A stretch of 64,000 bases of DNA from Lacticaseibacillus suibinensis (GTDB taxonomy: Bacteria; Bacillota; Bacilli; Lactobacillales; Lactobacillaceae): positions 1 to 64,000 of the forward strand of contig NZ_RHOK01000013.1 of assembly GCF_003946175.1 (NCBI RefSeq), given 5' to 3'. The number at the start of each line of letters is the position of its first letter. Positions within the stretch are counted from its first letter, which is position 1. The translations under genes were made by a program, and so were the position numbers. Under the pieces are notes generated by a model. The model was not told the origin of the DNA, did no database searches, and saw only the letters and a list, made by a program, of their open reading frames with translations. This document shows, in pieces, positions 1-64,000 of the stretch.

Positions 1-720
1 AGCACCGGTATCACCGGTGAGGTCTTGGATCATGTCGTCAACATCGATGTCGCCATCGCCGTCGGCGTCAGTACCGCCATTATCCTTCCAAGCTTCGAAT
101 GCTGATTGACCAGCTGCGCCGGTATCACCCTTCGCACCTGTGTCACCCTTAAGATTTTGGATCATGTCGTCAACGTCGATGTCACCATCGTCGTCGGCAT
201 CAGTACCGCCATTATCCTTCCAAGCTTCGAATGCCGATTGACCAGCTGCGCCAGTATCACCCTTCGCACCTGTGTCACCCTTAAGATTTTGGATCATGTC
301 GTCAACATCGATGTCGCCATCGCCGTCGGCGTCAGTACCGCCATTATCCTTCCAAGCTTCGAATGCTGATTGACCAGCTGCGCCGGTATCACCCTTCGCA
401 CCTGTGTCACCCTTCGCACCTGTGTCACCCTTAAGATTTTGGATCATGTCGTCAACATCGATGTCGCCATCGCCGTCGGCGTCAGTACCGCCATTATCCT
501 TCCAAGCTTCGAATGCTGACTGTCCAGCTGCGCCGGTATCACCCTTCGCACCTGTGTCACCCTTAGCACCGGTATCACCGGTGAGGTCTTGGATCATGTC
601 GTCAACATCGATGTTGCCATCGCCGTCGGCGTCAGTACCGCCATTATCCTTCCAAGCTTCGAATGCTGATTGACCAGCTGCGCCGGTATCACCCTTCGCA
701 CCTGTGTCACCAACAGCACC
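1..720 (-). repeat. Tandem collagen-like / EF-hand-like coding repeats in the adhesin
   Basis: Near-identical DNA repeats of about 120-155 bp encode a unit of variable-length GDTGAKG triplets, then GQSAFEAWKDNGGT, then a 12-residue loop DADGDGDIDVDD and MIQNLKG or MIQDLTG. Five loops are visible, centred near 50, 200, 320, 475 and 615. Loop variants include DDDGD and GDGNI. Unit length varies by whole GDTGAK blocks, as expected for repeat expansion and contraction. The array continues past the left edge. Confidence 0.9.
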
Positions 721-3700
721 CGTTGCACCAGTATCACCCTTGGCCCCTTTAGGCAAAGTTATCTTCTCACCATTAGAAAGATTCAGAACGATATTGCCGT
801 CAGCATCAGTGGCGTAGTCCGTTATGCCAACACCATTTTGGCCATCCTTACCATCGTTAATGGTGTAGTCTTGACCGTCAATAGTCAGCGTATAACCTGT
901 GACTTTACCGTCTTTGGTAATCGGCTCAACGGCAATCATTGAGTCAGCACCGTGGTGAACCGTAATTTCCTTACCATCTGAGAATTCGATCACCGTATTG
1001 CCATCACCATCAAGTCGCTGGCCTGTAATTGTAAGTGGTGTGGCAGCATCCCCAGATGCACCTTTGTCACCAACAGGACCTTTATCACCTTGTGGACCTT
1101 TTTCGCCGACCGCGCCAGTTGCACCAGCCTCACCGGTTGCGCCTTTGTCACCAGCTTTGGGTTTAGCAACGTACATGACCCAGATATCTTGACCGGTCGT
1201 ATTAAAGGCAGCATCAGCTTTGCTGTCATCAGGTAGGAAGTTAATTTGGCCGCCGTTCATATCGGCCGTTGCGTAATAGTACAGGACACTGGTATCAAGA
1301 GTACCGCCAGCATCCGGTAGGTTCAATCCTTCACCGCTCAACTGATCAGGAATGTCATAATCGTTCGAGTAATCATAGCCTTCTTCACCAGAAACATTCT
1401 CAGGCGCTCTTAGTTCTACACCATTAACATCCTGGTAAACATAATGAACCACCCCGGTGCCGGTTTCGGGCGCAACTACTGTGTAGGTTGCAGTAATTGT
1501 GGCAGAATCATCCTGAGCGCTATCAGAACTTGAGAACAATGTGGCGGATTGATTAGCTGAAATGCCCTCAGTACCTATCGCGCTCCCGTCAATAACGGTC
1601 GGATTAACTGTATAGCCAGATATTACTTCCGGCGTAACGGTCTTAAACGCTGTGTCCTGAGTCCAAGCACCATATTCAACCACGGTATCTGACGGATCGT
1701 TTTCATCCGTGGTGTAAGTGCGACTGAAGGTCAGTTCTTGCTTATCAAGTTGCTGAGTTTCACCATCCTTGATCGCATCAACAATGATGGTCAATGTCTT
1801 GTGCGTTTCATCGTAGTGCTTAGCAGTTGGATCGTCTGGTGCTGGATGAACAACTAACTTCGGATCCTTGGTATAGGTAACCGTAACGTTCGCTGTCTGG
1901 TCCGCATCGCCGTCTGCGGCCTGCATCAAGGCTACCAGAGCATCAACGTTTGAACCATCATCCGTCGACGTTTTGCTCGCGACAATCTGCTTGTCGGCAG
2001 TATAGCCATCATAAGTGGTTGGGGTGTATTCGCTATACGTGTTCGCGACTGTCCAATCGCCGTAAGCCGTCGCTTCATTGCTGTCGCTGTTATCGTCTTT
2101 TTGATATTCGCGGGTCAAAGTGACAGTCTGAGTGTTCTGAATCGTCTTATTGCCGTCTTTGACCTCGGTGACCGTGACAGTCAAGGTTTTGTGGGTGGCG
2201 TCGTAATGCGGGTCTGTGGTTGCTGTCGGCGGCTGGTGCCACTGCAAGTTCGGTGTATCCGCAGTGTAGTTAACATTACGAGTCACGACAAAAGCGGTAA
2301 ACCCATTCTTACCAACAAAACCACCACCGACGCCACTCACGTTGCCTACTGTTTTAGCCACCCCTTGCAAATCCGGGGATTTGATATCCTGGTTTGTTGT
2401 ATCATCAATAACAGCCTTTGCCCCAGCAACGACCGGCACGTATTGTGGAGCGTTTGTGATGCCACTCAGCAAAATGGTATCGTCACTACCGGGGGTCCCT
2501 GACGGATTGGTTGTCCAAGGCGTGTAGTGAATGGTGCCACTATCATCGATGGTCGCAGTGCGGTAAATCGAAGTACCTTCAATCTCTTTATCCGTTGGTA
2601 AACCAGAAACGTCACCAGTGTAGTGAATATGCGTGCCAACTGTGGCAATCAGATAACGAGAAGTGACCCCAATCGGATCACCATCATTTTGGTTTCCTGG
2701 CTCAGTCGGCGTATAAATGTGTGGCCCATTTGCTTTGTACACAATTTTGAGACTCTGTGTATCGCCTGTTTGGATGATATAGCTGCTGGCAGTCGGGTCA
2801 GTCTCGACGGTGTAGCCATCAACGGTTTTATTCAACCCAGCAAAATCAAGCGTATCACCCGTCACGCCTGTGTAGTCAACACTGCTTTGCCCATCGGTGT
2901 TCTGAAGACTAGAGCCTGCTTCATCAACGAAGGATACTGTTACTTTCCATTCTTTGGCGAAAGTAATCTTAACAACGGGCATCCCCTCGGCAAACTTCAA
3001 TGGGGCAATTGTGCCATCACCGGCAAGTTGATAACCAGTGACCGTCTTGTTAATACCAGCAGCGGTCCAGTCCACATCGGTATCGGGTTGGCCGCTTAAC
3101 GTGTAGACAGACTTACCATCCGTGTTCGTCACGGCTTTGCCATCAGTATCAACCAAGTTGACCGTCAAAGTCACATCAGGAATCTTTTCGAAGACGATTT
3201 TAACTAGGTTACTATCGCTATCGGTTACCGTATAGGCAGTAGATGTGCCATCGTTTTTCAGGCGGTAGCCAGGTAGCTCTTTATTGATATTGGCCTTGGC
3301 AAAATCGGCTGAGGTGAGGACGTCTCCCACGGCGGCATCAATCTGGTAGGTGGTGGTGTAACCATCAAGGCTGATGACCGTACCATTGTCATCAACAAGT
3401 TCGACCAGAACCCCGGCCTTCTTCTTGTACGCAATATCAACAGTCGTATTGTCCGCCACAATCGTCGTTGCGGTAGTGGTACCATCAGTCACCAATTCAT
3501 ACCCGGCGATATCCTTATCGATACCAAGCTTGGAGAAGTCAACAGCTTCCCCGATTGGGCCCGTGTACGAATAGGTGTTCTTCTTGCTACCCGCTTCAAC
3601 CAACTTGCCATTTTGATCAACCAAATTAACAGTGACCGTGCCCGTAGGAATCTTGTCGTAAACCACATCGAAAACTTGATCATCCGAGGAGGTTACTGTG

Positions 3701-5142
3701 TAATACTGCGTTTTTGATTTGGAAGCCTCCTGCATCGTATAACCTGGCACATTAAAGTTCCAGTACTTTGCGGGAGCGATGGCAGATCCGGCAGTGTACC
3801 CTGTACTGGTACCAAAAGTTGATTTACCCTCAGTATTTTTGACGGGGTTACCGTCTGGATCAACCAAATTAAAGGTCACATTGTGCTTCTTCTGAGTATA
3901 AGAGATATCGACAGACTGCGGAGAATCCCCATACGTCAGTGCTGCACTTGTGCCGTCATCAGTAAGCGTCCAATCGTCAACAGTCTTATCAATTTGACTA
4001 AAATCAACAGAAGCACCAAGAGTACCGGTCAGAGTGACTGATTTCTTAACTTGTTTGGTTGGATCCGATGCGCTAATAAAATTAACCGTAATCGGAGCGC
4101 CTTGCGTTTTCTTCCCTTGATAAGTGATGGTGAGTTCGGAAATACCATGATCTTTGAACTCATTCGGGGAATCAAGTCCTAGGTCAGCCAATGATGTGGT
4201 CAAGTCCGCAAAGTTAGTCGCCTTGGCAAACGTGCTCTGAAGTACGGATTGCGTGGTCGAATCTAGATTGGTCGTGGTTTTTGCTGGACTGAATTCATAG
4301 TTAGCTGGCGCGCTCAGTGGGGTAAAGTCGATATTCCCATCTAGCGGTAAATCAATGCTTTGGGCGGAATCGGGAATTTCGTTGCCGTCATCATCCAGGT
4401 ACTTGTAATTAACGGTGAACGTTTCTGCAACCGGCGCAGTATCACCGGTATCACCGGTATCGCCCGTGCTTCCTGTACTCCCCGTGTCGCCTGGATTAAG
4501 TACTACGCCATCATCGTTTGAAATCTGAATATCCTTCAACAAAGTGGGATTTGGTGACAGTGGCTGAACATAAATCCCCACATAACCACCGGATTCACCG
4601 AATAGCTGCTCCACAATGTCAGCCGGAAAGGTGTATTTAAAGCCACCGGCACCAGCCACGGTCGTGCTTGAGAACCAGCCCAGCAGCGGGACACCACCGG
4701 TCTCAGAACGATCACCAAAATCGAGCTGTACTGGATCCGACTCAGCGCCAGTAGTCGTGTTAACTAAGGTCACGCGTTCCAGATAGACCTCTTTTGGTAG
4801 GCCGTCCACGGTGACGGAAACAGGCTGATCAACAGCAATATGCCCACTGCCGTCATCAATCCCAGAGACAGTAATCGTTGCATGGACTTCCGTGCCACGA
4901 ATGTTGACATATGCGTCTGAAGGCCTTGTTTCGCTAATTGTATCTCCGGCTGCCGCCCTCGTAACCTGAAGGCCAGAAGTACTTAGAATGCTGGGACCAA
5001 TAATTGAGCCACCACCAATAACAGTACCGGCAAACATGGTGAATGCAAAACGCCAAAATTTTCCGGCCTTATACATTTTATAATCTTTTACGACTGGGTC
5101 ATACGGTTTAAGTAGCGGACCCGATTTTGGTCTTGATTTCAT
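1..5142 (-). CDS. Giant KxYKxGKxW surface adhesin with MucBP-like, Mub-B2-like and collagen/EF-hand repeats (partial)
   Basis: The frame is open for 1714 codons from ATG 5142 to the left edge, so the C-terminus and any wall anchor lie outside. A GGAGGAG box precedes the start. Residues 23-31 read KMYKAGKFW, the KxYKxGKxW signal typical of large secreted adhesins of lactobacilli, followed by a hydrophobic stretch and an AAA cleavage region. A short GDTGSTG-type segment lies near residues 218-234. Several MucBP-like units follow (recurring pattern GYxLxxDG... with VNLVDxxGK). Two Mub-B2-like units lie near residues 977-1050 and 1100-1180 (HYDxTHKTLT ... YGxWT). Collagen-like GxT/GxK triplets lie near 1327-1360, and from about 1480 they alternate with five SAFEAWKDNGG-EF-hand units. 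Probable role: mucus or matrix adhesion, possibly calcium-stiffened (inference). Repeat-rich sequence is prone to assembly collapse. Confidence 0.9.
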   Translation of the reverse strand, partial: MKSRPKSGPLLKPYDPVVKDYKMYKAGKFWRFAFTMFAGTVIGGGSIIGPSILSTSGLQVTRAAAGDTISETRPSDAYVNIRGTEVHATITVSGIDDGSGHIAVDQPVSVTVDGLPKEVYLERVTLVNTTTGAESDPVQLDFGDRSETGGVPLLGWFSSTTVAGAGGFKYTFPADIVEQLFGESGGYVGIYVQPLSPNPTLLKDIQISNDDGVVLNPGDTGSTGSTGDTGDTGDTAPVAETFTVNYKYLDDDGNEIPDSAQSIDLPLDGNIDFTPLSAPANYEFSPAKTTTNLDSTTQSVLQSTFAKATNFADLTTSLADLGLDSPNEFKDHGISELTITYQGKKTQGAPITVNFISASDPTKQVKKSVTLTGTLGASVDFSQIDKTVDDWTLTDDGTSAALTYGDSPQSVDISYTQKKHNVTFNLVDPDGNPVKNTEGKSTFGTSTGYTAGSAIAPAKYWNFNVPGYTMQEASKSKTQYYTVTSSDDQVFDVVYDKIPTGTVTVNLVDQNGKLVEAGSKKNTYSYTGPIGEAVDFSKLGIDKDIAGYELVTDGTTTATTIVADNTTVDIAYKKKAGVLVELVDDNGTVISLDGYTTTYQIDAAVGDVLTSADFAKANINKELPGYRLKNDGTSTAYTVTDSDSNLVKIVFEKIPDVTLTVNLVDTDGKAVTNTDGKSVYTLSGQPDTDVDWTAAGINKTVTGYQLAGDGTIAPLKFAEGMPVVKITFAKEWKVTVSFVDEAGSSLQNTDGQSSVDYTGVTGDTLDFAGLNKTVDGYTVETDPTASSYIIQTGDTQSLKIVYKANGPHIYTPTEPGNQNDGDPIGVTSRYLIATVGTHIHYTGDVSGLPTDKEIEGTSIYRTATIDDSGTIHYTPWTTNPSGTPGSDDTILLSGITNAPQYVPVVAGAKAVIDDTTNQDIKSPDLQGVAKTVGNVSGVGGGFVGKNGFTAFVVTRNVNYTADTPNLQWHQPPTATTDPHYDATHKTLTVTVTEVKDGNKTIQNTQTVTLTREYQKDDNSDSNEATAYGDWTVANTYSEYTPTTYDGYTADKQIVASKTSTDDGSNVDALVALMQAADGDADQTANVTVTYTKDPKLVVHPAPDDPTAKHYDETHKTLTIIVDAIKDGETQQLDKQELTFSRTYTTDENDPSDTVVEYGAWTQDTAFKTVTPEVISGYTVNPTVIDGSAIGTEGISANQSATLFSSSDSAQDDSATITATYTVVAPETGTGVVHYVYQDVNGVELRAPENVSGEEGYDYSNDYDIPDQLSGEGLNLPDAGGTLDTSVLYYYATADMNGGQINFLPDDSKADAAFNTTGQDIWVMYVAKPKAGDKGATGEAGATGAVGEKGPQGDKGPVGDKGASGDAATPLTITGQRLDGDGNTVIEFSDGKEITVHHGADSMIAVEPITKDGKVTGYTLTIDGQDYTINDGKDGQNGVGITDYATDADGNIVLNLSNGEKITLPKGAKGDTGATGAVGDTGAKGDTGAAGQSAFEAWKDNGGTDADGDGNIDVDDMIQDLTGDTGAKGDTGAKGDTGAAGQSAFEAWKDNGGTDADGDGDIDVDDMIQNLKGDTGAKGDTGAKGDTGAAGQSAFEAWKDNGGTDADGDGDIDVDDMIQNLKGDTGAKGDTGAAGQSAFEAWKDNGGTDADDDGDIDVDDMIQNLKGDTGAKGDTGAAGQSAFEAWKDNGGTDADGDGDIDVDDMIQDLTGDTGA

Positions 5143-5218
5143 CGTACTCCTCCTTATATCATGCCAAAGCATTGTACCCATATAAGATTAGCAGGGTTAA
5201 CAACCCTACGTTGAGACG

Positions 5219-5224
5219 AGTATA
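5219..5224 (-). promoter_or_regulatory. Candidate extended -10 of the adhesin gene
   Basis: On the minus strand TGCTATACT forms an extended -10 about 75 nt upstream of the ATG at 5142. No good -35 is present. Just upstream the heptamer TTTTACG occurs twice with an 11-bp period (about 5228-5247), which could be a regulator-binding direct repeat (inference). Confidence 0.45.
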
Positions 5225-5467
5225 GCATTCGTAAAAGCAACGTAAAAGTCAATTAACAAAAAGTTTTTTTGTTTTTTTGGGATTGGGTTTCGTGAAAATC
5301 ATTGATATGACAAATTTCTATGTACACAAGAGCTAAGGTTGGAATAATTTAAAAATTTGTAGGAACAAAATATTTGTTGAAATATGATAGACCATGTTAA
5401 CGATTGGTTAAGTCTCAGCACAGGAATACTAACCTAGTCAGCAGACGGCCTTGGTGATGGTTCTGGA

Positions 5468-5500
5468 GTGAAAACCACCCGTAAAACGGGTGGTTTTCAC
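5468..5500. repeat. Perfect 14-bp hairpin, IS200/IS605-type terminal palindrome
   Basis: The arms gtgaaaaccacccg and cgggtggttttcac flank the loop taaaa. Elements of the IS200/IS605 family carry subterminal hairpins instead of inverted repeats. This one lies just beyond the 3' end of the tnpA relic, as expected for a right end. It would also work as a terminator-like structure. Confidence 0.6.
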
Positions 5501-5546
5501 TGGGGCTATAACCCCCCGCTACTAGCTGCATCTCAAGGCGCTGGCC

Positions 5547-5890
5547 TCATTCACCGCGTTCAAGGCCTACTGCGATTGCCGCTTTAACTGCCTCTGGAAG
5601 AGGCTCGTGTCCCAATCTGACTACTTTGTTAGCTGCTTGATTGCTTCTAAACGGTTCCTCATATTCACAGACGCTCACCTTATCGATTGCGATATCGCTC
5701 TGCTCTTGACTCGAATGTGCTTGGCAACGGCGTCGCCGGTAAGCCCCACCATACTGACACAGTAACCTTCTGCCCAAAAGTGGCGATTGCCAAACTTAGA
5801 TTTCAGATTCGCGTGTTTATCAAACATCGCCAGCACACTCTTACCTTTGAAATAGCCCATGTATGCGAACACGCTAAGCTTCGGCGGCAT
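5547..5890 (-). pseudogene. tnpA: IS200/IS605-family transposase TnpA, truncated and frameshifted
   Basis: Minus-strand translation from 5890 gives the C-terminal half of an IS200-type Y1 transposase: MGYFKGKS, then FDKHANLKSKFGNRHFWAEGYCV. The frame breaks near 5715 and continues in another frame as SDIAIDKVSVCEYEEPF, to a stop at 5547. Family members are about 150 residues. The N-terminal part, including the metal-binding HUH segment, is absent to the right of 5890, so the element is dead. The downstream hairpin at 5468-5500 probably marks its end. Recognised from the GNRHFW and EYEEPF family blocks. Confidence 0.8.
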
Positions 5891-6034
5891 CTACCGGTTA
5901 TTTTGGCCAATCCATTCAGAATATGGTTTAGGGAGTTTAAACATTCTTATCGGTCACTGCTCGTGCTGTTGGCTAAGTTGCCAGTAGCACCTGATCTCAG
6001 AAATTATTTGTTCATTATTTAACTATAATCCGTT

Positions 6035-6048
6035 CGTAAGCGCTTTCT
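6035..6048 (+). promoter_or_regulatory. cre-like box (CcpA) overlapping the promoter of the 6103 gene
   Basis: cgtaagcgctttct matches the cre consensus TGWAARCGYTWNCW at 13 of 14 positions. It lies just upstream of an extended -10 (TG-c-TATACT, 6053-6061), covering the -35 position. Carbon catabolite repression of the small downstream gene is plausible (inference). Confidence 0.55.
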
Positions 6049-6102
6049 TTTGTGCTATACTTTGTGTGAACATTTTAACAAAGTCTGAAGGAGGAACCAT
6101 CA

Positions 6103-6387
6103 ATGGACAACCAGACCCAACTTGTTACTGCCATGCAAACCCTCGCTGAGGCCCTCGAACATCGCGTCCCAGCGGCTGCAACAACTAAGCTCATCAGCGA
6201 AACCGCAACCAGCCTCGCCCAATGCAATGGGGTGGCTTTTACCGGCACCTTCCAGCAATTTCTCAATCGAGTGCCGGTCACGAAATTCTCGGATGGTTTA
6301 TCCTTCACCCCTGAAGAACACCGCCTCTGGCAACAAGTGGAAGCACACAAGCAGCTCGGCAATAATCTTTGGGCCGCCCGCGTTTAG
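6103..6387 (+). CDS. Small hypothetical helical protein (94 aa)
   Basis: The ATG at 6103 has a strong AAGGAGG box 8 nt upstream, a good extended -10 at 6053-6061, and a bidirectional terminator right after the stop, so it is a genuine monocistronic gene. The product is soluble, alanine- and glutamine-rich and probably all-helical, with no signal peptide or membrane segment. Size and helical character recall EntA_Immun-type bacteriocin immunity proteins, but no diagnostic motif is visible and no bacteriocin gene is nearby, so I do not assign that function. The cre-like box over the promoter suggests expression is controlled by sugar supply. Confidence 0.75.
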   Translation: MDNQTQLVTAMQTLAEALEHRVPAAATTKLISETATSLAQCNGVAFTGTFQQFLNRVPVTKFSDGLSFTPEEHRLWQQVEAHKQLGNNLWAARV

Positions 6388-6394
6388 CGCACAC

Positions 6395-6432
6395 AAAATC
6401 AGGCATGACCATCGTGGTCATGCCTGATTTTT
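6395..6432. terminator. Bidirectional Rho-independent terminator
   Basis: Arms aaaatcaggcatgacc and ggtcatgcctgattttt surround a 4-base loop, with A and T tracts on both sides. It serves the + strand gene at 6103 and the converging tex gene. Confidence 0.85.
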
Positions 6433-8590
6433 ATCTAGGGGCCACCATGGTGAGCTGAATGCGCTCGCGTTGCAGATCCACCGATTCAATCCACACCTCG
6501 ACGACATCCCCCACTGCAACCACTGTTTTGGGATCACTGACAAAATGGCTCGCCATTTTGGACACATGCACCAGACCATCGTGCTTGACCCCAATGTCCA
6601 CAAAGGCCCCGAAGTCCACCACGTTGCGAACGGTCCCTTGCAGCTGCATCCCTGGCTTCAAATCTTCTATCGTGAGCACATCCTGCCGTAGCAGCGGCGC
6701 GGCTAGGCTGTCTCGCAAATCACGTCCCGGATGCTGCAGGCTGCTGATGATGTCTTCAATGGTTTCGGCGCCCACGCCAGCGGCCAAAAATGGCGCGGGG
6801 TCGACTTCAAGGACTTGTGCCACTTCATCAGTCCCCACTGCTTTGGACGTCAGGCCAGCGACTTTCAGTAATTGCTTGGCCACCGGATAACTTTCCGGAT
6901 GGATATCGGTATTGTCCAACGGCTGTTTACCCCCGATGATTCGCAGGAACCCCACCGCCTGCTCATAGGCTTTCGGGCCGAGGCGCGGCACCTTCCTAAG
7001 TTCCGTACGACTTTCATAGCGGCCATGTTCATCGCGGTAAGCCACAATGTTTTGAGCGATGGTTTGTGATAACCCCGAAATCCGCGCCAACAGCTGATAG
7101 CTAGCGGTATTGAGATTAACGCCCACCCGATTGACGGCCCGCTCGACCACGGCATCGACCTCATTGGCCAACGCCTTGGCCGGCAAATCATGTTGGTACT
7201 GACCGACGCCGACTGAGGCGGGATCGATTTTTACCAGCTCCGCCAAGGGGTCTTGCAGGCGGCGGGCAATGCTGATGGCGCTACGTTGCTCCACGTGCAG
7301 GTCGGGGAATTCATCCCGGGCTTCCTGGCTGGCTGAATATACCGACGCCCCGGCTTCATTGACGATAACATAATAAATTGGCCATGCCACCTGTTTGATC
7401 GTTTCCGCGACAAAAGCCTCTGACTCGCGGCTGGCGGTACCATTCCCAATCGCAATCATGGTCACATGGTACTGTTCAAGCAGCGCCACGAACTCACCGG
7501 CAGCCGCCCCCCGCTTAGCTTCAGGTGCGGGCTTGTGAGGATAAATCACTGCTTTCGCAAGGAATTTACCATTTTCATCCACAACGGCGAGCTTACAGCC
7601 GGTGCGGTACGCCGGATCAAAACCCAGCACCACCTTGCCGCGAATTGGGGCCTGCATCAACAGGTTGTACAGATTTTGGCCAAAGACCTTGATGGACCGT
7701 TCCTCGGCGACCACTGTCAGTTCCCCGCGGGATTCGCGCTCAATGGCCGGGCCGATGAAGCGCTTATAGGCATCTTGGTAGGCGGATTCAATGGCCGCCG
7801 TGGCCTCGGTGACAGGCTGTTCGCCAAGCAATTTGAAGTGCAAATAGTGCATGATGGCTTCAGTATCCACTTGCACTTTCACCGTCAAGATTTTCTCTTT
7901 TTCACCGCGGTTAAGCGCTAAGGTGCGAGTCGCGGTCATTTTGGTGATGCTTTCGCTGAAGTCGTAGTACTGCCGGTATACGCCTTTCTCATCGAGGGCG
8001 GCGGCTTTGGGTTTCAGCGCCGCCGTGATGTTACCAGTGCGCGTGGTGTAACCGCGGATCCAACTGCGCAAATCAGCGCGGTCACTGAAGGTTTCCGCCA
8101 AGATTTCATGCGCGCCAGCTAAAGCTTCGGCCGCTGTTGGCACTTCGGCAGTGACGTACTTTTCGGCCGCAGTGGTGATACTGGTGTGCGGAAATTGCAA
8201 CACCCAATCGGCCAGCGGCTGCAGGCCTTGGACTTTGGCGATGGCGGCTTTGGTTTGGCGCTTTTGCTTGTAAGGCAAATAAAGGTCTTCCACCTCTTGC
8301 AGTTTGGTGGCGGCATTGATTTTTTGCGCCAAGGCCGAGGTCAGTTGCCCCTGCTCCGTGATGCTTTTGATTACTGCAGCTTTGCGGTCCTGCAGCGCCG
8401 TGACTTGCTGATAGGCGGTTTCAATGGCCTGAATTTGCACTTCATCAAGGCTTCCGGTCATTTCCTTGCGGTACCGCGCGATGAATGGGACGGTGTTGCC
8501 ATCCTGCATCAAGGTCAGCACGGTACTGATTTGATGCACACTAATATCGGTTAGACTTTGATGCACGAGTTGTATGGTTTGAGCTTCCAA
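6431..8590 (-). CDS. tex: Tex family RNA-binding transcription accessory protein
   Basis: At 719 aa this has the full length of Tex. Order: N-terminal helical Tex domain; YqgF/RNase H-like domain near residue 317 (VVLGFDPAYRTGCKLAVVD); helix-hairpin-helix segment near 487-520 (NRVGVNLNTASYQLL); C-terminal S1 RNA-binding domain near 645-715 (GTVRNVVDFGAFVDIG). Tex is a cytoplasmic nucleic-acid-binding factor linked to transcription and RNA turnover. The start is TTG at 8590, with AGGAG 7 nt upstream; no better ATG precedes it. A cre-like sequence (aagcgctttct on the + strand, about 8590-8600) overlaps the start region, and its use is uncertain. Monocistronic, ending in the shared terminator at 6395-6432. 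Confidence 0.95.
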   Translation of the reverse strand: MEAQTIQLVHQSLTDISVHQISTVLTLMQDGNTVPFIARYRKEMTGSLDEVQIQAIETAYQQVTALQDRKAAVIKSITEQGQLTSALAQKINAATKLQEVEDLYLPYKQKRQTKAAIAKVQGLQPLADWVLQFPHTSITTAAEKYVTAEVPTAAEALAGAHEILAETFSDRADLRSWIRGYTTRTGNITAALKPKAAALDEKGVYRQYYDFSESITKMTATRTLALNRGEKEKILTVKVQVDTEAIMHYLHFKLLGEQPVTEATAAIESAYQDAYKRFIGPAIERESRGELTVVAEERSIKVFGQNLYNLLMQAPIRGKVVLGFDPAYRTGCKLAVVDENGKFLAKAVIYPHKPAPEAKRGAAAGEFVALLEQYHVTMIAIGNGTASRESEAFVAETIKQVAWPIYYVIVNEAGASVYSASQEARDEFPDLHVEQRSAISIARRLQDPLAELVKIDPASVGVGQYQHDLPAKALANEVDAVVERAVNRVGVNLNTASYQLLARISGLSQTIAQNIVAYRDEHGRYESRTELRKVPRLGPKAYEQAVGFLRIIGGKQPLDNTDIHPESYPVAKQLLKVAGLTSKAVGTDEVAQVLEVDPAPFLAAGVGAETIEDIISSLQHPGRDLRDSLAAPLLRQDVLTIEDLKPGMQLQGTVRNVVDFGAFVDIGVKHDGLVHVSKMASHFVSDPKTVVAVGDVVEVWIESVDLQRERIQLTMVAPR

Positions 8591-8705
8591 GCGCTTTCTC
8601 CTGCTTTCTTCATTTGGTGATGATAGGTCTTATTTTAATCGAGATGCGGCCGCTTGGCCAACTTGCCACCAAATCAGTCGGCATGGCCCAGGCTCGATAC
8701 TAGGC

Positions 8706-11700
8706 TTAATCTGTAATCCCTAAAATCAGTTTGATTTCTTCAGTACTCAAACCGGCCGTTTGCTCGACGCCGCCAAGGACTTGATCGACGAGGTCGCGCT
8801 TTTTAGCCTGAAGTTTGATGATCTGCTCCTCAATCGTGCCTTTGGTGATTAGCCGGTACACATCCACCGCGTGCTTTTGGCCAATGCGGTGGGCGCGGCC
8901 GGTGGCTTGATCCTCAACCGCAGGATTCCACCAGAGGTCGACCAGAATCACCACGCTGGCGCCGATCAGATTTAGGCCTGTGCCCCCCGCTTTCAACGAA
9001 ATCAGAAACAGGGACTTCTCACCGGCGTTGAACGCATCGACCATTTGCAGACGGTCCTTCGGCTTAGTGTCGCCGGCCAGCCGGAAATAGTCTTGGTGCT
9101 GGGCATCTAGGCGTTGCTGAATTTGGGCCAACATCTGAGTGAACTGGGAGAAAACCAGCACCTGTTTGCCGCCATCAAGGGCCTCATGAATCAAATCATC
9201 AAGCTGATCGAGTTTGCCCGAGCCGCCGCGATAATCGTCCAGGTACAGCGCGGGCGTATCACAAATTTGTCGCAGCCGGGTTAAACCGGCGAGAATGGCA
9301 AGCTTGTTTTTGACCAAGCCACTGGGAGACAGGCCTTTGACCTTCACCTGCATTTGCTGAAGCTGGGCCAGGTACACGGTCTTTTGAGCCTTCGTCATTT
9401 CGTTATGCAAGTTGAACTCGCTTTTGGCCGGGAGGTCCTTCAACACCTTGGCTTTTTCACGCCGCAGGATAAAGGGACTAACGCGCAACGCGATTTCTGC
9501 CGGAGTCAGCTGATTAAAGGCGCGCCTGCTTGGCAGCAGACCAGGCATTACCAAGGCGAAAATGGCCCAGAGCTCTTCCGGTCGGTTTTCGATCGGCGTT
9601 CCAGACAGCGCAAAGGTATTCTTAGGTTGCAACTGCCGCAGTGCTTGGTTGGTTTTGGCACTGCTGTTTTTGACGTTCTGGGCCTCATCCAGCACCAGAT
9701 ACCCTAAATCTAGCGCCGCATAGGTTTCTGCGTCACGCAAGGCACTGCTATAACTGGTGATCAAAAGATCCGCCCCCGCCGCAATCACAGCCTCCCGCTC
9801 GGCCTTGCTGCCGTCCACCACGACGGCTTGCAAGGCTGGAGTGAACTTCTCACACTCGGCGCGCCAGTTATACAGCAACGACGCCGGTGCCACCACCAAA
9901 TCAGGCTGGCCTGGTTGATGGCGGGCCGCCAAGAACGTCAACAGCTGCAGGGTTTTGCCGAGGCCCATTTCATCGGCCAAAATTCCGCCGAAGCCGTGCG
10001 CATCCAGCATTTCTAACCACTGCACCCCTGCCACTTGGTAAGGCCGCAGGTGAACATTGACCGAGGCCGGCACGTTCACAGGATACTGTTCTGGCTGCCT
10101 CAAATCAGCGGCAATCTGGTTAAATTGCGCATCAAAAGTGGCTTGATCACCCAGACTGGCTTGCACCACCAAGGCCTGGGCGGCAGAGACCTGCATTTGG
10201 CCGTACTTCAAGGTGCCATGGCGCAGTTGTGTTAACGCCTTCGAGAGATGGCGCAGTTGCTCGTCCACCATGACAATGCCACCATCACCGCGCTGCACGT
10301 ATGGTTTGGTGCCATCCAGTTGAGCCAGCACCTGGTCAATCGCCGCTGGGGCAATGCCGTCAAAGCTAAATGCGACTGTTAACAGGCCGCCGGCTTCGCT
10401 GACTGCCACCTGCGGATTCAGGTCAGCGCCGGTTTGCTGTAACGCCGATAGTGCCGGGTCAATGGTTACCACGCCGTTTTGCTTGAGGTTCGGCAATTCG
10501 GCAGTAAAAAAGTGATACAGCGTCTCGCCATCACTAAAGTTCTGATGCCACGCCCCATTGGCCGGCCAAAAACCAAGGTTGCGCAGATAATCTTGGGCCT
10601 GGGCTTCTTGGGTCGGATTACGTTCAATGCCACCCACTGGCGCATTTTCGGCAAGCAGTTGGTCGCCATACGCATACTGCAAGGTCAGATCAAGCTGCTG
10701 ATCATGCCGCGTCAGGTTGAAGTGCGCCACCATTTGCGGAACCTTAATCGTATCGGCTTGAACTTGGCCCACTTGCCCGAAAAAGTGCATGAATTCCTGG
10801 AGGGCGGCCATTTCATCAGCGCGAAAATGCAACAACGGCCCCTTGCCAGTGTGCTGGTCAATCGCCCAACTCAACTGGTTGAGAAGCTGATCCAGGTTCC
10901 CGGTTTGCGCTGGGGTGAGCTGAAAGGCATGATTAGCCGCCATAATCAGGCGTTCTGCCGGTATTAGAATACTGAAGGGCTGGTTGACCGCAACCGCAAA
11001 ACCCGTTCGATCACGCGTAACCTTCAGCTTGAGGGGACTTTGGCTAACATCGTATGGCGCAACGTTGAACGACCGATAAACCTCACCGTCATCAAAGGGT
11101 TCAAAACGAAACGCTGCGAGTTGATTAAACACCGGCGTCAGCGCCGTCACCTGGCCGACATTCAGCATGGCCAATTTGCGCGGGGCATTCGTTGAATAAT
11201 ACAAATGGTCAGTTTCCACTGGTGCCGTCACACTCAAGGCATCCAACACGGCTTGTTCTGGTGCGTCAAATGCAGTGTGACTTAAACTTAACTGCGCCTT
11301 CCCGCCAGTTTGAAAGGTGGCTTCTTCATTGTAGGCGCGCAAAAAGCCCTGCATATCGCCCACCACATACCACCGACCGCTGGCCTCCCCAACGCGCAAG
11401 GTCACGAAAAACCGCGGCTCGTCCAAATACGCTTCGCGGCGGTACTGGCCGATGAACAAGGTCACTTCGAGTTTCAGCGGTCCAGACCCAGCGGCGTTCA
11501 ACCCATGAAAATATTGCACCGGCGGTAGCGCCAAATGTGCCACCAATTGGGCCCCACTGGAGGCCGGGGCCTGGTGGTGTGACCGCATGGCGACGCTAGT
11601 CGGGGCATCCGCTTGCTTCATGGTCAGAATCACGGCGGCAATGTGTTTACAGTAATCATGGTCAAAAAAGTACGGGCAGTCACACCAATCATCGGCCTCA

Positions 11701-11858
11701 TCCGCCGCCACCACCACGTTGTAGGCTTCGGTGCCATACACCGTCGCCTGTACGAACCCGACGCTTTCATCCACCTGGTTGATTTCAACCTGACCGGCCC
11801 TCACCATTTTCCGTCCCCGGGTCCACATGACACTGGGCATTCGCCGTTCCAAATTCAT
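8706..11858 (-). CDS. SNF2-family DNA helicase with SWIM zinc finger
   Basis: 1050 aa. A SWIM zinc finger lies near residues 59-72 (CDC ... CKH). The central region is of the SNF2_N/helicase-associated type. Helicase motifs: Walker A near 628 (DEMGLGKT), DEAQ box near 723, SGTPIENR (motif III), AGGTGLNL near 961, and GRAHRIGQ near 989 (motif VI). These are Swi2/Snf2 ATPases that translocate on double-stranded DNA. The bacterial role is unsettled, with links to transcription recycling (RapA-like) or repair. ATG 11858 has GAGGTGA upstream. The gene is separate from yaaA (start 12645) and tex. All motifs look intact. Confidence 0.93.
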   Translation of the reverse strand: MNLERRMPSVMWTRGRKMVRAGQVEINQVDESVGFVQATVYGTEAYNVVVAADEADDWCDCPYFFDHDYCKHIAAVILTMKQADAPTSVAMRSHHQAPASSGAQLVAHLALPPVQYFHGLNAAGSGPLKLEVTLFIGQYRREAYLDEPRFFVTLRVGEASGRWYVVGDMQGFLRAYNEEATFQTGGKAQLSLSHTAFDAPEQAVLDALSVTAPVETDHLYYSTNAPRKLAMLNVGQVTALTPVFNQLAAFRFEPFDDGEVYRSFNVAPYDVSQSPLKLKVTRDRTGFAVAVNQPFSILIPAERLIMAANHAFQLTPAQTGNLDQLLNQLSWAIDQHTGKGPLLHFRADEMAALQEFMHFFGQVGQVQADTIKVPQMVAHFNLTRHDQQLDLTLQYAYGDQLLAENAPVGGIERNPTQEAQAQDYLRNLGFWPANGAWHQNFSDGETLYHFFTAELPNLKQNGVVTIDPALSALQQTGADLNPQVAVSEAGGLLTVAFSFDGIAPAAIDQVLAQLDGTKPYVQRGDGGIVMVDEQLRHLSKALTQLRHGTLKYGQMQVSAAQALVVQASLGDQATFDAQFNQIAADLRQPEQYPVNVPASVNVHLRPYQVAGVQWLEMLDAHGFGGILADEMGLGKTLQLLTFLAARHQPGQPDLVVAPASLLYNWRAECEKFTPALQAVVVDGSKAEREAVIAAGADLLITSYSSALRDAETYAALDLGYLVLDEAQNVKNSSAKTNQALRQLQPKNTFALSGTPIENRPEELWAIFALVMPGLLPSRRAFNQLTPAEIALRVSPFILRREKAKVLKDLPAKSEFNLHNEMTKAQKTVYLAQLQQMQVKVKGLSPSGLVKNKLAILAGLTRLRQICDTPALYLDDYRGGSGKLDQLDDLIHEALDGGKQVLVFSQFTQMLAQIQQRLDAQHQDYFRLAGDTKPKDRLQMVDAFNAGEKSLFLISLKAGGTGLNLIGASVVILVDLWWNPAVEDQATGRAHRIGQKHAVDVYRLITKGTIEEQIIKLQAKKRDLVDQVLGGVEQTAGLSTEEIKLILGITD

Positions 11859-11898
11859 CTTTTCACCTCAAGGTCTAACCACTAACAGTAAGTCTACC

Positions 11899-12645
11899 CT
11901 AGTCCCTTTGCCGCAAAAACACCAGGCGGTCAGCACTGGACAAGGTCGGCGCATACCGATAATGCGGGTCGTCAAACTGCTGCAACGCTTCAACTGTCTG
12001 CACCTGATGCTCGGCGGCAAAGCGCACCATCGCCCCGCGCGCCTGCTTTGCCAACGTCGCGCGCGTTTTGACCTGACCGGCGGCCAAATGACCAAAGACG
12101 ATGTCAATCATCTGATCTTGGGGTTTCAGGTATGGGGTAATGGCTTTGGCATATTCTTGCGAGGCCAGATTAATCACCGGGCCTTGCCAGTTCAAGGCCT
12201 GATACAAACGCTGGCCCCAGAACTGATAGAGGTTTGGAGCCGCACCGACTGCAAACCGACTGCCCATTTCCAAGCGGTACGGCACTATCGCATCAAACGG
12301 CCGCAGCACCCCGTAAAACCCTGAAAGAATGCGCAAGTTCGCCGCCAAGTAATCGAGGCCCGGGGCCGTCAGCAGATCCGGCGCCATGCTTTGATACTGC
12401 AAACCGACATAGCTCATCACCGCCGGCGTAACTTGCTGGCGCAAATCCAGCTGCTGCAGCCAGGCATAGTTGGCTTGCGCTAGACGGTCACTACACTGCC
12501 ATATCGCCTTAGCTTCCGCATATGAAAGCTGGCGCATGGCGGCCAGCAGTTGCTTGGTTTGCGGCAGAAACTGCGGCCAGGCCGTCGAAGCAAAGTCATC
12601 TGGGGCGACTTGCATTTTTTTGGTAGGTGAAATGATGAATTGCAT
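11899..12645 (-). CDS. yaaA: YaaA family peroxide-stress protein (UPF0246)
   Basis: 248 aa starting MQFIISPTKKM, the hallmark of YaaA/DUF328. Family members lower intracellular free iron under peroxide stress in E. coli and carry a DNA-binding fold. The start is placed at ATG 12645 because GAAAGGA lies 8 nt upstream; a longer frame reaches 12705 but lacks a ribosome site and family similarity. Other family-like blocks: YVGLQYQSM, GFYGVLRPFD, FWGQRLYQAL. It is divergent from the aldo/keto reductase at 12745, so the two promoters share about 100 bp. Confidence 0.93.
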   Translation of the reverse strand: MQFIISPTKKMQVAPDDFASTAWPQFLPQTKQLLAAMRQLSYAEAKAIWQCSDRLAQANYAWLQQLDLRQQVTPAVMSYVGLQYQSMAPDLLTAPGLDYLAANLRILSGFYGVLRPFDAIVPYRLEMGSRFAVGAAPNLYQFWGQRLYQALNWQGPVINLASQEYAKAITPYLKPQDQMIDIVFGHLAAGQVKTRATLAKQARGAMVRFAAEHQVQTVEALQQFDDPHYRYAPTLSSADRLVFLRQRD

Positions 12646-12705
12646 GAAAACTATCCTTTCTTCAGGGCAAGGCGACGCGTGCATCGGCGGCGCACTGTGG
12701 TACAC

Positions 12706-12719
12706 TGAAAGCGCATTCC
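12706..12719 (+). promoter_or_regulatory. cre-like box downstream of the reductase -10
   Basis: tgaaagcgcattcc matches the cre consensus at 12 of 14 positions and overlaps the end of a candidate -10 (TACACT, 12701-12706). CcpA binding here would block the promoter of the gene at 12745. Computed by eye, moderate support. Confidence 0.35.
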
Positions 12720-12744
12720 TAAACTAGCCTTAAAGGAGCTGACT

Positions 12745-13737
12745 ATGAATAATTACTTAGCCGCCAGCGAGCGGTATGACACCATGCAGTACCGCCGCGT
12801 GGGCAACAGTGGTTTGAAACTATCCGCTTTGTCGCTGGGCCTCTGGCACAATTTTGGTAGCGTCGATCCCTTAGCCAACCAGCGCCAGCTTTTGCGCCAT
12901 GCCTTTGACCTAGGCATCACCTGTTTTGATTTGGCCAATAACTACGGCCCAGAACCGGGCAGCGCGGAAACGAATTTCGGTCGGTTGTATCAAGCCGATT
13001 TTAAGCCTTACCGCGATGAGCTGATCATCACCTCCAAGGCCGGCTACACCATGTGGCCTGGCCCGTATGGGGATTGGGGCTCACGCAAATATATCATCGC
13101 CAGCTGCGACCAAAGCTTGCGCCGCACTCAGCTCGATTACTTCGATATTTTCTATTCCCACCGTTTCGATCCGGAAACGCCGCTTGAGGAAACGGCCTTG
13201 GCGCTGGATCAATTGGTCAAAAGCGGCAAGGCGTTGTACATTGGCCTTTCCAACTACGGCCCTGAAGCCACTGCCAAGATGACGACCATTTTCAAGGATT
13301 TGAAAACCCCATACATCATTAATCAAGACCGCTACAACCTGTTCAGTCAAGAAAAGGCCAAGGCGCTGTTCCCGACTTTGGCCGAAACCCATAAAGGCGC
13401 GGTGGTCTTCAGCCCGCTGGCGCAAGGCATGCTGACAGGCCGCTACCTCAATGGCATTCCCGCCGACTCGCGCGCAGCGCGCAAGGACAGTCCTTTCCTG
13501 AACGTCGAAAAAGTGGAAGCGCAGCTCGCCCAGATCAAGGCCCTCAACGGCATCGCCGAAAAACGCGGCCAAACGCTCGCTGAAATGGCGCTAGCTTGGG
13601 ACTTGCGGCAACCCGTTGTGGCGTCGGTCATCATCGGCGCGAGCCGCATTAGTCAATTGGATGATAACGTCAAGGCGTTGGACAATCTCACCTTCACCGC
13701 CGACGAAGAAGCCGCCATTGATCAAGTCCTAGCCTAA
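12745..13737 (+). CDS. Aldo/keto reductase (YghZ / Kv-beta-like subfamily)
   Basis: 330 aa TIM-barrel NADPH-dependent oxidoreductase. The catalytic tetrad is visible: Asp and Tyr in FDLANNYG near residues 60-66, Lys in ITSKAGY near 97, and His in FYSHRFD near 137. NADP-binding block near the C-terminus: VIIGASRISQL. The GSAETNFG and MWPGPYGDWGSRKY blocks fit the YghZ (L-glyceraldehyde-3-phosphate reductase, methylglyoxal detoxifying) branch, although the true substrate is unknown. ATG 12745 has AAAGGAG at good spacing; an inner ATG at 12784 is the alternative. Terminator directly downstream. Confidence 0.92.
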   Translation: MNNYLAASERYDTMQYRRVGNSGLKLSALSLGLWHNFGSVDPLANQRQLLRHAFDLGITCFDLANNYGPEPGSAETNFGRLYQADFKPYRDELIITSKAGYTMWPGPYGDWGSRKYIIASCDQSLRRTQLDYFDIFYSHRFDPETPLEETALALDQLVKSGKALYIGLSNYGPEATAKMTTIFKDLKTPYIINQDRYNLFSQEKAKALFPTLAETHKGAVVFSPLAQGMLTGRYLNGIPADSRAARKDSPFLNVEKVEAQLAQIKALNGIAEKRGQTLAEMALAWDLRQPVVASVIIGASRISQLDDNVKALDNLTFTADEEAAIDQVLA

Positions 13738-13742
13738 ACTTT

Positions 13743-13768
13743 AAACCGTCGCTACTGCGGCGGTTTTT
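13743..13768 (+). terminator. Rho-independent terminator after the aldo/keto reductase
   Basis: aaaccgtcgc / gcggcggttt stem with 4-base loop, followed by TTTTT. Confidence 0.8.
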
Positions 13769-13848
13769 GATTCCACTAGGCGAAGGCCGCGAAAATCGGT
13801 AAAATGAAGCTTAAGGACCACATTCTCTAGATTGAAGCAGGTGAGGCT

Positions 13849-14142
13849 ATGAAGCTCATTTTAGCTATTTTACTCCTCCTCTACGCAGGTGCAACGCTGA
13901 CCGCCGTATTCGTCAATGGCCGGCAAGTATTAGCCAAGCACACCTTGACGATTGGCGGCGCCGCGAGTCTGCTCTTGGGGCTATGGTGGCCGATCTTTGT
14001 GCCGCTGGGCCTCCTTGCGCTTTTGGTCGCAGCCGTAATGAATGGCTTACGCATGTACGGCGAAATTCATTTTTCGCATTTGGCGGTGCGGCTAGGCTAC
14101 TCGCTGGTGGTGATGCTGCTTTGGTGGTACGTCTGGGGTTAA
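13849..14142 (+). CDS. Small integral membrane protein (97 aa), unknown function
   Basis: ATG 13849 has an AGGTGA box upstream. The protein consists almost wholly of hydrophobic segments: an N-terminal helix (residues 1-20), a central pair (about 32-65, LLLGLWWPIFVPLGLLALL) and a C-terminal helix (about 77-97, ending WWYVWG). Three or four membrane passes are likely. No enzymatic motif, lipobox or conserved domain is recognised. It is flanked by terminators on both sides, so it is a single-gene unit. Function is not inferable from context. Confidence 0.75.
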   Translation: MKLILAILLLLYAGATLTAVFVNGRQVLAKHTLTIGGAASLLLGLWWPIFVPLGLLALLVAAVMNGLRMYGEIHFSHLAVRLGYSLVVMLLWWYVWG

Positions 14143-14150
14143 CTGGAATC

Positions 14151-14177
14151 AAAAGACGCGGCTGGGCCGCGTCTTTT
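14151..14177. terminator. Bidirectional terminator between the 13849 gene and etfA
   Basis: Perfect 12-bp stem aaaagacgcggc / gccgcgtctttt with loop tgg, T tract on both strands. It separates the + strand membrane protein from the minus-strand etf operon. Confidence 0.85.
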
Positions 14178-14188
14178 GTTTTGAACGA

Positions 14189-15151
14189 TTAATTCATTCT
14201 TTGCTTCAACGCGGTAATAAACGCTGCGGCATCCCCAGTGAAAGTGTAATCCGACTGGGCGAAAATTGGCGCCTGCGCATCGCGATTAACCGATACCACC
14301 AGTTTGGCTTGCGTCATCCCCACAATGAACTGCGTCGCGCCGGACACCCCAAGATTGAGGAGAAAATCAGGCGCAATGGTCGTGCCGCTTTGGCCAATTT
14401 GTTGCTCCACGGTGAAGTCAGGCAAATCTGTCAGCGGCCGTGACACCCCAACGCTGGCGCCAAGGCGGCTGGCAATTTCACGCGCATTGGCGATATCAGC
14501 CGGCGTCGCTGCCCCGCGGCCCAGGGCCAGCACTTTGTTAGCACTGGCGATGCCCGTAGCGTGCGACACCCGCACAGTTTCATCAACCACTCGCCCCTGG
14601 GGGCCGGTGGTTTGGGCCACCTCAACTGGCGTGATTGCTGGCATGGCTCCGGCTACTTTTTCGGCGGCAAACGTGTTTGGCCGCACTGACGCCATTTGCG
14701 GGCGCCGGTCTGGGCAGGTGATTTCACACATCACATTGTCGCCATAAGAAGGTTTCACTTGCACTAATAAATCGTCTTCATAGAAAAAGTCCAAGCAGTC
14801 GGCGGTCAGACCCGTTTGCAGCGCTGCCTGCACCCGCGGCGCAATCGAGCGGCCCAGTGGCGTGGCGCCAAACAGTACCGCGTTAGGCTGATACTCTCTT
14901 GCCAGCGTGGTTAAAGCCCCTGCCATCACCTCATCACTGGCCTGAGCATAAGCGACATTTTGACCCAACAAGATTTCATCGGGGCCATACTCACTGATGG
15001 CTTGCTCAAACTGCTGGTCCGGCGCTTCCAGTAAAACCACCACCACCTTTTTGCCCTTCGCGATGGCTTTGGCCTTCGTGATCAGCTGAAAAGTGACGGG
15101 ATTAATCCGGGCGGGTTCACGCTCGGCCACGATCCAAATTGCTTCTGTCAT
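14189..15151 (-). CDS. etfA: Electron transfer flavoprotein alpha subunit
   Basis: 320 aa. The C-terminal FAD domain carries the family signature: RPLTDLPDFTVEQQIGQSG, then GVSGATQFIVGM, then VNRDAQAPIFAQSDY. The N-terminal domain has the Rossmann-like ETF fold. EtfA binds FAD and with EtfB shuttles electrons between an acyl-CoA dehydrogenase and other carriers in the cytoplasm. ATG 15151 follows GGGAGGC; the gene lies 13 bp after etfB in the operon acd-etfB-etfA, and ends at the terminator 14151-14177. No quinone oxidoreductase partner is in the window. Confidence 0.95.
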   Translation of the reverse strand: MTEAIWIVAEREPARINPVTFQLITKAKAIAKGKKVVVVLLEAPDQQFEQAISEYGPDEILLGQNVAYAQASDEVMAGALTTLAREYQPNAVLFGATPLGRSIAPRVQAALQTGLTADCLDFFYEDDLLVQVKPSYGDNVMCEITCPDRRPQMASVRPNTFAAEKVAGAMPAITPVEVAQTTGPQGRVVDETVRVSHATGIASANKVLALGRGAATPADIANAREIASRLGASVGVSRPLTDLPDFTVEQQIGQSGTTIAPDFLLNLGVSGATQFIVGMTQAKLVVSVNRDAQAPIFAQSDYTFTGDAAAFITALKQRMN

Positions 15152-15164
15152 GTTCTTGCCTCCC

Positions 15165-15950
15165 TTAAATCAGGCCATGCTGCTGCATGATCACCAGCAA
15201 CTGATCAACGGCTGCCGCTGGTTCGCTTGGCAACGCCGTTTGCGCACGGGTCTTGGCTTCAGGGGCGTACACCTTGCGCACCACCGTTGGCGAGCCTTTT
15301 TGGCCGAGCTTTTCGGGATCCAAATCCAAGTCCGTGTCCCGCCAAATCGTGACCTGCTTTTCAAAACTCTGCTGAATGTGCAGCGGCGTTTCGTAGCGCG
15401 GCGTATTGGCCTCTGCCCGCACCGTGATCACCGCTGGTAAGGGCAGTTCAACGGTTTGGGTCAGACTATCAAGATCGCGCACCACGGTCAGTTGGTTGCC
15501 GTTAGCGGTCAGCTGGGTGGCATAGGTCGCCTGAGGCTGGTTCAAGTTAACGGCCATGATCGGCCCAACCTGACCGGTGTCGGCATCCACCGCCTGCCGG
15601 CCGAGCAGCGTCAAGTCGACATTGCCGATTTGGCGGACCGCCTGCGCCAACACATAACCCGTCGACAAGGTGTCGGCCCCAGCGAAGGCGCGGCTGCTCA
15701 ACAGATAGGCACTGTCGGCCCCCATCGCCAAGCCATCGCGTAAAATTTCAGCAGTGGAATCCGGACCCATGCTGAGTAGCGCCACTTCGCCGCCCACGGC
15801 ATCGCGCAAGCGTAGCGCGGCCTCAATGGCGTTTTTGTCGAAGGGGTTGATCCGCCCACTCATACCACCACGCATCAAGTTGTGGGTGACAGGATCAAAT
15901 TTAACATTATTGCTTTCTGGCACTTGCTTGATACAAACTACTATTTTCAT
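15165..15950 (-). CDS. etfB: Electron transfer flavoprotein beta subunit
   Basis: 261 aa. Family blocks: KIVVCIKQVP at the N-terminus, NPFDKNAIEAAL near residue 36, LLSMGP, then RAFAGADTLSTGYVLAQA and LLGRQAVDADTGQVGP, the nucleotide-binding segment. The AGADTLST segment resembles the NAD(H)-binding, electron-bifurcating clostridial type more than the mitochondrial AMP-binding type (inference, by eye). ATG 15950 follows GGGAGGC. It sits 12 bp downstream of the acyl-CoA dehydrogenase and 13 bp upstream of etfA. Confidence 0.95.
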   Translation of the reverse strand: MKIVVCIKQVPESNNVKFDPVTHNLMRGGMSGRINPFDKNAIEAALRLRDAVGGEVALLSMGPDSTAEILRDGLAMGADSAYLLSSRAFAGADTLSTGYVLAQAVRQIGNVDLTLLGRQAVDADTGQVGPIMAVNLNQPQATYATQLTANGNQLTVVRDLDSLTQTVELPLPAVITVRAEANTPRYETPLHIQQSFEKQVTIWRDTDLDLDPEKLGQKGSPTVVRKVYAPEAKTRAQTALPSEPAAAVDQLLVIMQQHGLI

Positions 15951-15962
15951 CAGCGCGCCTCC

Positions 15963-17084
15963 CTACTTGGCCAGTTCTGCCGCCGCGATTGCAGCGCGCA
16001 TCTTTTCGACGGTGCCTTCAGCGATTTCCAGCGCCCGGGCATCAGCAATTAGATGCGCCAGCGGATAGTCCCGGCTGTAGCCATAACCGCCGAAGACTTG
16101 CAAAGCGTCATCACACGCTGCGACCGCCGTGCGCGAACCGTAGGCTTTAGCCATCGTCGCTTCTTCGCTATAAGGCTGACCCGCCGCATGCAAGGCGGCG
16201 GCGTTCTGATACAGCAGGCGCGTGGTTTCGCGACCCATCGCAATATCCGCCAGCTTGCGTTGAATACTACCAAGCTCGCCGATTGGAGTGCTACCGGCTT
16301 TGCGCTCTTTGGCATAGCTGGTGGCTAGCCCGAGGGCGTGATCCATGATGCCCGTGAGCACTGCCCCCATCAAAATACGGGCATCGTCATGGGCTGAATC
16401 GCCAATTTCGCCGCCTTGGCCCACCTTGCCCAGGAGGTAATCGTCGCTGACCCGCACGTCATTCATGAAGATTTCACCCACTGGCGTGCCGCGCAGTCCA
16501 ATGAAGTTTTCCCGCTTTCCAAAGGCAAAGCCTGGCATATCCTGGTCCACCACGAACACTGACAATTCTTGCGGACCGGTTTTGGCCAAGACACAGTACA
16601 CTTCAGCTAAGCCGCCGTTGGTGATCATAATCTTGTTGCCGTTAAGGACCCAATCGCTGCCTTGCCGCACCGCCGTGGTCCGAATGCTCATGGGGTTGGA
16701 GCCACCGGTCGGTTCAGTCATGCCGAAGCCAAAAATCCGCTGGCCGGCCGTTGGGAAATACTTGGCCTGAAGCGCTGGGGTCCCGTACTTCAGCATTTGA
16801 TAAACCGTTTTGTAGTGACCTTCGAGCGTCGCTGCCATGCTGGCATTGCCTTCTGCCACGCGGCGCACCACTTCAGCGGTCACTTCCGGACCAAAACCGG
16901 CCCCACCGAATTCATGCGGGAGCATCACACTCAAAAAACCGGTCGCCACGACTTGCTCGAACAAGCCGTCGGGATAACGGCCGGCATGATCGATTTGCAA
17001 GTCCAACGGGGCGATTTCGTTGGCGGTAAATTCACTTGTCATCCGCAGCAACATTTGCTCCTGCGGGGTCCATTGTTTTGCCAT
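15963..17084 (-). CDS. Acyl-CoA dehydrogenase
   Basis: 373 aa from ATG 17084 (AAGGTGA 9 nt upstream; a GTG at 17096 would overlap that box). Family signatures: FGMTEPTGGSNP in the FAD/substrate region, QVFGGYGYSRDYPL near residue 335, and the catalytic glutamate probably E356 in IAEGT, matching the YEGT glutamate of short- and medium-chain enzymes. It would oxidise an acyl-CoA, or run in reverse as an enoyl-CoA reductase, with electrons via the co-encoded EtfAB. No thiolase, crotonase, hydroxyacyl-CoA dehydrogenase or CoA ligase is nearby, so the substrate is unknown. Promoter at 17130-17158. Confidence 0.93.
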   Translation of the reverse strand: MAKQWTPQEQMLLRMTSEFTANEIAPLDLQIDHAGRYPDGLFEQVVATGFLSVMLPHEFGGAGFGPEVTAEVVRRVAEGNASMAATLEGHYKTVYQMLKYGTPALQAKYFPTAGQRIFGFGMTEPTGGSNPMSIRTTAVRQGSDWVLNGNKIMITNGGLAEVYCVLAKTGPQELSVFVVDQDMPGFAFGKRENFIGLRGTPVGEIFMNDVRVSDDYLLGKVGQGGEIGDSAHDDARILMGAVLTGIMDHALGLATSYAKERKAGSTPIGELGSIQRKLADIAMGRETTRLLYQNAAALHAAGQPYSEEATMAKAYGSRTAVAACDDALQVFGGYGYSRDYPLAHLIADARALEIAEGTVEKMRAAIAAAELAK

Positions 17085-17109
17085 CGCTGACTTCACCTTC
17101 TTTTATTTG

Positions 17110-17158
17110 ATAAATCGCTTACAAGAACTATTGTACACCTCTGCACATGGCTTGCCTA
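17110..17158 (-). promoter_or_regulatory. Candidate promoter and cre-like box of acd-etfBA
   Basis: Minus strand: -35 TAGGCA, 17-bp spacer, -10 TACAAT (17135-17130). A cre-like TGTAAGCGATTTAT (17123-17110; 12 of 14, with the central Y position changed to A) lies just downstream of the -10. The promoter is reasonable; the cre call is weak. Confidence 0.4.
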
Positions 17159-17214
17159 TCCTGTTATATTTATTTCTTATAAACTGTATTAATATCCGTG
17201 GCCGATAAAACTGC

Positions 17215-17742
17215 TTAATCCTGAATTTTTCGCCATTCTTCGCGGAGAATGCCATATTTCACCGAATCGTAATATTGTCCCTGCCAAAAGCAAACCTGCC
17301 GAATCCGGCCTTCTTCTTTCATCCCCACGGCGGCGCCGAGCCGCAGCATCCGCTCATTGCCTGACCAAGTGGTAAAACCCAGATGCGGTAAGTCTGTGAT
17401 GGCAAACAAGTGGGTCAGCCATAGCCGCAGTGCTTGGCGGCCAAGGTGCTGGCCCCATAATCCTTCCCGGTAGATGACTAGCCCCACTTCGAGCCACCGC
17501 TTCAAATCACCGTCTTCATAATAAGCAGAAATGGCTCCGACCAGCTCACCATCGCTGACGATTACTTGCCTTAGAGGATTGGCCACCCACCGCCTCGCCG
17601 CTAAAAATTCCGCTAAAGTCGGCGCGACATCATGGAAATATGGTCCGTTCCATTTGGTCCATTCCGCGTTTGGGTTACTGTAAGCCAGTTGCCACAGTGT
17701 CGTTTGTTCGTCTGCCCGCAACGGGCGGATTGTGACGGTCAT
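17215..17742 (-). CDS. GNAT family N-acetyltransferase
   Basis: 175 aa, RimJ/RimL-like GNAT. Starts MTVTIRPLRADEQT; acetyl-CoA binding region around VGLVIYREGLWGQHLGRQALRLWL, followed by LGFTTWSGNERMLRLGAAVGMKEEGR, the usual end of the fold. ATG 17742 has GGAGGGG upstream. Substrate unknown. It lies between the acd operon and the GH84 gene without a shared transcription unit that can be shown. Confidence 0.85.
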   Translation of the reverse strand: MTVTIRPLRADEQTTLWQLAYSNPNAEWTKWNGPYFHDVAPTLAEFLAARRWVANPLRQVIVSDGELVGAISAYYEDGDLKRWLEVGLVIYREGLWGQHLGRQALRLWLTHLFAITDLPHLGFTTWSGNERMLRLGAAVGMKEEGRIRQVCFWQGQYYDSVKYGILREEWRKIQD

Positions 17743-17779
17743 GTCATCCCCTCCTTGAATTTAGTGTACCGGAAAGCGC

Positions 17780-17817
17780 CACAAAAACAATGGCGCTGCC
17801 GAGAAGGCAACGCCATT
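17780..17817 (-). terminator. Terminator downstream of the GH84 gene
   Basis: Minus strand: aatggcgttgcc / ggcagcgccatt stem with loop ttctc and one mismatch, followed by GTTTTTG. It lies about 36 bp past the GH84 stop. Confidence 0.7.
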
Positions 17818-17853
17818 GCGCCAGAAACCTAAATTAAGCAAGACTGTCGCCGC

Positions 17854-20800
17854 TTAGTGTTCACGCCGGCGCAAGCCTAAGCTGCTTAGCCCAGCCAGCA
17901 GCGCCCCCAAGCCCACCAAAGCAGGATTAATGGCCTCACCGGTTTTTGGTAAGGCGCGCTGGCCATGGCGCTGGCCATTATGGTGAGCACTGACGGTTGG
18001 TTTCCCAGGTTGATTCTTGGCCGTCACGATTGAAGGCTTGCCAGTCTCAGTGCTTGGTTTTGGCATTGGTTCCCCACTAGGTTGACTCTCGTCACTAGGC
18101 GTTGCGGTCGCCTTAACTTCAAGTTTAGACAACCCTAGTTCGGCCAAAACCCCAGCCTTGGCTGCCGGCGCCAGGGTCAGGCGAATGCCAGCAACTTCAT
18201 CAAAGTTAATGGCCAGGCGGGTAATCAGCTGCTTGCCATCGGTCGTGCCGATGGTCTGCCAAGTGTCACCAACTTTAACGGCGACGGTGCCAGGTACTTG
18301 CCCAACCACCACAAACGAGTGCATACCAGTCAGTGGCGTGGTGAAGTTCTGCTCGATGACGCCACCTTGCGTTGGATCAGTCAGTTGCGGCGTGAAAGTC
18401 GTTTCGGTCGTGCCGTCAAAGACATTTTGCACAGCCTGGCCGGTGGCACTTTCGACATTGTCTAGGGCCAGGCCGGTGCCACTATAGGCAGAGAATTCAC
18501 GAATCTGAAGCCAGCTATCGGTCGGTGCATCGGCGACAACGAACAGATACTGTGCTTCGACTGGGCGGCTCAGGTCTAACTGATACAAGCCGGTCGCGGT
18601 GACATGGCCGATCACCACTTTGTCACTACCATCTGCTTTCGTACCAGCATAAACGATGGCCGAGGTGAATAGGTCACCAGAGGTTGCCGCGTCTGACGTC
18701 CCTTGATGCAAAATCACGCGCTGAACCGACTCGACCTGTCCCAGATTTAAGGTTAAGGTGTCGCCTTTCGCCACATTGCGGGAACTCCAGAACTTGGTGC
18801 TTGCGTCGCCATCAGTCATGTTTGCCGCACTGTTACCTTCATACTGCGAAATGTTGGTGCTGGCTGTGCCAGTCAATTGGGTGGCCTCACTCTTAATCGG
18901 CGTGAGTTGTAACCATTGGTCAAGCGCCTGGTAGGCGGCACTCAATGCCACCTTGAATTGACCATCGCCCACGGTTGGGGTAATGACTGGATTCGGCTTG
19001 CCAGTGCGGCTGTTCGGTACCGCCTTAGCTTGCGCTGCCGTGACTTCAGCAGCCATGGTTTGATAACTTACGCCAATTTTTGCCTCAGAAGCCTCGGCCT
19101 TTTGCGTTTCATCCATGATGGTGATACCAGCCAATGTCGCTTTTGCCCAATGTGAGGCGGCATTGATCCAAGGCAAAGCATCGTCATAAAAGCCTGATAC
19201 TGCAATTGTTTTCAGCGTCGTTGGCGCGTTGACGAGCAGTTCCAGATGTTGCTGCAAGGCTGCCAGGGCTTTTTGATAAGCCGGCGTCCCGAACTTGGTA
19301 TTTTGATAGTCAGCGAATAACCCCGCCAGGATTGGGGCCTGTACCCGCTGGTCTGCCGGCGCATAGTTCCAATCTTGATTCAAATCAACGAAAGCTTGCA
19401 GCGCCGCGAGCTTCGCCGGGTCAGTACCAGCGATTTCCTTCAGCACATGATACAGGGACTGCTGAGGGTCATACTGGCCAGCATTCCACATGTAATCCGA
19501 AAAGCTGCCAATGCCAATCCAAGAGGCATACGGTTCAATCATCGGGTTAGCGGTAAAGCCGTCAGTCACCTGATACAAATCGTCCGCCCGGCCGCTCACA
19601 GGATTCAGATACAACCGGTCTTGGTTCGAGTCGTTGACAGGGAAATTATCCCAAATGAACATGTGCTCAGTGTTATAAGTTCCCTTCGCCTTGGTGATCG
19701 AGTCGGCACTCAAGGTCCCAGAAAAGACGCCTTCGCCGGTCCACTGCATGCGAATGTTCGAATCCAGTGATTGGCCTTGTGCTTCCTTGAACGGGTCACG
19801 CGCCGAGCCATTGTAGTTGGTTGGCACTAGCCACAAGTCAGGCAATTGGTTGACCTGGATATACTCACGCTCTAACCGGTTCAGGTAATATGACTGCGCA
19901 TCAGCTAACGTCGACCATTGATTATACGGGTAGTTCGGCGTGGCATGGGCCGGAAACTTGGCTTGGTCTGCCGGTGTCACACTCAGCGGAATATCATCCA
20001 GCGCAATGTAGAACTGAGTCACCCCAATGCTGCGCAGCTGATTGAACTTGGCCACCGTCGCTTCATAATCGGCCTGACTGGAATAGGTGATGTCATTGCC
20101 TGGTGACAACGTATAAACAAAGCTGACGTGGTTGCGGTTGGCTTCATCCACTAATGACTTGATCGTTGCCAGCGCATCATCAGGATACAAGTCGCGCCAG
20201 TTCTTCCGCAGATAGTTATCGTCTTTGGGTGAGTAAATGTAAGTGTTCATGCGGTGTTCACCCATGAAGGCAAACAACTCTTTGCGGGCCTGATCGGACC
20301 ATGGCTGGCCATAAAAGCCTTCGATGACCCCACGAATACTCATTTGCGGTGACTCATACACATCAACGTGACTCAGATCTTGCTTGGCCTGGGTCCGGTT
20401 AATCAGGTCATTCAAAGCGTAAAAGAGACCTGTTGCGTCTGTCCCTTGCACCGCCAGCACCGTTTGCTTGCCGATCGTACCGGCTTTAAGCAAGTAACCA
20501 TTCGCATTCAGGGTGGTCACTGCCGCGCCATGCAGGTCAGCCACGGCCTTCGTGGTGGTGATATCGGTGGCTAAGCCATAATGAATCTGATCAAAACTGA
20601 CCCCGGCTTTGGCCAATGCGGCAGTTGCTTGATCCGTCAAAGCCTTAGTGGCGGCGTCAACTGTCTCATCAGTGGTTACTGTGACACTGGTCTTGGCCGC
20701 TGGTGCGGCTGGCGCCTGTGCCATCGCCCGCTTAGTCGCAGCTGCGGGTGCCGTGGCCACTTCGGCTGTTTGTTCAGTCGCAGCAGGCTGCTTGGCCTGC

Positions 20801-21099
20801 GTTTCGGCGACGGTGTCATTTGCTGGCGCCGGGGCCTCTGCCGGTGTGACGGCAGGCGCCTGCGCGTCTGTTGCGGCCGGGACAGTCTCGGTCTCGCTAG
20901 CAGGCGCGACCTCAGTGTCAACCTCGGCACCAGATGCCGGCTTGTCCGCTGCAGCGACCGCTGTGGTGGCCGTGTCTGTTGCGGCCTGCACAGTTTGGCT
21001 GCTGATGCCCCCACCAGCAATGACCAAACCCCAAACCGTAATGCCGGCAACGACCCAGGCCTTGCCAGACTTATACATCTTAAAGTGCTTCTTCTCCAT
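17854..21099 (-). CDS. Cell-wall-anchored GH84 beta-N-acetylglucosaminidase
   Basis: 1081 aa from ATG 21099 (GGAGGAG upstream). Order: KxYKxGKxW signal (FKMYKSGKAW, residues 7-16); Ala/Thr/Pro/Glu-rich spacer to about 140; GH84 N-terminal domain; GH84 catalytic domain with RGVIEGFYGQPW near 260 and the paired catalytic aspartates in YIALDDIPLS near 366; helical linker; F5/8 type C carbohydrate-binding domain near 741-880; second discoidin-like domain; Pro-rich region; LPKTGE sortase site near 1051, hydrophobic segment, RRREH tail. GH84 enzymes remove terminal GlcNAc from mucin glycans, hyaluronan or O-GlcNAc proteins. Host-glycan foraging at the surface is the likely role (inference). All key residues appear intact. 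Confidence 0.95.
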   Translation of the reverse strand: MEKKHFKMYKSGKAWVVAGITVWGLVIAGGGISSQTVQAATDTATTAVAAADKPASGAEVDTEVAPASETETVPAATDAQAPAVTPAEAPAPANDTVAETQAKQPAATEQTAEVATAPAAATKRAMAQAPAAPAAKTSVTVTTDETVDAATKALTDQATAALAKAGVSFDQIHYGLATDITTTKAVADLHGAAVTTLNANGYLLKAGTIGKQTVLAVQGTDATGLFYALNDLINRTQAKQDLSHVDVYESPQMSIRGVIEGFYGQPWSDQARKELFAFMGEHRMNTYIYSPKDDNYLRKNWRDLYPDDALATIKSLVDEANRNHVSFVYTLSPGNDITYSSQADYEATVAKFNQLRSIGVTQFYIALDDIPLSVTPADQAKFPAHATPNYPYNQWSTLADAQSYYLNRLEREYIQVNQLPDLWLVPTNYNGSARDPFKEAQGQSLDSNIRMQWTGEGVFSGTLSADSITKAKGTYNTEHMFIWDNFPVNDSNQDRLYLNPVSGRADDLYQVTDGFTANPMIEPYASWIGIGSFSDYMWNAGQYDPQQSLYHVLKEIAGTDPAKLAALQAFVDLNQDWNYAPADQRVQAPILAGLFADYQNTKFGTPAYQKALAALQQHLELLVNAPTTLKTIAVSGFYDDALPWINAASHWAKATLAGITIMDETQKAEASEAKIGVSYQTMAAEVTAAQAKAVPNSRTGKPNPVITPTVGDGQFKVALSAAYQALDQWLQLTPIKSEATQLTGTASTNISQYEGNSAANMTDGDASTKFWSSRNVAKGDTLTLNLGQVESVQRVILHQGTSDAATSGDLFTSAIVYAGTKADGSDKVVIGHVTATGLYQLDLSRPVEAQYLFVVADAPTDSWLQIREFSAYSGTGLALDNVESATGQAVQNVFDGTTETTFTPQLTDPTQGGVIEQNFTTPLTGMHSFVVVGQVPGTVAVKVGDTWQTIGTTDGKQLITRLAINFDEVAGIRLTLAPAAKAGVLAELGLSKLEVKATATPSDESQPSGEPMPKPSTETGKPSIVTAKNQPGKPTVSAHHNGQRHGQRALPKTGEAINPALVGLGALLAGLSSLGLRRREH

Positions 21100-21192
21100 C
21101 TTTATCTCCTCCAATGTTGAAACCCATACCGGGTCTGTCAGATGGTCGGCGCATGTGCACCACAAGGAATATAACACCGATTTCGCTAAAAA

Positions 21193-21206
21193 TGTAAGCG
21201 CTTTGC
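21193..21206. promoter_or_regulatory. cre-like box between GH84 gene and isochorismatase gene
   Basis: tgtaagcgctttgc matches the cre core perfectly and 12 of 14 consensus positions. It sits in the 231-bp divergent region about 95 bp upstream of the GH84 start, consistent with catabolite repression of a glycan-degrading enzyme (inference). Confidence 0.5.
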
Positions 21207-21330
21207 TTATTTCTTCGTTTGATTATCACGGTACTTTAATCGCATTTGAGGCGAGTCGCTTCACTTTCTTTTCCTGACCTGGGTTTATATAATGCAGGTG
21301 TTCTAGTCTAATTCTAATTTGGAGGCGATT

Positions 21331-21954
21331 ATGATGACCAGTTATCCCCGCCGCGAGCCGGCGACTGACGCTCTATTAACCCCTGAAAATGCCGCTTTAT
21401 TGGTGATTGATTATCAACCGACCCAGGTGGCTTCGATTCAATCGATGCCGCATCCCCAGTTAATCCGCAGCGTCAGCATGACTATCCAACTGGCGCAGCT
21501 GTATCACGTACCGATCATTCTCAGTACCGTTAACGTCAAATCTGGGCGCAATCAAGACACGCTGAAGGTATTGCGTGACCTCATGCCGGCGCAACCAAGT
21601 TATGACCGTACCAGTATCAATGCATGGGAGGATCAAGCCTTCCATGAAGCCGTGGCGAGAACGGGGCACAAAAAGCTGGTGATGTGCGCCTTATGGACCG
21701 AAGCCTGTTTAACGTTCCCGGCGCTGGATGCCTTGCGCGAAGGCTACCAGGTGTATCCTGTCGTCGATGCGGTCGGTGGGACGTCAACTTTGGCCCACGA
21801 AACCGCCTTGCGCCGCATTGAACAAGCCGGCGCCAACTTGATCACCAACGCCCAGCTCGCTTGCGAATGGCAGCGGGATTGGAACCGGACCGAGTTTGTC
21901 CCGGGCTTTGTTGACTTACTGACCGCCAATGACGACTTCTTTATCAACGTCTGA
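21331..21954 (+). CDS. Isochorismatase-family cysteine hydrolase (YcaC-like)
   Basis: 207 aa. Catalytic triad candidates: Asp in LLVIDYQPTQ near residue 27, a Lys in the central region, and Cys in MCALWTEACLTFPALDAL near 118. The block YPVVDAVGGTS is typical of the YcaC-like subgroup, whose members are hydrolases of unclear substrate. Start: the GGAGG box at 21321-21325 is followed by two adjacent ATGs (21331, 21334); I take the first. A frame-extending TTG at 21319 overlaps the ribosome site and is rejected. Divergent from the GH84 gene. Confidence 0.88.
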   Translation: MMTSYPRREPATDALLTPENAALLVIDYQPTQVASIQSMPHPQLIRSVSMTIQLAQLYHVPIILSTVNVKSGRNQDTLKVLRDLMPAQPSYDRTSINAWEDQAFHEAVARTGHKKLVMCALWTEACLTFPALDALREGYQVYPVVDAVGGTSTLAHETALRRIEQAGANLITNAQLACEWQRDWNRTEFVPGFVDLLTANDDFFINV

Positions 21955-21986
21955 AATGTGTTCTACTGAACAAATGCAATGAGCGC

Positions 21987-22014
21987 TTGACTTTCTTTTC
22001 GGTTGCCTTAAACT
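21987..22014 (+). promoter_or_regulatory. Promoter of the PuuD-like gene
   Basis: -35 TTGACT, 16-bp spacer, -10 TAAACT (22009-22014), 32 bp before the ATG at 22046. A gagcgctt core overlapping the -35 resembles half of a cre site. Confidence 0.6.
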
Positions 22015-22045
22015 AGCAGAATATTATGCCGAAAGGATCGATTGA

Positions 22046-22816
22046 ATGCGCCCCATTATTGCTTTTACTGCTGACACGTTAACTGAACCGATGACCGCTG
22101 TGAATGACCAATTCGCCGATATGGCCCCGCGCCCGTTGAAAAACGCGGTGCTGGCAGCTGGCGGCGCGCCGCTCATCCTGCCCTTCCCTGATGATACTCA
22201 CCTAGCAGCAGAAATGGCTGCGGCATACGTTGCTACCTTCGACGCCTTGCTACTCCCAGGGGGGCCTGATGTCGATCCCACTTTTTACGGCGAAGAACCC
22301 CGGCCGGAAATCGGTCGCACCGTATACCCGAAAGACTGCTTCGAGCTGGCGCTGATCAAAGCGACCCTCGCTGCGCATAAGCCAATTATGGCCATTTGCC
22401 GCGGCATGCAAATTCTCAATGTCGCCATGGGTGGCACCTTGTATCAGGATTTGCCCAGTCAAGACCCGCACGCCAGTCTACGCCACGCGCAAGCCGCCGC
22501 TGGTCAATACCCCACGCATCATGTGATCATGAAGGCCGATAGTGGTCTGGTGGGCATGATTGGCCAGCGCGCTTATGTCAACTCACGCCATCATGAAGCC
22601 GTGAAGGACGTGGCGCCTGGCCTCAAAGTGGCCGCGACCGCTCCAGATGGTGTCATTGAAGCCTTGGAAGACCCTACGCACGCCCAAATTTTGGCTGTGC
22701 AGTGGCATCCAGAAAATCTGTGGGAAGCTGACCCGGCGCAGCTCGCGCCGTTCAAGCAATTGATTGAACGCGCGCAAGCAGGCCACCTAGCGGCAACGAC
22801 CGCCGTTTCCGCGTAA
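22046..22816 (+). CDS. Gamma-glutamyl-gamma-aminobutyrate hydrolase family protein (class I amidotransferase-like)
   Basis: 256 aa. Starts MRPIIAFTADTL. Contains LLLPGGPDVDPTFYGEEP, the nucleophile elbow PIMAICRGMQILNVAMGG (Cys near residue 114), HHVIMK, NSRHHEAVKDVAPG, and the C-terminal QWHPENLW with catalytic His and Glu. This is the PuuD/peptidase C26 pattern: cytoplasmic hydrolysis of gamma-glutamyl amides such as gamma-Glu-GABA. No putrescine pathway genes are nearby, so the substrate is open. ATG 22046 has GAAAGGAT upstream and a good promoter. Confidence 0.92.
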   Translation: MRPIIAFTADTLTEPMTAVNDQFADMAPRPLKNAVLAAGGAPLILPFPDDTHLAAEMAAAYVATFDALLLPGGPDVDPTFYGEEPRPEIGRTVYPKDCFELALIKATLAAHKPIMAICRGMQILNVAMGGTLYQDLPSQDPHASLRHAQAAAGQYPTHHVIMKADSGLVGMIGQRAYVNSRHHEAVKDVAPGLKVAATAPDGVIEALEDPTHAQILAVQWHPENLWEADPAQLAPFKQLIERAQAGHLAATTAVSA

Positions 22817-22867
22817 GGCAAGCATCAGCCACTTGTGGTATGCTTCGGCCAGAAAGAAGGCTTAACC

Positions 22868-23200
22868 ATGCACGAAATTCCTGAAACCGTGGCCCAGGCC
22901 GAAGCCCTAGTCCAAAAGGCGCAGGCGAACGGCCAGCCCACTACCCTGGACGTCGTGATTGCCGGCGGGCTGCAAAACTGGATTCAAGAGCTGCTTGATG
23001 AAGGCAGCGAAGGTGGCTATCTCACCGCGAAGCTCTCCGCAACCGGCTTGACCATCACCGATATCACCGGTCAGACCCTTTACCAGGCGCAGACCCCCAC
23101 CACCCTTGAGCTGGTGCCAGCATTCAAAACGGATGCCCACCACACCCTGCTGGCGATTCAAACCACCATCCGCGCGTTATACGCCCGCGGCAAGCTATAA
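22868..23200 (+). CDS. Hypothetical protein (110 aa)
   Basis: Start at ATG 22868 because AGAAGG lies 9 nt upstream; the longer frame from 22835 has no ribosome site. The product is soluble and acidic (MHEIPETVAQAEALVQ...), with an N-terminal helix, a central mixed region (LTITDITGQTLYQAQ) and a C-terminal helix (AIQTTIRALYARGK). No motif, signal or membrane segment is recognised. It follows the PuuD-like gene by about 50 bp and ends at a strong bidirectional terminator, so the two may be co-transcribed. Confidence 0.75.
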   Translation: MHEIPETVAQAEALVQKAQANGQPTTLDVVIAGGLQNWIQELLDEGSEGGYLTAKLSATGLTITDITGQTLYQAQTPTTLELVPAFKTDAHHTLLAIQTTIRALYARGKL

Positions 23201-23236
23201 AAAAGCAGTGATTGCACGCGCAATCACTGCTTTTTT
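23198..23236. terminator. Bidirectional terminator between hypothetical gene and DUF1054 gene
   Basis: aaaaagcagtgattg / caatcactgctttttt stem around a short loop, serving both converging genes. Confidence 0.85.
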
Positions 23237-23844
23237 GCTGCATTGGCTTTGAGTAGGACTTGAAAGTAAGGCGCCAGCCGCACCACCCGCGTCTGAATAT
23301 CCGCCCATAACTCTTCCGGGTCGGCAAACAGCGGATCGCCGCGCAGATAGGTTTTGCCGACCAGAAACTCCGCTTTGGCTTGCGTTTGATACCGGCGCGC
23401 CAGCAAGTCGAAGTTGTTCAAATCCAGCGGCAACACCGCCTTTTTGGTGTGATCCGCCGCCAGCTCACTATCAGTCGACAACCGGCTCGCAAAGGTGCGA
23501 AGCGTATCAAACGGCACCTTTACCCCTGCTTGTTTGGCTTCTTGTAGCACTGCCACCCACACGAATAGCCGGTCATCCCACAACCCTACCTCTAAATGTG
23601 GGGTCATTTTGTAACCGCGGGTGCTCGGTGCCAAAGCCAGCCAGGTATTCGGCGGCGGATTCTTATGCCGGCGTAAATGCTTGGCCACATGCAGGGTTAA
23701 CGCCGGCAAACCGGCATCAGCCAGCGTGGTTTGCAGCGAAGCCCCGACTTGTTCAAACTTCGGGTCCAACTGACTGCGAAGCAGCGCCAGCCGGCCGGTC
23801 AAGGTCGGCACATCAAATACCGTAAAGTCTTGATCCGTAAACAT
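23224..23844 (-). CDS. DUF1054 family protein (YktB-like, UPF0637)
   Basis: 206 aa, the usual family length. Family features: FTDQDFTVFDVPTLTGRL at the N-terminus, then HVAKHLRRHKNPPPNTWLALAPSTRGYKMTPHLEVGLW in the centre (quoted as recognised blocks AKHLRRHKNPP and GYKMTPHLEVGLW). Structures of relatives are known but the biochemical role is not. Soluble, cytoplasmic. ATG 23844 follows GGAGGCG. It is divergent from the YueI gene, whose extended -10 lies 20 bp upstream of this start. Confidence 0.88.
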   Translation of the reverse strand: MFTDQDFTVFDVPTLTGRLALLRSQLDPKFEQVGASLQTTLADAGLPALTLHVAKHLRRHKNPPPNTWLALAPSTRGYKMTPHLEVGLWDDRLFVWVAVLQEAKQAGVKVPFDTLRTFASRLSTDSELAADHTKKAVLPLDLNNFDLLARRYQTQAKAEFLVGKTYLRGDPLFADPEELWADIQTRVVRLAPYFQVLLKANAAKKQ

Positions 23845-23860
23845 CGCTTTCGCCTCCCTA

Positions 23861-23869
23861 TGCTATAAT
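23861..23869 (+). promoter_or_regulatory. Extended -10 promoter of the YueI gene
   Basis: TG-c-TATAAT, a consensus extended -10, 44 bp before ATG 23913. Confidence 0.7.
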
Positions 23870-23912
23870 CTTGGGTAAACCCGGTTGCAATCGCAACCAA
23901 GGAGGACCTGAC

Positions 23913-24350
23913 ATGGCTGACGATGATCTTCAGCAACATCTTAATAATAGCATTTACGGACCGCCGCAGACCAACCCAGATGAGCGCCGTCAGTACTTAG
24001 GCTCGCTGCGGGAACGGGTCTTTTTGCGGATCCGCAATCAGGACATCGAACTGCCTCGCGCCTTGACCGCCATGCAGACCGCCCTCACGGCGCAGCAAGG
24101 CAGTGATTACAAACTCCTCATTAATGGCAAAATGGGGCCCGAGCTCACAGCGCCTTACATGACCGCTGCCAGCAAAGCCAACATCCAGTTCACCATGGTT
24201 AACGACGGCACGGCCAACCTGCGTCCTGAAGGCAGCGGCGTGTTACTGGTGGCGCGCCAGGCCATCAATCAACCCGACATTGACCTGCCTGCGCCTGAAA
24301 CACCAGCGCCGAAGCCGGAAAAAAAAGGATGGTTCCACTTTTTCAGTTAA
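23913..24350 (+). CDS. YueI family protein (DUF1694), copy 1
   Basis: 145 aa from ATG 23913 (AAGGAGG 9 nt upstream; the longer frame from 23871 is untranslated leader). Matches DUF1694: NPDERRQYLGSLRERVFLRI near the N-terminus, LLINGKMGPELTAPYM in the centre, then a hydrophobic beta segment GVLLVARQAI and a Pro/Lys-rich tail (PAPKPEKKG). Function unknown, Firmicutes-restricted family. A second, divergent member lies at 32776-33156. Confidence 0.87.
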   Translation: MADDDLQQHLNNSIYGPPQTNPDERRQYLGSLRERVFLRIRNQDIELPRALTAMQTALTAQQGSDYKLLINGKMGPELTAPYMTAASKANIQFTMVNDGTANLRPEGSGVLLVARQAINQPDIDLPAPETPAPKPEKKGWFHFFS

Positions 24351-24356
24351 GGCCTT

Positions 24357-24385
24357 AGCGCTACCTTCCAGTGGCGCTTTTTCTA
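24357..24385 (+). terminator. Weak Rho-independent terminator after YueI gene
   Basis: agcgc ... gcgct stem with an 8-12 base loop, followed by TTTTTCT. The short stem makes this a modest call. Confidence 0.5.
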
Positions 24386-24468
24386 TGGCCTTCACGGCGT
24401 TGGTCACGGGTTCGCCATGGGCAACGCGGACTGACACTGGTACACTGATATCGAAAGGAGCGATTGCC

Positions 24469-25740
24469 GTGCAACAGCCACTCGCTTACCGCATGCGGCC
24501 ACAAAATCTAGATGAAATCGTGGGGCAAGCCCATTTGGTTGGCGAAGGCCAGATTATTCGCCGGATGGTGCTGGCCAAACGTCTTAGCTCCATGATTTTG
24601 TATGGCCCGCCTGGCACCGGTAAAACCAGTATCGCCAGCGCCATTGCCGGTAGCACCAAGTATGCCTTTCGCATGCTCAATGCTGCCACTGACACCAAAA
24701 AAGACCTCCAAATTGTCGCTGAAGAAGCCAAAATGAGTGGCACCGTGATTTTGCTGCTCGATGAAATCCATCGATTGGACAAAACCAAGCAGGATTTCCT
24801 CCTGCCCACGCTGGAGTCAGGCCGCATTATTTTGATTGGGGCCACCACAGAGAACCCCTACCTCAGCATTCAACCTGCGATTCGCAGCCGCACCCAAATT
24901 TTTCAGGTGCACCCGTTAACCCCGGCTGACATTGGCATTGCCGTCGATCGCGCCTTAGCGGACAAACAGCGCGGCTTAGGCGACTACCCGGTTGAGCTGA
25001 CCCCAGAGGCCCGCGAGTATCTCACCTCGGCGACCAATGGGGATCTGCGCAGTGCGTTGAATGCTTTAGAGCTGGCGACCCTATCGACGCCAGCAACTGA
25101 AGGCACCATCAACCTCACCGCCGCCGTGATGCACCAGTCGCTCCAGCAGCGCGCCTTGGACGGTGATGCCGATGGCGACGCGCACTATGACTTGATCTCA
25201 GCCTTTCAAAAATCCATTCGCGGCTCAGATGTTGATGCTGCCCTGCATTATTTGGCCCGCCTGATTGTGATCGGTGATTTGCCTAGCATTTTACGCCGCC
25301 TGCTGGTGATTGCCTATGAAGATGTCGGTTTGGCCAATCCGCAAACCGCTAATCGCACCCTAACGGCGATTCAGGCCGCCGAACGCTTGGGCCTGCCAGA
25401 AGGCCGGATTCCGCTGGCCAATGCGGTGATCGACTTGTGCCTGGCCCCGAAAAGTAACACGGCGATCAGCGCCATTGATGCCGCCATCGCCGATGTCGAA
25501 GCCGGCAAGGCCGGGCCAATTCCGGCTGACCTCAAAGATGCACACTATTCCGGAGCCAAAGCGCTGGGCCACGGCGTTGGCTACAAGCTGCCCCACAATT
25601 ACCCGGGCGGCTGGGTCAAGCAAACCTACATGCCGCAAAACCTGGCCCATACCCATTACTACGAGCCGAAAACCACCGGCAAATACGAGCAAGCCCTCGC
25701 CCAGCAGCTGGCTAAACTCCGCAAGCTCCAGCAGGGCTAG
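24469..25740 (+). CDS. rarA: Replication-associated recombination protein A (RarA/MgsA AAA+ ATPase)
   Basis: 423 aa from GTG 24469, chosen because AAAGGAG lies 8 nt upstream and the protein then begins with the family block PLAYRMRPQNLDEIVGQAHL. Walker A GPPGTGKTS near residue 46, Walker B LLLDEIHRLDK near 100, sensor ATTENPY. C-terminal tetramerisation region contains SAFQKSIRGSDVDAALHYLARL and ends YMPQNLAHTHYYEP. RarA acts at stalled replication forks with SSB and recombination proteins. The gene is followed by degraded sequence and IS30 rather than its usual neighbours. Confidence 0.94.
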   Translation: MQQPLAYRMRPQNLDEIVGQAHLVGEGQIIRRMVLAKRLSSMILYGPPGTGKTSIASAIAGSTKYAFRMLNAATDTKKDLQIVAEEAKMSGTVILLLDEIHRLDKTKQDFLLPTLESGRIILIGATTENPYLSIQPAIRSRTQIFQVHPLTPADIGIAVDRALADKQRGLGDYPVELTPEAREYLTSATNGDLRSALNALELATLSTPATEGTINLTAAVMHQSLQQRALDGDADGDAHYDLISAFQKSIRGSDVDAALHYLARLIVIGDLPSILRRLLVIAYEDVGLANPQTANRTLTAIQAAERLGLPEGRIPLANAVIDLCLAPKSNTAISAIDAAIADVEAGKAGPIPADLKDAHYSGAKALGHGVGYKLPHNYPGGWVKQTYMPQNLAHTHYYEPKTTGKYEQALAQQLAKLRKLQQG

Positions 25741-25846
25741 CGCAAGCGCTGCCAATGGCGATCAGCCGCGGTTTGTGTGCACCAGCCAAGGCGCAAAATC
25801 TTGCAAGTTTACGCTAAAGGTGCTAAAGTAAAACCATGGAAGTTAC

Positions 25847-25957
25847 CTAAGGTGTACGCGCTTCCCACCAATTAGTTGACCGAACAGTCTCGATACCTTG
25901 GGACCAGAAGTGGCGGTTGCCGTGTGATTCTTTCACTGAATCGCTAACGTGATCGTC
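25847..25957 (-). pseudogene. Small IS200-like transposase relic
   Basis: One minus-strand frame reads SDSVKESHGNRHFWSQGIETV before a stop at 25847-25849. GNRHFW followed by SQG and a TV pair matches the most conserved block of IS200-type TnpA (compare the relic at 5547-5890). Only about 35 codons remain, so the call rests on that block alone. Confidence 0.45.
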
Positions 25958-26046
25958 GTCCGGGCCCACTTGCTTAATCGCGGGTTTCAACAATTCGGGA
26001 AGAGAACGGCACCACTTAGTCTTTCACAAAAGTCTCCGGACTTTGG

Positions 26047-26073
26047 CCGACAACAAATGTCGGTCTTTTTTTA
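26047..26073 (+). terminator. Hairpin with T tract just left of IS30
   Basis: ccgaca / tgtcgg stem with loop acaaa, followed by a run of seven T. It could be the original terminator of the + strand transcript from rarA. Confidence 0.6.
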
Positions 26074-26084
26074 TGCCCGGCGAG

Positions 26085-27168
26085 TTTACACTTCAAGTGC
26101 ACCACAAATTGAACACAATAAAACCCATGACGGGTACAATGTTTAACGACCAAGAAAAACATAAAGGAGTACTCGTCATGAGCTATCATCATCTTACCCT
26201 AGAAGAGCGCGAATGTATCCTTGTTTTGCACTCTCATCAACTTAGCAACCGTAACATTGCATTACGTTTGAATCGTAACCCCAGTACGATTTCGCGTGAG
26301 TTACATCGTCTTTCAGGCGAATACAGTGCATGTGCGGCCGAGGACGATTATCATGCCTGCAGGTCTCGCTCACATAAGCCAAGTATCTTGTCTCGAAAGC
26401 CTGATCTGCGGGAAATAATTGTAGATTTGATTCTCAACCATCATTGGTCGCCAGAGCAAATCGCAGTTCGTTTAAAGATGGAGAAAGTGGCCGATGTAAG
26501 CTACAACACAATTTACCGAGACATAGAGCGAGATAATTTGGGCTTGCCATTTACCTCTCATGGAGACACGGGAATTCGGCGGCAATTACGCCGCAAAGGC
26601 CACAGACAACACCCTAAGGGTGTTCGCAGACATGCGGCTCCGCAAGTGACCTACATACCCATTAGTGAACGTCCAAATTTCATTAATCGTCGACTACGTA
26701 TCGGCGATTGGGAGCTGGACACTGTGCTGGGTAAGGTGGGTGAGGAAGTACTTGTGACCCTTGTGGAACGTAAAACACGTTTTTCTCTGATTGGTAAGGC
26801 TAAACATAAAGATCCAGAATCTGTGAACAAGGTTGTCGTGAAACTCCTTCGTTCCATTCCAAAGGAATTCGTACACTCCATTACACCGGATCATGGAGTT
26901 GAATTTCTGCACCTATCAGAAGTTGCGGCTGAATTGGCGATTACTGTGTACTGGCCAAAGCCTTATTCTCCGCAACAACGTGGCACAAACGAGAATACAA
27001 ACGGGTTAATCCGCGATTACTTTCCTCGAAATCAATTCATTAAAATTCATACCGACGATGAGGTTCATCAGTGTCAGGTGGATTTGAACCTCAGGCCCAG
27101 AAAGGTTTTGGGATTTCAAAGCCCGTCAGAAGTGCTGTTTGATAAAGTGTTGCACTTGGTTTGACAAT
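26085..27168 (+). mobile_element. IS30-family insertion sequence
   Basis: About 1.08 kb. The two ends share an imperfect inverted repeat around caagtgca-caca (left, 26094-26105; reverse complement at the right, about 27147-27158). It carries one intact transposase gene. Exact boundaries and the short target duplication cannot be fixed by eye. Confidence 0.75.
26178..27164 (+). CDS. IS30-family transposase
   Basis: 328 aa from ATG 26178 (AAAGGAG upstream). N-terminal HTH: LTLEERECILVLHSHQLSNR then NRNPSTISREL. DDE domain: first Asp in GDWELDTVLG near residue 175, second in TPDHGVEF near 237, Glu in QRGTNENTNGLIRDYFP near 272. The second motif normally reads DNG; here it is DHG, but the catalytic Asp stays. 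No frameshift or stop, so the copy may be active. The stop codon lies inside the right inverted repeat. GC is lower than in neighbouring genes, in line with recent transfer. Confidence 0.95.
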   Translation: MSYHHLTLEERECILVLHSHQLSNRNIALRLNRNPSTISRELHRLSGEYSACAAEDDYHACRSRSHKPSILSRKPDLREIIVDLILNHHWSPEQIAVRLKMEKVADVSYNTIYRDIERDNLGLPFTSHGDTGIRRQLRRKGHRQHPKGVRRHAAPQVTYIPISERPNFINRRLRIGDWELDTVLGKVGEEVLVTLVERKTRFSLIGKAKHKDPESVNKVVVKLLRSIPKEFVHSITPDHGVEFLHLSEVAAELAITVYWPKPYSPQQRGTNENTNGLIRDYFPRNQFIKIHTDDEVHQCQVDLNLRPRKVLGFQSPSEVLFDKVLHLV

Positions 27169-27743
27169 TCGCCCCACAGCCCAGATTCTACTTCATGCTC
27201 TGTAGCTTGCTGCCAATACTTCAGGTACTGACGGGCCTGTTTGCCATCGCGGTTCAATAGATACAAACGAAAATGGACTGGGAAATCTTTCGGCTGCCAT
27301 TGTTCCAGATAGGTATACTGATGAGTCATCCCCAAGCGCTGCATCACCGCCCCACTTTTGGGATTGTTAACGTCATGGGTCGCGGTCAAAAAAGGATAGT
27401 CACGCACCGGCAGTGCCGCAATCAGTGCCGCGGCGGCTTCGGTCATATAGCCATGGCCCCAACTTGAACGTTGCAGCCCATAACCAAGATCATGGGCTTC
27501 ACTGGCCTCAGCATGCACATAACCAATCACGTGGTCGGTGATGCGCACACAAATGGCCAGCGCCTCACCGTCGGGCTGATCAAGGTACTGCTCGTGTAAT
27601 AACTTCAGCCGTCCCGCCTCGTTCTGCGGCATGAGCCAAGGCAAAAAGGGGTTCACCTCGGGATCTTGTTGAATGGCCATAAACGCCGGTAAATCCGCTG
27701 CCGTAAAAGGGCGTAGCGTCAGGCGCTGCGTTTGAATAATCAT
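27126..27743 (-). CDS. GNAT acetyltransferase (RimJ/RimL-like) with IS30-derived C-terminus
   Basis: 205 aa. MIIQTQRLTLRPFTAADLPAF start, DLGYGLQRSSWGHGYMTEAA acetyl-CoA loop, then NNPKSGAVMQRLGM: a complete GNAT core. ATG 27743 has GGAGGTGAGG upstream. The last dozen codons (from LSNQVQHF to the stop at 27126) lie in the right end of IS30, which overlaps the convergent transposase end by 39 bp. The native tail has therefore been replaced. The core fold is complete by then, so activity may be kept. Substrate unknown. Confidence 0.85.
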   Translation of the reverse strand: MIIQTQRLTLRPFTAADLPAFMAIQQDPEVNPFLPWLMPQNEAGRLKLLHEQYLDQPDGEALAICVRITDHVIGYVHAEASEAHDLGYGLQRSSWGHGYMTEAAAALIAALPVRDYPFLTATHDVNNPKSGAVMQRLGMTHQYTYLEQWQPKDFPVHFRLYLLNRDGKQARQYLKYWQQATEHEVESGLWGELSNQVQHFIKQHF

Positions 27744-27886
27744 GTCCTCACCTCCTTATCATCAGGTTTATCCTACCCGAATAGGGCGCCGTGACCAAAG
27801 CTTGATTCAAAACCGGCAAGCAAAAATTGAATCCGCCTCACCTATTCGTTAAAATGAAAGCAACTTGTATGCGAAAGGATAGCCTC

Positions 27887-28162
27887 ATGATACGAATTAT
27901 CTTCGTGGTTTATGCCCTTGTGCTCCTCATTCTCACCATTTACACCAATCAACACCGCCGGGACTTTATGGGCCTCACCATCTCAGAAAAGCACCAACAG
28001 GAATTGGCCCGCTTCAGTGTGGTCTTTGCCATCAGCACCCTGCTGGCCGTGGCCGCGGCAGTGTGGCCGCAGATGTGGCTACAACTGGCGGCGCTGCTGG
28101 TGGGGGCGCTGGCGGCGGGGCTGCTCGGTCTGCGCGTGGCCAAATACGCGGGCGAAGCCTGA
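27887..28162 (+). CDS. Small membrane protein (91 aa), unknown
   Basis: Start at ATG 27887, with GAAAGGAT 8 nt upstream; the open frame extends back to 27827 without a ribosome site. Three hydrophobic segments: residues 1-19 (IIFVVYALVLLILTIY), about 42-60, and about 62-85 (LQLAALLVGALAAGLLGL). A short charged loop TNQHRRDF lies between the first two. No family recognised. It is 50 bp upstream of uspA on the same strand. Confidence 0.75.
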   Translation: MIRIIFVVYALVLLILTIYTNQHRRDFMGLTISEKHQQELARFSVVFAISTLLAVAAAVWPQMWLQLAALLVGALAAGLLGLRVAKYAGEA

Positions 28163-28217
28163 AAACATGTACTTTCATGGCTGATTCGGCTACAATTAAG
28201 TCAGAGAGGTGATGGCG

Positions 28218-28715
28218 ATGTTACAACAATACAAGCACATTCTAGTGGCAATTGATGGCTCATACGAATCTGAGCTTGCATTCCAGAAAGCAGTCGCAGT
28301 GGCCAAGCGTAATGACGGTGAATTATTCCTGATTCACATTGTCGACACGCGGGCCTTCAACAACGTCTCAAGTTTTGATTCGGCAATGGTGCAACAAGTC
28401 GCAGATACCGCCAAGGAAACGATGAATGGTTACATCGAACAGGCCCACAAGGCCGGTTTGGAAAAAGTCAGCTACTCCATCGAATATGGCGCCCCGAAGA
28501 CGATTATCGCCCGCGATGTCCCGAAGCAAAAAGATATTGATTTGATTATGATTGGCGCCACCGGGCTCAACGCGGTGGAGCGCTTGTTGATTGGGAGCGT
28601 CACCGAATACGTGACGCGCAATGCCCGCTGCGACGTGCTCGTGGTGCGTACCGACCTGAACAACAAGCCGGCTTTGGCTTCCACCAAGAAGCCGAAAGAG
28701 AAACCAGCTGAATAA
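28218..28715 (+). CDS. Universal stress protein UspA family
   Basis: 165 aa. N-terminal YKHILVAIDGS, then FLIHIVDTR, and the ATP-binding motif GATGLNAVERLLIGS (G-x2-G-x9-G-S, near residues 112-126) followed by NARCDVLVVR. This is the ATP-binding UspA subgroup, a cytoplasmic stress protein. Start: AGAGAGG at 28203-28209 fits ATG 28218 best; upstream GTG 28209 and ATG 28212 are too close. The Lys/Pro-rich tail is extra to the domain. A -10 TACAAT lies at 28191-28196. Terminator follows. Confidence 0.92.
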   Translation: MLQQYKHILVAIDGSYESELAFQKAVAVAKRNDGELFLIHIVDTRAFNNVSSFDSAMVQQVADTAKETMNGYIEQAHKAGLEKVSYSIEYGAPKTIIARDVPKQKDIDLIMIGATGLNAVERLLIGSVTEYVTRNARCDVLVVRTDLNNKPALASTKKPKEKPAE

Positions 28716-28723
28716 AGTTGATC

Positions 28724-28749
28724 AACGCCCAAGTGATTGGGCGTTTTTT
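28724..28749 (+). terminator. Terminator after uspA
   Basis: aacgcccaa / ttgggcgtt stem with loop gtga and a T6 tract. Confidence 0.85.
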
Positions 28750-28766
28750 GATGGGATGAAACCAAA

Positions 28767-28806
28767 AAGCAAGCGGTCGCGCGTACTTAGCGCGAACCGC
28801 TTGCTT
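28767..28806 (-). terminator. Terminator after the 28805 gene
   Basis: Long stem aagcaagcggt(t)cgcgc on the minus strand with a T5 tract (28764-28768 read as A on +). It overlaps the stop codon of the gene by two bases. Confidence 0.75.
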
Positions 28807-29629
28807 AGTTTGAAGCCGTGAAGGTATAGTCGTTGGCCAACGACTTAAAATCCTCGCCGCAAGTCGCCTGAAACGCGGCAAAGCTGCTGTTTTTCGTCAG
28901 CTTGTTCATGCCATCGGTGATATCGGGTAAGCTTTTCAGCACCACCCCGGTCCCGTCGGCGAATAAGAAATACCGCGATAGCCGGGCATAGCCGCGCTCG
29001 GCTTTGGGGTCTGGGATATCGAAGACGTAGCCGATCTGGGCGGTGCCGACATTGCCAGTTTTGAAGACTTTGACCAACGTCGGGGCGCTAGCTTCACTGT
29101 AGGCATCGAAATCGTCGATCAGATTGCCATACAGCTGCAAACTCGCTTGCACATAGGTATCGCCAGTTTTGCCATCAAAGTCAGCCACTCGTAACTCGAT
29201 GCCATTGTCCTCGTTGGTCGGTGTCACCACATGATCACGCGCCGACTCCTCAACGGTAAAGCTACTCGGCACCGTCAGTTGAAATCCAGTAGAAAAACTA
29301 ACGGTGTGCCCGGTCACCTTCGCCACCAGATTGCGTGATGAATCAATGGCCACCGTCCGTTTTAATCCCGCCGCTTTCAAGGCGTAGTTGTCGATGTACT
29401 TGGTGGCCTCATTCGTGGTTGAGGAAGACATCATCTTGCGCTGCTCGCTCATGCGGCTTTGCATCATCATTTGCGGCCAGTAGCGAAAGGCCAGCGGCGT
29501 TAATGCCACCAGCACTACAATCAGGACTTGGGCGCGATTCAGCTGGCGTTTACGCTTCGGGCGTTGCTTAACAAATAACCGGTCGTATTCGGCGTACCAC
29601 ACCGGTTTGTGCGCTTTGCGTTTAGCCAT
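28805..29629 (-). CDS. Membrane-anchored hypothetical protein
   Basis: 274 aa. A basic N-terminus (MAKRKAHKPVW ... KRKRQLNRAQ) precedes one hydrophobic segment at about residues 35-52 (VLIVVLVALTPLAFRYW), so it is probably a type II membrane protein with the rest outside. The extracellular part is mixed alpha/beta with no motif I recognise; a C-terminal region mentions no catalytic signature. ATG 29629 overlaps the end of the reading frame of the DUF805/XpaC-like gene (ATGGCTAA), so the two were designed to be translationally coupled. Weak alternative: a toxic-anion/stress accessory factor, by association only. Confidence 0.75.
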   Translation of the reverse strand: MAKRKAHKPVWYAEYDRLFVKQRPKRKRQLNRAQVLIVVLVALTPLAFRYWPQMMMQSRMSEQRKMMSSSTTNEATKYIDNYALKAAGLKRTVAIDSSRNLVAKVTGHTVSFSTGFQLTVPSSFTVEESARDHVVTPTNEDNGIELRVADFDGKTGDTYVQASLQLYGNLIDDFDAYSEASAPTLVKVFKTGNVGTAQIGYVFDIPDPKAERGYARLSRYFLFADGTGVVLKSLPDITDGMNKLTKNSSFAAFQATCGEDFKSLANDYTFTASN

Positions 29630-29762
29630 GGGCAGTCACCTCCGCCGCGTCAGTCGACACCACTCGGGCATAATCCGCCGCGATGGCTGCGGCCTGGTGC
29701 TGAATGCCACTGGCCATTTCGGTAATGGCTGCATTCACGCTGGCGGTGCCAACTTCGGCTTG

Positions 29763-30497
29763 CTACGCCGTGAGATATTGGTCGCATGATTCAATCAAAG
29801 CCGGGAGCATTTTGTACAGGAAATCCGCATGTTCGGTCAGCGCATGCGGATGCGCCATCAATTCGCGAAACAGCTCTTGCGCCGCATGCAGGCCGCCAGT
29901 AGCCTGCATGATTTTGGCTAGCGCCTCGGAGCTGCGGCTTTGGGTGCCGAGCTTCAAGATTTGCATTTTCAGCGTGCTCATCGTGTCGCGGAATAGCTGG
30001 AGCTCATCGGCGCTGAGATGATGCTGGGCCCGGTAGGCGGCAATGGCCTGCGATTGGGTCACCACCGCAGTGGCTTGCTGAGTCGGCATTAGTGTCATCA
30101 CCAGCTTGGCCACCTGGGAAATCACCCAGGTGAGCAGCCACGCCCACACCAAGCCACTATTGACGGTGCCCGAGGCATTGGCATACATCAGCCACCAGGT
30201 CCCATAGGTGAACAGCGTCTGGGCAATGGCGAGCCCGGGGATAAACCCGGCATCGCGATAACGACGCGCCGTGATGGCGGCTGTGGGAATGAGTAAAAAG
30301 GCCCGCACAGTCAGCTGCGGCAGGATGCGATTGCCAATAATCAAGAAAGTCAAAATCTCAAACAGCCATAAGAATGGCAGCAGCCACCAGTATTCACTAC
30401 GGGTGCTCCGGCCGTCAAAGTTCAGGGCATTCGTCAGATAAGCGCGCAAGGCGTAGAATTTGCTCACACCGTAATCGGGATTGTGGGGATCGATCAT
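29763..30497 (-). CDS. DUF805 / XpaC-like fusion membrane protein, cut by in-frame TAG
   Basis: The frame encodes 244 aa: an N-terminal DUF805-like membrane domain (NALNFDGRSTRSEYWW, four hydrophobic segments, ITARRYRDAGF) and a soluble C-terminal part similar to XpaC (LSADELQLFRDTMSTLKMQIL ... HADFLYKMLPALIESCDQYL). A TAG at 29765-29763 ends it. The same frame then stays open for 46 more codons of XpaC-like sequence (QAEVGTASVNAAITEM ... AADYARVVSTDAAEV) to TAA at 29624-29622, which overlaps the next gene's ATG by 8 bp. I read this as a recent nonsense mutation of a 291-codon gene. ATG 30497 follows GGAGGAAA. Confidence 0.8.
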   Translation of the reverse strand: MIDPHNPDYGVSKFYALRAYLTNALNFDGRSTRSEYWWLLPFLWLFEILTFLIIGNRILPQLTVRAFLLIPTAAITARRYRDAGFIPGLAIAQTLFTYGTWWLMYANASGTVNSGLVWAWLLTWVISQVAKLVMTLMPTQQATAVVTQSQAIAAYRAQHHLSADELQLFRDTMSTLKMQILKLGTQSRSSEALAKIMQATGGLHAAQELFRELMAHPHALTEHADFLYKMLPALIESCDQYLTA

Positions 30498-30608
30498 ATG
30501 TATTTCCTCCAGTCGTAAATCAATTATCGCAGATATAAGTTGTGGTTTTTGGTCAGTTTTAGATAAGGCGACTTATAATTTCCCGCTTAGCTTCGCATGA
30601 GGCAACGC

Positions 30609-30640
30609 AAAAAGCCCTTCGCGCTTAGGTGAAGGGCTTT
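30609..30640 (-). terminator. Terminator after the XRE-TPR regulator
   Basis: aaagcccttc / gaagggcttt stem; on the minus strand it is followed by TTTTTGCG. Confidence 0.8.
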
Positions 30641-30651
30641 GGACTGGCAAA

Positions 30652-31518
30652 TTAGGCGGAAGCGGCCTCGGCCTGCAGCTGGGTCACCAGCTCGCCGCTG
30701 GCGGTGACTTGCGCCAAGGCCAAGGCGACTTGGTAAGCCCTGCTCGCTTGGGCATCCCCGAGCTGCTTATAGGTGCGGGCTTGCAGCGTGTACAGCTCGG
30801 CCAGCAAGAACAGGCTGTCGTTTTTGACCGCTAAATCAATGCCGAGTTGCAGGTACTTCAGCACCTCATCATAGGCTTTCAGTTCAAAATATATGCGCGC
30901 ACTATGCCAATAAATGGTCAATTCGACCTCCAGATACCGGCCCTCATTCAGCGGCATCTGTTTGAGCAGTTGATCGGCCTGCTGCAGGTATACGCTGGCG
31001 CGGTCGGTGGTCCCTTTTTCGGCATAGGCAATGCCTAACCCCAGCGTGGCCATAATCGCCGCCAGGTCTTGATGGGTCTGGCCTTGTTGATTCAGCACCC
31101 GTCCAAAATAATAAATCGCCTCATCCTGAGCATGATTCACAAACAACTCCACCATGCCGCGATAATAGTAGTACCGTTTCTGATCACCCTCGCTAGTCAA
31201 TTTCGCCACGTTGACTTTAGCTAAGCCCGGCGCGGCGGCGACGTAATCGCCATGCCGCACTTGCTTGCCCACCTGTGCCAACGCTTTTTGCGTGCGATCT
31301 TGATTCTCCACCACAATATCATCGAGGCCGATGCCCAGGCGATTAGTCAGGCGAATCAGGATATTCATACTTGGGACTTTGTTACGTTTTTCAATCAAAC
31401 TGATTGTGGCTTGCGTGCAAATATCTTTGGCCAGTTCCGCCTGCGATAGTCCTTTGAGCTTGCGGAAATACCGGACGCGATCCCCCATGATGCGTAAGGC
31501 CGGCTGCGTTTTACTCAT
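30652..31518 (-). CDS. XRE-family regulator with TPR domain (Rgg/PlcR-like)
   Basis: 288 aa from ATG 31518 (GGGAGTGAAG upstream; the longer frame from 31557 is leader). HTH_3 domain at residues 8-65 (GDRVRYFRKLKGLSQAELAKD ... ISLIEKRNKVPS), then helical TPR-like repeats to the end (for example YYYRGMVELF, AIYYFGRVLNQ, LGIAYAEKGTTDRASVYL). This architecture is that of peptide-responsive RRNPP-type regulators, but no cognate pheromone gene is visible nearby, so other ligands are possible. Candidate -10 TATAAT at 31585-31580. A palindrome at 31750-31767 may be an operator. Target genes unknown. Confidence 0.88.
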   Translation of the reverse strand: MSKTQPALRIMGDRVRYFRKLKGLSQAELAKDICTQATISLIEKRNKVPSMNILIRLTNRLGIGLDDIVVENQDRTQKALAQVGKQVRHGDYVAAAPGLAKVNVAKLTSEGDQKRYYYYRGMVELFVNHAQDEAIYYFGRVLNQQGQTHQDLAAIMATLGLGIAYAEKGTTDRASVYLQQADQLLKQMPLNEGRYLEVELTIYWHSARIYFELKAYDEVLKYLQLGIDLAVKNDSLFLLAELYTLQARTYKQLGDAQASRAYQVALALAQVTASGELVTQLQAEAASA

Positions 31519-31788
31519 TTCTTCACTCCCTTTAGAAACCAACGAAAAGCCGAACACCTTTCAGGTTTTCAATACGCAAATTATACCCGCAAATATTCAT
31601 TTTGACTACTTTTTCTTATTCATTTTAGTGCTAACATACTAATATAACGGTTAGGATTATTAGAAATGGGTATGATTTAAATTGTATTTATTTTAGAATA
31701 TAAAAATATCCGCCATATAATAGGCTGTGGCGACTTACGTAAATGATTATTGACAGCTTTTAGTCAATTCTTTTAATCAAGCTTGTTA
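31519..31788. promoter_or_regulatory. AT-rich promoter region of the XRE-TPR gene with palindrome
   Basis: Minus-strand -10 TATAAT (31585-31580) with a weak -35 TAGTCA 17 bp upstream. Further upstream, ttgacagcttttagtcaa (31750-31767) is an inverted repeat (TTGAC ... GTCAA), a plausible regulator site. Otherwise AT-rich with only very short ORFs. Confidence 0.5.
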
Positions 31789-32760
31789 TTAATAGAGATC
31801 GATAATCTTTTGCAGATAATCGACCACGACCTTGGGCAGATCTCCGCGCATCAGCAAGGCTTCCAGCAATCGACTGCGGTTGTACCAGGCGTTCCAAAAC
31901 TTGATGTTCTCTTGCGGGCGCACGTCATGCAGGCGCGTCTGCCAGGCCGTCAGGCACATCACCAAGGAATCGGCATAGAACTGATGCTTCACTGCCAGAT
32001 TAACCAAATAAGCGGCGATGCGTTGATCCTCACCGTACACCAGCGGCACGGTCATGCGCTGCCAGCCAGCCAAAATTGACGCCATCAGGAAAATCTTTTC
32101 CCCACGCGCCAGGCCGGTCACCTGCGTCAGCTCATCAGCTAAATTGCCGATATGCGTGTAGGCATGGGCCCAGCCGCCGCCATCCACATAGCCGCGGCCG
32201 TCGCGCTCCAGCAGCACGTAGACACACAATCGCTGCAAAAGGCCGCTATATTGTTTGCTGGACAAGGCGTGGTAGCGATTTTGGTCGGCGTACACAAGCC
32301 CTGATAGCAACATCACGGCGAAACTGCGCTGAAAAACGGCATCGTTTTGCGGCTCCATGATATGGGCGAAAAGGATATCGGGTTGTTGCAGCGTGTTAAA
32401 CAGCCAGCTCACCTGAGCGGTAGTGAAGGCATCCATCTGAAACAAATCAGACAGCAGGAAAAAGGCGCCTTTGTCGCGCACTGCGGGACTGCGACTGGCG
32501 AGATGTGCAACCAGAAACGTCAGCTCATCATCGCTCACACTAGGCGTGGCGGTTTTCTTCACCCGCTGGCGAATCGTATGCATTTTGGCCAGCGCCGCTA
32601 AATCATCGTCGGGCAAAGCCACTGGCGTTGCTGGCTCCACCGCCACCGAAGCCATCAAGTGATCCAGCGCAGCTGGCAGCTGCTGAAACAGCTGGCCAGC
32701 CAGTAATTGTTCGCGTAAAGCGCGGACGGCTTGCGCCACGCTTTGAAGTTGAGTCGCCAA
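31789..32760 (-). CDS. DUF2785 family protein
   Basis: 323 aa, predicted all-helical, HEAT-like. The block GRGYVDGGGWAHAYTHIGNLADEL near residue 200 marks DUF2785 (recognised as GRGYVDGGGWAHA). Also FFLLSDLFQ and VYGEDQRIAAYL. Function unknown; cytoplasmic. The start is TTG 32760 with AAGGAG 7 nt upstream, and it lies 15 bp downstream of the YueI gene, so it is probably co-transcribed with it. No terminator with a T tract was seen immediately downstream. Confidence 0.85.
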   Translation of the reverse strand: MATQLQSVAQAVRALREQLLAGQLFQQLPAALDHLMASVAVEPATPVALPDDDLAALAKMHTIRQRVKKTATPSVSDDELTFLVAHLASRSPAVRDKGAFFLLSDLFQMDAFTTAQVSWLFNTLQQPDILFAHIMEPQNDAVFQRSFAVMLLSGLVYADQNRYHALSSKQYSGLLQRLCVYVLLERDGRGYVDGGGWAHAYTHIGNLADELTQVTGLARGEKIFLMASILAGWQRMTVPLVYGEDQRIAAYLVNLAVKHQFYADSLVMCLTAWQTRLHDVRPQENIKFWNAWYNRSRLLEALLMRGDLPKVVVDYLQKIIDLY

Positions 32761-32775
32761 GAATAATCTCCTTTT

Positions 32776-33156
32776 CTAAAGCAAAATCGGCCGCGCAATT
32801 TTTTGCTTAGGATCCGCCAAGACCCAGCCGAAATCATCGGCGCGCGGCGTTTTTTTCACGCGCAGGCCAGGCTGGGCCATAATGGTAAACGGGATCTCAT
32901 GTGCCAGCGCCTGCTTCATGTACTGATCGATCAAGGGCTGCGGCATCAGGCCGTTCAGATAAACGCGATACTGGGGATAGCGCGTCAGCACCTGCTCCAG
33001 TAGCTGGGACATCGCTTCGGTGTGCAGCTGGCGAATGGTCACTGCCATGGCCACCCGGTCGCGAAAATTACCCAGAAAAGCGCGTTTTTCGTCAGGTTTC
33101 AAGCTGGGAATGCCCAGCGCTCGGGCTTTGATAAAAGCATTCAAATCTTCCGTCAT
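32776..33156 (-). CDS. YueI family protein (DUF1694), copy 2
   Basis: 126 aa. Shares the DUF1694 pattern with the 23913 gene: LKPDEKRAFLGNFRDRVAMAV against PDERRQYLGSLRERVFLRI, and VYLNGLMPQPLIDQYMKQA against LLINGKMGPELTAPYM. The C-terminus lacks the Pro/Lys tail. ATG 33156 follows GAAAGGGG. It begins 12 bp after sufB ends, on the same strand, so it may be read from the suf promoter. Function unknown. Confidence 0.83.
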   Translation of the reverse strand: MTEDLNAFIKARALGIPSLKPDEKRAFLGNFRDRVAMAVTIRQLHTEAMSQLLEQVLTRYPQYRVYLNGLMPQPLIDQYMKQALAHEIPFTIMAQPGLRVKKTPRADDFGWVLADPKQKIARPILL

Positions 33157-33168
33157 CGTTGCCCCTTT

Positions 33169-34605
33169 CTAGCCGACCGACCCGTCCATTTCCATCCCAA
33201 TGAGGCGATTGAGTTCGACGGCATATTCCATTGGCAATTCCTTGGTGAAGGGTTCAACAAACCCCATGATGATCATTTCCGTGGCTTTAGCTTCGGGTAT
33301 GCCACGGCTTTCCAGATAATAAAGCTGCTCTTCCGAAACCTTGGACACTTTGGCTTCATGCTCCATCGACACAGTGGAATTCTTGATTTCGGTGAAAGGA
33401 ATGGTGTCTGAAGACGACTGCTCATCCATTAAGATGGTATCACATTCCACATGACAAAAGGCGTTATCCGCTTTTGGCGTGAAGCGCACCGTGCCGCGAT
33501 AGTCCACGGCTCCGCCATCTTTGGCAATCGACTTGGAGACAATGTTGGAGGACGTATTCGGTGCGTTATGAATCATCCGGGCCCCGTTGTCTTGATCGAC
33601 CCCGGACCCCGCCACCGCCACGCTAAGCATGGTGCCCCGGGCCCCTTCGCCATCGAGGTAAACGGAAGGATACTTCATCGTCGTTTTCGAGCCTAAATTA
33701 CCGTCAACCCATTCCATGGTGGCGTTTTTCAGTGCCTGAGCCCGTTTGGTTTCAAGCGAATAAACATTCTTGGACCAGTTTTGAATGGTCGTATAGCGGC
33801 AGTAGGCATCATCTTGAACGAACACTTCCACCACCGCCGCATGCAGCGAGTCACTGGAGTAATTCGGGGCCGTGCAGCCTTCTACATAGTTGATGTGGCC
33901 ACCCGGCGCCACAATGATTAAGGTGCGTTCGAACTGACCGGTATTTTCCGCGTTGATGCGGAAGTAAGCCTGAATCGGCACATCCGTCTGGACGCCGGCC
34001 GGCACATAGATGAAGCTGCCGCCAGACCAAACGGCTGAGTTCAAGGCCGCAAACTTGTTATCGCTGGGATGGACCAGCGTGCCGAAGTACTGGCGCACTA
34101 AATCAGGATATTCCTTCAAGGCACTGTCCATGTCCATAAAAATAATGCCGAGTTTGTCGAACTCTTTTTTCATATTATGGTACACCACTTCGGATTCATA
34201 CTGCGCGGAGGCGCCCGCGAGATACTTACGCTCCGCTTGCGGCACGCCCAAGCGGTCGAAGGTTTTCTTGATGGTGTCAGGGACATCATCCCAATCCCGG
34301 TAAGTTTTGTCGGTGGCTTTCTGGAAATAAAGCATTTCTTCCAGGTTCAGGTCAGACAAATCGGGACCAAAATCAGGCATCGGCAGCTTCTGGTAAGTCC
34401 GGTAAGCCGCCAGGCGATAGTCGAGCATCCACTGGGGCTCATGTTTTTCTGCCGAAATTGCCCGCACGGTGGCTTCCGTCACCCCCCGCCCAGTGGAGAA
34501 CACTGGGTTGACCGGGTCCTTGAAATCACCGGGATTTTCCGTCGGCAAAAAGTCGACGGTTTCCGCCACCGTTTCGTTGTTCTTCGTATTTTTGGTTTCA
34601 GTCAT
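33169..34605 (-). CDS. sufB: Fe-S cluster assembly protein SufB
   Basis: 478 aa, starting at ATG 34605 (GCGGAGGA upstream); the frame runs further upstream in a shadow of sufU. Beta-helix scaffold of the SufBCD complex: [69 protein letters not shown] and the ending [14 protein letters not shown]. Together with SufC and SufD it assembles and transfers Fe-S clusters in the cytoplasm. Last gene of sufCDSUB, overlapping sufU by 8 bp (ATGACTGA). Confidence 0.97.
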
Positions 34606-35044
34606 GGTTGTCCTCCGCATCTGGCAGCCCCAGTGCTTGGGCCGCCGCTTTCCAAGCCAAGGTGGCGCATTTGATGCGCGCCGGGAATTGGTGCACCCCT
34701 TTGAGCACCGCCGCATCCCCGAGCGCCGCTTCCGCCGGACTGTGACCGTCAATCACTAGCTCGGAAAAGTCACTCACCAGCTGCATCACTTGCGCCGGTG
34801 TTTGGCCGATAATGCGGTCGGTCATTAAACTGCCTGAAGCCTGCGAAATCGTGCAGCCACTGCCAGCAAAGGCAGCAGCAGTGATTTTGCCCCCTTGCAC
34901 TTGCAACTGCAAGGTCAGCACATCGCCGCAGCTGGGATTACGTACAGTGACGGCATAATCAGGCGCTGCCAGCGTGCCGTGATGGCGCGGGTGGCTCGCT
35001 TCGTCCAGAATGACTTGGCGATAAAGTTGATCCAATCTAGTCAT
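34598..35044 (-). CDS. sufU: SUF scaffold/sulfur acceptor SufU
   Basis: 148 aa. Zinc/sulfur-binding cysteines: C39 in NPSCGD, C64 in [12 protein letters not shown], and a third in RIKCATLAW near 126, the SufU pattern. SufU takes persulfide sulfur from SufS. I place the start at ATG 35044, which overlaps the sufS stop by 8 bp exactly like the other suf junctions. A TTG at 35050, 7 nt after GGGGG, is a credible alternative and would give the common MAM-type N-terminus. Confidence 0.94.
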
Positions 35045-36233
35045 TGCCAAGGAAAAACCCCCTTGCTTCCTGCACTGCCGCCGCTAACTGCGCCCCGTCC
35101 GCCGCTGTGTTGTACGCGCCAAAACTGGCGCGCACCGTTGCCGGCACGCCTAAGCGCGCCATCAGCGGCTGGGCGCAGTGATGCCCGGCCCGCACCGCAA
35201 TGTGCTGTTCATCGAGGAACGTGGCTAGATCATGCGGATGCACCCCGGTCAAATTAAAGCTGACGATGCCAATGCTGGCGTCACTGCCATACAGTACCAC
35301 GCCAGGAATAGCGGCCAAGGCCTGGCGCAGGGCTAGGACTTGACTGTGCTCCTGCTGGGCGATGGCGGCCGGGTCCTGCGCCATGAGCCAGGTAATCGCA
35401 GCCCCGAGGCCGTACACCCCAGCAATATTCGGGGTGCCCGCTTCAAACTTCAGCGGGCCCTCAGCCCATGTTGCACTTTGGTCCAGCACTTCATCGATCA
35501 TTTCTCCGCCGAACTGAATCGGTGGCATCTGTTCGAGCAGCGCTTCGCGACCGTAAAGTACGCCGATGCCAGTCGGGCCATACATTTTGTGTCCGGAAAA
35601 AGCATAGACATCGGCACCAAGGGCCTGCACATCAACGCTGAGATGGGCTACCGCCTGCGCGCCATCGACAATCAAGTAGCCGCCCACCGCGTGAATAGCC
35701 TGCGCCAATGGGGCCAGCGCCACTTCTCCGCCGCCTACATTCGTCACTTGCGCCAGCGCTAGTAACTTGGTGCGCGGCGTGATGAGTTGCGCCACCGCCG
35801 CGACATCGGTATCCCCAGTCGCGGTCACCGGCGCCACCACCAGTTTGGCTTGCAGGCGGTGGGCCAGCTGCTGCCAAGGCAGGAAGTTGCTATGGTGTTC
35901 GGCACCGGAAATAAGAATTTCATCCCCAGGCTTCACCACTTGCGGCCCAAAGCTGCTAGCCACCAGATTCAGGCCATCGGTGGTGCTACGGGTATAGACG
36001 ATTTCGCTGGGCTTGGCCGCATGAATAAAGCTGGCCACCTGCGCCCGCACCGCCTCGTATTGTTCCGTAGTTTCATACGCTAATTCGTACAAGCCGCGAT
36101 GGACATTGGCATTGGCGTTAACATAGTAGTCTTGTAGCGCCGTCAGGACGGCTTGCGGCTTTTGACTGGTTGCGGCACTATCCAGATAAACCAGGTCTGG
36201 ATGAGCAGCAAAAAAAGGAAATTGTTCACGCAT
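35037..36233 (-). CDS. sufS: Cysteine desulfurase SufS
   Basis: 398 aa, PLP-dependent group II desulfurase. YLDSAATSQKPQAVL at the N-terminus, PLP lysine in FSGHKMYGPTGIGVLYG near residue 213, catalytic cysteine in RAGHHCAQPL near 351. It mobilises sulfur from L-cysteine as persulfide and passes it to SufU. ATG 36233 overlaps the sufD stop by 8 bp (ATGCGTGA). The N-terminus starts directly MREQFPFF, slightly shorter than most relatives. Confidence 0.97.
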   Translation of the reverse strand: MREQFPFFAAHPDLVYLDSAATSQKPQAVLTALQDYYVNANANVHRGLYELAYETTEQYEAVRAQVASFIHAAKPSEIVYTRSTTDGLNLVASSFGPQVVKPGDEILISGAEHHSNFLPWQQLAHRLQAKLVVAPVTATGDTDVAAVAQLITPRTKLLALAQVTNVGGGEVALAPLAQAIHAVGGYLIVDGAQAVAHLSVDVQALGADVYAFSGHKMYGPTGIGVLYGREALLEQMPPIQFGGEMIDEVLDQSATWAEGPLKFEAGTPNIAGVYGLGAAITWLMAQDPAAIAQQEHSQVLALRQALAAIPGVVLYGSDASIGIVSFNLTGVHPHDLATFLDEQHIAVRAGHHCAQPLMARLGVPATVRASFGAYNTAADGAQLAAAVQEARGFFLGND

Positions 36234-37227
36234 CTGCCATCACCAAGGTTTCATCAATTTGTTTGAACAGGGCCTGCTTCAGTGCCGGGTCTGTAATTTC
36301 CAGCAGTCCACCTTCCAAGAAACCGCGTATCACGAGTCGCTTGGCCAGCGATTCTGGCAAGCCGCGGCTCATGAGATAATACAACTGGGTCCGGTCCACT
36401 CGCGTCACCGACGCCGCGTGGCCTGCTGTCACATCGTTTTCATCGATCAGCAAAATCGGATTGGCATCGCCGCGGGCCTTGCTGCCTAGCATCAGCACCC
36501 GATTTTCCTGCTGATTATCGCTGCCGCGTGCGCCTTTGATGATGTGGCCAATCCCATTAAAAATCAAATGCGCTTTGCCGACAATCACCCCACGCTGGTT
36601 GATATGTCCTTGCGTTTGCCGGCCGTTGTTGGTCATCGCGGTAGTGTACCCCACGTTCTGACTACCACTGGCCAGCACGCCGACATTGATGGTAGCCTGG
36701 CTGCCAGTGCCATTCAGATTCACCGTCAGTAAGCTGGCGCCACTGTTTTGCGCAAAACCAGCCACTGTCCAGTTGAGCTTGGCATGCTCGGCCAATTCAG
36801 CCGTCCGCTGCACAATCGCAGTTCGGGCGGTGAACGCGTCATAGGTCAGCCAATCAACCTCAGCGTTGGGCGCCAGTTCAAGCAAAATCCCCACGCCCAG
36901 CTGCAGGCCACTGGTCGCCCAACGGTCTTGCAGGCGCACATGGGCGCCGGCGCCGACATGCAAAATCACCAGCGCACTGCCGGTTTTGGGCCCTGCGACC
37001 TGCACCGGCGCCTCAGCGTGATAACCCGCCGGAATGAACACCTCAGTCACCTCCGGCGCGCCTAGCCACGCATCCACCGCCGACCGCACCGGCCAAGCGG
37101 CAGGCGTTTGACTCACAGTCACTGCTGAGTCGGCCTGCACTGTGGCGTGGTCAAAGGCATCCGGTGCCTGTTTCAAATAACGCGCCAAGGGGATCTTCGG
37201 CGTGTTCGGCAAGGTTAGCTCAGTCAT
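36226..37227 (-). CDS. sufD: Fe-S cluster assembly protein SufD
   Basis: 333 aa from ATG 37227 (GGTGAGG upstream), shorter than the 400+ aa of many SufD proteins, mostly by a reduced N-terminal region. SufB/SufD fold evident in LNGTGSQATINVGVLAS, HINQRGVIVGKAHLIFNGIGHI, SDNQQENRVLMLG, DENDVTAGHAASVTRVD and YYLMSRGLPESLAKRL. The HAA histidine block is kept. Partner of SufB and SufC. Overlaps sufC by 8 bp and sufS by 8 bp. Confidence 0.95.
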   Translation of the reverse strand: MTELTLPNTPKIPLARYLKQAPDAFDHATVQADSAVTVSQTPAAWPVRSAVDAWLGAPEVTEVFIPAGYHAEAPVQVAGPKTGSALVILHVGAGAHVRLQDRWATSGLQLGVGILLELAPNAEVDWLTYDAFTARTAIVQRTAELAEHAKLNWTVAGFAQNSGASLLTVNLNGTGSQATINVGVLASGSQNVGYTTAMTNNGRQTQGHINQRGVIVGKAHLIFNGIGHIIKGARGSDNQQENRVLMLGSKARGDANPILLIDENDVTAGHAASVTRVDRTQLYYLMSRGLPESLAKRLVIRGFLEGGLLEITDPALKQALFKQIDETLVMADA

Positions 37228-37987
37228 TGCCCTCACCTGCCTTGAGGTGTTCGTAGCCGGTTTCTTCCAGCTGGTGGGCCAGCTCTGGTCCGCCGGTTTC
37301 AATAATTTGGCCATCCTTCATGACATGCACGACATCCGGGGTGATGTAATCCAGCAGCCGTTCGTAGTGGGTGATGATCAGGGACGCGAAGTCAGCGCCG
37401 CGCATTTGGTTGACGCCATTGGCCACAATGCGCAAGGCATCAATATCAAGGCCGGAATCAATTTCATCCAACAGCGCCCAGTGCGGCTTAATCATCATCA
37501 GCTGCAGGATTTCGTTGCGCTTTTTTTCACCACCAGAAAAGCCCTGGTTCAAATAGCGGTCCGCCATATCCTCTGGCATCTTCAGCACCGCCATCGTCTC
37601 ATCTAACTGCTTGAGGTAAGCCATAATCGGGATGGGATTGTCTTCCGGCCGTCGGGCATTGATGGCCGCGCGAATGAACTCCGCATTCGTCACCCCATTG
37701 ATTTCCGCTGGGTACTGCATGCCCAAAAAAAGCCCCAGCCGCGCTCGCTCGTCCACCGGCAGGTCAACAATGCTTTGCCCGTCAATCAGGATATCGCCTT
37801 GGGTCACCAAATACCGCGGATTGCCCATCAGTGTTTCCGCCAACGTGGATTTACCATTCCCATTGGGGCCCATCAACGCGTGAATTTCACCACTGTTAAT
37901 AGTGAGATTAACCCCGCGCAAAATTTCCGGATGCTCTGGTTCTGCTTTGACTTTGACGTGTAAATCACGAATCTCTAGTGTGCTCAA
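37220..37987 (-). CDS. sufC: Fe-S cluster assembly ATPase SufC
   Basis: 255 aa ABC-type ATPase. Walker A GPNGNGKST, signature FSGGEKKRNEIL, Walker B WALLDEIDSGLDIDAL, switch His in IITHYERLLDY. The start is TTG 37987 after GGGGGT; there is no ATG in frame that leaves the N-terminal LEIRDLHVKV intact. First gene of sufCDSUB; the promoter must lie in the 70 bp before it, where a TACAAT (about 38012) could be the -10. Terminator-independent spacing to the protease gene upstream is only 68 bp. Confidence 0.96.
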   Translation of the reverse strand: MSTLEIRDLHVKVKAEPEHPEILRGVNLTINSGEIHALMGPNGNGKSTLAETLMGNPRYLVTQGDILIDGQSIVDLPVDERARLGLFLGMQYPAEINGVTNAEFIRAAINARRPEDNPIPIMAYLKQLDETMAVLKMPEDMADRYLNQGFSGGEKKRNEILQLMMIKPHWALLDEIDSGLDIDALRIVANGVNQMRGADFASLIITHYERLLDYITPDVVHVMKDGQIIETGGPELAHQLEETGYEHLKAGEGND

Positions 37988-38055
37988 CGGTTTACCCCCA
38001 AGAATACTAATTGTCTTTATTGTACGGCAGTTTGACCAACGAAAAAAGGCGCGGC

Positions 38056-38733
38056 TCACCGGCTGTAAATTGCCCGCAGCCCAGCCAAATCGGCCGGACT
38101 CAGCTTGGAGACATTGCGATCAGTCGGAAACATCACCGAATCCGGCGCAGTGCTGTGGGCTAGCCCCAAGGCATGCCCGAGTTCATGCACCGCTGTGGCC
38201 ACGTTCAAGCGCGAACGATAAGCCAAGTTTAAGCGGGCACTGGCATGGTTAACGGTGGCCTGCTTGGCCCCGGTCCAGCGGGTGATTTGCGGCCCGCCTA
38301 AGCCTAGAATCACCGCTTCACCATTCGTCTGCACCTTTTGGTAGCTGCTCAAGGTCAGGTGGTTGGTAAACTGCCCAGTGCTCCCCGGTGTCAGCTTGAC
38401 GATGTCGGTTTGGTTATAGATGTTGAGGGCGGCGGTAAAAAGCTGCTGGACGGTGCGGTCGGTATGCGGCGCAAACGAATAAGTGTAGCGCGCCGCCAAT
38501 TTTCCGGTCGGCACAATGGCTTCTTTCGCGGTAGCCGCGGTGCTCGCCGTGCTGGCTGAAGTGGTTGAGGACTGGTGAGGTGCCGCCTTCTCCGCACTCG
38601 GGGCCACCTGGCGCTTCACCCAACTGACCGCCGCACTCACCCCGTCTGCCACCCGCGTGTGCACCGCCGCTGGTAAACTGAAGTACAAGAAGGCACAACA
38701 AAGCAGCACAATCCACCCCCGGTGCTTCCGCAT
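38056..38733 (-). CDS. Secreted matrixin-like zinc metalloprotease
   Basis: 225 aa from ATG 38733 (GGAGGTGGTGA upstream). N-terminal signal or anchor segment (RGWIVLLCCAFLYFSLPAAV), a Ser/Thr/Ala-rich linker (about 45-75), then a compact peptidase domain with HELGHALGLAHS near residues 182-193, the HExxHxxGxxH zinc site of matrixins, and a downstream Met in DSVMFPTD that may be the Met-turn. Small extracellular or membrane-tethered proteases of this type occur in lactobacilli; the substrate is unknown. Separately transcribed from suf, on the same strand. Confidence 0.9.
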   Translation of the reverse strand: MRKHRGWIVLLCCAFLYFSLPAAVHTRVADGVSAAVSWVKRQVAPSAEKAAPHQSSTTSASTASTAATAKEAIVPTGKLAARYTYSFAPHTDRTVQQLFTAALNIYNQTDIVKLTPGSTGQFTNHLTLSSYQKVQTNGEAVILGLGGPQITRWTGAKQATVNHASARLNLAYRSRLNVATAVHELGHALGLAHSTAPDSVMFPTDRNVSKLSPADLAGLRAIYSR

Positions 38734-38800
38734 GTCACCACCTCCCTGCTTGTCGTTCCATTCTAACGAAGAATACCACCTCGGTAAAGCTGGATGCAAA

Positions 38801-38827
38801 AGAGGATGTGAGCAAGTCACATCCTCT
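38801..38827 (-). terminator. Terminator of the metQNI transcript
   Basis: Perfect 11-bp stem agaggatgtga / tcacatcctct with loop gcaag; on the minus strand TTTT follows. It lies about 200 bp past metI, after the structured repeats, so the repeats would be part of the metI 3' UTR. Confidence 0.8.
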
Positions 38828-38861
38828 GCAATGGTGCGATGGCGTTAAAGTGCTGGTAATC

Positions 38862-39027
38862 GGCTACCTGCTTGGCTAAGCGCGACCTTGCTCCGTAGCC
38901 TGTAGTTGCACTGCGCGAGGCCAACGCCCGAGCCAATAGCTACACACCAGACCTCACCAGCTAAAAACGCTGGCAAGGCCTGGTGCTAGGCTATTGGTCA
39001 GGCTAAGTACGGCCTTGCTCCGTAGCC
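38862..39027 (-). repeat. 127-bp structured repeat array in the metI 3' region (one full, one partial unit)
   Basis: The full unit spans 38901-39027 and starts, on the minus strand, at the base right after the metI TAA. A partial second copy (38862-38900) repeats its start GGCTACGGAGCAAGG. Contains a long hairpin with arms 38945-38961 and 38969-38985 and a second hairpin gttgca ... ccaac. Homologous to the array at 53832-54116. Confidence 0.8.
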
Positions 39028-39714
39028 TTAGTGATGCAGTCGTTTCGCGAATAAATCCCCGATAAACTGAATCAGGAACACCAGGATCAAGATGAAGATC
39101 ATGGCCACCCAGGTGACGTCGTTTTGGAAGCGTTGGTAACCTACCGCAATGGCCAAGTTACCTAAGCCACCGCCGCCAACTGCGCCGGCCATGGCAGTGA
39201 GACCAATGACACTGATGATGGTCAAGACACCGACACGAATCAGTTCGCTCAGGCCTTCGCGCAGGTAAACGCGAAAGACAATGGCGGCTGGGGACAGGCC
39301 CATGGCTTCAGCCGCCTCAATCACCCCAGGGTCAATCGTCAGCAAGGCGTTTTGGACCTGCCGCGCAAAGAATGGCGTGGTGCCCAGCACCAGTGGCACC
39401 AAAGCGGCGGTCGGGCCGATGCCGGTGCCCACAATCAGGCGCGTAAAAGGATTCAGCACCGCCAGCAAAATAATGAAGGGAATGGCCCGGAAGATGTTGA
39501 CGATTTTGTCCAAAATCCAGTACACCGGACGGTTCGCCAGTAAGCCATGATCATCGGTCAGCACCAAGAAAATGCCAATTAAAATGCCGAGGACACCAGC
39601 GATCAACGCCGTGAAGAAGGTCATGTACAGCGTTTGACCAATGGATTGGGTCACCCCACCATCACCGGTCCAAATCGGAATCACGTTAGGGAAGAGTTTT
39701 TCGATAATGTTCAT
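39028..39714 (-). CDS. metI: Methionine ABC transporter permease MetI
   Basis: 228 aa, five or six membrane helices. Permease EAA-type loop: [33 protein letters not shown] (recognised as [10 protein letters not shown] near residue 135). Also [13 protein letters not shown]. Forms the MetNIQ importer for methionine and its derivatives. ATG 39714 overlaps the metN stop by 4 bp (ATGA), so the genes are coupled. The stop codon is followed directly by the structured repeat array. Confidence 0.96.
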
Positions 39715-40817
39715 GCTTGCTCTCCTTCCTGATCGGCGCTCAGATGCTGAACGGTGACGTCACTTTGCTGCAAATAATCAAAGGCCCGGTCAAGGTCCGT
39801 CTGCGTCCCACTCAGCACCACCAACAGATTACCAAAAGGGGTGCCTTGCAGGATTTGGATATCCCCAAACAAGATGTTGGCGGTCACGTTGTACGTCTTA
39901 AACAAGGTCGCCACCAGCGGCTGATCGGTCGAGGCGCCGACATAAGTCAGGCGCACCAGTTGATCTGGCGCCTGCAAGTCGCGCACTGCCGGCTGTTTGC
40001 GCACTGCCGCAATGGCACTTTCGATTTGAATGGTGGTGTCGATGAAGTCCTTGGTTAGCTGTTCATGCGGCTGGGCAAAAATCTGCAGCAACGTGCCGCG
40101 TTCAATGATGCGGCCTTCATCCATCACGGCGACCTTGTTACAGATCTGCCTGACGGCTTCCATTTCGTGGGTAATGAGCACAATGGTCAACCCCAACTTC
40201 TGGTTCAAATGTACCAGCAAGTCGAGAATGGAAGAGGTGGTTTTGGGATCCAGCGCGGAAGTCGCTTCGTCTGAAATCAGAATTTCTGGATCTGAGGCTA
40301 ACGCCCGAGCAATCCCCACGCGCTGCTTTTGGCCCCCAGACAGTTCATTCGGATAAGCCGTCGCCCGATCAGCCAGCCCTACCAACTCCAGCAGGTCGCT
40401 GACTTTCTGGTTGATTTCACTTTTCTTGATCTTGCGCCACACTTTTTGGCCATCGGCCGTCGTTTCGGTGACGTTCGTGCCTTTCAGCGGAAAGGCCACG
40501 TTGTCGGCAATGGTGCGTGAATTCATCAAGTTGAAATGCTGAAAAATCATGCCGATGCGCCGACGCTCCTGTCGTAGCTTGGCGGCATCCAGCTTCAGCA
40601 TATCTTGCCCCAGCACCGACACCGTGCCACTGGTTGGTCGCTGCAACAAATTAATGGTACGCACCAACGTTGACTTCCCAGCGCCTGAATACCCGACAAT
40701 CCCGTAGATATCACCGCGTTCAACCGTCAAATCGACATGATCGACGGCGTGCACGCTGCGAGTTTTCTCTTTGAATTCGACATCCACTTGCTTCAATGTG
40801 ATTAACGGCTCTGCCAT
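39711..40817 (-). CDS. metN: Methionine ABC transporter ATP-binding protein MetN
   Basis: 368 aa. Walker [10 protein letters not shown] near residue 39, signature [15 protein letters not shown], Walker [15 protein letters not shown], switch His in LITHEMEAV. The C-terminal about 100 residues ([24 protein letters not shown]) form the NIL domain that senses intracellular methionine in this transporter family. Cytoplasmic ATPase of MetNIQ. ATG 40817 has GAGGTAA upstream. It lies between metQ and metI under the T-box. Confidence 0.96.
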
Positions 40818-40854
40818 ACTTTACCTCATTTCTCGACGAACGCGTTGCAACTGG

Positions 40855-41670
40855 TTACCAAGCAGGAATAACGGCGCCTTTGTAGTACTTCTTCAGCAAC
40901 TTAGCAGTGCGCTGCGTTTCATATGCTTTAACAATCTTCTGGTAAGTCTTGTTCTTCTTATCAGCTGCGGACTTAGCAGCGATAATGTTGATCCAAGGCT
41001 TGGACTTGGCACTGAGCTTTTCCACCGAAATGGCATCGGCAGGCTTGAGGTTTGCGGCAACGGCGATATCGTTGTTGACGATGGCCGCATCCACATCATT
41101 CAAGCTACGCGCGGTTTGCGCGGAGTCCAGTTCCGTAATCTTCAGGTCCAACTTGTTTTCGGTGATATCGTGAATCGTTGGGGTGGCGACGTCCTTGACT
41201 TTGATAATACCGTTAGCAGCCAACAGGTCCAGGGCTCGGCCTTCGTTGGAGACATCATTTGGCACAGACACGGTGTCGCCCTTCTTCAGGTCTTTCAGCG
41301 ACTTGATCTTGTTGGAGAAGGCACGCATTGGCCCGATGTAGGTGTTACCAATTGCGGTCAGCTTTTCGTTGTGCTTCTTGTTCCAAGTGTTCAAAAAGTC
41401 GTTGTGCTGGAAGGAATTCAACTGAATATCGCCATCTTGCAAGGCTTGGTTCGGCGTGTTGTATTCGGTGAATTGAACCAGTTTGATTTTGACGTCTTCT
41501 TTGGCGAGGCGTTTTTGAATGTCCTTCCAAATTTCAACGTCGGTACTCATGATCCCGACTTTGACCGTCTTTGGGGTTTGAGTCGTTGACTTGTTGCTGC
41601 CACATGCAGCTAAAGCGAGCACTGGTAAGGCCAAGGCCGCCGTTAAGGCCAGTTTCTTGAACAATTTCAT
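40855..41670 (-). CDS. metQ: Methionine-binding lipoprotein MetQ (NlpA family)
   Basis: 271 aa. Lipoprotein signal peptide with lipobox LAAC, Cys at residue 23. NlpA family blocks: KVGIMSTDVEIWKDI, VQFTEYNTPNQALQDGDIQLNSFQH, GDTVSVPNDVSNEGRAL. Binds methionine outside the membrane and delivers it to MetNI. ATG 41670 follows TTGGAGGAA. First gene of the metQNI operon, whose leader carries a methionine T-box (41697-41975). Confidence 0.96.
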   Translation of the reverse strand: MKLFKKLALTAALALPVLALAACGSNKSTTQTPKTVKVGIMSTDVEIWKDIQKRLAKEDVKIKLVQFTEYNTPNQALQDGDIQLNSFQHNDFLNTWNKKHNEKLTAIGNTYIGPMRAFSNKIKSLKDLKKGDTVSVPNDVSNEGRALDLLAANGIIKVKDVATPTIHDITENKLDLKITELDSAQTARSLNDVDAAIVNNDIAVAANLKPADAISVEKLSAKSKPWINIIAAKSAADKKNKTYQKIVKAYETQRTAKLLKKYYKGAVIPAW

Positions 41671-41696
41671 TTTCTATTCCTCCAATTTTTTGAGCG

Positions 41697-41975
41697 AAAC
41701 AAAAAGTCCGCTTCTAACAGCTTGTTAGAAGCGGACTAACCGCGGTACCATTCTAATTCACTAGTCAAAAAGACTAGCCTCACTAACGGGCTATCACCCG
41801 CGTGCAAGATAATGGTTGCCACCCATTGCCGCCTTGCCAGTGCACTGGTTCGGGACACCGATCCGTGAGCCATTCTCGGCCTCGCGCGCTACCCTGCTCT
41901 CAGCAGTTGCAGGTTTTCTGTACAGTCTAGCGTGGCTTCTCTCTCACATCGTTCGTTTGCTCTTTAGAATAACTA
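41697..41975 (-). promoter_or_regulatory. T-box riboswitch (methionine) upstream of metQNI
   Basis: The leader contains the canonical T-box AGAATGGTACCGCGG (about 41752-41738). Stem I begins with GATGTGAGAGAGAAG; GTGAG can pair with CTCAC just after gagaATGg, which places AUG (41873-41871) as the specifier codon. A terminator hairpin follows (41699-41738). Uncharged tRNA-Met would favour antitermination and import of methionine. Confidence 0.9.
41699..41738 (-). terminator. T-box-controlled terminator
   Basis: gtccgcttctaaca / tgttagaagcggac stem with a 4-base loop and TTTTTG after it, directly following the T-box sequence. The T-box overlaps the 5' side in the antiterminator state. Confidence 0.88.
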
Positions 41976-41976
41976 G

Positions 41977-42005
41977 AGTTTACTGAGTTCGCCTGGCAGT
42001 GTCAA
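41977..42005 (-). promoter_or_regulatory. Promoter of metQNI
   Basis: -35 TTGACA (42005-42000), 17-bp spacer, -10 TAAACT (41982-41977), directly in front of the T-box leader. Confidence 0.8.
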
Positions 42006-42060
42006 CCTTAAAATTAAAAATATCTGAGAAACATTTTCATGCTTGCCGTGACTCGGCCAG

Positions 42061-42437
42061 CTAAGTGCGCCGAATCAACGTCTCAATCTGATCGGCCGCT
42101 GCCGCAAAAGCGTCGGCGCGCGCTGCGCCTTGCACCTGCGCAAGGTCAGCCAGCGGCCAGTGCAAAGCACGCGTTGTTGCCGGCAGCACCGGACAGTGAT
42201 CCCTAGCATCCCCGCGTAGCGTGACCAACACATCACTGCGGTTTAATCGATTGGCTTGGCCTGCGCGTGAGCCCAGTCGATGCCGCGTTTGGCCAACGTC
42301 TGGACCGTCCTGGGATCCACAGGGGTCGGCTGCACGCCGGCGCTTTGCACGCGCCAGCCGGGCAGCAACTGTTGGGTGAGCGCCTCGGCCAGTTGGCTCC
42401 GGCACGCATTGCCTGTACATCAAAAGTATACCTGCAT
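42061..42437 (-). pseudogene. arsC: ArsC-type (LMW-phosphatase fold) arsenate reductase, broken
   Basis: ATG 42437 follows GGAGGG. Translation gives MQVYF, TGA (42422-42420), then CTGNACRSQLAEALTQQL, the CxxxxxxR phosphatase loop of thioredoxin-linked arsenate reductases, and continues through SAGVQPTPVDPRTVQTLAKRG. The frame ends at GAT TAA after AKPI (about 42245), but the family sequence resumes in another frame as SDVLVTLRGDARDHCPVLP and reads to the stop at 42061. So one nonsense codon and one frameshift. The site before the catalytic Cys is normally hydrophobic (Leu/Val), so a TTA to TGA change is the simple reading. Confidence 0.85.
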
Positions 42438-42455
42438 GGCAAGCCCTCCATGGGG

Positions 42456-42746
42456 TTAAGCCTTTAGCGTCACAACCCAGTTGGCGCTATGCGCCGCTTC
42501 GTTGAGCAGGCTTGGATCATCCACGGCCGCTTCATTGACCGCGACCACGGTGCCACTCACCGGTGCGTCCAGATCGAGCACCGTTTTCTCCGCTTCAACG
42601 TTCATAAAGGCGTGACCAGCGGTAAGTCGTGTGCCGATTTTCGGTAACTCCACAAATTTAATTTTGCCCATTGTCTGCTGAGCGTCAGCGGTTAAGCCCA
42701 ACGTAATCGTGTCATGTTGCTTTTCTTGCCAAAAATTTTCTGTCAT
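42456..42746 (-). CDS. gcvH: GcvH-like lipoyl-domain protein
   Basis: 96 aa, shorter than classic GcvH (about 125 aa). The lipoyl acceptor motif is VEAEKTVLDLDAPVSGTVVAVN with probable lipoyl lysine K54. ITLGLT at the N-terminus and LLNEAAHSANWVVTLK at the end fit the H-protein fold. No glycine cleavage T or P genes are in the window, so it may act as a lipoyl carrier or in a signalling or redox role, as proposed for GcvH-like proteins of Gram-positive bacteria (inference). ATG 42746 follows AAGGAGA. It lies 17 bp after rodA and directly before the arsC remnant. Confidence 0.87.
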   Translation of the reverse strand: MTENFWQEKQHDTITLGLTADAQQTMGKIKFVELPKIGTRLTAGHAFMNVEAEKTVLDLDAPVSGTVVAVNEAAVDDPSLLNEAAHSANWVVTLKA

Positions 42747-42762
42747 GACCCATTCTCCTTGC

Positions 42763-43968
42763 TTAACGATCGAATTCCTCTCCCTCTTGGCTAAACATGT
42801 AACTCTGATGGTGATAGCGCATGGAGAGGATCATACCCACAGACAACATATCCGCCAGTAGGAACGAGCCCCCTTGCGAGATAAAAGGCAGTGGAATCCC
42901 AGTTAAAGGTAGCAGACCGATATTCATCCCGATGTTTTCAAAAATATGGAACACAAACATCATGATGACCCCAGTGGAAATGTAGGCATAAAATTCGTTT
43001 TGAGTATCGAAGGTGACCCGAATCATTTGGTAAATCAACAGGAAGTACAGCAGAATCACCGCCGCACAGCCGATAAACCCAAACGCTTCGCCAATCGTGG
43101 AAAACGCCATATCGGATTCCCGCACCGGCACCGTGACTTTCAAATTGTTGAAGCCGCGCCCGTACATTTGCCCGGAACCAATCGCCTTCATGGATTGCCA
43201 TAACTGATAGGAACTGGTGCTCGTCGCCCCACTGGGATCAAGCCAGGAGTCGATACGCTTGAACTGATATGCTGCAAAGCCCAAGTGTTCCAAAATCCGC
43301 CGGCCCCAAGGTTGCACCACCAAGACGATAGCCGTTGACCCGATGGCCCCGGCGCCGATGCCAATTGGGGCGATGATTTTCCAGGTAATGCCGGATACCA
43401 GCACCACCCCGGCAAAAATCGCCAGGAACACCAGCATGGTCCCGAAGTCATTTTGCAGCTTTAACAGCACTAGCACTGGCAGCGTCCAAAGCAACATTTC
43501 GCCAATCAGCCGCCAATCATTGGCCGTGCTGTGCTGATACTTGGTATTGTGGTTGGTCACCACCCGGCCCAGCATCAAGATATATGCCGGTTTCATCACC
43601 TCCGAAGGTTGGAAGGTGAACGAGCCAAACCCTAACCAGCTCTTGGCGCCAGTATGATCAAACACTGCTCGATCATAAGCCACTAGCACCAAAATCAGCA
43701 GAAAAATCCCGAGTCCGTACAAAATCGGCGCCACGCGCCACAGCTGCTCGGCATCGAATTGCATCACGAAAAAAATACCAATGCCGCCAATCACGTACCA
43801 CACAGCCTGCATAATCAAGGCCCGCGTGGTACTGGTCGAGGACGTATCATGCGAAACGGCCATGTAAATCGCTGCCATCCCAATCAACGCCAGCAGCATC
43901 ACCGACAGGATAATCCCGTAGTCGATGCGGTCTTCACTTTTGCGGCGGGTTGAAACTGCCTTTGCCAT
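42763..43968 (-). CDS. rodA: SEDS peptidoglycan polymerase RodA/FtsW family
   Basis: 401 aa with about ten membrane helices. SEDS blocks: FTFQPSEVMKPAYILMLGR, LLKLQNDFGTMLVFLAIFAGV, SGQMYGRGFNNLKVTVPVRESDMAFSTIGEAFGF (quoted in pieces: GQMYGRGF, VPVRESDMAFSTIGEAFGF), and the C-terminal LPLTGIPLPFISQGGSF. These proteins polymerise lipid II with a class B PBP. Its place in a cluster with mreB favours RodA (cell elongation) over FtsW. ATG 43968 follows AAAGGAGTG. Confidence 0.92.
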   Translation of the reverse strand: MAKAVSTRRKSEDRIDYGIILSVMLLALIGMAAIYMAVSHDTSSTSTTRALIMQAVWYVIGGIGIFFVMQFDAEQLWRVAPILYGLGIFLLILVLVAYDRAVFDHTGAKSWLGFGSFTFQPSEVMKPAYILMLGRVVTNHNTKYQHSTANDWRLIGEMLLWTLPVLVLLKLQNDFGTMLVFLAIFAGVVLVSGITWKIIAPIGIGAGAIGSTAIVLVVQPWGRRILEHLGFAAYQFKRIDSWLDPSGATSTSSYQLWQSMKAIGSGQMYGRGFNNLKVTVPVRESDMAFSTIGEAFGFIGCAAVILLYFLLIYQMIRVTFDTQNEFYAYISTGVIMMFVFHIFENIGMNIGLLPLTGIPLPFISQGGSFLLADMLSVGMILSMRYHHQSYMFSQEGEEFDR

Positions 43969-44061
43969 GCCGTCACTCCTTTCCCTGCCTCACGTCTCAG
44001 CCGAAACCGGCAGAAAGCGGGCTGAGTCTACTGGCCCAACCCGCTGACGTGGTCCTGCTCA

Positions 44062-44289
44062 CTAGGCGCGATGCAGGTGGTATTCACTCAATAGATAATT
44101 CTCGGCATCGGCCAAATTCTTGAACCGGTTGCCTTGCATGCTACCCGCCACGAAGCCTTGAAAATGTTTGCCATCCGCTTCCGGCTCAATGTAGCCAATT
44201 TCGACTTTACCCACCGTCAGCACTGAAACCGTGTGGCCGTTACGGGTCACTTCTTCCTGTTTGACGGTGATTTTTTGCTCTTTTGCCAT
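44062..44289 (-). CDS. DUF2969 family protein
   Basis: 75 aa, soluble. MAKEQKITVKQEEV start, then VEIGYIEPEADGKHFQGFV and a C-terminal helix NLADAENYLLSEYHLH. Short conserved protein of lactobacilli that lies in the rodA/mreB neighbourhood; function unknown. ATG 44289 has AAGGAG upstream. Between it and rodA lies an 80-bp gap with an imperfect hairpin (agcggg ... cccgct) lacking a T tract. Confidence 0.85.
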   Translation of the reverse strand: MAKEQKITVKQEEVTRNGHTVSVLTVGKVEIGYIEPEADGKHFQGFVAGSMQGNRFKNLADAENYLLSEYHLHRA

Positions 44290-44304
44290 GAAAACTCCTT
44301 TGTT

Positions 44305-44589
44305 TTAACGGTGAAAATCAAACTGCGCACTTTCCGACAGATTCTTCTGCGGATCCGGATTGCGCCGCACGGTGAAGAAATCCGGCACCGGATCCAAGCC
44401 GCCGCGGATAAAAGGATTGCAGCGAATAATCCGGGCAATGCCCATGATCAGCCCTTTAATCACGCCGTGTTTGGCTAGGGCCTGAATCATGTACGTCGAG
44501 CAGGTCGGATAATACCGACAGCTCGCCGGTAGCAAAGGAGAAATAAAGCGCTGATAAAATTTCACTAGCGCCATCGCCAGCTTGCGCAT
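44305..44589 (-). CDS. yidD: Membrane protein insertion efficiency factor YidD
   Basis: 94 aa. Signature [28 protein letters not shown] with three cysteines, then [17 protein letters not shown]. YidD helps YidC insert membrane proteins at the inner face of the membrane, through an amphipathic N-terminal helix. Start at ATG 44589, 8 nt after AGAGG; a GTG at 44598 in frame overlaps that box. It is located 11 bp downstream of the epuA-like gene in the mreB cluster. Confidence 0.94.
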
Positions 44590-44600
44590 CACTTTCACCT

Positions 44601-44771
44601 CTACTTCAGAAAGTCAAAAATATGCTGCCAGGTACTGGGGGCAAACACCATGAATGGACTACCACCATTGATGGCATAGCCCACCATCGCGCCAATCACC
44701 AACGCCAGCACAATGAGCAAAAAGCCGATCAATAGTTTTCGCAAAACGCTTTTAGCATAAGCTGAACGCAT
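44601..44771 (-). CDS. EpuA-like small membrane protein (RNA polymerase subunit beta-annotated family)
   Basis: 56 aa from ATG 44771 (GAGGAGG 6 nt upstream). One membrane helix ([22 protein letters not shown]) followed by the family ending [21 protein letters not shown]. Databases often label this family DNA-directed RNA polymerase subunit beta because it can be fused to or adjacent to rpoB; no polymerase domain is present here. Role unknown. It lies 14 bp after mreB. Confidence 0.82.
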
Positions 44772-44785
44772 GATCGACCTCCTCA

Positions 44786-45775
44786 TCAATATTGCTTGTG
44801 ATGCGCAATATTATCCAGCAACACGCCCGTGCCAAGGGCCACCGCGTCAAGCGGATCGTCAGCCAGCAGCACCGGTACCCGCAGCTCGTTGGCGAAAAGA
44901 TGGTTGATGCCATTCAGCAACGCCCCACCCCCGGTCAGCATGACGCCGCGATCGATGATGTCGGCAGACAGCTCAGGCGGCGTCTTCTCCAGCACTTCCT
45001 TGGCGGCGGCCACGATTTGAATCATCGTGTCATGCAAGGCTTCTTGGACTTCGACTGAGGTGACTTCAACCTCACGCGGCAAACCGGTGGCGATATCGCG
45101 GCCGCGGACTTCCATCTTCTTTTCGGGATCAGCTTCGTACACCGCCCCGATTTGAATTTTCAGCTGTTCAGCGGTATGTTCCCCAATCAGCAGCTTGTGC
45201 TTGTTCTTGACATACGCCGCAATCGCGGCGTCCATCTTATCGCCGGCGAGTCGCAAGCTGCGACTAGTGACGATTTCGCCCATCGACAGTACGGCCACGT
45301 CTGAGGTCCCGCCACCGATATCGATAACCATGTTGCCCTGAGGCTGGAAGATATCTAGCCCGGCGCCGACTGCAGCGACTTTAGGCTCGAATTCTAGATA
45401 GACCTTACCACCGCCGGATTTCTCGGCCGCCTGAATAATGGCCTTTTGTTCAATCGAGGTGATGTTGGTTGGGGCACAGATCAAAATGTTCGGCTTGGAC
45501 ATGAAGCCCTTGACATTCAGCTTGTTGATGAAGTACTCCAGCATCGCTTCGGTGATATCAAAGTCGGCAATCACACCGTCTTTCAGCGGCCGAATCGACT
45601 TGATGTTGCCTGGCGTGCGGCCAACCATTTTATAGGCTTCTGTCCCCACCGCCAAAACCTTGCCAGTATGCGTATCAATGGCGACAACGGAAGGTTCATT
45701 CAGCACAATGCCTTTGCCCTTCACATTGATCAGAACGTTCGCCGTTCCCAGATCGATCCCAATATCTTTTGCCAT
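44786..45775 (-). CDS. mreB: Rod-shape protein MreB/Mbl
   Basis: 329 aa actin-like ATPase. Phosphate-1 block DIGIDLGTANVLI, phosphate-2 MVIDIGGGTSDVAVLS, adenosine block MLTGGGALLNGINHL. MreB filaments guide lateral wall synthesis under the membrane with RodA. It is a stand-alone gene without mreCD, so it may be the Mbl- or MreBH-like paralogue. ATG 45775 follows GAGGAGAG. Downstream epuA and yidD genes are probably co-transcribed. Confidence 0.95.
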   Translation of the reverse strand: MAKDIGIDLGTANVLINVKGKGIVLNEPSVVAIDTHTGKVLAVGTEAYKMVGRTPGNIKSIRPLKDGVIADFDITEAMLEYFINKLNVKGFMSKPNILICAPTNITSIEQKAIIQAAEKSGGGKVYLEFEPKVAAVGAGLDIFQPQGNMVIDIGGGTSDVAVLSMGEIVTSRSLRLAGDKMDAAIAAYVKNKHKLLIGEHTAEQLKIQIGAVYEADPEKKMEVRGRDIATGLPREVEVTSVEVQEALHDTMIQIVAAAKEVLEKTPPELSADIIDRGVMLTGGGALLNGINHLFANELRVPVLLADDPLDAVALGTGVLLDNIAHHKQY

Positions 45776-45852
45776 GAATTTCTCTCCTCATTTCAGTCCT
45801 AATTGATGATTATACCACAGGCGGGGCGCCGCCGAACCGGCCCTAAGGCGGA

Positions 45853-46089
45853 CTAGCGAATCAGGTACTGCAAGCTACCAGCCGCGGTAATCAGCGACAG
45901 GAAAAATTCGCTGACGTTGTAGCCAATGGCAATGGCCAAAAAGATCATCAGCAGTTGGCTTTCCCGCTCGTGGCCGGCTTTGAGCAATTTATCAAACCGC
46001 AGCGCAAAAAGCAGCCGAAAGGTGATCATGATAAATACAAAATGTGATACCAGCGTCAAGGCGCCGGTAATGCCCAAATCAGTCGCCAT
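45853..46089 (-). CDS. DUF1146 family membrane protein (YwzB-like)
   Basis: 78 aa with two hydrophobic segments (VSHFVFIMITFRLLFAL and MIFLAIAIGYNVSEFFLSLI). The motif FRLLFALRFDKLL is that of DUF1146 (YwzB), a small protein usually lying between the ATP synthase operon and murA or mreB in Firmicutes. Function unknown. ATG 46089 follows CGGAGGCC. It lies about 80 bp upstream of mreB on the same strand. Confidence 0.88.
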   Translation of the reverse strand: MATDLGITGALTLVSHFVFIMITFRLLFALRFDKLLKAGHERESQLLMIFLAIAIGYNVSEFFLSLITAAGSLQYLIR

Positions 46090-46180
46090 AGTGGCCTCCG
46101 TTTCCGTATGCAGTCTAAATTATACCGATTTTTTCAATCGAGTGCGACTGTGTTTACTGAAATTAATAGTTTTCTAACCA

Positions 46181-46370
46181 CGCTGGCTGCACGCGGCCTG
46201 CTGTGCGGCCGGCCGGAGCCAAAGGTCGGTCTCCGACCTAGTTTAGAAGCCGCAGTCGCTACGCTCCGGTGCGTCTTCTAAACTGCCGCGATGAGGACTG
46301 GTCAGCCTGCCAAGTGCGCAGTCTGACCAGTCCTCATCGTCTCACTGCTGGCCTCACGCCCCAAGCGCCG
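46181..46370 (+). repeat. Three-hairpin structured element, copy D
   Basis: Hairpin a: ggccggag (46211-46218) with ctccgacc (46231-46238). Hairpin b: agtttagaag (46240-46249) with cttctaaact (46275-46284), extended by cgca/tgcg. Linker GCCGCGAT. Hairpin c: a perfect 16-bp stem, 46290-46305 with 46323-46338. Weaker outer pairing encloses all three. Same architecture as copy E on the other strand. Confidence 0.75.
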
Positions 46371-46611
46371 TCCCCACCACCGAAACACACTGGATAACAG
46401 TAAAAACACAACCCGGCCACATCGCAATGAGAACTAATCAACACTAGCAAAAATATTCAAGCCAAAGAATGTGCCCTTCAACGAAACTCCAGATAAACTT
46501 TTCGAAGCGAGTATTTCTGAACTACTCATCGCAAAGTAACCGGCGAAGATGCCAAAACACCTTAAAAAACGTCAATCCGCATTTATATTCTGGCACCCCT
46601 TTTGTTATGAA

Positions 46612-46852
46612 GCGGGTTGCGGTGGTGACGGGCGGAGCCTGGCGGGGGTCTGGCCGTGAAACGATTAGCGACAGGCAGACCGGCGCGGTTTTTGGGCAGG
46701 GCTGCCCAGAGCTAATCGCGGCAAAGTCGAAGACAGCAACGAGCGAAGCGAGGCTGGCTTCATCTTTGGGTCCGAGACCGGTTTTCGGCTCGGACCGGCC
46801 GCACAGCCAGCACCCCCGCCAAGCGGAGCCCACCAACGCCGCAACCTGCGGC
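46612..46852 (-). repeat. Three-hairpin structured element, copy E (inverted)
   Basis: Long outer stem: 46612-46657 pairs imperfectly with 46801-46852. Read on the minus strand: hairpin a ggtccgag / ctcggacc (46796-46769); hairpin b aaagatgaag / cttcgacttt (46767-46723), extended by cagc/gctg; linker GCCGCGAT; hairpin c cgattagc / gctaatcg (46718-46662), with an inner gggcag / ctgccc palindrome. Order and linker are the same as in copy D. Confidence 0.75.
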
Positions 46853-46875
46853 CCGGTCCATCAAAACCCAAGAAC

Positions 46876-46904
46876 ACAAAAACAGCACCGCTAAGCGCGA
46901 TGCT
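46876..46904 (-). terminator. Terminator of the atp operon
   Basis: Minus strand: agcatcgc / gcggtgct stem, loop gctta, then GTTTTTGTG; 17 bp past the atpC stop. Confidence 0.85.
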
Positions 46905-46920
46905 GAATTGATTGGTCTGA

Positions 46921-47358
46921 TTAACCGCCCAGGCCGCTCTTGCGGACGTGGATTCGGTTGATGGCGCGCTGCAGGGCCACTTGGGCACGTTGCAGTTCGT
47001 CTTGATCCCGATGGCTCTTGGCATCCTCGATGCGGCGTTCGGCGCGCTTGCGCGCAGCTTCCGCCCGCGTCAAATCGATATCGCGAGCCCGTTCGGCAGA
47101 GTCGGCGACAATCGAACAAACATTGTTCGACATCTCCATGAAGCCACCATTCACGGCAATCATGTTTTCATGGCCGGGGCTGTCAACGCGGCGAACGCGC
47201 ACTTCCCCGATCACAAGTGGTGCAACAACGGGTTCATGGTTGGCCATGATCCCCATATCGCCAGTGGTGGTTTTCACCACCACGAGGCTGGCATGGTGAT
47301 CATAAACCAAACCATCCGGTGTCACGATGTTAACAGTCAGGACATTTTGTTCTGCCAC
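46921..47358 (-). CDS. atpC: ATP synthase F1 epsilon subunit
   Basis: 145 aa. N-terminal beta-sandwich: [39 protein letters not shown] (recognised blocks [10 protein letters not shown] and [13 protein letters not shown]), then a C-terminal helical hairpin rich in Glu/Arg ([20 protein letters not shown]). Central-stalk subunit that can inhibit ATP hydrolysis. GTG 47358 follows AGGGAGGGG. Last gene of atpBEFHAGDC. Confidence 0.97.
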
Positions 47359-47381
47359 GATAACCCCTCCCTTCTGCGTCG

Positions 47382-48863
<1,482 letters not shown>

Positions 48864-48866
48864 TTA

Positions 48867-49796
48867 CTACTCAAGTGCATTGGCCCCACCGACGATTTCG
48901 GTGATTTCCGTGGTAATGGCCGACTGCCGTGCCCGGTTGTAAGTCGTCGATAACTTGGAAATCAAATCGTTGGCATTGTCTGTGGCACTCTTCATGGCAG
49001 TGGTTGAAGCGGCATGCTCAGCAGTTTTGGCATCCATGATGGCGCCAAAAATCAAGCTTTCCGCGTACTGAGGCAAAATCGCTTCCAGCACTGCGTCCGG
49101 ATCAGGTTCCGTGATATATTCGATCGGCGTGTCTGCGACTTCACTGGCATCAAGGTCAGAGATAGGCAGCATTTTTTCAGCGCGGAACGCTGATGTCAAT
49201 GAGTTGACATGGTGGTTGTAGCACACATACAGCTCATCGAACACTTCGTTATCGAACATCGTCACCGCGGTTTTCACGATTTCTCGCACCTCGTTAAAGG
49301 TCGGGACATCCGACACACCGCGATATTCATAAGCCAGATTAACGCCGCGATTTTTGAAGAAATCAGCGCCGACCCCGCCGACTGCCATCACAACGTAATC
49401 CGCGTCGTTTTGGTGGTCTTGGGTGATCATTTGCATCATGGCCTTCAAAATTGTGCTGTTGTAGGCACCCACCAAGCCGCGGTCAGAGGTAATGACCAGA
49501 TAACCGGTTTTCTTGACGGGACGTTGTTGCAACAATGATGCCACTTCAAGGTGTTGCTTGCTGGCATCAGCATTGGTCAACTCTTCAGTTTCCTGACGTT
49601 CCAGCTCCAGCAGCTGGGCGGCGGCCAAGTGCGTCACGATTTGACGCACCCGATCGGCGTACAGTTGGTATTGTCCGGAACGCTTTTCAATCTGGCTCAA
49701 TTTGGCGCCGGAGACCATTTGCATGGCCTGCGTGATCTGACCCGTTTTCTTGGTCGAGTTGATCTGGCGCTTGATATCCATCAATGATTCAGCCAT
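48867..49796 (-). CDS. atpG: ATP synthase F1 gamma subunit
   Basis: 309 aa. N-terminal helix [30 protein letters not shown], central [16 protein letters not shown], and the C-terminal helix [20 protein letters not shown] ... [23 protein letters not shown] (quoted in pieces). Rotor shaft linking F1 to the c-ring. ATG 49796 follows GGAGGTG. Slightly longer than many homologues through an insert after residue 60 ([14 protein letters not shown]). Confidence 0.97.
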
Positions 49797-49807
49797 GCGG
49801 CACCTCC

Positions 49808-51340
<1,533 letters not shown>

Positions 51341-51886
51341 CTAATTACTAAGCAGCGTTGCCCGCAGTTGCGCCAGCCGCGTGGCGACGGTGCCGTCAAT
51401 GACAACATCATCAGCCACCACTTTAACGCCGCCAACGATACTTTGATCGATGACCGGCGTTACTTCAACGGCTTGCGCGTTTAACTTCGTGGCAATGGCT
51501 TGTTTAATCGCCTGAAGCTGCGAATCTGACATTGCCACAGCAGTCGTCACGACCGCTTTCACAATGCCATTGGCAGCATCGTAGCGGGCTTCAAAATCAT
51601 CGAAGACCGCTGCGAGGCCGCCTAGTCGGCCATTGGCTTGCACAATTCCCACCAGCTGCGAAACCAAATCGGACCGTGATTGCAGCAAAATGCTAAGCAA
51701 TTGATCCTTGTCGGCGGCAGTGAGATTTTTGCTGGTCAAAGCCGAAAGCAGTTCAGGGGTTTGTTTCAGTACTGCCTGCAGCTCATTGACTTCTTCATGC
51801 ACCGCTTGGAGTTGGTTTTGTTCTTGGGCAACCTCGAACAACGCCTTCCCGTAGCGTGGTGCGGCATCGCGATCAGTGACTGCCAT
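51341..51886 (-). CDS. atpH: ATP synthase F1 delta subunit
   Basis: 181 aa from ATG 51886 (TAGGTGA upstream, five-base spacing). N-terminal six-helix domain AVTDRDAAPRYGKALFEVAQEQ and C-terminal VIDQSIVGGVKVVADDVVIDGTVATRLAQLRATLL, the OSCP signature (IVGGVKV). Part of the peripheral stalk with AtpF. Its start overlaps the atpF end by 14 bp, consistent with coupling. Confidence 0.96.
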   Translation of the reverse strand: MAVTDRDAAPRYGKALFEVAQEQNQLQAVHEEVNELQAVLKQTPELLSALTSKNLTAADKDQLLSILLQSRSDLVSQLVGIVQANGRLGGLAAVFDDFEARYDAANGIVKAVVTTAVAMSDSQLQAIKQAIATKLNAQAVEVTPVIDQSIVGGVKVVADDVVIDGTVATRLAQLRATLLSN

Positions 51887-52364
51887 TGGCGTCACCTAAC
51901 TCACTGATGTATTGATCAATCAATGTTTGCTGTGCGGCTGGGTCGAGTTCCTTAGCAATCAGCTTTTCAGCGATGGCCAAAGATAAGGAAGCAACGTCTT
52001 TTTGGGCCGCATTCAAGGCGTCTTGCCGCTGTTGGGCAATATCCTTGTCTGCGTTGGCCTTCAACTTTGTGACCTCTGCCTGCGCATTAGCCACGAGCTG
52101 CTGACGCTGTGCTTCGCCATTTTCCTTCGCCTGTGAGACGATTTTAACGGCGTCTTCCTTGGAACTCTTCAGTTCTGCTTCACGCTGGGCCGCCATCTTC
52201 TGGGCGTCCTGGCGCGTTTGGTCAGCATAATCCAGATCGCTATCGATCTTATCCTGACGTTCAGCCATGATCTTGGTCACTGGCTTCCAAGCAAAAGTCC
52301 CAACCAGTACTAATAAAACAGCGAAAGCGGCGAGTAGAAAGAGCGTATCACCAAAAGTTGCCAT
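51873..52364 (-). CDS. atpF: ATP synthase Fo b subunit
   Basis: 163 aa from ATG 52364; the in-frame ATG at 52373 sits on top of the AAAGGGG box and is rejected. One N-terminal membrane helix (LFLLAAFAVLLVLVGTFAW), then a long charged coiled coil (ERQDKIDSDLDYADQTRQDAQKMAAQREAELK and on, in pieces). Peripheral stalk of Fo. Overlaps atpH by 14 bp. Confidence 0.96.
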   Translation of the reverse strand: MATFGDTLFLLAAFAVLLVLVGTFAWKPVTKIMAERQDKIDSDLDYADQTRQDAQKMAAQREAELKSSKEDAVKIVSQAKENGEAQRQQLVANAQAEVTKLKANADKDIAQQRQDALNAAQKDVASLSLAIAEKLIAKELDPAAQQTLIDQYISELGDANGSH

Positions 52365-52402
52365 GTGAATCATTCCCCTTTCTTAATTTGCCGCTGGGCG
52401 AA

Positions 52403-52615
52403 TTACTTCAAAACAAGCATGAACGCAACAACGATAGCCATGATCGGCACGGCTTCGATCAGCCCAACACCGATAAACATAGTGGAACGCAGGTTGCCGG
52501 TTGCTTCTGGCTGACGAGCCATCCCTTCAAGGGCCTTGGAAATAACCTTACCGTTACCATATGAAGCCGCGAAAGCAGCGATGCCTGCGGCGATAGATGC
52601 AGCGAGATATTGCAT
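52403..52615 (-). CDS. atpE: ATP synthase Fo c subunit
   Basis: 70 aa, two membrane helices joined by the polar loop EGMARQPEA. Proton-carrying carboxylate is E54 in GLIEAVPI. The surrounding residues lack the Gln/Ser-Thr sodium pattern, so proton coupling is expected. Forms the rotor ring. ATG 52615 follows TAGGAGG. Confidence 0.98.
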
Positions 52616-52633
52616 GATTTATCCTCCTAATGA

Positions 52634-53356
52634 TTAATCAGAAATAACCTTTTCAGACGTGTAGACCGTTGATAAGGTAACAAAAATGTACGCTTGAATC
52701 GTACCAATGAAGACTGAGAACCCTTGCCAAATCACTTCGATCGCGAAGCCACCAATGAAGGATACCCCACCGAGCAGCCCGTGCCCCGAAAAGGCGAGCT
52801 GGCGAATCAGTAGCAGTAACACTTCACCGGCGTAAATGTTCCCGTAAAGTCGTAATGCTAAGGTGACAAAGTTAGTGATGTTTTCAATCAAGTTGATGGG
52901 GAGCAGAAAAGCGACAGGTGACACGTACTCATGCAGATAACCTTTGGCGCCGTTAAAGACGACCCCAAAGAAATGTGAAAGCACCAGCACCAGCATCGCC
53001 AAACTTAACGTGATGATGGGATCGGCAGTACTTGACCGCACCCAGGTTTTACCCCCAACATCAAGTTGAAGGAACAACCCGAGCTGGTTGTTCACCCAAA
53101 CGAACAGGAACAACACAAAGGCAAACAGACCAAAACGATTGCCTTCCTTCCCTGGCATCGCTTGTTTGACGATGCCATTGGTGAAGTCAATCAAATATTC
53201 GAGCACGTTCTGCCGACCATTCGGACGCAGCGTTGGCTTGCGAGCAAGCCAGAACACCAACGCAAAAATCAGAATGCAAGAGATCAAAATCGCCAAATCG
53301 TTCGCCAAGTTAAACCGCAGACCCATAAAACTAACCACGGGATAGCTTTCGTTCAC
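52634..53356 (-). CDS. atpB: ATP synthase Fo a subunit
   Basis: 240 aa from GTG 53356, placed by AAGGAGG 9 nt upstream; no ATG fits the box. Multi-pass membrane protein with the essential arginine in NFVTLALRLYGNIYAGEVL near residue 172 and the C-terminal GTIQAYIFVTLSTVYTSEKV. It forms the half-channels next to the c-ring. First gene of the operon; no atpI gene lies upstream, where upp and structured repeats are found instead. Confidence 0.96.
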   Translation of the reverse strand: MNESYPVVSFMGLRFNLANDLAILISCILIFALVFWLARKPTLRPNGRQNVLEYLIDFTNGIVKQAMPGKEGNRFGLFAFVLFLFVWVNNQLGLFLQLDVGGKTWVRSSTADPIITLSLAMLVLVLSHFFGVVFNGAKGYLHEYVSPVAFLLPINLIENITNFVTLALRLYGNIYAGEVLLLLIRQLAFSGHGLLGGVSFIGGFAIEVIWQGFSVFIGTIQAYIFVTLSTVYTSEKVISD

Positions 53357-53487
53357 AGAATTCACCTCCTTAAGTCGGCTGCGCCCACGCACGCCTATGT
53401 ACGGGCGTTAATCGCGGGGCATGCACATGCGCAAGCGCAGTCAAAATTGCGGATTTCCGGATACTCATCCTTCAAAACACACTCAAT

Positions 53488-53516
53488 ACTCTATCACCTT
53501 TTGCATGAAAAAACAA
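53488..53516 (-). promoter_or_regulatory. Candidate promoter of the atp operon
   Basis: Minus strand: -35 TTGTTT (53516-53511), 17-bp spacer, -10 TAGAGT (53493-53488). Confidence 0.5.
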
Positions 53517-53756
53517 AGCACGCCGGTTGATTTTCATCACTTTTTGCAAACCCTTTTCATTACGATTTTCACACAGAAAGCGGCTTCATGGTTAAACTTG
53601 GCCAACCTGGTTGAAAATGTCAGCCAAGTTGAAAACAAGGCAACCGCTTCAAACACTGTTTTTCTGTAAACGTCCGTAACGGTCTGAACAAAAATCTGGG
53701 TCGGCGCTAACTGTCATGGGCAGCGGTGGTAGTGGCTACCTGCATCATAGCCGAAC

Positions 53757-53816
53757 AAAGCGCCCTGGCACAAGCCAAGACGCTTTGGGGGCAGTGTGAT
53801 TAAAGTCACATTGTCT
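53757..53816 (-). terminator. Two hairpins, possible upp terminator
   Basis: agtgtga / tcacatt (7-bp stem, loop ttaaag) and caaagcg-c-ctggc / gccaag-a-cgctttg. Neither is followed by a good T tract, so function as terminator is tentative. Confidence 0.4.
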
Positions 53817-53831
53817 GGGTATTTGTTTTGA

Positions 53832-54116
53832 ACGGCAAAGATGATGCGCAGACCTGCGCAGCTTTAGTTGCGCTCCCCGGGGGCAACGGATGAGTGTCTA
53901 GCTACACTCATCACCTCGAAGCCAAAGTGCGGCTTCAATGCGTTGAGCTAGGCTAGTCGTCCGGCAAAATGCGGTCGCCCTCCGCAGCCTGTTTAGTTGC
54001 GCTCCGGTCGGCAACGCGCGAGCGATTAGCTACGCTCATAGCCTCACCGGCAAAAGGCGCCGGTAAGGCTATGAGCTAGGCTACTCGTCGCGCTAAGCCC
54101 GCCGACCTCCGCAGCG
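53832..54116 (-). repeat. 127-bp structured tandem repeat array in the upp 3' region (two full units, one partial)
   Basis: Units 53990-54116 (127 bp) and 53864-53989 (126 bp), plus a truncated tail 53832-53863. On the minus strand the first unit starts at the base right after the upp TAA with CGCTGCGGAG. Each unit holds a long hairpin (arms 54035-54051 / 54059-54075 and 53907-53923 / 53931-53947; loop of seven) and a shorter gttgc ... gcaac hairpin. Homologous to 38862-39027. Confidence 0.82.
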
Positions 54117-54746
54117 TTACTTTGTCCCGAACAGCCGGTCGCCGGCGTCGCCGAGACCTGGGACGATGTAACCATTTTCGTTCAGATGATCATCCAAGGC
54201 TGCCGCATAAATGTCGACATCTGGGTTTTCCTGTTGAACCACTTTGACGCCTTCTGGAGCGGCCACGAGGACCACGAGCCGAATCGAGGTGGCGCCGCGC
54301 TTCTTCAGCGCCTCAATGGCCATGTTAGCAGAGCCGCCAGTGGCCAGCATAGGATCGACAATCACCATGTCGCGCTGATCGATATCCGCTGGCATTTTGA
54401 CGAAGTATTCATGTGGCTTCAAGGTTTTTTCGTCGCGGTACATCCCGACGTGGCCGACCTTTGCCGCTGGAATCAGACGTAAAACGCCGTCAACCATGCC
54501 TAAGCCTGCGCGCAGAATTGGCACGACAACCAGCTTTTTGCCGGCCAGTTCTTTTTGAACTGTCTTGCCCATTGGCGTTTCGATTTCAACATCACGCAAT
54601 GGTAGGTCCCGCGTGATTTCATAAACCATCAACTCGGCGATTTCGTTGGCAATTTCCCGGAACTCTTTAGTCCCGGCATTCTTGTCTCGAATCAAGGTTA
54701 ACTTGTGCTGAATCAGTGGGTGGTTCAAAACCGTAAATTTGCCCAT
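54117..54746 (-). CDS. upp: Uracil phosphoribosyltransferase
   Basis: 209 aa, full length. [24 protein letters not shown] loop [18 protein letters not shown] near residue 130, and the uracil-binding ending [18 protein letters not shown]. Salvages uracil to UMP with PRPP. The canonical FGTK end shows that the stop codon is native although the structured repeats begin directly after it. ATG 54746 follows GGAGGAC. Downstream of glyA, separated by a terminator. Confidence 0.97.
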
Positions 54747-54783
54747 GCAGAAAGGTCCTCCTTTAAATGTGGCGCAAGCTTAC

Positions 54784-54813
54784 AAAAATCGCGACTACGA
54801 AGGCAGTCGCGAT
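54784..54813 (-). terminator. Terminator between glyA and upp
   Basis: aatcgcgact / agtcgcgatt stem with an 8-base loop, TTTTT on the minus strand. Confidence 0.85.
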
Positions 54814-54859
54814 TACAGCATTGTTTTACTTGCTATCCGGCATCATGCCGTAACCTTTC

Positions 54860-56092
54860 CTATGATAAAGGATGACGCCCGGTCAGTGCAAGAGCAGATT
54901 GGCGAATCTCATCAAGTTTTTCTTGATCATCGCGGTGAGTCAAAGCGGCGGTGATCAGATGTGCGACTTCCTTGCAATCTTCTTCGTTGAAACCGCGGGT
55001 CGTAATCGCCGCGGTCCCTACGCGTAGACCGGAAGTCTTGAACGGCCCGTTTTGCTCGCCAGGAATCTGGTTCTTGTTGGCGGTAATCATGACTGAATCC
55101 AGAAGATCTTGAACATCGCGGCCAGTCAAGCCGTAGCCAGTGACATCCAGCAGCACCATGTGGTTGTCAGAACCGCCGGAAATCATCTTCAGTTTCGGGT
55201 CTTCCGCGAATCCCTCACACATCGCCTGCATATTCTTGACGATTTGAGCCGCATAGTTCTTGAAGTCCGGTTGCATCGCTTCGCCCAGCGCCACGGCCTT
55301 AGCCGCAATCACATGATCCAGTGGGCCCCCTTGAATACCTGGGAACAAGGCGGAGTTGATGGCCTTACCGTATTCTTTCTTAGCCAAAATCATGCCGCCA
55401 CGCGGGCCGCGCAGCGTCTTATGCGTCGTCGTGGTAACCACATCGGCATATGGCACTGGATTCATGTGCACCCCGCCAGCAACCAAGCCGGCAATGTGGG
55501 CCATGTCGACCATCAAAAAGGCCCCCACGTGATCAGCAATGTCACGGAACTGCTTGAAGTCGATGGCGCGGCTGTATGCACTGGCCCCGGCGACAATCAG
55601 CTTCGGATGCACAGCCTCAGCCTGTTCCAAAATCTTGGCATAATCCAGCAACCCGGTTTCTGGATCAAGGCCGTAGTGATAGAAATGATACGTTTGGCCA
55701 GAGAAGCTCACGGGACTACCATGCGTCAAGTGGCCGCCATCGGTCAGATCCATTGCCAACACCTTGTCCCCGTCTTTGAGGAAAGCGCGGTAAGTGGCCA
55801 TGTTAGCCTGCGAGCCTGAGTGCGGCTGCACATTGGCAAACTCGGCGCCGAACAATTCCTTTGCCCGGTCAATGGCAATCTGCTCAATTTCATCGATGAA
55901 CTGATTACCACCATAATAGCGGTGCTTAGGGTAGCCCTCTGAGTATTTGTTGGTCAAAACGCTGCCTTGTGCGGCCCGCACCGCCGGACTGACGATGTTC
56001 TCTGAGGCAATTAATTCGATATTGTGCTGTTGCCGTTTCTCTTCATTCTCGATTGCAGTGAACACTGCAGGGTCATACGCTTTAAAGTCCAT
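54860..56092 (-). CDS. glyA: Serine hydroxymethyltransferase
   Basis: 410 aa from ATG 56092 (CGGAGGT upstream). N-terminal [16 protein letters not shown], substrate block [17 protein letters not shown] lysine in [16 protein letters not shown] near residue 227, [12 protein letters not shown]. Interconverts serine and glycine with tetrahydrofolate, the main one-carbon source. Single gene ended by the terminator at 54784-54813. Its neighbour GcvH-like gene is far away, so no glycine cleavage link is implied. Confidence 0.97.
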
Positions 56093-56176
56093 GTGCCTAC
56101 CTCCGTGAGTTGCCACAACTCAGCATTTTTTCAGAAAATAAACGCAAAAGCCAGTTTTGCCCGAAACCAACAAAAA

Positions 56177-56201
56177 AAGAGCTGCCAGTTTCACAGCTCT
56201 T
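56177..56201 (-). terminator. Terminator after sua5
   Basis: aagagctg / cagctctt stem, 9-base loop; on the minus strand T7 follows. It ends the tdk-prfA-prmC-sua5 transcript. Confidence 0.85.
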
Positions 56202-56216
56202 ATTATAACAATCAAA

Positions 56217-57233
56217 TCACTGAGTGTCGCGGTCAAAGTGGGCATTCCCGGCCGACTTGTTCAGGCGATTCATGTAAGCCGCCCCCAACCCGGTGGGTGA
56301 AAATGCCTCCGCTAAAATCAATTTAACCGTGGGATGCAAGTCAAACCAGCGCAGCCCCGCAAACAGATTATGGGTGGCGGAAGTTAAATCCTCGCCTAGC
56401 GAATAAGTCGGCACTGCCGCTGGCACCTGGGTCAGCAGCTCATCGGTGGCCAGCACGCCATAAGGGGCCGGTTGCTTAGCCGCCCACTGCAGCGCCAGTG
56501 GCCAATCTGCCGGATGATCCACAATCACCACTTGGGCATTGGGGGCGTAATGCTTATACTTCATCCCCGGTGCTTTCGGCGTTTCATTAGCGCCCACCTT
56601 GTGCTGATCCGTTTGCACCGGCCCAATGATGGGTTCCAATTGGGCCGCAGTGATTTCACCGGGCCGCAAAATCGCCGGTGGGTTGGCGGTCATATCAATC
56701 ACCGTCGACTCCACCCCGACCTGCGTGGGGCCATCGTCCAAGACGCCAGCAATGGCGCCGTCAAAATCATGCAGCACATGCGCCGGCCGCGTGCCACTAG
56801 GTTTACCAGACAAATTCGCGGAAGGCCCGACAATCGGCCGCCCCGCCAGCGTAATCATTTCGCGGGTCAAGGCGTTGGCTGGCATTCGAAAGGCCGCGGT
56901 TTGCAAGCCGCCAGTGACAATCATCGAGAGCTTCCCAGGAATAATGGGCAAGATAATGGTCAGCGGGCCTGGCCAAAAGGCTGCCATCAGCTGCTTCGCC
57001 GCCGTCGTAATGGTAGCGAACTCGGCCACCATTGCTGGGTTGGCGACGGTGACAATCAAGGGATTGTCGGCCGGCCGGTGTTTGGCCTGAAAGACTTTTT
57101 CGGCAGCAGTCGGATCCGTGGCATCAGCCCCCAGTCCATAAACCGTTTCGGTGGGAAAGGCCACCACTTCGCCAGCCTTGATCAACGCCGCCGCGTCAGC
57201 GATTTCGTCCTTGCTAAATACTTTGGTTTCCAT
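56217..57233 (-). CDS. ywlC: Threonylcarbamoyl-AMP synthase (Sua5/YwlC)
   Basis: 338 aa, two domains. YrdC domain: VVAFPTETVYGLGADAT, FQAKHRPADNPLIVTV, RMPANALTREMI, GPSANLSGKPSGT. C-terminal Sua5 domain from about residue 220 (APGMKYKHYAPNAQVVIV). Makes threonylcarbamoyl-AMP from threonine, bicarbonate and ATP for the t6A modification of tRNA. ATG 57233 follows GAAGGAAG. Downstream of prmC, the usual order in Firmicutes. Confidence 0.95.
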   Translation of the reverse strand: METKVFSKDEIADAAALIKAGEVVAFPTETVYGLGADATDPTAAEKVFQAKHRPADNPLIVTVANPAMVAEFATITTAAKQLMAAFWPGPLTIILPIIPGKLSMIVTGGLQTAAFRMPANALTREMITLAGRPIVGPSANLSGKPSGTRPAHVLHDFDGAIAGVLDDGPTQVGVESTVIDMTANPPAILRPGEITAAQLEPIIGPVQTDQHKVGANETPKAPGMKYKHYAPNAQVVIVDHPADWPLALQWAAKQPAPYGVLATDELLTQVPAAVPTYSLGEDLTSATHNLFAGLRWFDLHPTVKLILAEAFSPTGLGAAYMNRLNKSAGNAHFDRDTQ

Positions 57234-57248
57234 GATAAGCTTCCTTCA

Positions 57249-58079
57249 TTAAATAACTAACTTCACCATCCGTGGCTTCCCGGCCAGATCGCGGCGGAAC
57301 GTCACTTGGGCCTGCGGCAATACCCGAGCGAACAACGCGGCCAAGGCCGGCTGCTGCTGGTAGCCAAATTCTAAGTACACACTGCCTTTGGGCTTAAGGT
57401 GATTGGCCACCTCAGCCACAAACCGCTCAAACAGCGCCAGGCCATCATCTGCGGCGAACAGTGCCAACGCCGGTTCAAAGGCCAGGGTGCTGGCATCCAT
57501 CACCGAGGTTTCACGCCGGCTGATGTATGGCAGATTGGCAATGATAAAGTCATACCGCGCAGGCAGTGCCGCAAATAAATCGCTTTGGACCAAGGTCGCT
57601 TGGCGCTTGAGGCTGGCCGCATTGCGCTTGGCCACGGCCAGCGCCGCGGCGGAAACATCGCTGAGGGTCATGGCCGTGTGCGGTAGCTGTTTCGCCAAAG
57701 TCAACCCAATGGCGCCGCTACCGGTGCCAACATCCAGGCCGGTTTGGGCCAGGATTTGCTCGGCGGCGGCCCAAGCCACCAGTTCTTCGGTTTCAAACCG
57801 CGGAATCAGCACCGCCGGCGTAACTTCAAACAAGTCACCGTAAAACGGCGCCACCCCAACAATATACTGCGGCGGCTCATTCGCCAGCAGCCGCGGCAGG
57901 TCAGCTTCAAACTGCTTGGCCACTGGCGCTGGTACGACGTCGCGGGCATGCAATCGCAGCTGGCTTGGTGTAAAGTCGCTGCGCATTTCCAGCACATAGC
58001 GGGCGCCATCAGGCTCAATGCCTGCCGCCGTCAGTGCCGCACTTGCTCGGCGCAGCAGCTGGTCATAGGTCTCAGCCAT
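57249..58079 (-). CDS. prmC: Release factor glutamine methyltransferase PrmC
   Basis: 276 aa from ATG 58079, which overlaps the prfA stop by 8 bp (ATGGCTGA). SAM-binding [20 protein letters not shown] near residue 118 and the active-site block [10 protein letters not shown] near 185. The canonical motif is NPPY; here it reads NLPY, with the catalytic Asn, second Pro and Tyr kept. Methylates the glutamine of the GGQ motif in RF1/RF2. N-terminal helical domain includes [11 protein letters not shown]. Confidence 0.94.
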
Positions 58080-59151
58080 CGATTTGTTCCATCTTATTGG
58101 TTTGATCTTGGACAATCAGCGCTTCGATGATTTCATCGAGTTCGCCGTTCATGATGCGGTCCAGCTTGTTCAAGGTTAACCCAATGCGATGGTCGGTCAC
58201 TCGGTTTTGCGGGTAGTTATAGGTGCGAATGCGTTCCGAGCGATCGCCAGTGCCAATCGCGGTTTTCCGCTTCTCAGCGTACTGGCTTTCGTTTTGGCTT
58301 TCGTAAAAATCGTAGACCCGGCTGCGCAAAATCTGCATGGCCTTGGCCCGGTTTTGCTGCTGGGAACGTTGGTCTTGCATTGTCACCACAATCCCGGTTG
58401 GCAAGTGCGTCATCCGCACGGCCGATGAGGTTTTGTTGATATGCTGACCACCAGCCCCACTAGAGCGGTAAACATCAGTGCGAATATCCTTCGGGTCGAT
58501 TTCAAGGTCCACTTCATCATACTCCGGCATCACGCCCACTGTGGCGGTGCTGGTGTGCACCCGGCCGGCGGATTCGGTCACGGGCACGCGCTGCACGCGA
58601 TGCGCCCCATTTTCGTACTTCAGCTTTGAATAAACATTTTGCCCCGTGATTAGGACAGAGACTTCTTTGTAGCCGCCGACTTCGGTGGGATTCTCATCGA
58701 TAATTTCGGTGGTCCAGCCTTGCTTTTCGGCGTACTTCATATACATCGTCAGCAAATCACCAGCGAACAAACTGGCTTCATCGCCGCCAGCCGCCCCACG
58801 AATTTCCATGATAATGTTTTTGTCATCATTAGGGTCTTTAGGCAGCATCAACTTTTTGATGTCGTCTTCCAGCTTGGCCTGCTCCTCAGTCAGGCTGGCC
58901 AAGTCTTCTTTGGCCAGCTCCTGCATGTCCGGATCCTTGCTTTCCCGCAGCAGCGCTTCGCTTTCAGCTAAATCGGCTTTGACCTGTTTGTACTTCTTAT
59001 AAGCGGCCACCACATCGCGCATGCCGCCTTCTTCTTTTGATAAAGCCATGTAACGCTTGGTGTCGTTGATGACAGCGGGATCGCTCATCAGCTCTTCCAG
59101 CTCTTCATAACGGCCCAGCAGGCCATCTAATTGGGCAAAAATCTTATCCAT
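58072..59151 (-). CDS. prfA: Peptide chain release factor 1
   Basis: 359 aa. GGQ motif in [21 protein letters not shown] near residue 232, anticodon-type recognition region [22 protein letters not shown] upstream (contains the domain 2 block before the GGQ), C-terminal [23 protein letters not shown]. Recognises UAA and UAG. ATG 59151 follows AAGGAGGAG. Coupled by overlap to prmC. Confidence 0.97.
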
Positions 59152-59175
59152 TGGCTCCTCCTTGCTTGATGCCGC

Positions 59176-59754
59176 TTAGCTTAACTGCTGCGGCGGAAAA
59201 TAATAGTGATGCCGGCAGACCGGGAAATAACTCTCGTTGCCGCCAATTTGAATTTGCTCGCCTTCATACACCGGCTTGCCATCATGCACGCGCAGGTTCA
59301 TGGTCGCTTTTTTGGCGCAGAACCAGCAGATGGTTTTCATTTCTTCGATTTTGTCGGCGTAGGTCAACAGATACTGCGACCCTTCGAACAGCTCGTTGCG
59401 GAAGTCATTCTTCAAGCCGAACGCCATCACCGGAATACCAAGCTCGTCCACGACTTGGGCACATTCAAAGACGTGGTGCTTCTTCAAAAACTGCGCCTCA
59501 TCGATCAGCACGCAGGCGGCCTTGGGATTCATCTGCTTGACCAAGTCAAAAATGTTAGTACTGTCTTGCACCGGATGCGCCGGCCGCTCCATTCCGATAC
59601 GGCTGGAAATCATGCCGACGCCAGCGCGATCATCCACGGCGGAAGTCAGAATAATCACCTGTTTATGCTGCTCTTCATAGTTATGTGCGACTTTCAAAAT
59701 CTCGATGGTTTTGCCTGAATTCATTGCGCCGTAGCGAAAGAATAATTGTGCCAT
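59176..59754 (-). CDS. tdk: Thymidine kinase
   Basis: 192 aa from ATG 59754 (GGGAGGC upstream; the longer frame from 59835 is leader). P-loop [14 protein letters not shown], Walker [11 protein letters not shown], lasso-domain zinc cysteines CWFCAKKA and a second site near PVCRHHY. Type II TK phosphorylating thymidine with ATP. Lies 24 bp upstream of prfA, so probably the first gene of tdk-prfA-prmC-sua5; divergent from murT. Confidence 0.96.
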
Positions 59755-59863
59755 GCGAGCCTCCCTACGCGGCCCAATTGCGGCCGCTAAAAATTCACCT
59801 TTCCTAGTATAACGGAATCTTAAGGGAATTAACACTGGCGCCGCCGGATTTGCCGGTATCCTA

Positions 59864-59872
59864 TGCTATGAT
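59864..59872 (+). promoter_or_regulatory. Extended -10 promoter of murT
   Basis: TG-c-TATGAT, about 43 bp before ATG 59915. Transcription would start near 59879, which rules out the ATG at 59876 as the start codon. Confidence 0.6.
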
Positions 59873-59914
59873 AGTATGCGACAAGAAACTTACACGAAAG
59901 AGGTCGCGACTGCG

Positions 59915-61276
59915 ATGACAATTTCTCTCAAATCACGTTTCGCCATTTTGGCTGGACGCTTCAGCTACTGGTACCTGCACCGCTTCCGCCATGGCGGTTC
60001 GGCGTATCCCGGCAAGCTGGCGGCCCGCATCGACCCTGACGTCCTCGGGGCATTGGGCCAAGACCGGCCAACCATTATCGTCACCGGCACCAACGGCAAA
60101 ACCCTGACCACGGCGCTGATTGTCAAGGTCCTGAGCCAGCAATATGATGATATCCTCACCAACCCCACCGGCAGCAACATGCTGCAAGGCATCATCGGTG
60201 CTTACTTCGCGCACAAAACCCAGGCCGGCGCCAAGCGTAAAATCGCGGTGCTGGAAGTCGACGAAGCCAACGTCAAGGCAGTGGCGCATTATCTGCACCC
60301 CAAGGCCTTTGTGATGACCAATATCTTCCGCGATCAAATGGACCGCTACGGCGAGTTTTACACCACCTATGACAAAATCCTGAAAGGCGTCAAAGCTAAC
60401 CCCGACGCTTTAGTGATTGCCAATGGCGACGCACCGATTTTCAGCTCCCGTGAACTGGCCAATCCGCTGCAATACTATGGCTTTGCGTTGGCAGAAGAGG
60501 CAGCCAACGATATTTTCGCGCCGGCCAATACCGATGGTGTGCTTTGCCCGGTGTGTGAGCATATTCTCCATTACCATGGCATCACCTATAGCAACCTCGG
60601 CAGTTTCTTCTGCCCGAACTGCGGTTTCAAGCGGCCTGCGCTGAGCCACCAGGTCACCAGCGTGGCGGCCCAAACCCCTACCAGCTCCGATTTTGCCATT
60701 GATGGCCACCCGTACCACTTGCCCATTGGCGGCACCTACAACATCTACAACGCCCTGGCCGCCTATGCGGTGGGCGCAGCGTTTGAGATCACCCCAGCCC
60801 AAATCGGCCAAGCCTTTGGTGAAGCCGAGAAGGTCTTTGGCCGCCAGGAGCAAATCAGCGTTAACGGTAAAACCGTGACGTTGATTTTGGTCAAAAACCC
60901 GGTGGGCCTCAACGAGGTGCTCAGCATGATTCAGCATCAGCAAAAGCCTTTTGCCTTCGCCATGCTCTTGAACGCTAACTACGCCGATGGGACGGACACC
61001 TCCTGGATCTGGGATGGTAATCTGGAACAGTTGGTGCAAAGCGGGCTGGCCACGTCTTACATGGTCGGCGGTGAGCGTTATCGCGATATTGCCTTTCGCA
61101 TGCAAGTGGCCGGCGTACCGGATGACGCCTTGGCCACCAAGCCAGATTTGAATGACGTCATCGACTACCTGAAGCAAGTCGACGAAAACCAGATTTATCT
61201 GCTCGCTACCTACACTGCAGTGCTACAGATGCGGCAGAAATTCAGCCAAGCCGGCTATATCAAAGCCGGCTTCTAA
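59915..61276 (+). CDS. murT: Lipid II isoglutaminyl synthase subunit MurT
   Basis: 453 aa Mur-ligase family. P-loop TIIVTGTNGKTLTTALI near residue 56, LEVDEANVKAV, TNIFRDQMDRYGEFYTTYDKI, a four-cysteine zinc ribbon (CPVC ... CPNC, near 211-233) unique to MurT, and a C-terminal DUF1727 domain (LVKNPVGLNEVLSMI). With GatD it amidates the alpha-carboxyl of glutamate in lipid II. ATG 59915 is preceded by AAAGAGG. Usually murT is followed by gatD; here a terminator and manA on the opposite strand follow. Confidence 0.94.
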   Translation: MTISLKSRFAILAGRFSYWYLHRFRHGGSAYPGKLAARIDPDVLGALGQDRPTIIVTGTNGKTLTTALIVKVLSQQYDDILTNPTGSNMLQGIIGAYFAHKTQAGAKRKIAVLEVDEANVKAVAHYLHPKAFVMTNIFRDQMDRYGEFYTTYDKILKGVKANPDALVIANGDAPIFSSRELANPLQYYGFALAEEAANDIFAPANTDGVLCPVCEHILHYHGITYSNLGSFFCPNCGFKRPALSHQVTSVAAQTPTSSDFAIDGHPYHLPIGGTYNIYNALAAYAVGAAFEITPAQIGQAFGEAEKVFGRQEQISVNGKTVTLILVKNPVGLNEVLSMIQHQQKPFAFAMLLNANYADGTDTSWIWDGNLEQLVQSGLATSYMVGGERYRDIAFRMQVAGVPDDALATKPDLNDVIDYLKQVDENQIYLLATYTAVLQMRQKFSQAGYIKAGF

Positions 61277-61279
61277 ATC

Positions 61280-61333
61280 ACAACAGCGGGCCTTGCCCTT
61301 CCACCAAGGGAAGCACAAGGTCCGCTGTTTTTG
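61280..61333. terminator. Bidirectional terminator between murT and manA
   Basis: Long imperfect stem aacagcgg-ccttg-ccctt / aaggg-caagg-ccgctgtt, T5 on the + side. Confidence 0.8.
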
Positions 61334-61340
61334 ATGCGCT

Positions 61341-62312
61341 TTATTGTTCGGCGCCAGGGGTGGAGACAATCATCATCATCTTGCCCGTGAACGTCCAGGT
61401 CTTAATCTGGTTAGGAATGATGAAGTGGACGCCTTTCTTCAGGGGATAGGACTTGCCATCGGCTTCGATGGTGCCTGCCCCTGCCAGCACGGAAACCAAG
61501 GTGTACGGTGCGGTTGGCGTCTGGTTCAGCTTGCCGTCCAGGTCGATTTTGTACACCGAGAAAAACTTGGAAATCGGCGCCGTCACGAAGGTCGTAATCG
61601 TCGCGTCATCTTTGGTGGTTTTGGTAATGTTCAGCTCCGGGTCGTGGCTCGGCACGGTGGTGGTGTCGATGCTTTGCTGCAGGTGGAGCTCACGCTTCTT
61701 ACCATCAGCCCCGACCCGATCATAGTCATACAGCCGGTAAGTCGTGTCTGAGCTTTGCTGCGTTTCCAGCACCATAATGCCTTTGTTCAGCGCGTGAATG
61801 GTACCACTGGGGACGTAAACAAAATCGCCAGTTTTCACTGGCACTTTGCGAAGCAAGTGCTCCCAGTCGCCGCGGTGAATCATGTCCGCCAGCTCCTCAC
61901 GGGTCTTAGCATGATGGCCGTAAATCAGATAAGAGCCTGGTTCCGCTGAAATCACATACCAGCATTCCGTTTTGCCCAATTCGCCTGGGCGTTCATGCGC
62001 CGCCGCATAAGCATCATCAGGATGGACTTGGACAGAGAGGCTATCGTTGGCATCCAAGATTTTCGTCAGCAACGGAAAGACCTTTTCCTTCTGGTGGCCA
62101 AAATACTCCTGATTCTCACGCCAAGCGACATCCAAGGTCTTGCCTTTCAGCGGCCCATTAGCAATGGTGTCAGGGCCATTGGGATGCGCCGAAATGGCCC
62201 ACACCTCGCCGATCTTACCGTCAGGCAAGTCATAACCGAAGTCAGTGGCCAGCTTGCGGCCACCCCAGATTTTTTCGTGAAATACGGGTTCCAAGAAAAT
62301 CGGTTCTGTCAA
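61341..62312 (-). CDS. manA: Mannose-6-phosphate isomerase, class I
   Basis: 323 aa from TTG 62312 (AAGGGGG 8 nt upstream; no ATG fits). Firmicutes type I PMI. EPVFHEKIWGGRKL, zinc-binding QVHPDDAYA and KTECWYV, FVYVPSGTIHAL near residue 170, then SDTTYRLYDYDR. Interconverts mannose-6-phosphate and fructose-6-phosphate in the cytoplasm. Monocistronic: the neighbour on the right is a separate serine hydrolase, 63 bp away. Confidence 0.95.
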   Translation of the reverse strand: MTEPIFLEPVFHEKIWGGRKLATDFGYDLPDGKIGEVWAISAHPNGPDTIANGPLKGKTLDVAWRENQEYFGHQKEKVFPLLTKILDANDSLSVQVHPDDAYAAAHERPGELGKTECWYVISAEPGSYLIYGHHAKTREELADMIHRGDWEHLLRKVPVKTGDFVYVPSGTIHALNKGIMVLETQQSSDTTYRLYDYDRVGADGKKRELHLQQSIDTTTVPSHDPELNITKTTKDDATITTFVTAPISKFFSVYKIDLDGKLNQTPTAPYTLVSVLAGAGTIEADGKSYPLKKGVHFIIPNQIKTWTFTGKMMMIVSTPGAEQ

Positions 62313-62375
62313 AATTGAATCCCCCTTGCAATAAATGTATATACTTTTCAATCAAAGTGTACCACAGTCAGTGCG

Positions 62376-63359
62376 TCATGAACGCGCTGACATTAAATTC
62401 GCAATTAATTCATCGCGGACAGTCAAAAAGTCCTCATTCACCTGTGGATGCACGCGATTGGTCAGCACAATCAGCGCTGCCTGGGTTTGCGGCTGAATCA
62501 GCCAAAACGTCCCGGTGTAGCCGGTGTGATAAAGCCAAGTCCGGCCGCCAGCATCGCACCGCAAATCCCAGCCAATGGTCCGACCCAGGTGCGCCTTAGT
62601 TTGATCCTGAGCCAATTGCCCGAAACTATCGGGCCAGGCCGGGTTTTGACGCTGGCCAAAAGCGAACTGCGTGAAGGTAATCAGATCTTGCAGGCTCGCA
62701 AATAGGCCAGCCGATCCGCTGTGCGGACCTAAAATCGCGGCTTTAGGGTCATGCACGACGCCGCGCCGTAAACCGGCCTCGGGATCATAAGTGGTCGGCA
62801 CACACTGCTGCGGCTCCGGCTGAAAAGTAGCTTGCTGCAAGCCCAGTGGCTTCAGCACGCGCTTAGTAATCAACGGCTGAATGGCCTCGCCATACAGATT
62901 TTCCAAAGCCCACCCGACCAGCAGTAAATTCACATCGCGGTACACCACCTGCCGGTCGCATTCTGCCGTCACCTTGAGCTGGGTGATGAGCGCCTGTTTC
63001 AACGCCGGGGCCGGCAAATCGTCGCGGTGCGGAATGTACCCTTCCAGCCCGGAAGTGTGCGTCAGCGCCTGGCGAAAGGTCGTCTGGTGCGGAAAGCTCG
63101 GGAGTAACTGTTGCAGTGGTGTGTCAAACGTCACCCGCCCCTCTGCCACCGCCTGCAAAAAGACGGTGGTGGTGCCAATCACTTTAGTCAAAGAGGCCAA
63201 ATCATACAGCATCCCTGAGTGCAGCGGGAGCACCTGCGGCTGAGTTGCGGCTACCCCTAAAACGCTGGTTTCAATCACCCCATCATGTAGCCACGCGGCG
63301 CTCAGGCCTGGCGCGGTCTGCCGGGTGATGATTTGCTTGACTGCTTTCAGAACTTCCAT
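62376..63359 (-). CDS. Beta-lactamase-family serine hydrolase
   Basis: 327 aa from ATG 63359 (GGAGGCGGTG upstream). Class C/esterase-type fold: active serine in YDLASLTKV (SxxK, near residue 76), YRDVNLLLVG (Tyr motif), and C-terminal YHTGYTG (HTG in place of KTG). No signal peptide or membrane segment, so it is a cytoplasmic esterase or peptidase rather than a true beta-lactamase. Substrate unknown. Adjacent to a PTS EIIC gene and preceded by a cre-like box. Confidence 0.88.
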   Translation of the reverse strand: MEVLKAVKQIITRQTAPGLSAAWLHDGVIETSVLGVAATQPQVLPLHSGMLYDLASLTKVIGTTTVFLQAVAEGRVTFDTPLQQLLPSFPHQTTFRQALTHTSGLEGYIPHRDDLPAPALKQALITQLKVTAECDRQVVYRDVNLLLVGWALENLYGEAIQPLITKRVLKPLGLQQATFQPEPQQCVPTTYDPEAGLRRGVVHDPKAAILGPHSGSAGLFASLQDLITFTQFAFGQRQNPAWPDSFGQLAQDQTKAHLGRTIGWDLRCDAGGRTWLYHTGYTGTFWLIQPQTQAALIVLTNRVHPQVNEDFLTVRDELIANLMSARS

Positions 63360-63393
63360 CACACCGCCTCCAACCGTTTCAGTATAGAAAGAT

Positions 63394-63407
63394 TGATAGC
63401 GCTTTGG
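63394..63407 (-). promoter_or_regulatory. cre-like box upstream of the serine hydrolase
   Basis: Minus strand ccaaagcgctatca: 12 of 14 matches to the cre consensus with an intact AAAGCGCT core, 35 bp upstream of the start codon. Confidence 0.45.
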
Positions 63408-63425
63408 CAAGCTTACGCGCAAAAA

Positions 63426-63445
63426 AAGCCGGGTTGCCCCGGCTT
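63426..63445 (-). terminator. Terminator after the EIIC gene
   Basis: aagccgggt / ccccggctt-type stem with a short loop; T7 on the minus strand, 8 bp past the stop. Confidence 0.85.
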
Positions 63446-63453
63446 CATGAAAT

Positions 63454-64000
63454 TTATTGCTCTAAGTCCATGGTTTTGGCTTGAACACGCTCCGAAATGC
63501 GCATAAACGGAATGTAGAAGAGCACGCCTTCGACAATAATTAGCAGTTGGACCACCACGGCGCGCCAGTCCCCACCAGTGGCCAGGAAGGCCGATAGCAA
63601 AGGTGGCGTGGTCCATGGTACCAACACAATGACCCGATTCATAAAGCCAATTGCCGTGAAGAAGTAGGCAATCAAAATCCCAATGACTGGCTGCAGAACA
63701 AATGGAATCATCATTGGAATATTGAACACAATCGGATAGCCGAAGATAACCGGTTCATTAATATTGAAAATCCCAGGCGCAACGGCTAACTTCGCAATTT
63801 CCCGACTGGACTTCATCTTAGAAAACAGGAAGATGGCAATCAGCAAGCAAATCGTCGAGCCGGTGCCACCCATCATCCCAAAGGTGTCACGGAAGGTGTT
63901 GGTCAAAATATACGGAATATGTTTACCAGCTGCAGCGGCTGCCATGTTTTTATTCATGTTAATCAGCAGCAGTGGATCGAGCAGTGTGCCGTTAATGACA
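63454..64000 (-). CDS. PTS EIIC, lactose/cellobiose type (partial)
   Basis: The C-terminal 182 codons; the frame is open to the right edge and reads DPLLLINMNKNMAAAAAGKHIPYILT at the margin (in pieces), so the N-terminus lies outside. Membrane permease blocks: GGTGSTICLLIAIFL, GIFNINEPVIFGYPIVFN (the conserved NEPxxFG glutamate site of Lac-family EIIC), and PWTTPPLLSAFLATGGDWRA. Transports and phosphorylates a beta-glucoside or lactose-like sugar with EIIA and EIIB. Followed by a strong terminator. Confidence 0.93.
   Translation of the reverse strand, partial: VINGTLLDPLLLINMNKNMAAAAAGKHIPYILTNTFRDTFGMMGGTGSTICLLIAIFLFSKMKSSREIAKLAVAPGIFNINEPVIFGYPIVFNIPMMIPFVLQPVIGILIAYFFTAIGFMNRVIVLVPWTTPPLLSAFLATGGDWRAVVVQLLIIVEGVLFYIPFMRISERVQAKTMDLEQ

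Follow-up and report, generated by a model that had tools for sequence, protein, structure and literature searches.

What kind of element is the pair of inverted, diverged structures that separates the DUF1146 gene from atpC in Lacticaseibacillus suibinensis? The window that we analyzed is a 64,000-nucleotide stretch of this genome, and the original prediction, made from its letters, had placed two related three-hairpin elements, D and E, at this site. That relationship held: alignable from end to end, D and E have a lead (GCTGTGCGGCCGG), a linker (GCCGCGAT), and three hairpins in common, and both match one covariance model with conserved pairing. We scored them with two such models: R1, for which 39 halves were taken from this genome and L. 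suilingensis and which was used at a threshold of E ≤ 0.01, and R2, built from alignment A4 of matches in nine other genomes of the genus. With D and E each termed a half, the site reads as follows.

45853-46089, minus strand: DUF1146 gene, context (PF06612, E 5.1e-18)
46181-46401, minus strand: half D, truncated at its outer left end (R1, 156.1 bits; R2, 129.7 bits), made up of the inner end motif (46385-46401), the structured core (46198-46348), and the remains of the outer arms
46198-46348, minus strand: core of D, from the cmsearch alignment (E 2.6e-28) and covariation, with closing stem GCAGTG/CACAGC, hairpin c, inner stem CGG/CCG, and hairpins b and a
46385-46401, minus strand: inner end motif of D, ACTGTTATCCAGTGTGT, from a pattern search with 2 mismatches
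46402-46601, no strand: spacer of 200 bp, measured between the inner end motifs
46601-46617, plus strand: inner end motif of E, TTTGTTATGAAGCGGGT, from a pattern search with 3 mismatches
46612-46852, plus strand: half E, complete, from the fold (R1, 139.3 bits; R2, 117.7 bits), made up of the outer stem with a GGCGGAGC/GCGGAGCC internal loop, the core, and the outer stem again
46653-46809, plus strand: core of E, from the cmsearch alignment (E 1.7e-25)
about 46662-46719, 46723-46767, and 46769-46797, plus strand: hairpins c, b, and a of E, limits set by eye
46872-46905, minus strand: likely intrinsic terminator of the atp operon, assigned by eye, adjoining the outer end of E and outside the element; D and E lie downstream of it
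46921-47358, minus strand: atpC, context (PF02823 and PF00401)

Five inverted pairs were found in the window by a repeat search, and D and E form the only one longer than 34 nt, with inverted arms of 108 nt that are 70% complementary. As single strands, D folded with a z score of -7.5 and E with one of -5.1, and none of 200 dinucleotide shuffles did as well; the RNA fold of the entire 821-nt stretch favored a D-E duplex. Several details of the first description changed. D had been assigned to the plus strand and E to the minus strand, and the wobble pairs suggest the opposite, a folded strand that is plus for E and minus for D and that starts at the inner TACTGTTATCnAGCGGGT. The 240 bp first given for the spacer takes in part of the outer arms. 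The outer stem of E, put at about 45 bp, has by our count roughly 42 to 43 pairs in several runs, which is close to that figure. D is without 41 nt of its left outer arm, so the long stem is visible in E only; the 41 nt are present in the L. suilingensis orthologue. The 127-bp units elsewhere in the window (38848-39028 and 53882-54096) had been assigned to another family, and indeed the covariance model of the D/E family matched none of them. Units resembling these vary in presence or extent between this genome (G000) and L. suilingensis (G015) near G000:C8:17226 and C8:17940-18045.

The gap between DUF1146 and atpC measures 831 bp here and 870 bp in L. suilingensis, where D and E are both present. 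L. hegangensis and L. jixianensis have a gap of 143 bp, and R2 found no element in these two or in 15 other related loci (best E, 0.31). Because of the empty 143-bp gaps, we conclude that D, the spacer, and E are an insertion, made most simply on the branch leading to this genome and L. suilingensis. The proposal of a composite or foldback mobile element was partly supported: the unit is an inserted composite, but D and E do not form the ends of a private foldback. The family has at least 34 matches in this genome, pairing is conserved within each half, and the halves of a doublet resemble each other less, on average, than re-paired members do. At the D/E site we saw no target duplication, the empty gaps being too diverged to place the junction. 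ARAGORN found no tRNA in the window, and Rfam 15 gave no match at the gathering threshold in the window or in 15 related loci, the best subthreshold match at the D/E site having an E value of 0.03. The atpC-DUF1146 gap of L. porcinae (L063) is 1,301 bp long and holds a different long multihairpin stretch that carries a CGCTACGCTC loop, along with another GC-rich region; Rfam and R2 match neither.

A half is about 250 to 300 nt long and takes one multibranched shape. From the inner end, a TAGC-type foot (TACTGTTATCnAGCGGGT in this genome and GTAGC in several other species) is followed by the outer stem, the closing stem, hairpin c, and the inner stem that encloses hairpins b and a, after which the outer stem returns. 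The sequence of the outer stem varies from copy to copy and is complementary within each copy, with an internal loop of the GGA/GGA type; this stem and its loop were assigned by eye, and the core was taken from RNAalifold. Conserved letters stand at hairpin mismatches, AGAC opposite GGCT. Core matches span about 90 to 270 nt with two or three hairpins, and there is a short version of the family, seemingly without hairpin b.

Stems that differ in sequence had been predicted to pair nonetheless, and compensatory change is found throughout the family alignments. In alignment A3 (73 halves from this genome and L. suilingensis), 98.1% of cells are paired, an absolute percentage that leans upward because the alignments were fitted to models, and 31 of 48 pairs are doubly changed; the covariation score is 0.517, versus 0.162 when shuffled and at most 0.074 with the partners slid. 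The doubly changed pairs number 44 of 48 in A4 (34 distinct halves from nine other genomes of the genus; 0.590 versus 0.152 shuffled), 43 of 48 in A6 (27 distinct halves, nearly all from other genera; 0.605 versus 0.194), and 29 of 44 among 15 halves from outside the Lactobacillaceae (0.452 versus 0.147). A model-free MAFFT alignment of 39 halves gave 28 of 48. These results support conserved pairing that lies within each half.

As a DNA query, the core of E found 21 places in this genome at E ≤ 1, and R1 gave at least 34 matches here and at least 42 in L. suilingensis. R1, with 102 candidates scored in each genome, matched 11 of 30 Lacticaseibacillus genomes, and 19 were without a match. A search of the Lactobacillaceae with R2, run with stricter filters and no more than 15 candidates scored in each genome so that copy numbers are lower bounds, matched 24 of 201 genomes and 8 of 40 genera. 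One of these genomes, G127, of another genus, has a single near-identical copy (L231) with the C12:175169 flank of this genome, which may reflect contamination (3% reported) or plasmid transfer; leaving it out gives 23 genomes in 7 genera. In a search of the whole order, R2 matched 10 of 198 genomes and 4 of 54 genera: this genome, one more of the Lactobacillaceae, seven of a genus (g4) whose genes point to Streptococcus and in which each genome has one or two copies, and a genome from another family that has 11. Within the window, R2 matched D and E only, the next E value being above 1. At four of the five g4 loci read (L262, L274, L275, and L276; not L273), the copy lies directly upstream of purE, identified as AIR carboxylase by Pfam for L262 and by reading of the same protein start for the other three. 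Rfam had no match in the g4 loci scanned (L262 and L263).

Three L. paracasei plasmids match one half of the family. In two of them (L261, about 3990-4100; L260, about 4990-5100), an apparent IS5-family insertion interrupts this half in hairpin b, and the copy in L261 has a cation P-type ATPase on one side and the IS5 gene on the other. The plasmid flank resembles the C12:175169 site of this genome. Phage carriage was rejected, as a viral contig held a single exact 17-mer in surroundings that look unrelated and coding. We conclude that D and E belong to a large, dispersed noncoding repeat family of many lactobacilli. The family is apparently undescribed, having gone unreported in the titles and abstract starts found in open-licence PMC literature.

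In lactobacilli, neighboring halves nearly always face each other. Among the 150 R1 matches listed, neighbors less than 1.5 kb apart had facing inner ends in 28 of 28 pairs from six genomes, and 14 further pairs among later matches (3, 4, and 7) also faced. The exceptions in the Lactobacillaceae are two pairs, one direct with 310 bases between and one on the same strand 1.2 kb apart. In a genome of family f5, outside the Lactobacillaceae, both neighbor pairs are direct repeats, which so far confines the facing rule to lactobacilli. Identity between partners is 49 to 66% in 8 doublets here and 38 to 68% in 10 of L. suilingensis (38% in one that is damaged), many of these doublets being counterparts of each other in the two species. 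The mean identity of partners is lower than in random re-pairing, where 2 and 18 of 2,000 trials were as low; the scarcity of partners above 75% is not significant, since 177 and 273 of 2,000 re-pairings also had none. Counterselection of near-identical facing repeats would explain such unlike partners.

We compared spacers between the two species at five sites. At the D/E site, the cores are kept in L. suilingensis (95% identity for D and 91% for E), and the spacers, 200 bp here versus 198 bp there, are unrelated (z 0.65). At C45, the 164-bp spacer of this genome is unrelated to the ends of an 839-bp spacer in L. suilingensis that contains a GNAT-acetyltransferase gene (Pfam). The three remaining spacers are homologous and strongly diverged (z 7 to 13). 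The D/E spacer was not found elsewhere in 30 genomes of the genus or in phage and plasmid collections, and 12 of 13 extracted spacers, searched against the 30 genomes, gave only their own places plus two partial matches that we take as counterparts. Capture of phage, plasmid, or host DNA was rejected as the source of the spacers on these grounds. The GNAT gene was likewise rejected as mobile cargo. It has no match in this genome at E ≤ 1e-20, and a relative lies beside the same left-hand neighbors in G001, G006, and G008, so the halves flank an apparently ancestral gene that was lost here.

The 32 listed halves of this genome make up 24 sites, whose 600-bp flanks we compared with a set of L. 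suilingensis stretches, each of them an element locus. Both flanks fell in one stretch at 21 sites; at C45, the flank search placed only the left flank and another comparison showed the counterpart, which brings the shared sites to 22 of 24 and implies that recent transposition is rare. Seven of the 22 were examined at the level of single bases. Of the C4 counterpart only a relic is left, and that of C3 has no recognizable element; neither is a clean empty site. Of 28 half-slots compared, 16 had the positional counterpart as best match, with core identity of 87 to 97%. In 11 others, the counterpart was 51 to 73% identical and another L. suilingensis copy was 85 to 95% identical; among these, the better copy for the minus-strand half of L033 comes from the opposite half of that doublet, and the counterpart of the plus-strand half of L042 is damaged. 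The remaining slot, L014, stood at 78% versus a truncated partner. At C12:175169 and C12:13183, the outer arms are partly slot specific and the core is changed, which looks like conversion or replacement in place. A complete half also adjoins the remnant of an older, other-type half at G000:C52 (about 32104-32340) and G015:C1 (about 267294-267371), as if new halves inserted at or in old ones.

Across the 16 conserved slots, paired positions differ at 3.1% (48/1,534) and unpaired positions at 9.2% (83/903), and the fourfold-degenerate sites of 36 flanking genes differ at 22.5% (894/3,977). Among 766 pair cells in the stems, 30 are changed on one side and 9 on both, and Watson-Crick pairing is retained in 8 of these 9. 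The fold is either under selection or homogenized. Deletion relics occur at L022, L029, and L037 and at the C4 site of L. suilingensis.

The family PF01797 (Y1_Tnp), which includes the RAYTs, had no match at E ≤ 1e-4 in 6 of the 11 genomes of the genus that bear elements (G001, G006, G007, G011, G016, and G038). In this genome and L. suilingensis, it occurs only as fragments or with stops; open frames were found in the element-bearing G013, G039, and G041 and also in several element-free genomes. Y1 genes do not track the elements, and mobilization by a resident Y1/RAYT transposase is not supported. A fragment of a Y1 (IS200-type) transposase lies in the window at 5738-5890 on the minus strand, with a 71-aa open frame.

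As described in the parts of the source papers compared here, a REPIN consists of two inverted REPs around a less conserved spacer, with a fold predicted for single-stranded DNA or mRNA (PMC3116915); REPs are palindromes of 20 to 40 bp, and many singlets are remnants of doublets (PMC3116915, PMC3733652). The family described here is similar in consisting of dispersed extragenic repeats that form inverted pairs around a less conserved spacer, and the TAGC (GTAGC in several species) at the foot of its outer stem is like the GTAG tag that REPs carry, the alternative being CGTC (PMC3733652). It is unlike REPs in its halves of 250 to 300 nt, its multiway junction, its unlike partners, and the lack of a RAYT/Y1 gene that tracks the copies. 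It thus has the inverted doublets of REPINs, in lactobacilli, and fails on unit size and a cognate RAYT. The phyla listed for REPs in the compared part of PMC3733652 exclude Firmicutes, and Lactobacillus goes unmentioned there.

From the part of PMC3049150 compared, BOX, RUP, and SPRITE are pneumococcal repeats with about half of their insertions common to all strains, and BOX turns over slowly, its mobilization by IS proteins being only proposed. Like BOX of Streptococcus pneumoniae and S. suis, our repeats are small, interspersed, and structured, belong to the Lactobacillales, and have a predicted stem-loop fold. BOX itself has a mosaic make-up, boxA-boxB(n)-boxC, with modules in tandem; compared by description, no such module was recognized here. 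S. suis also has boxE and boxF modules (115 and 133 nt), and one stem-loop family, Lac-1, is listed for L. johnsonii in PMC2267715. MITEs and neisserial mosaic repeats resemble the family as short, nonautonomous, highly base-paired intergenic repeats (background in PMC3049150, as compared), but the "ends" here are large folded elements of unlike sequence and, unlike MITEs, are not AT-rich. By analogy, we file the family as small interspersed structured repeats that may work like REPINs and BOX. In attC sites and IS200/IS605 ends, an enzyme reads a folded single strand with unpaired extra bases, and the sequence may vary. The halves would share with these a putative folded single strand that is read while its letters are free to vary; they differ in size and architecture.

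We favor, with about even confidence, the reading that the D/E family consists of large REPIN/BOX-like repeats whose folded strand is recognized and exchanged by an enzyme. The recognized object would be a single DNA strand, the one with the TAGC end at its start, in the folded form it could take while DNA is replicated or taken up, and a structure-reading nuclease or recombinase would copy or exchange halves between sites, much as a RAYT is believed to move REPINs. Recombination between dispersed halves could swap cores and let a spacer be replaced, and near-identical facing pairs would probably be lost as unstable palindromes, leaving the unlike partners. Selection on the fold rather than on its letters would explain the compensatory changes. 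Against this exchange stand the absence of an enzyme in the PF01797 search, of a target-site duplication, and of an exact empty site. The rarity of recent transposition, the direct neighbor pairs in f5, the D-E duplex in the RNA fold of the 821-nt stretch, and the nonsignificant scarcity of look-alike partners also count against it. We infer mobility from the dispersal of the family, its patchy occurrence, and its in-place exchange.

The main rival to an exchanged DNA repeat is a structured RNA. Each half could be the gene for such an RNA, or a leader or trailer domain, that spread and came to stand in facing pairs by duplication, with selection on the RNA keeping the fold; we consider this possible, though doubtful. 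The complex multihelix junction, the unpaired letters conserved across genera, and stems conserved about sevenfold better than fourfold sites would suit an RNA. So would the excess of G-T pairs. Counted on the strand that starts at the inner end, G-T pairs exceed A-C mismatches by 49 versus 26 in A3 (without one conserved G-T column), 42 versus 9 in A4, and 47 versus 15 in A6 (without L231), in model-fitted alignments whose model may lean to G-T. This excess suggests that the fold is read on that strand, and it counts against the DNA reading because an RNA would give the same excess. Wobble pairs are nevertheless rare: G-T makes up about 1.5 to 4% of pairs, which is low for an RNA and tilts the question, rather than deciding it, toward folded DNA.

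Neighboring genes also bear on the RNA, as located with a crude ORF caller. On the inner side, 44 of 69 read toward the element, a lean that a mobile repeat need not show and that therefore counts against it, but on the outer side genes read either way (38 toward and 33 away, of 71). We rejected a 3'-untranslated-region or leader rule, since the outer side shows no rule and the inner side only a lean. The inner end motif was rejected as a promoter, since by eye there is no convincing -35 and the motif is not conserved in other species. The lack of a promoter pattern at the inner ends and of an Rfam match at gathering level speaks against RNA genes, which also do not typically stand in facing pairs, occur patchily, or change type in place. 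The copies just before purE in g4 resemble a fixed RNA leader more closely than they do a mobile repeat. Single copies before purE favor a leader and dispersed pairs in lactobacilli favor a mobile repeat; both may be right.

It is unlikely that the halves are DNA structures that serve the host, as bidirectional transcription barriers or as binding sites for gyrase or nucleoid proteins. Such roles have been proposed for the BIMEs of E. coli. Purifying constraint, the sites common to L. suilingensis, and several copies that lie directly after apparent intrinsic terminators (by eye) agree with a host structure, but 19 of 30 genomes of the genus do without copies, no tie to a protein was found, and the multibranched fold exceeds what such a role needs. 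A strand bias relative to replication was rejected: L. kribbianus copies looked one-sided on some contigs, where the GC skew is weak and inconsistent in direction. The halves could also be neutral remnants of a mobile family from the past that now neither function nor move. This would account for the deletion relics and is very improbable, being already contradicted by orthologous stems that differ so much less than fourfold sites and by other-type cores at shared sites, unless gene conversion alone gave the low divergence.

Beyond the exchanged repeat that we favor, we venture a wider and distinctly speculative scheme, in which self-folding repeats across the Lactobacillales would pass between multicopy mobile pairs and fixed single-copy leaders (those before purE in the presumed streptococci), a dedicated structure-reading enzyme would move them and exchange them in place, the unlike facing pair would be the working unit, and the spacer would be an exchangeable cassette. 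In the papers compared, most of what is described on small interspersed repeats in Gram-positive bacteria concerns pneumococcus and S. suis, and the present family is large, with tens of copies in several lactobacilli and no Rfam match. Its covariation amid freely varying sequence offers a test bed for the recognition of folded DNA or RNA. With cores changed and spacers replaced at sites common to both species, exchange within a genome becomes directly measurable by strain resequencing. At the start of the window, positions 1 to 1170 hold tandem repeats with spacings of 18, 132, and 150 bp that resemble a repetitive protein gene.
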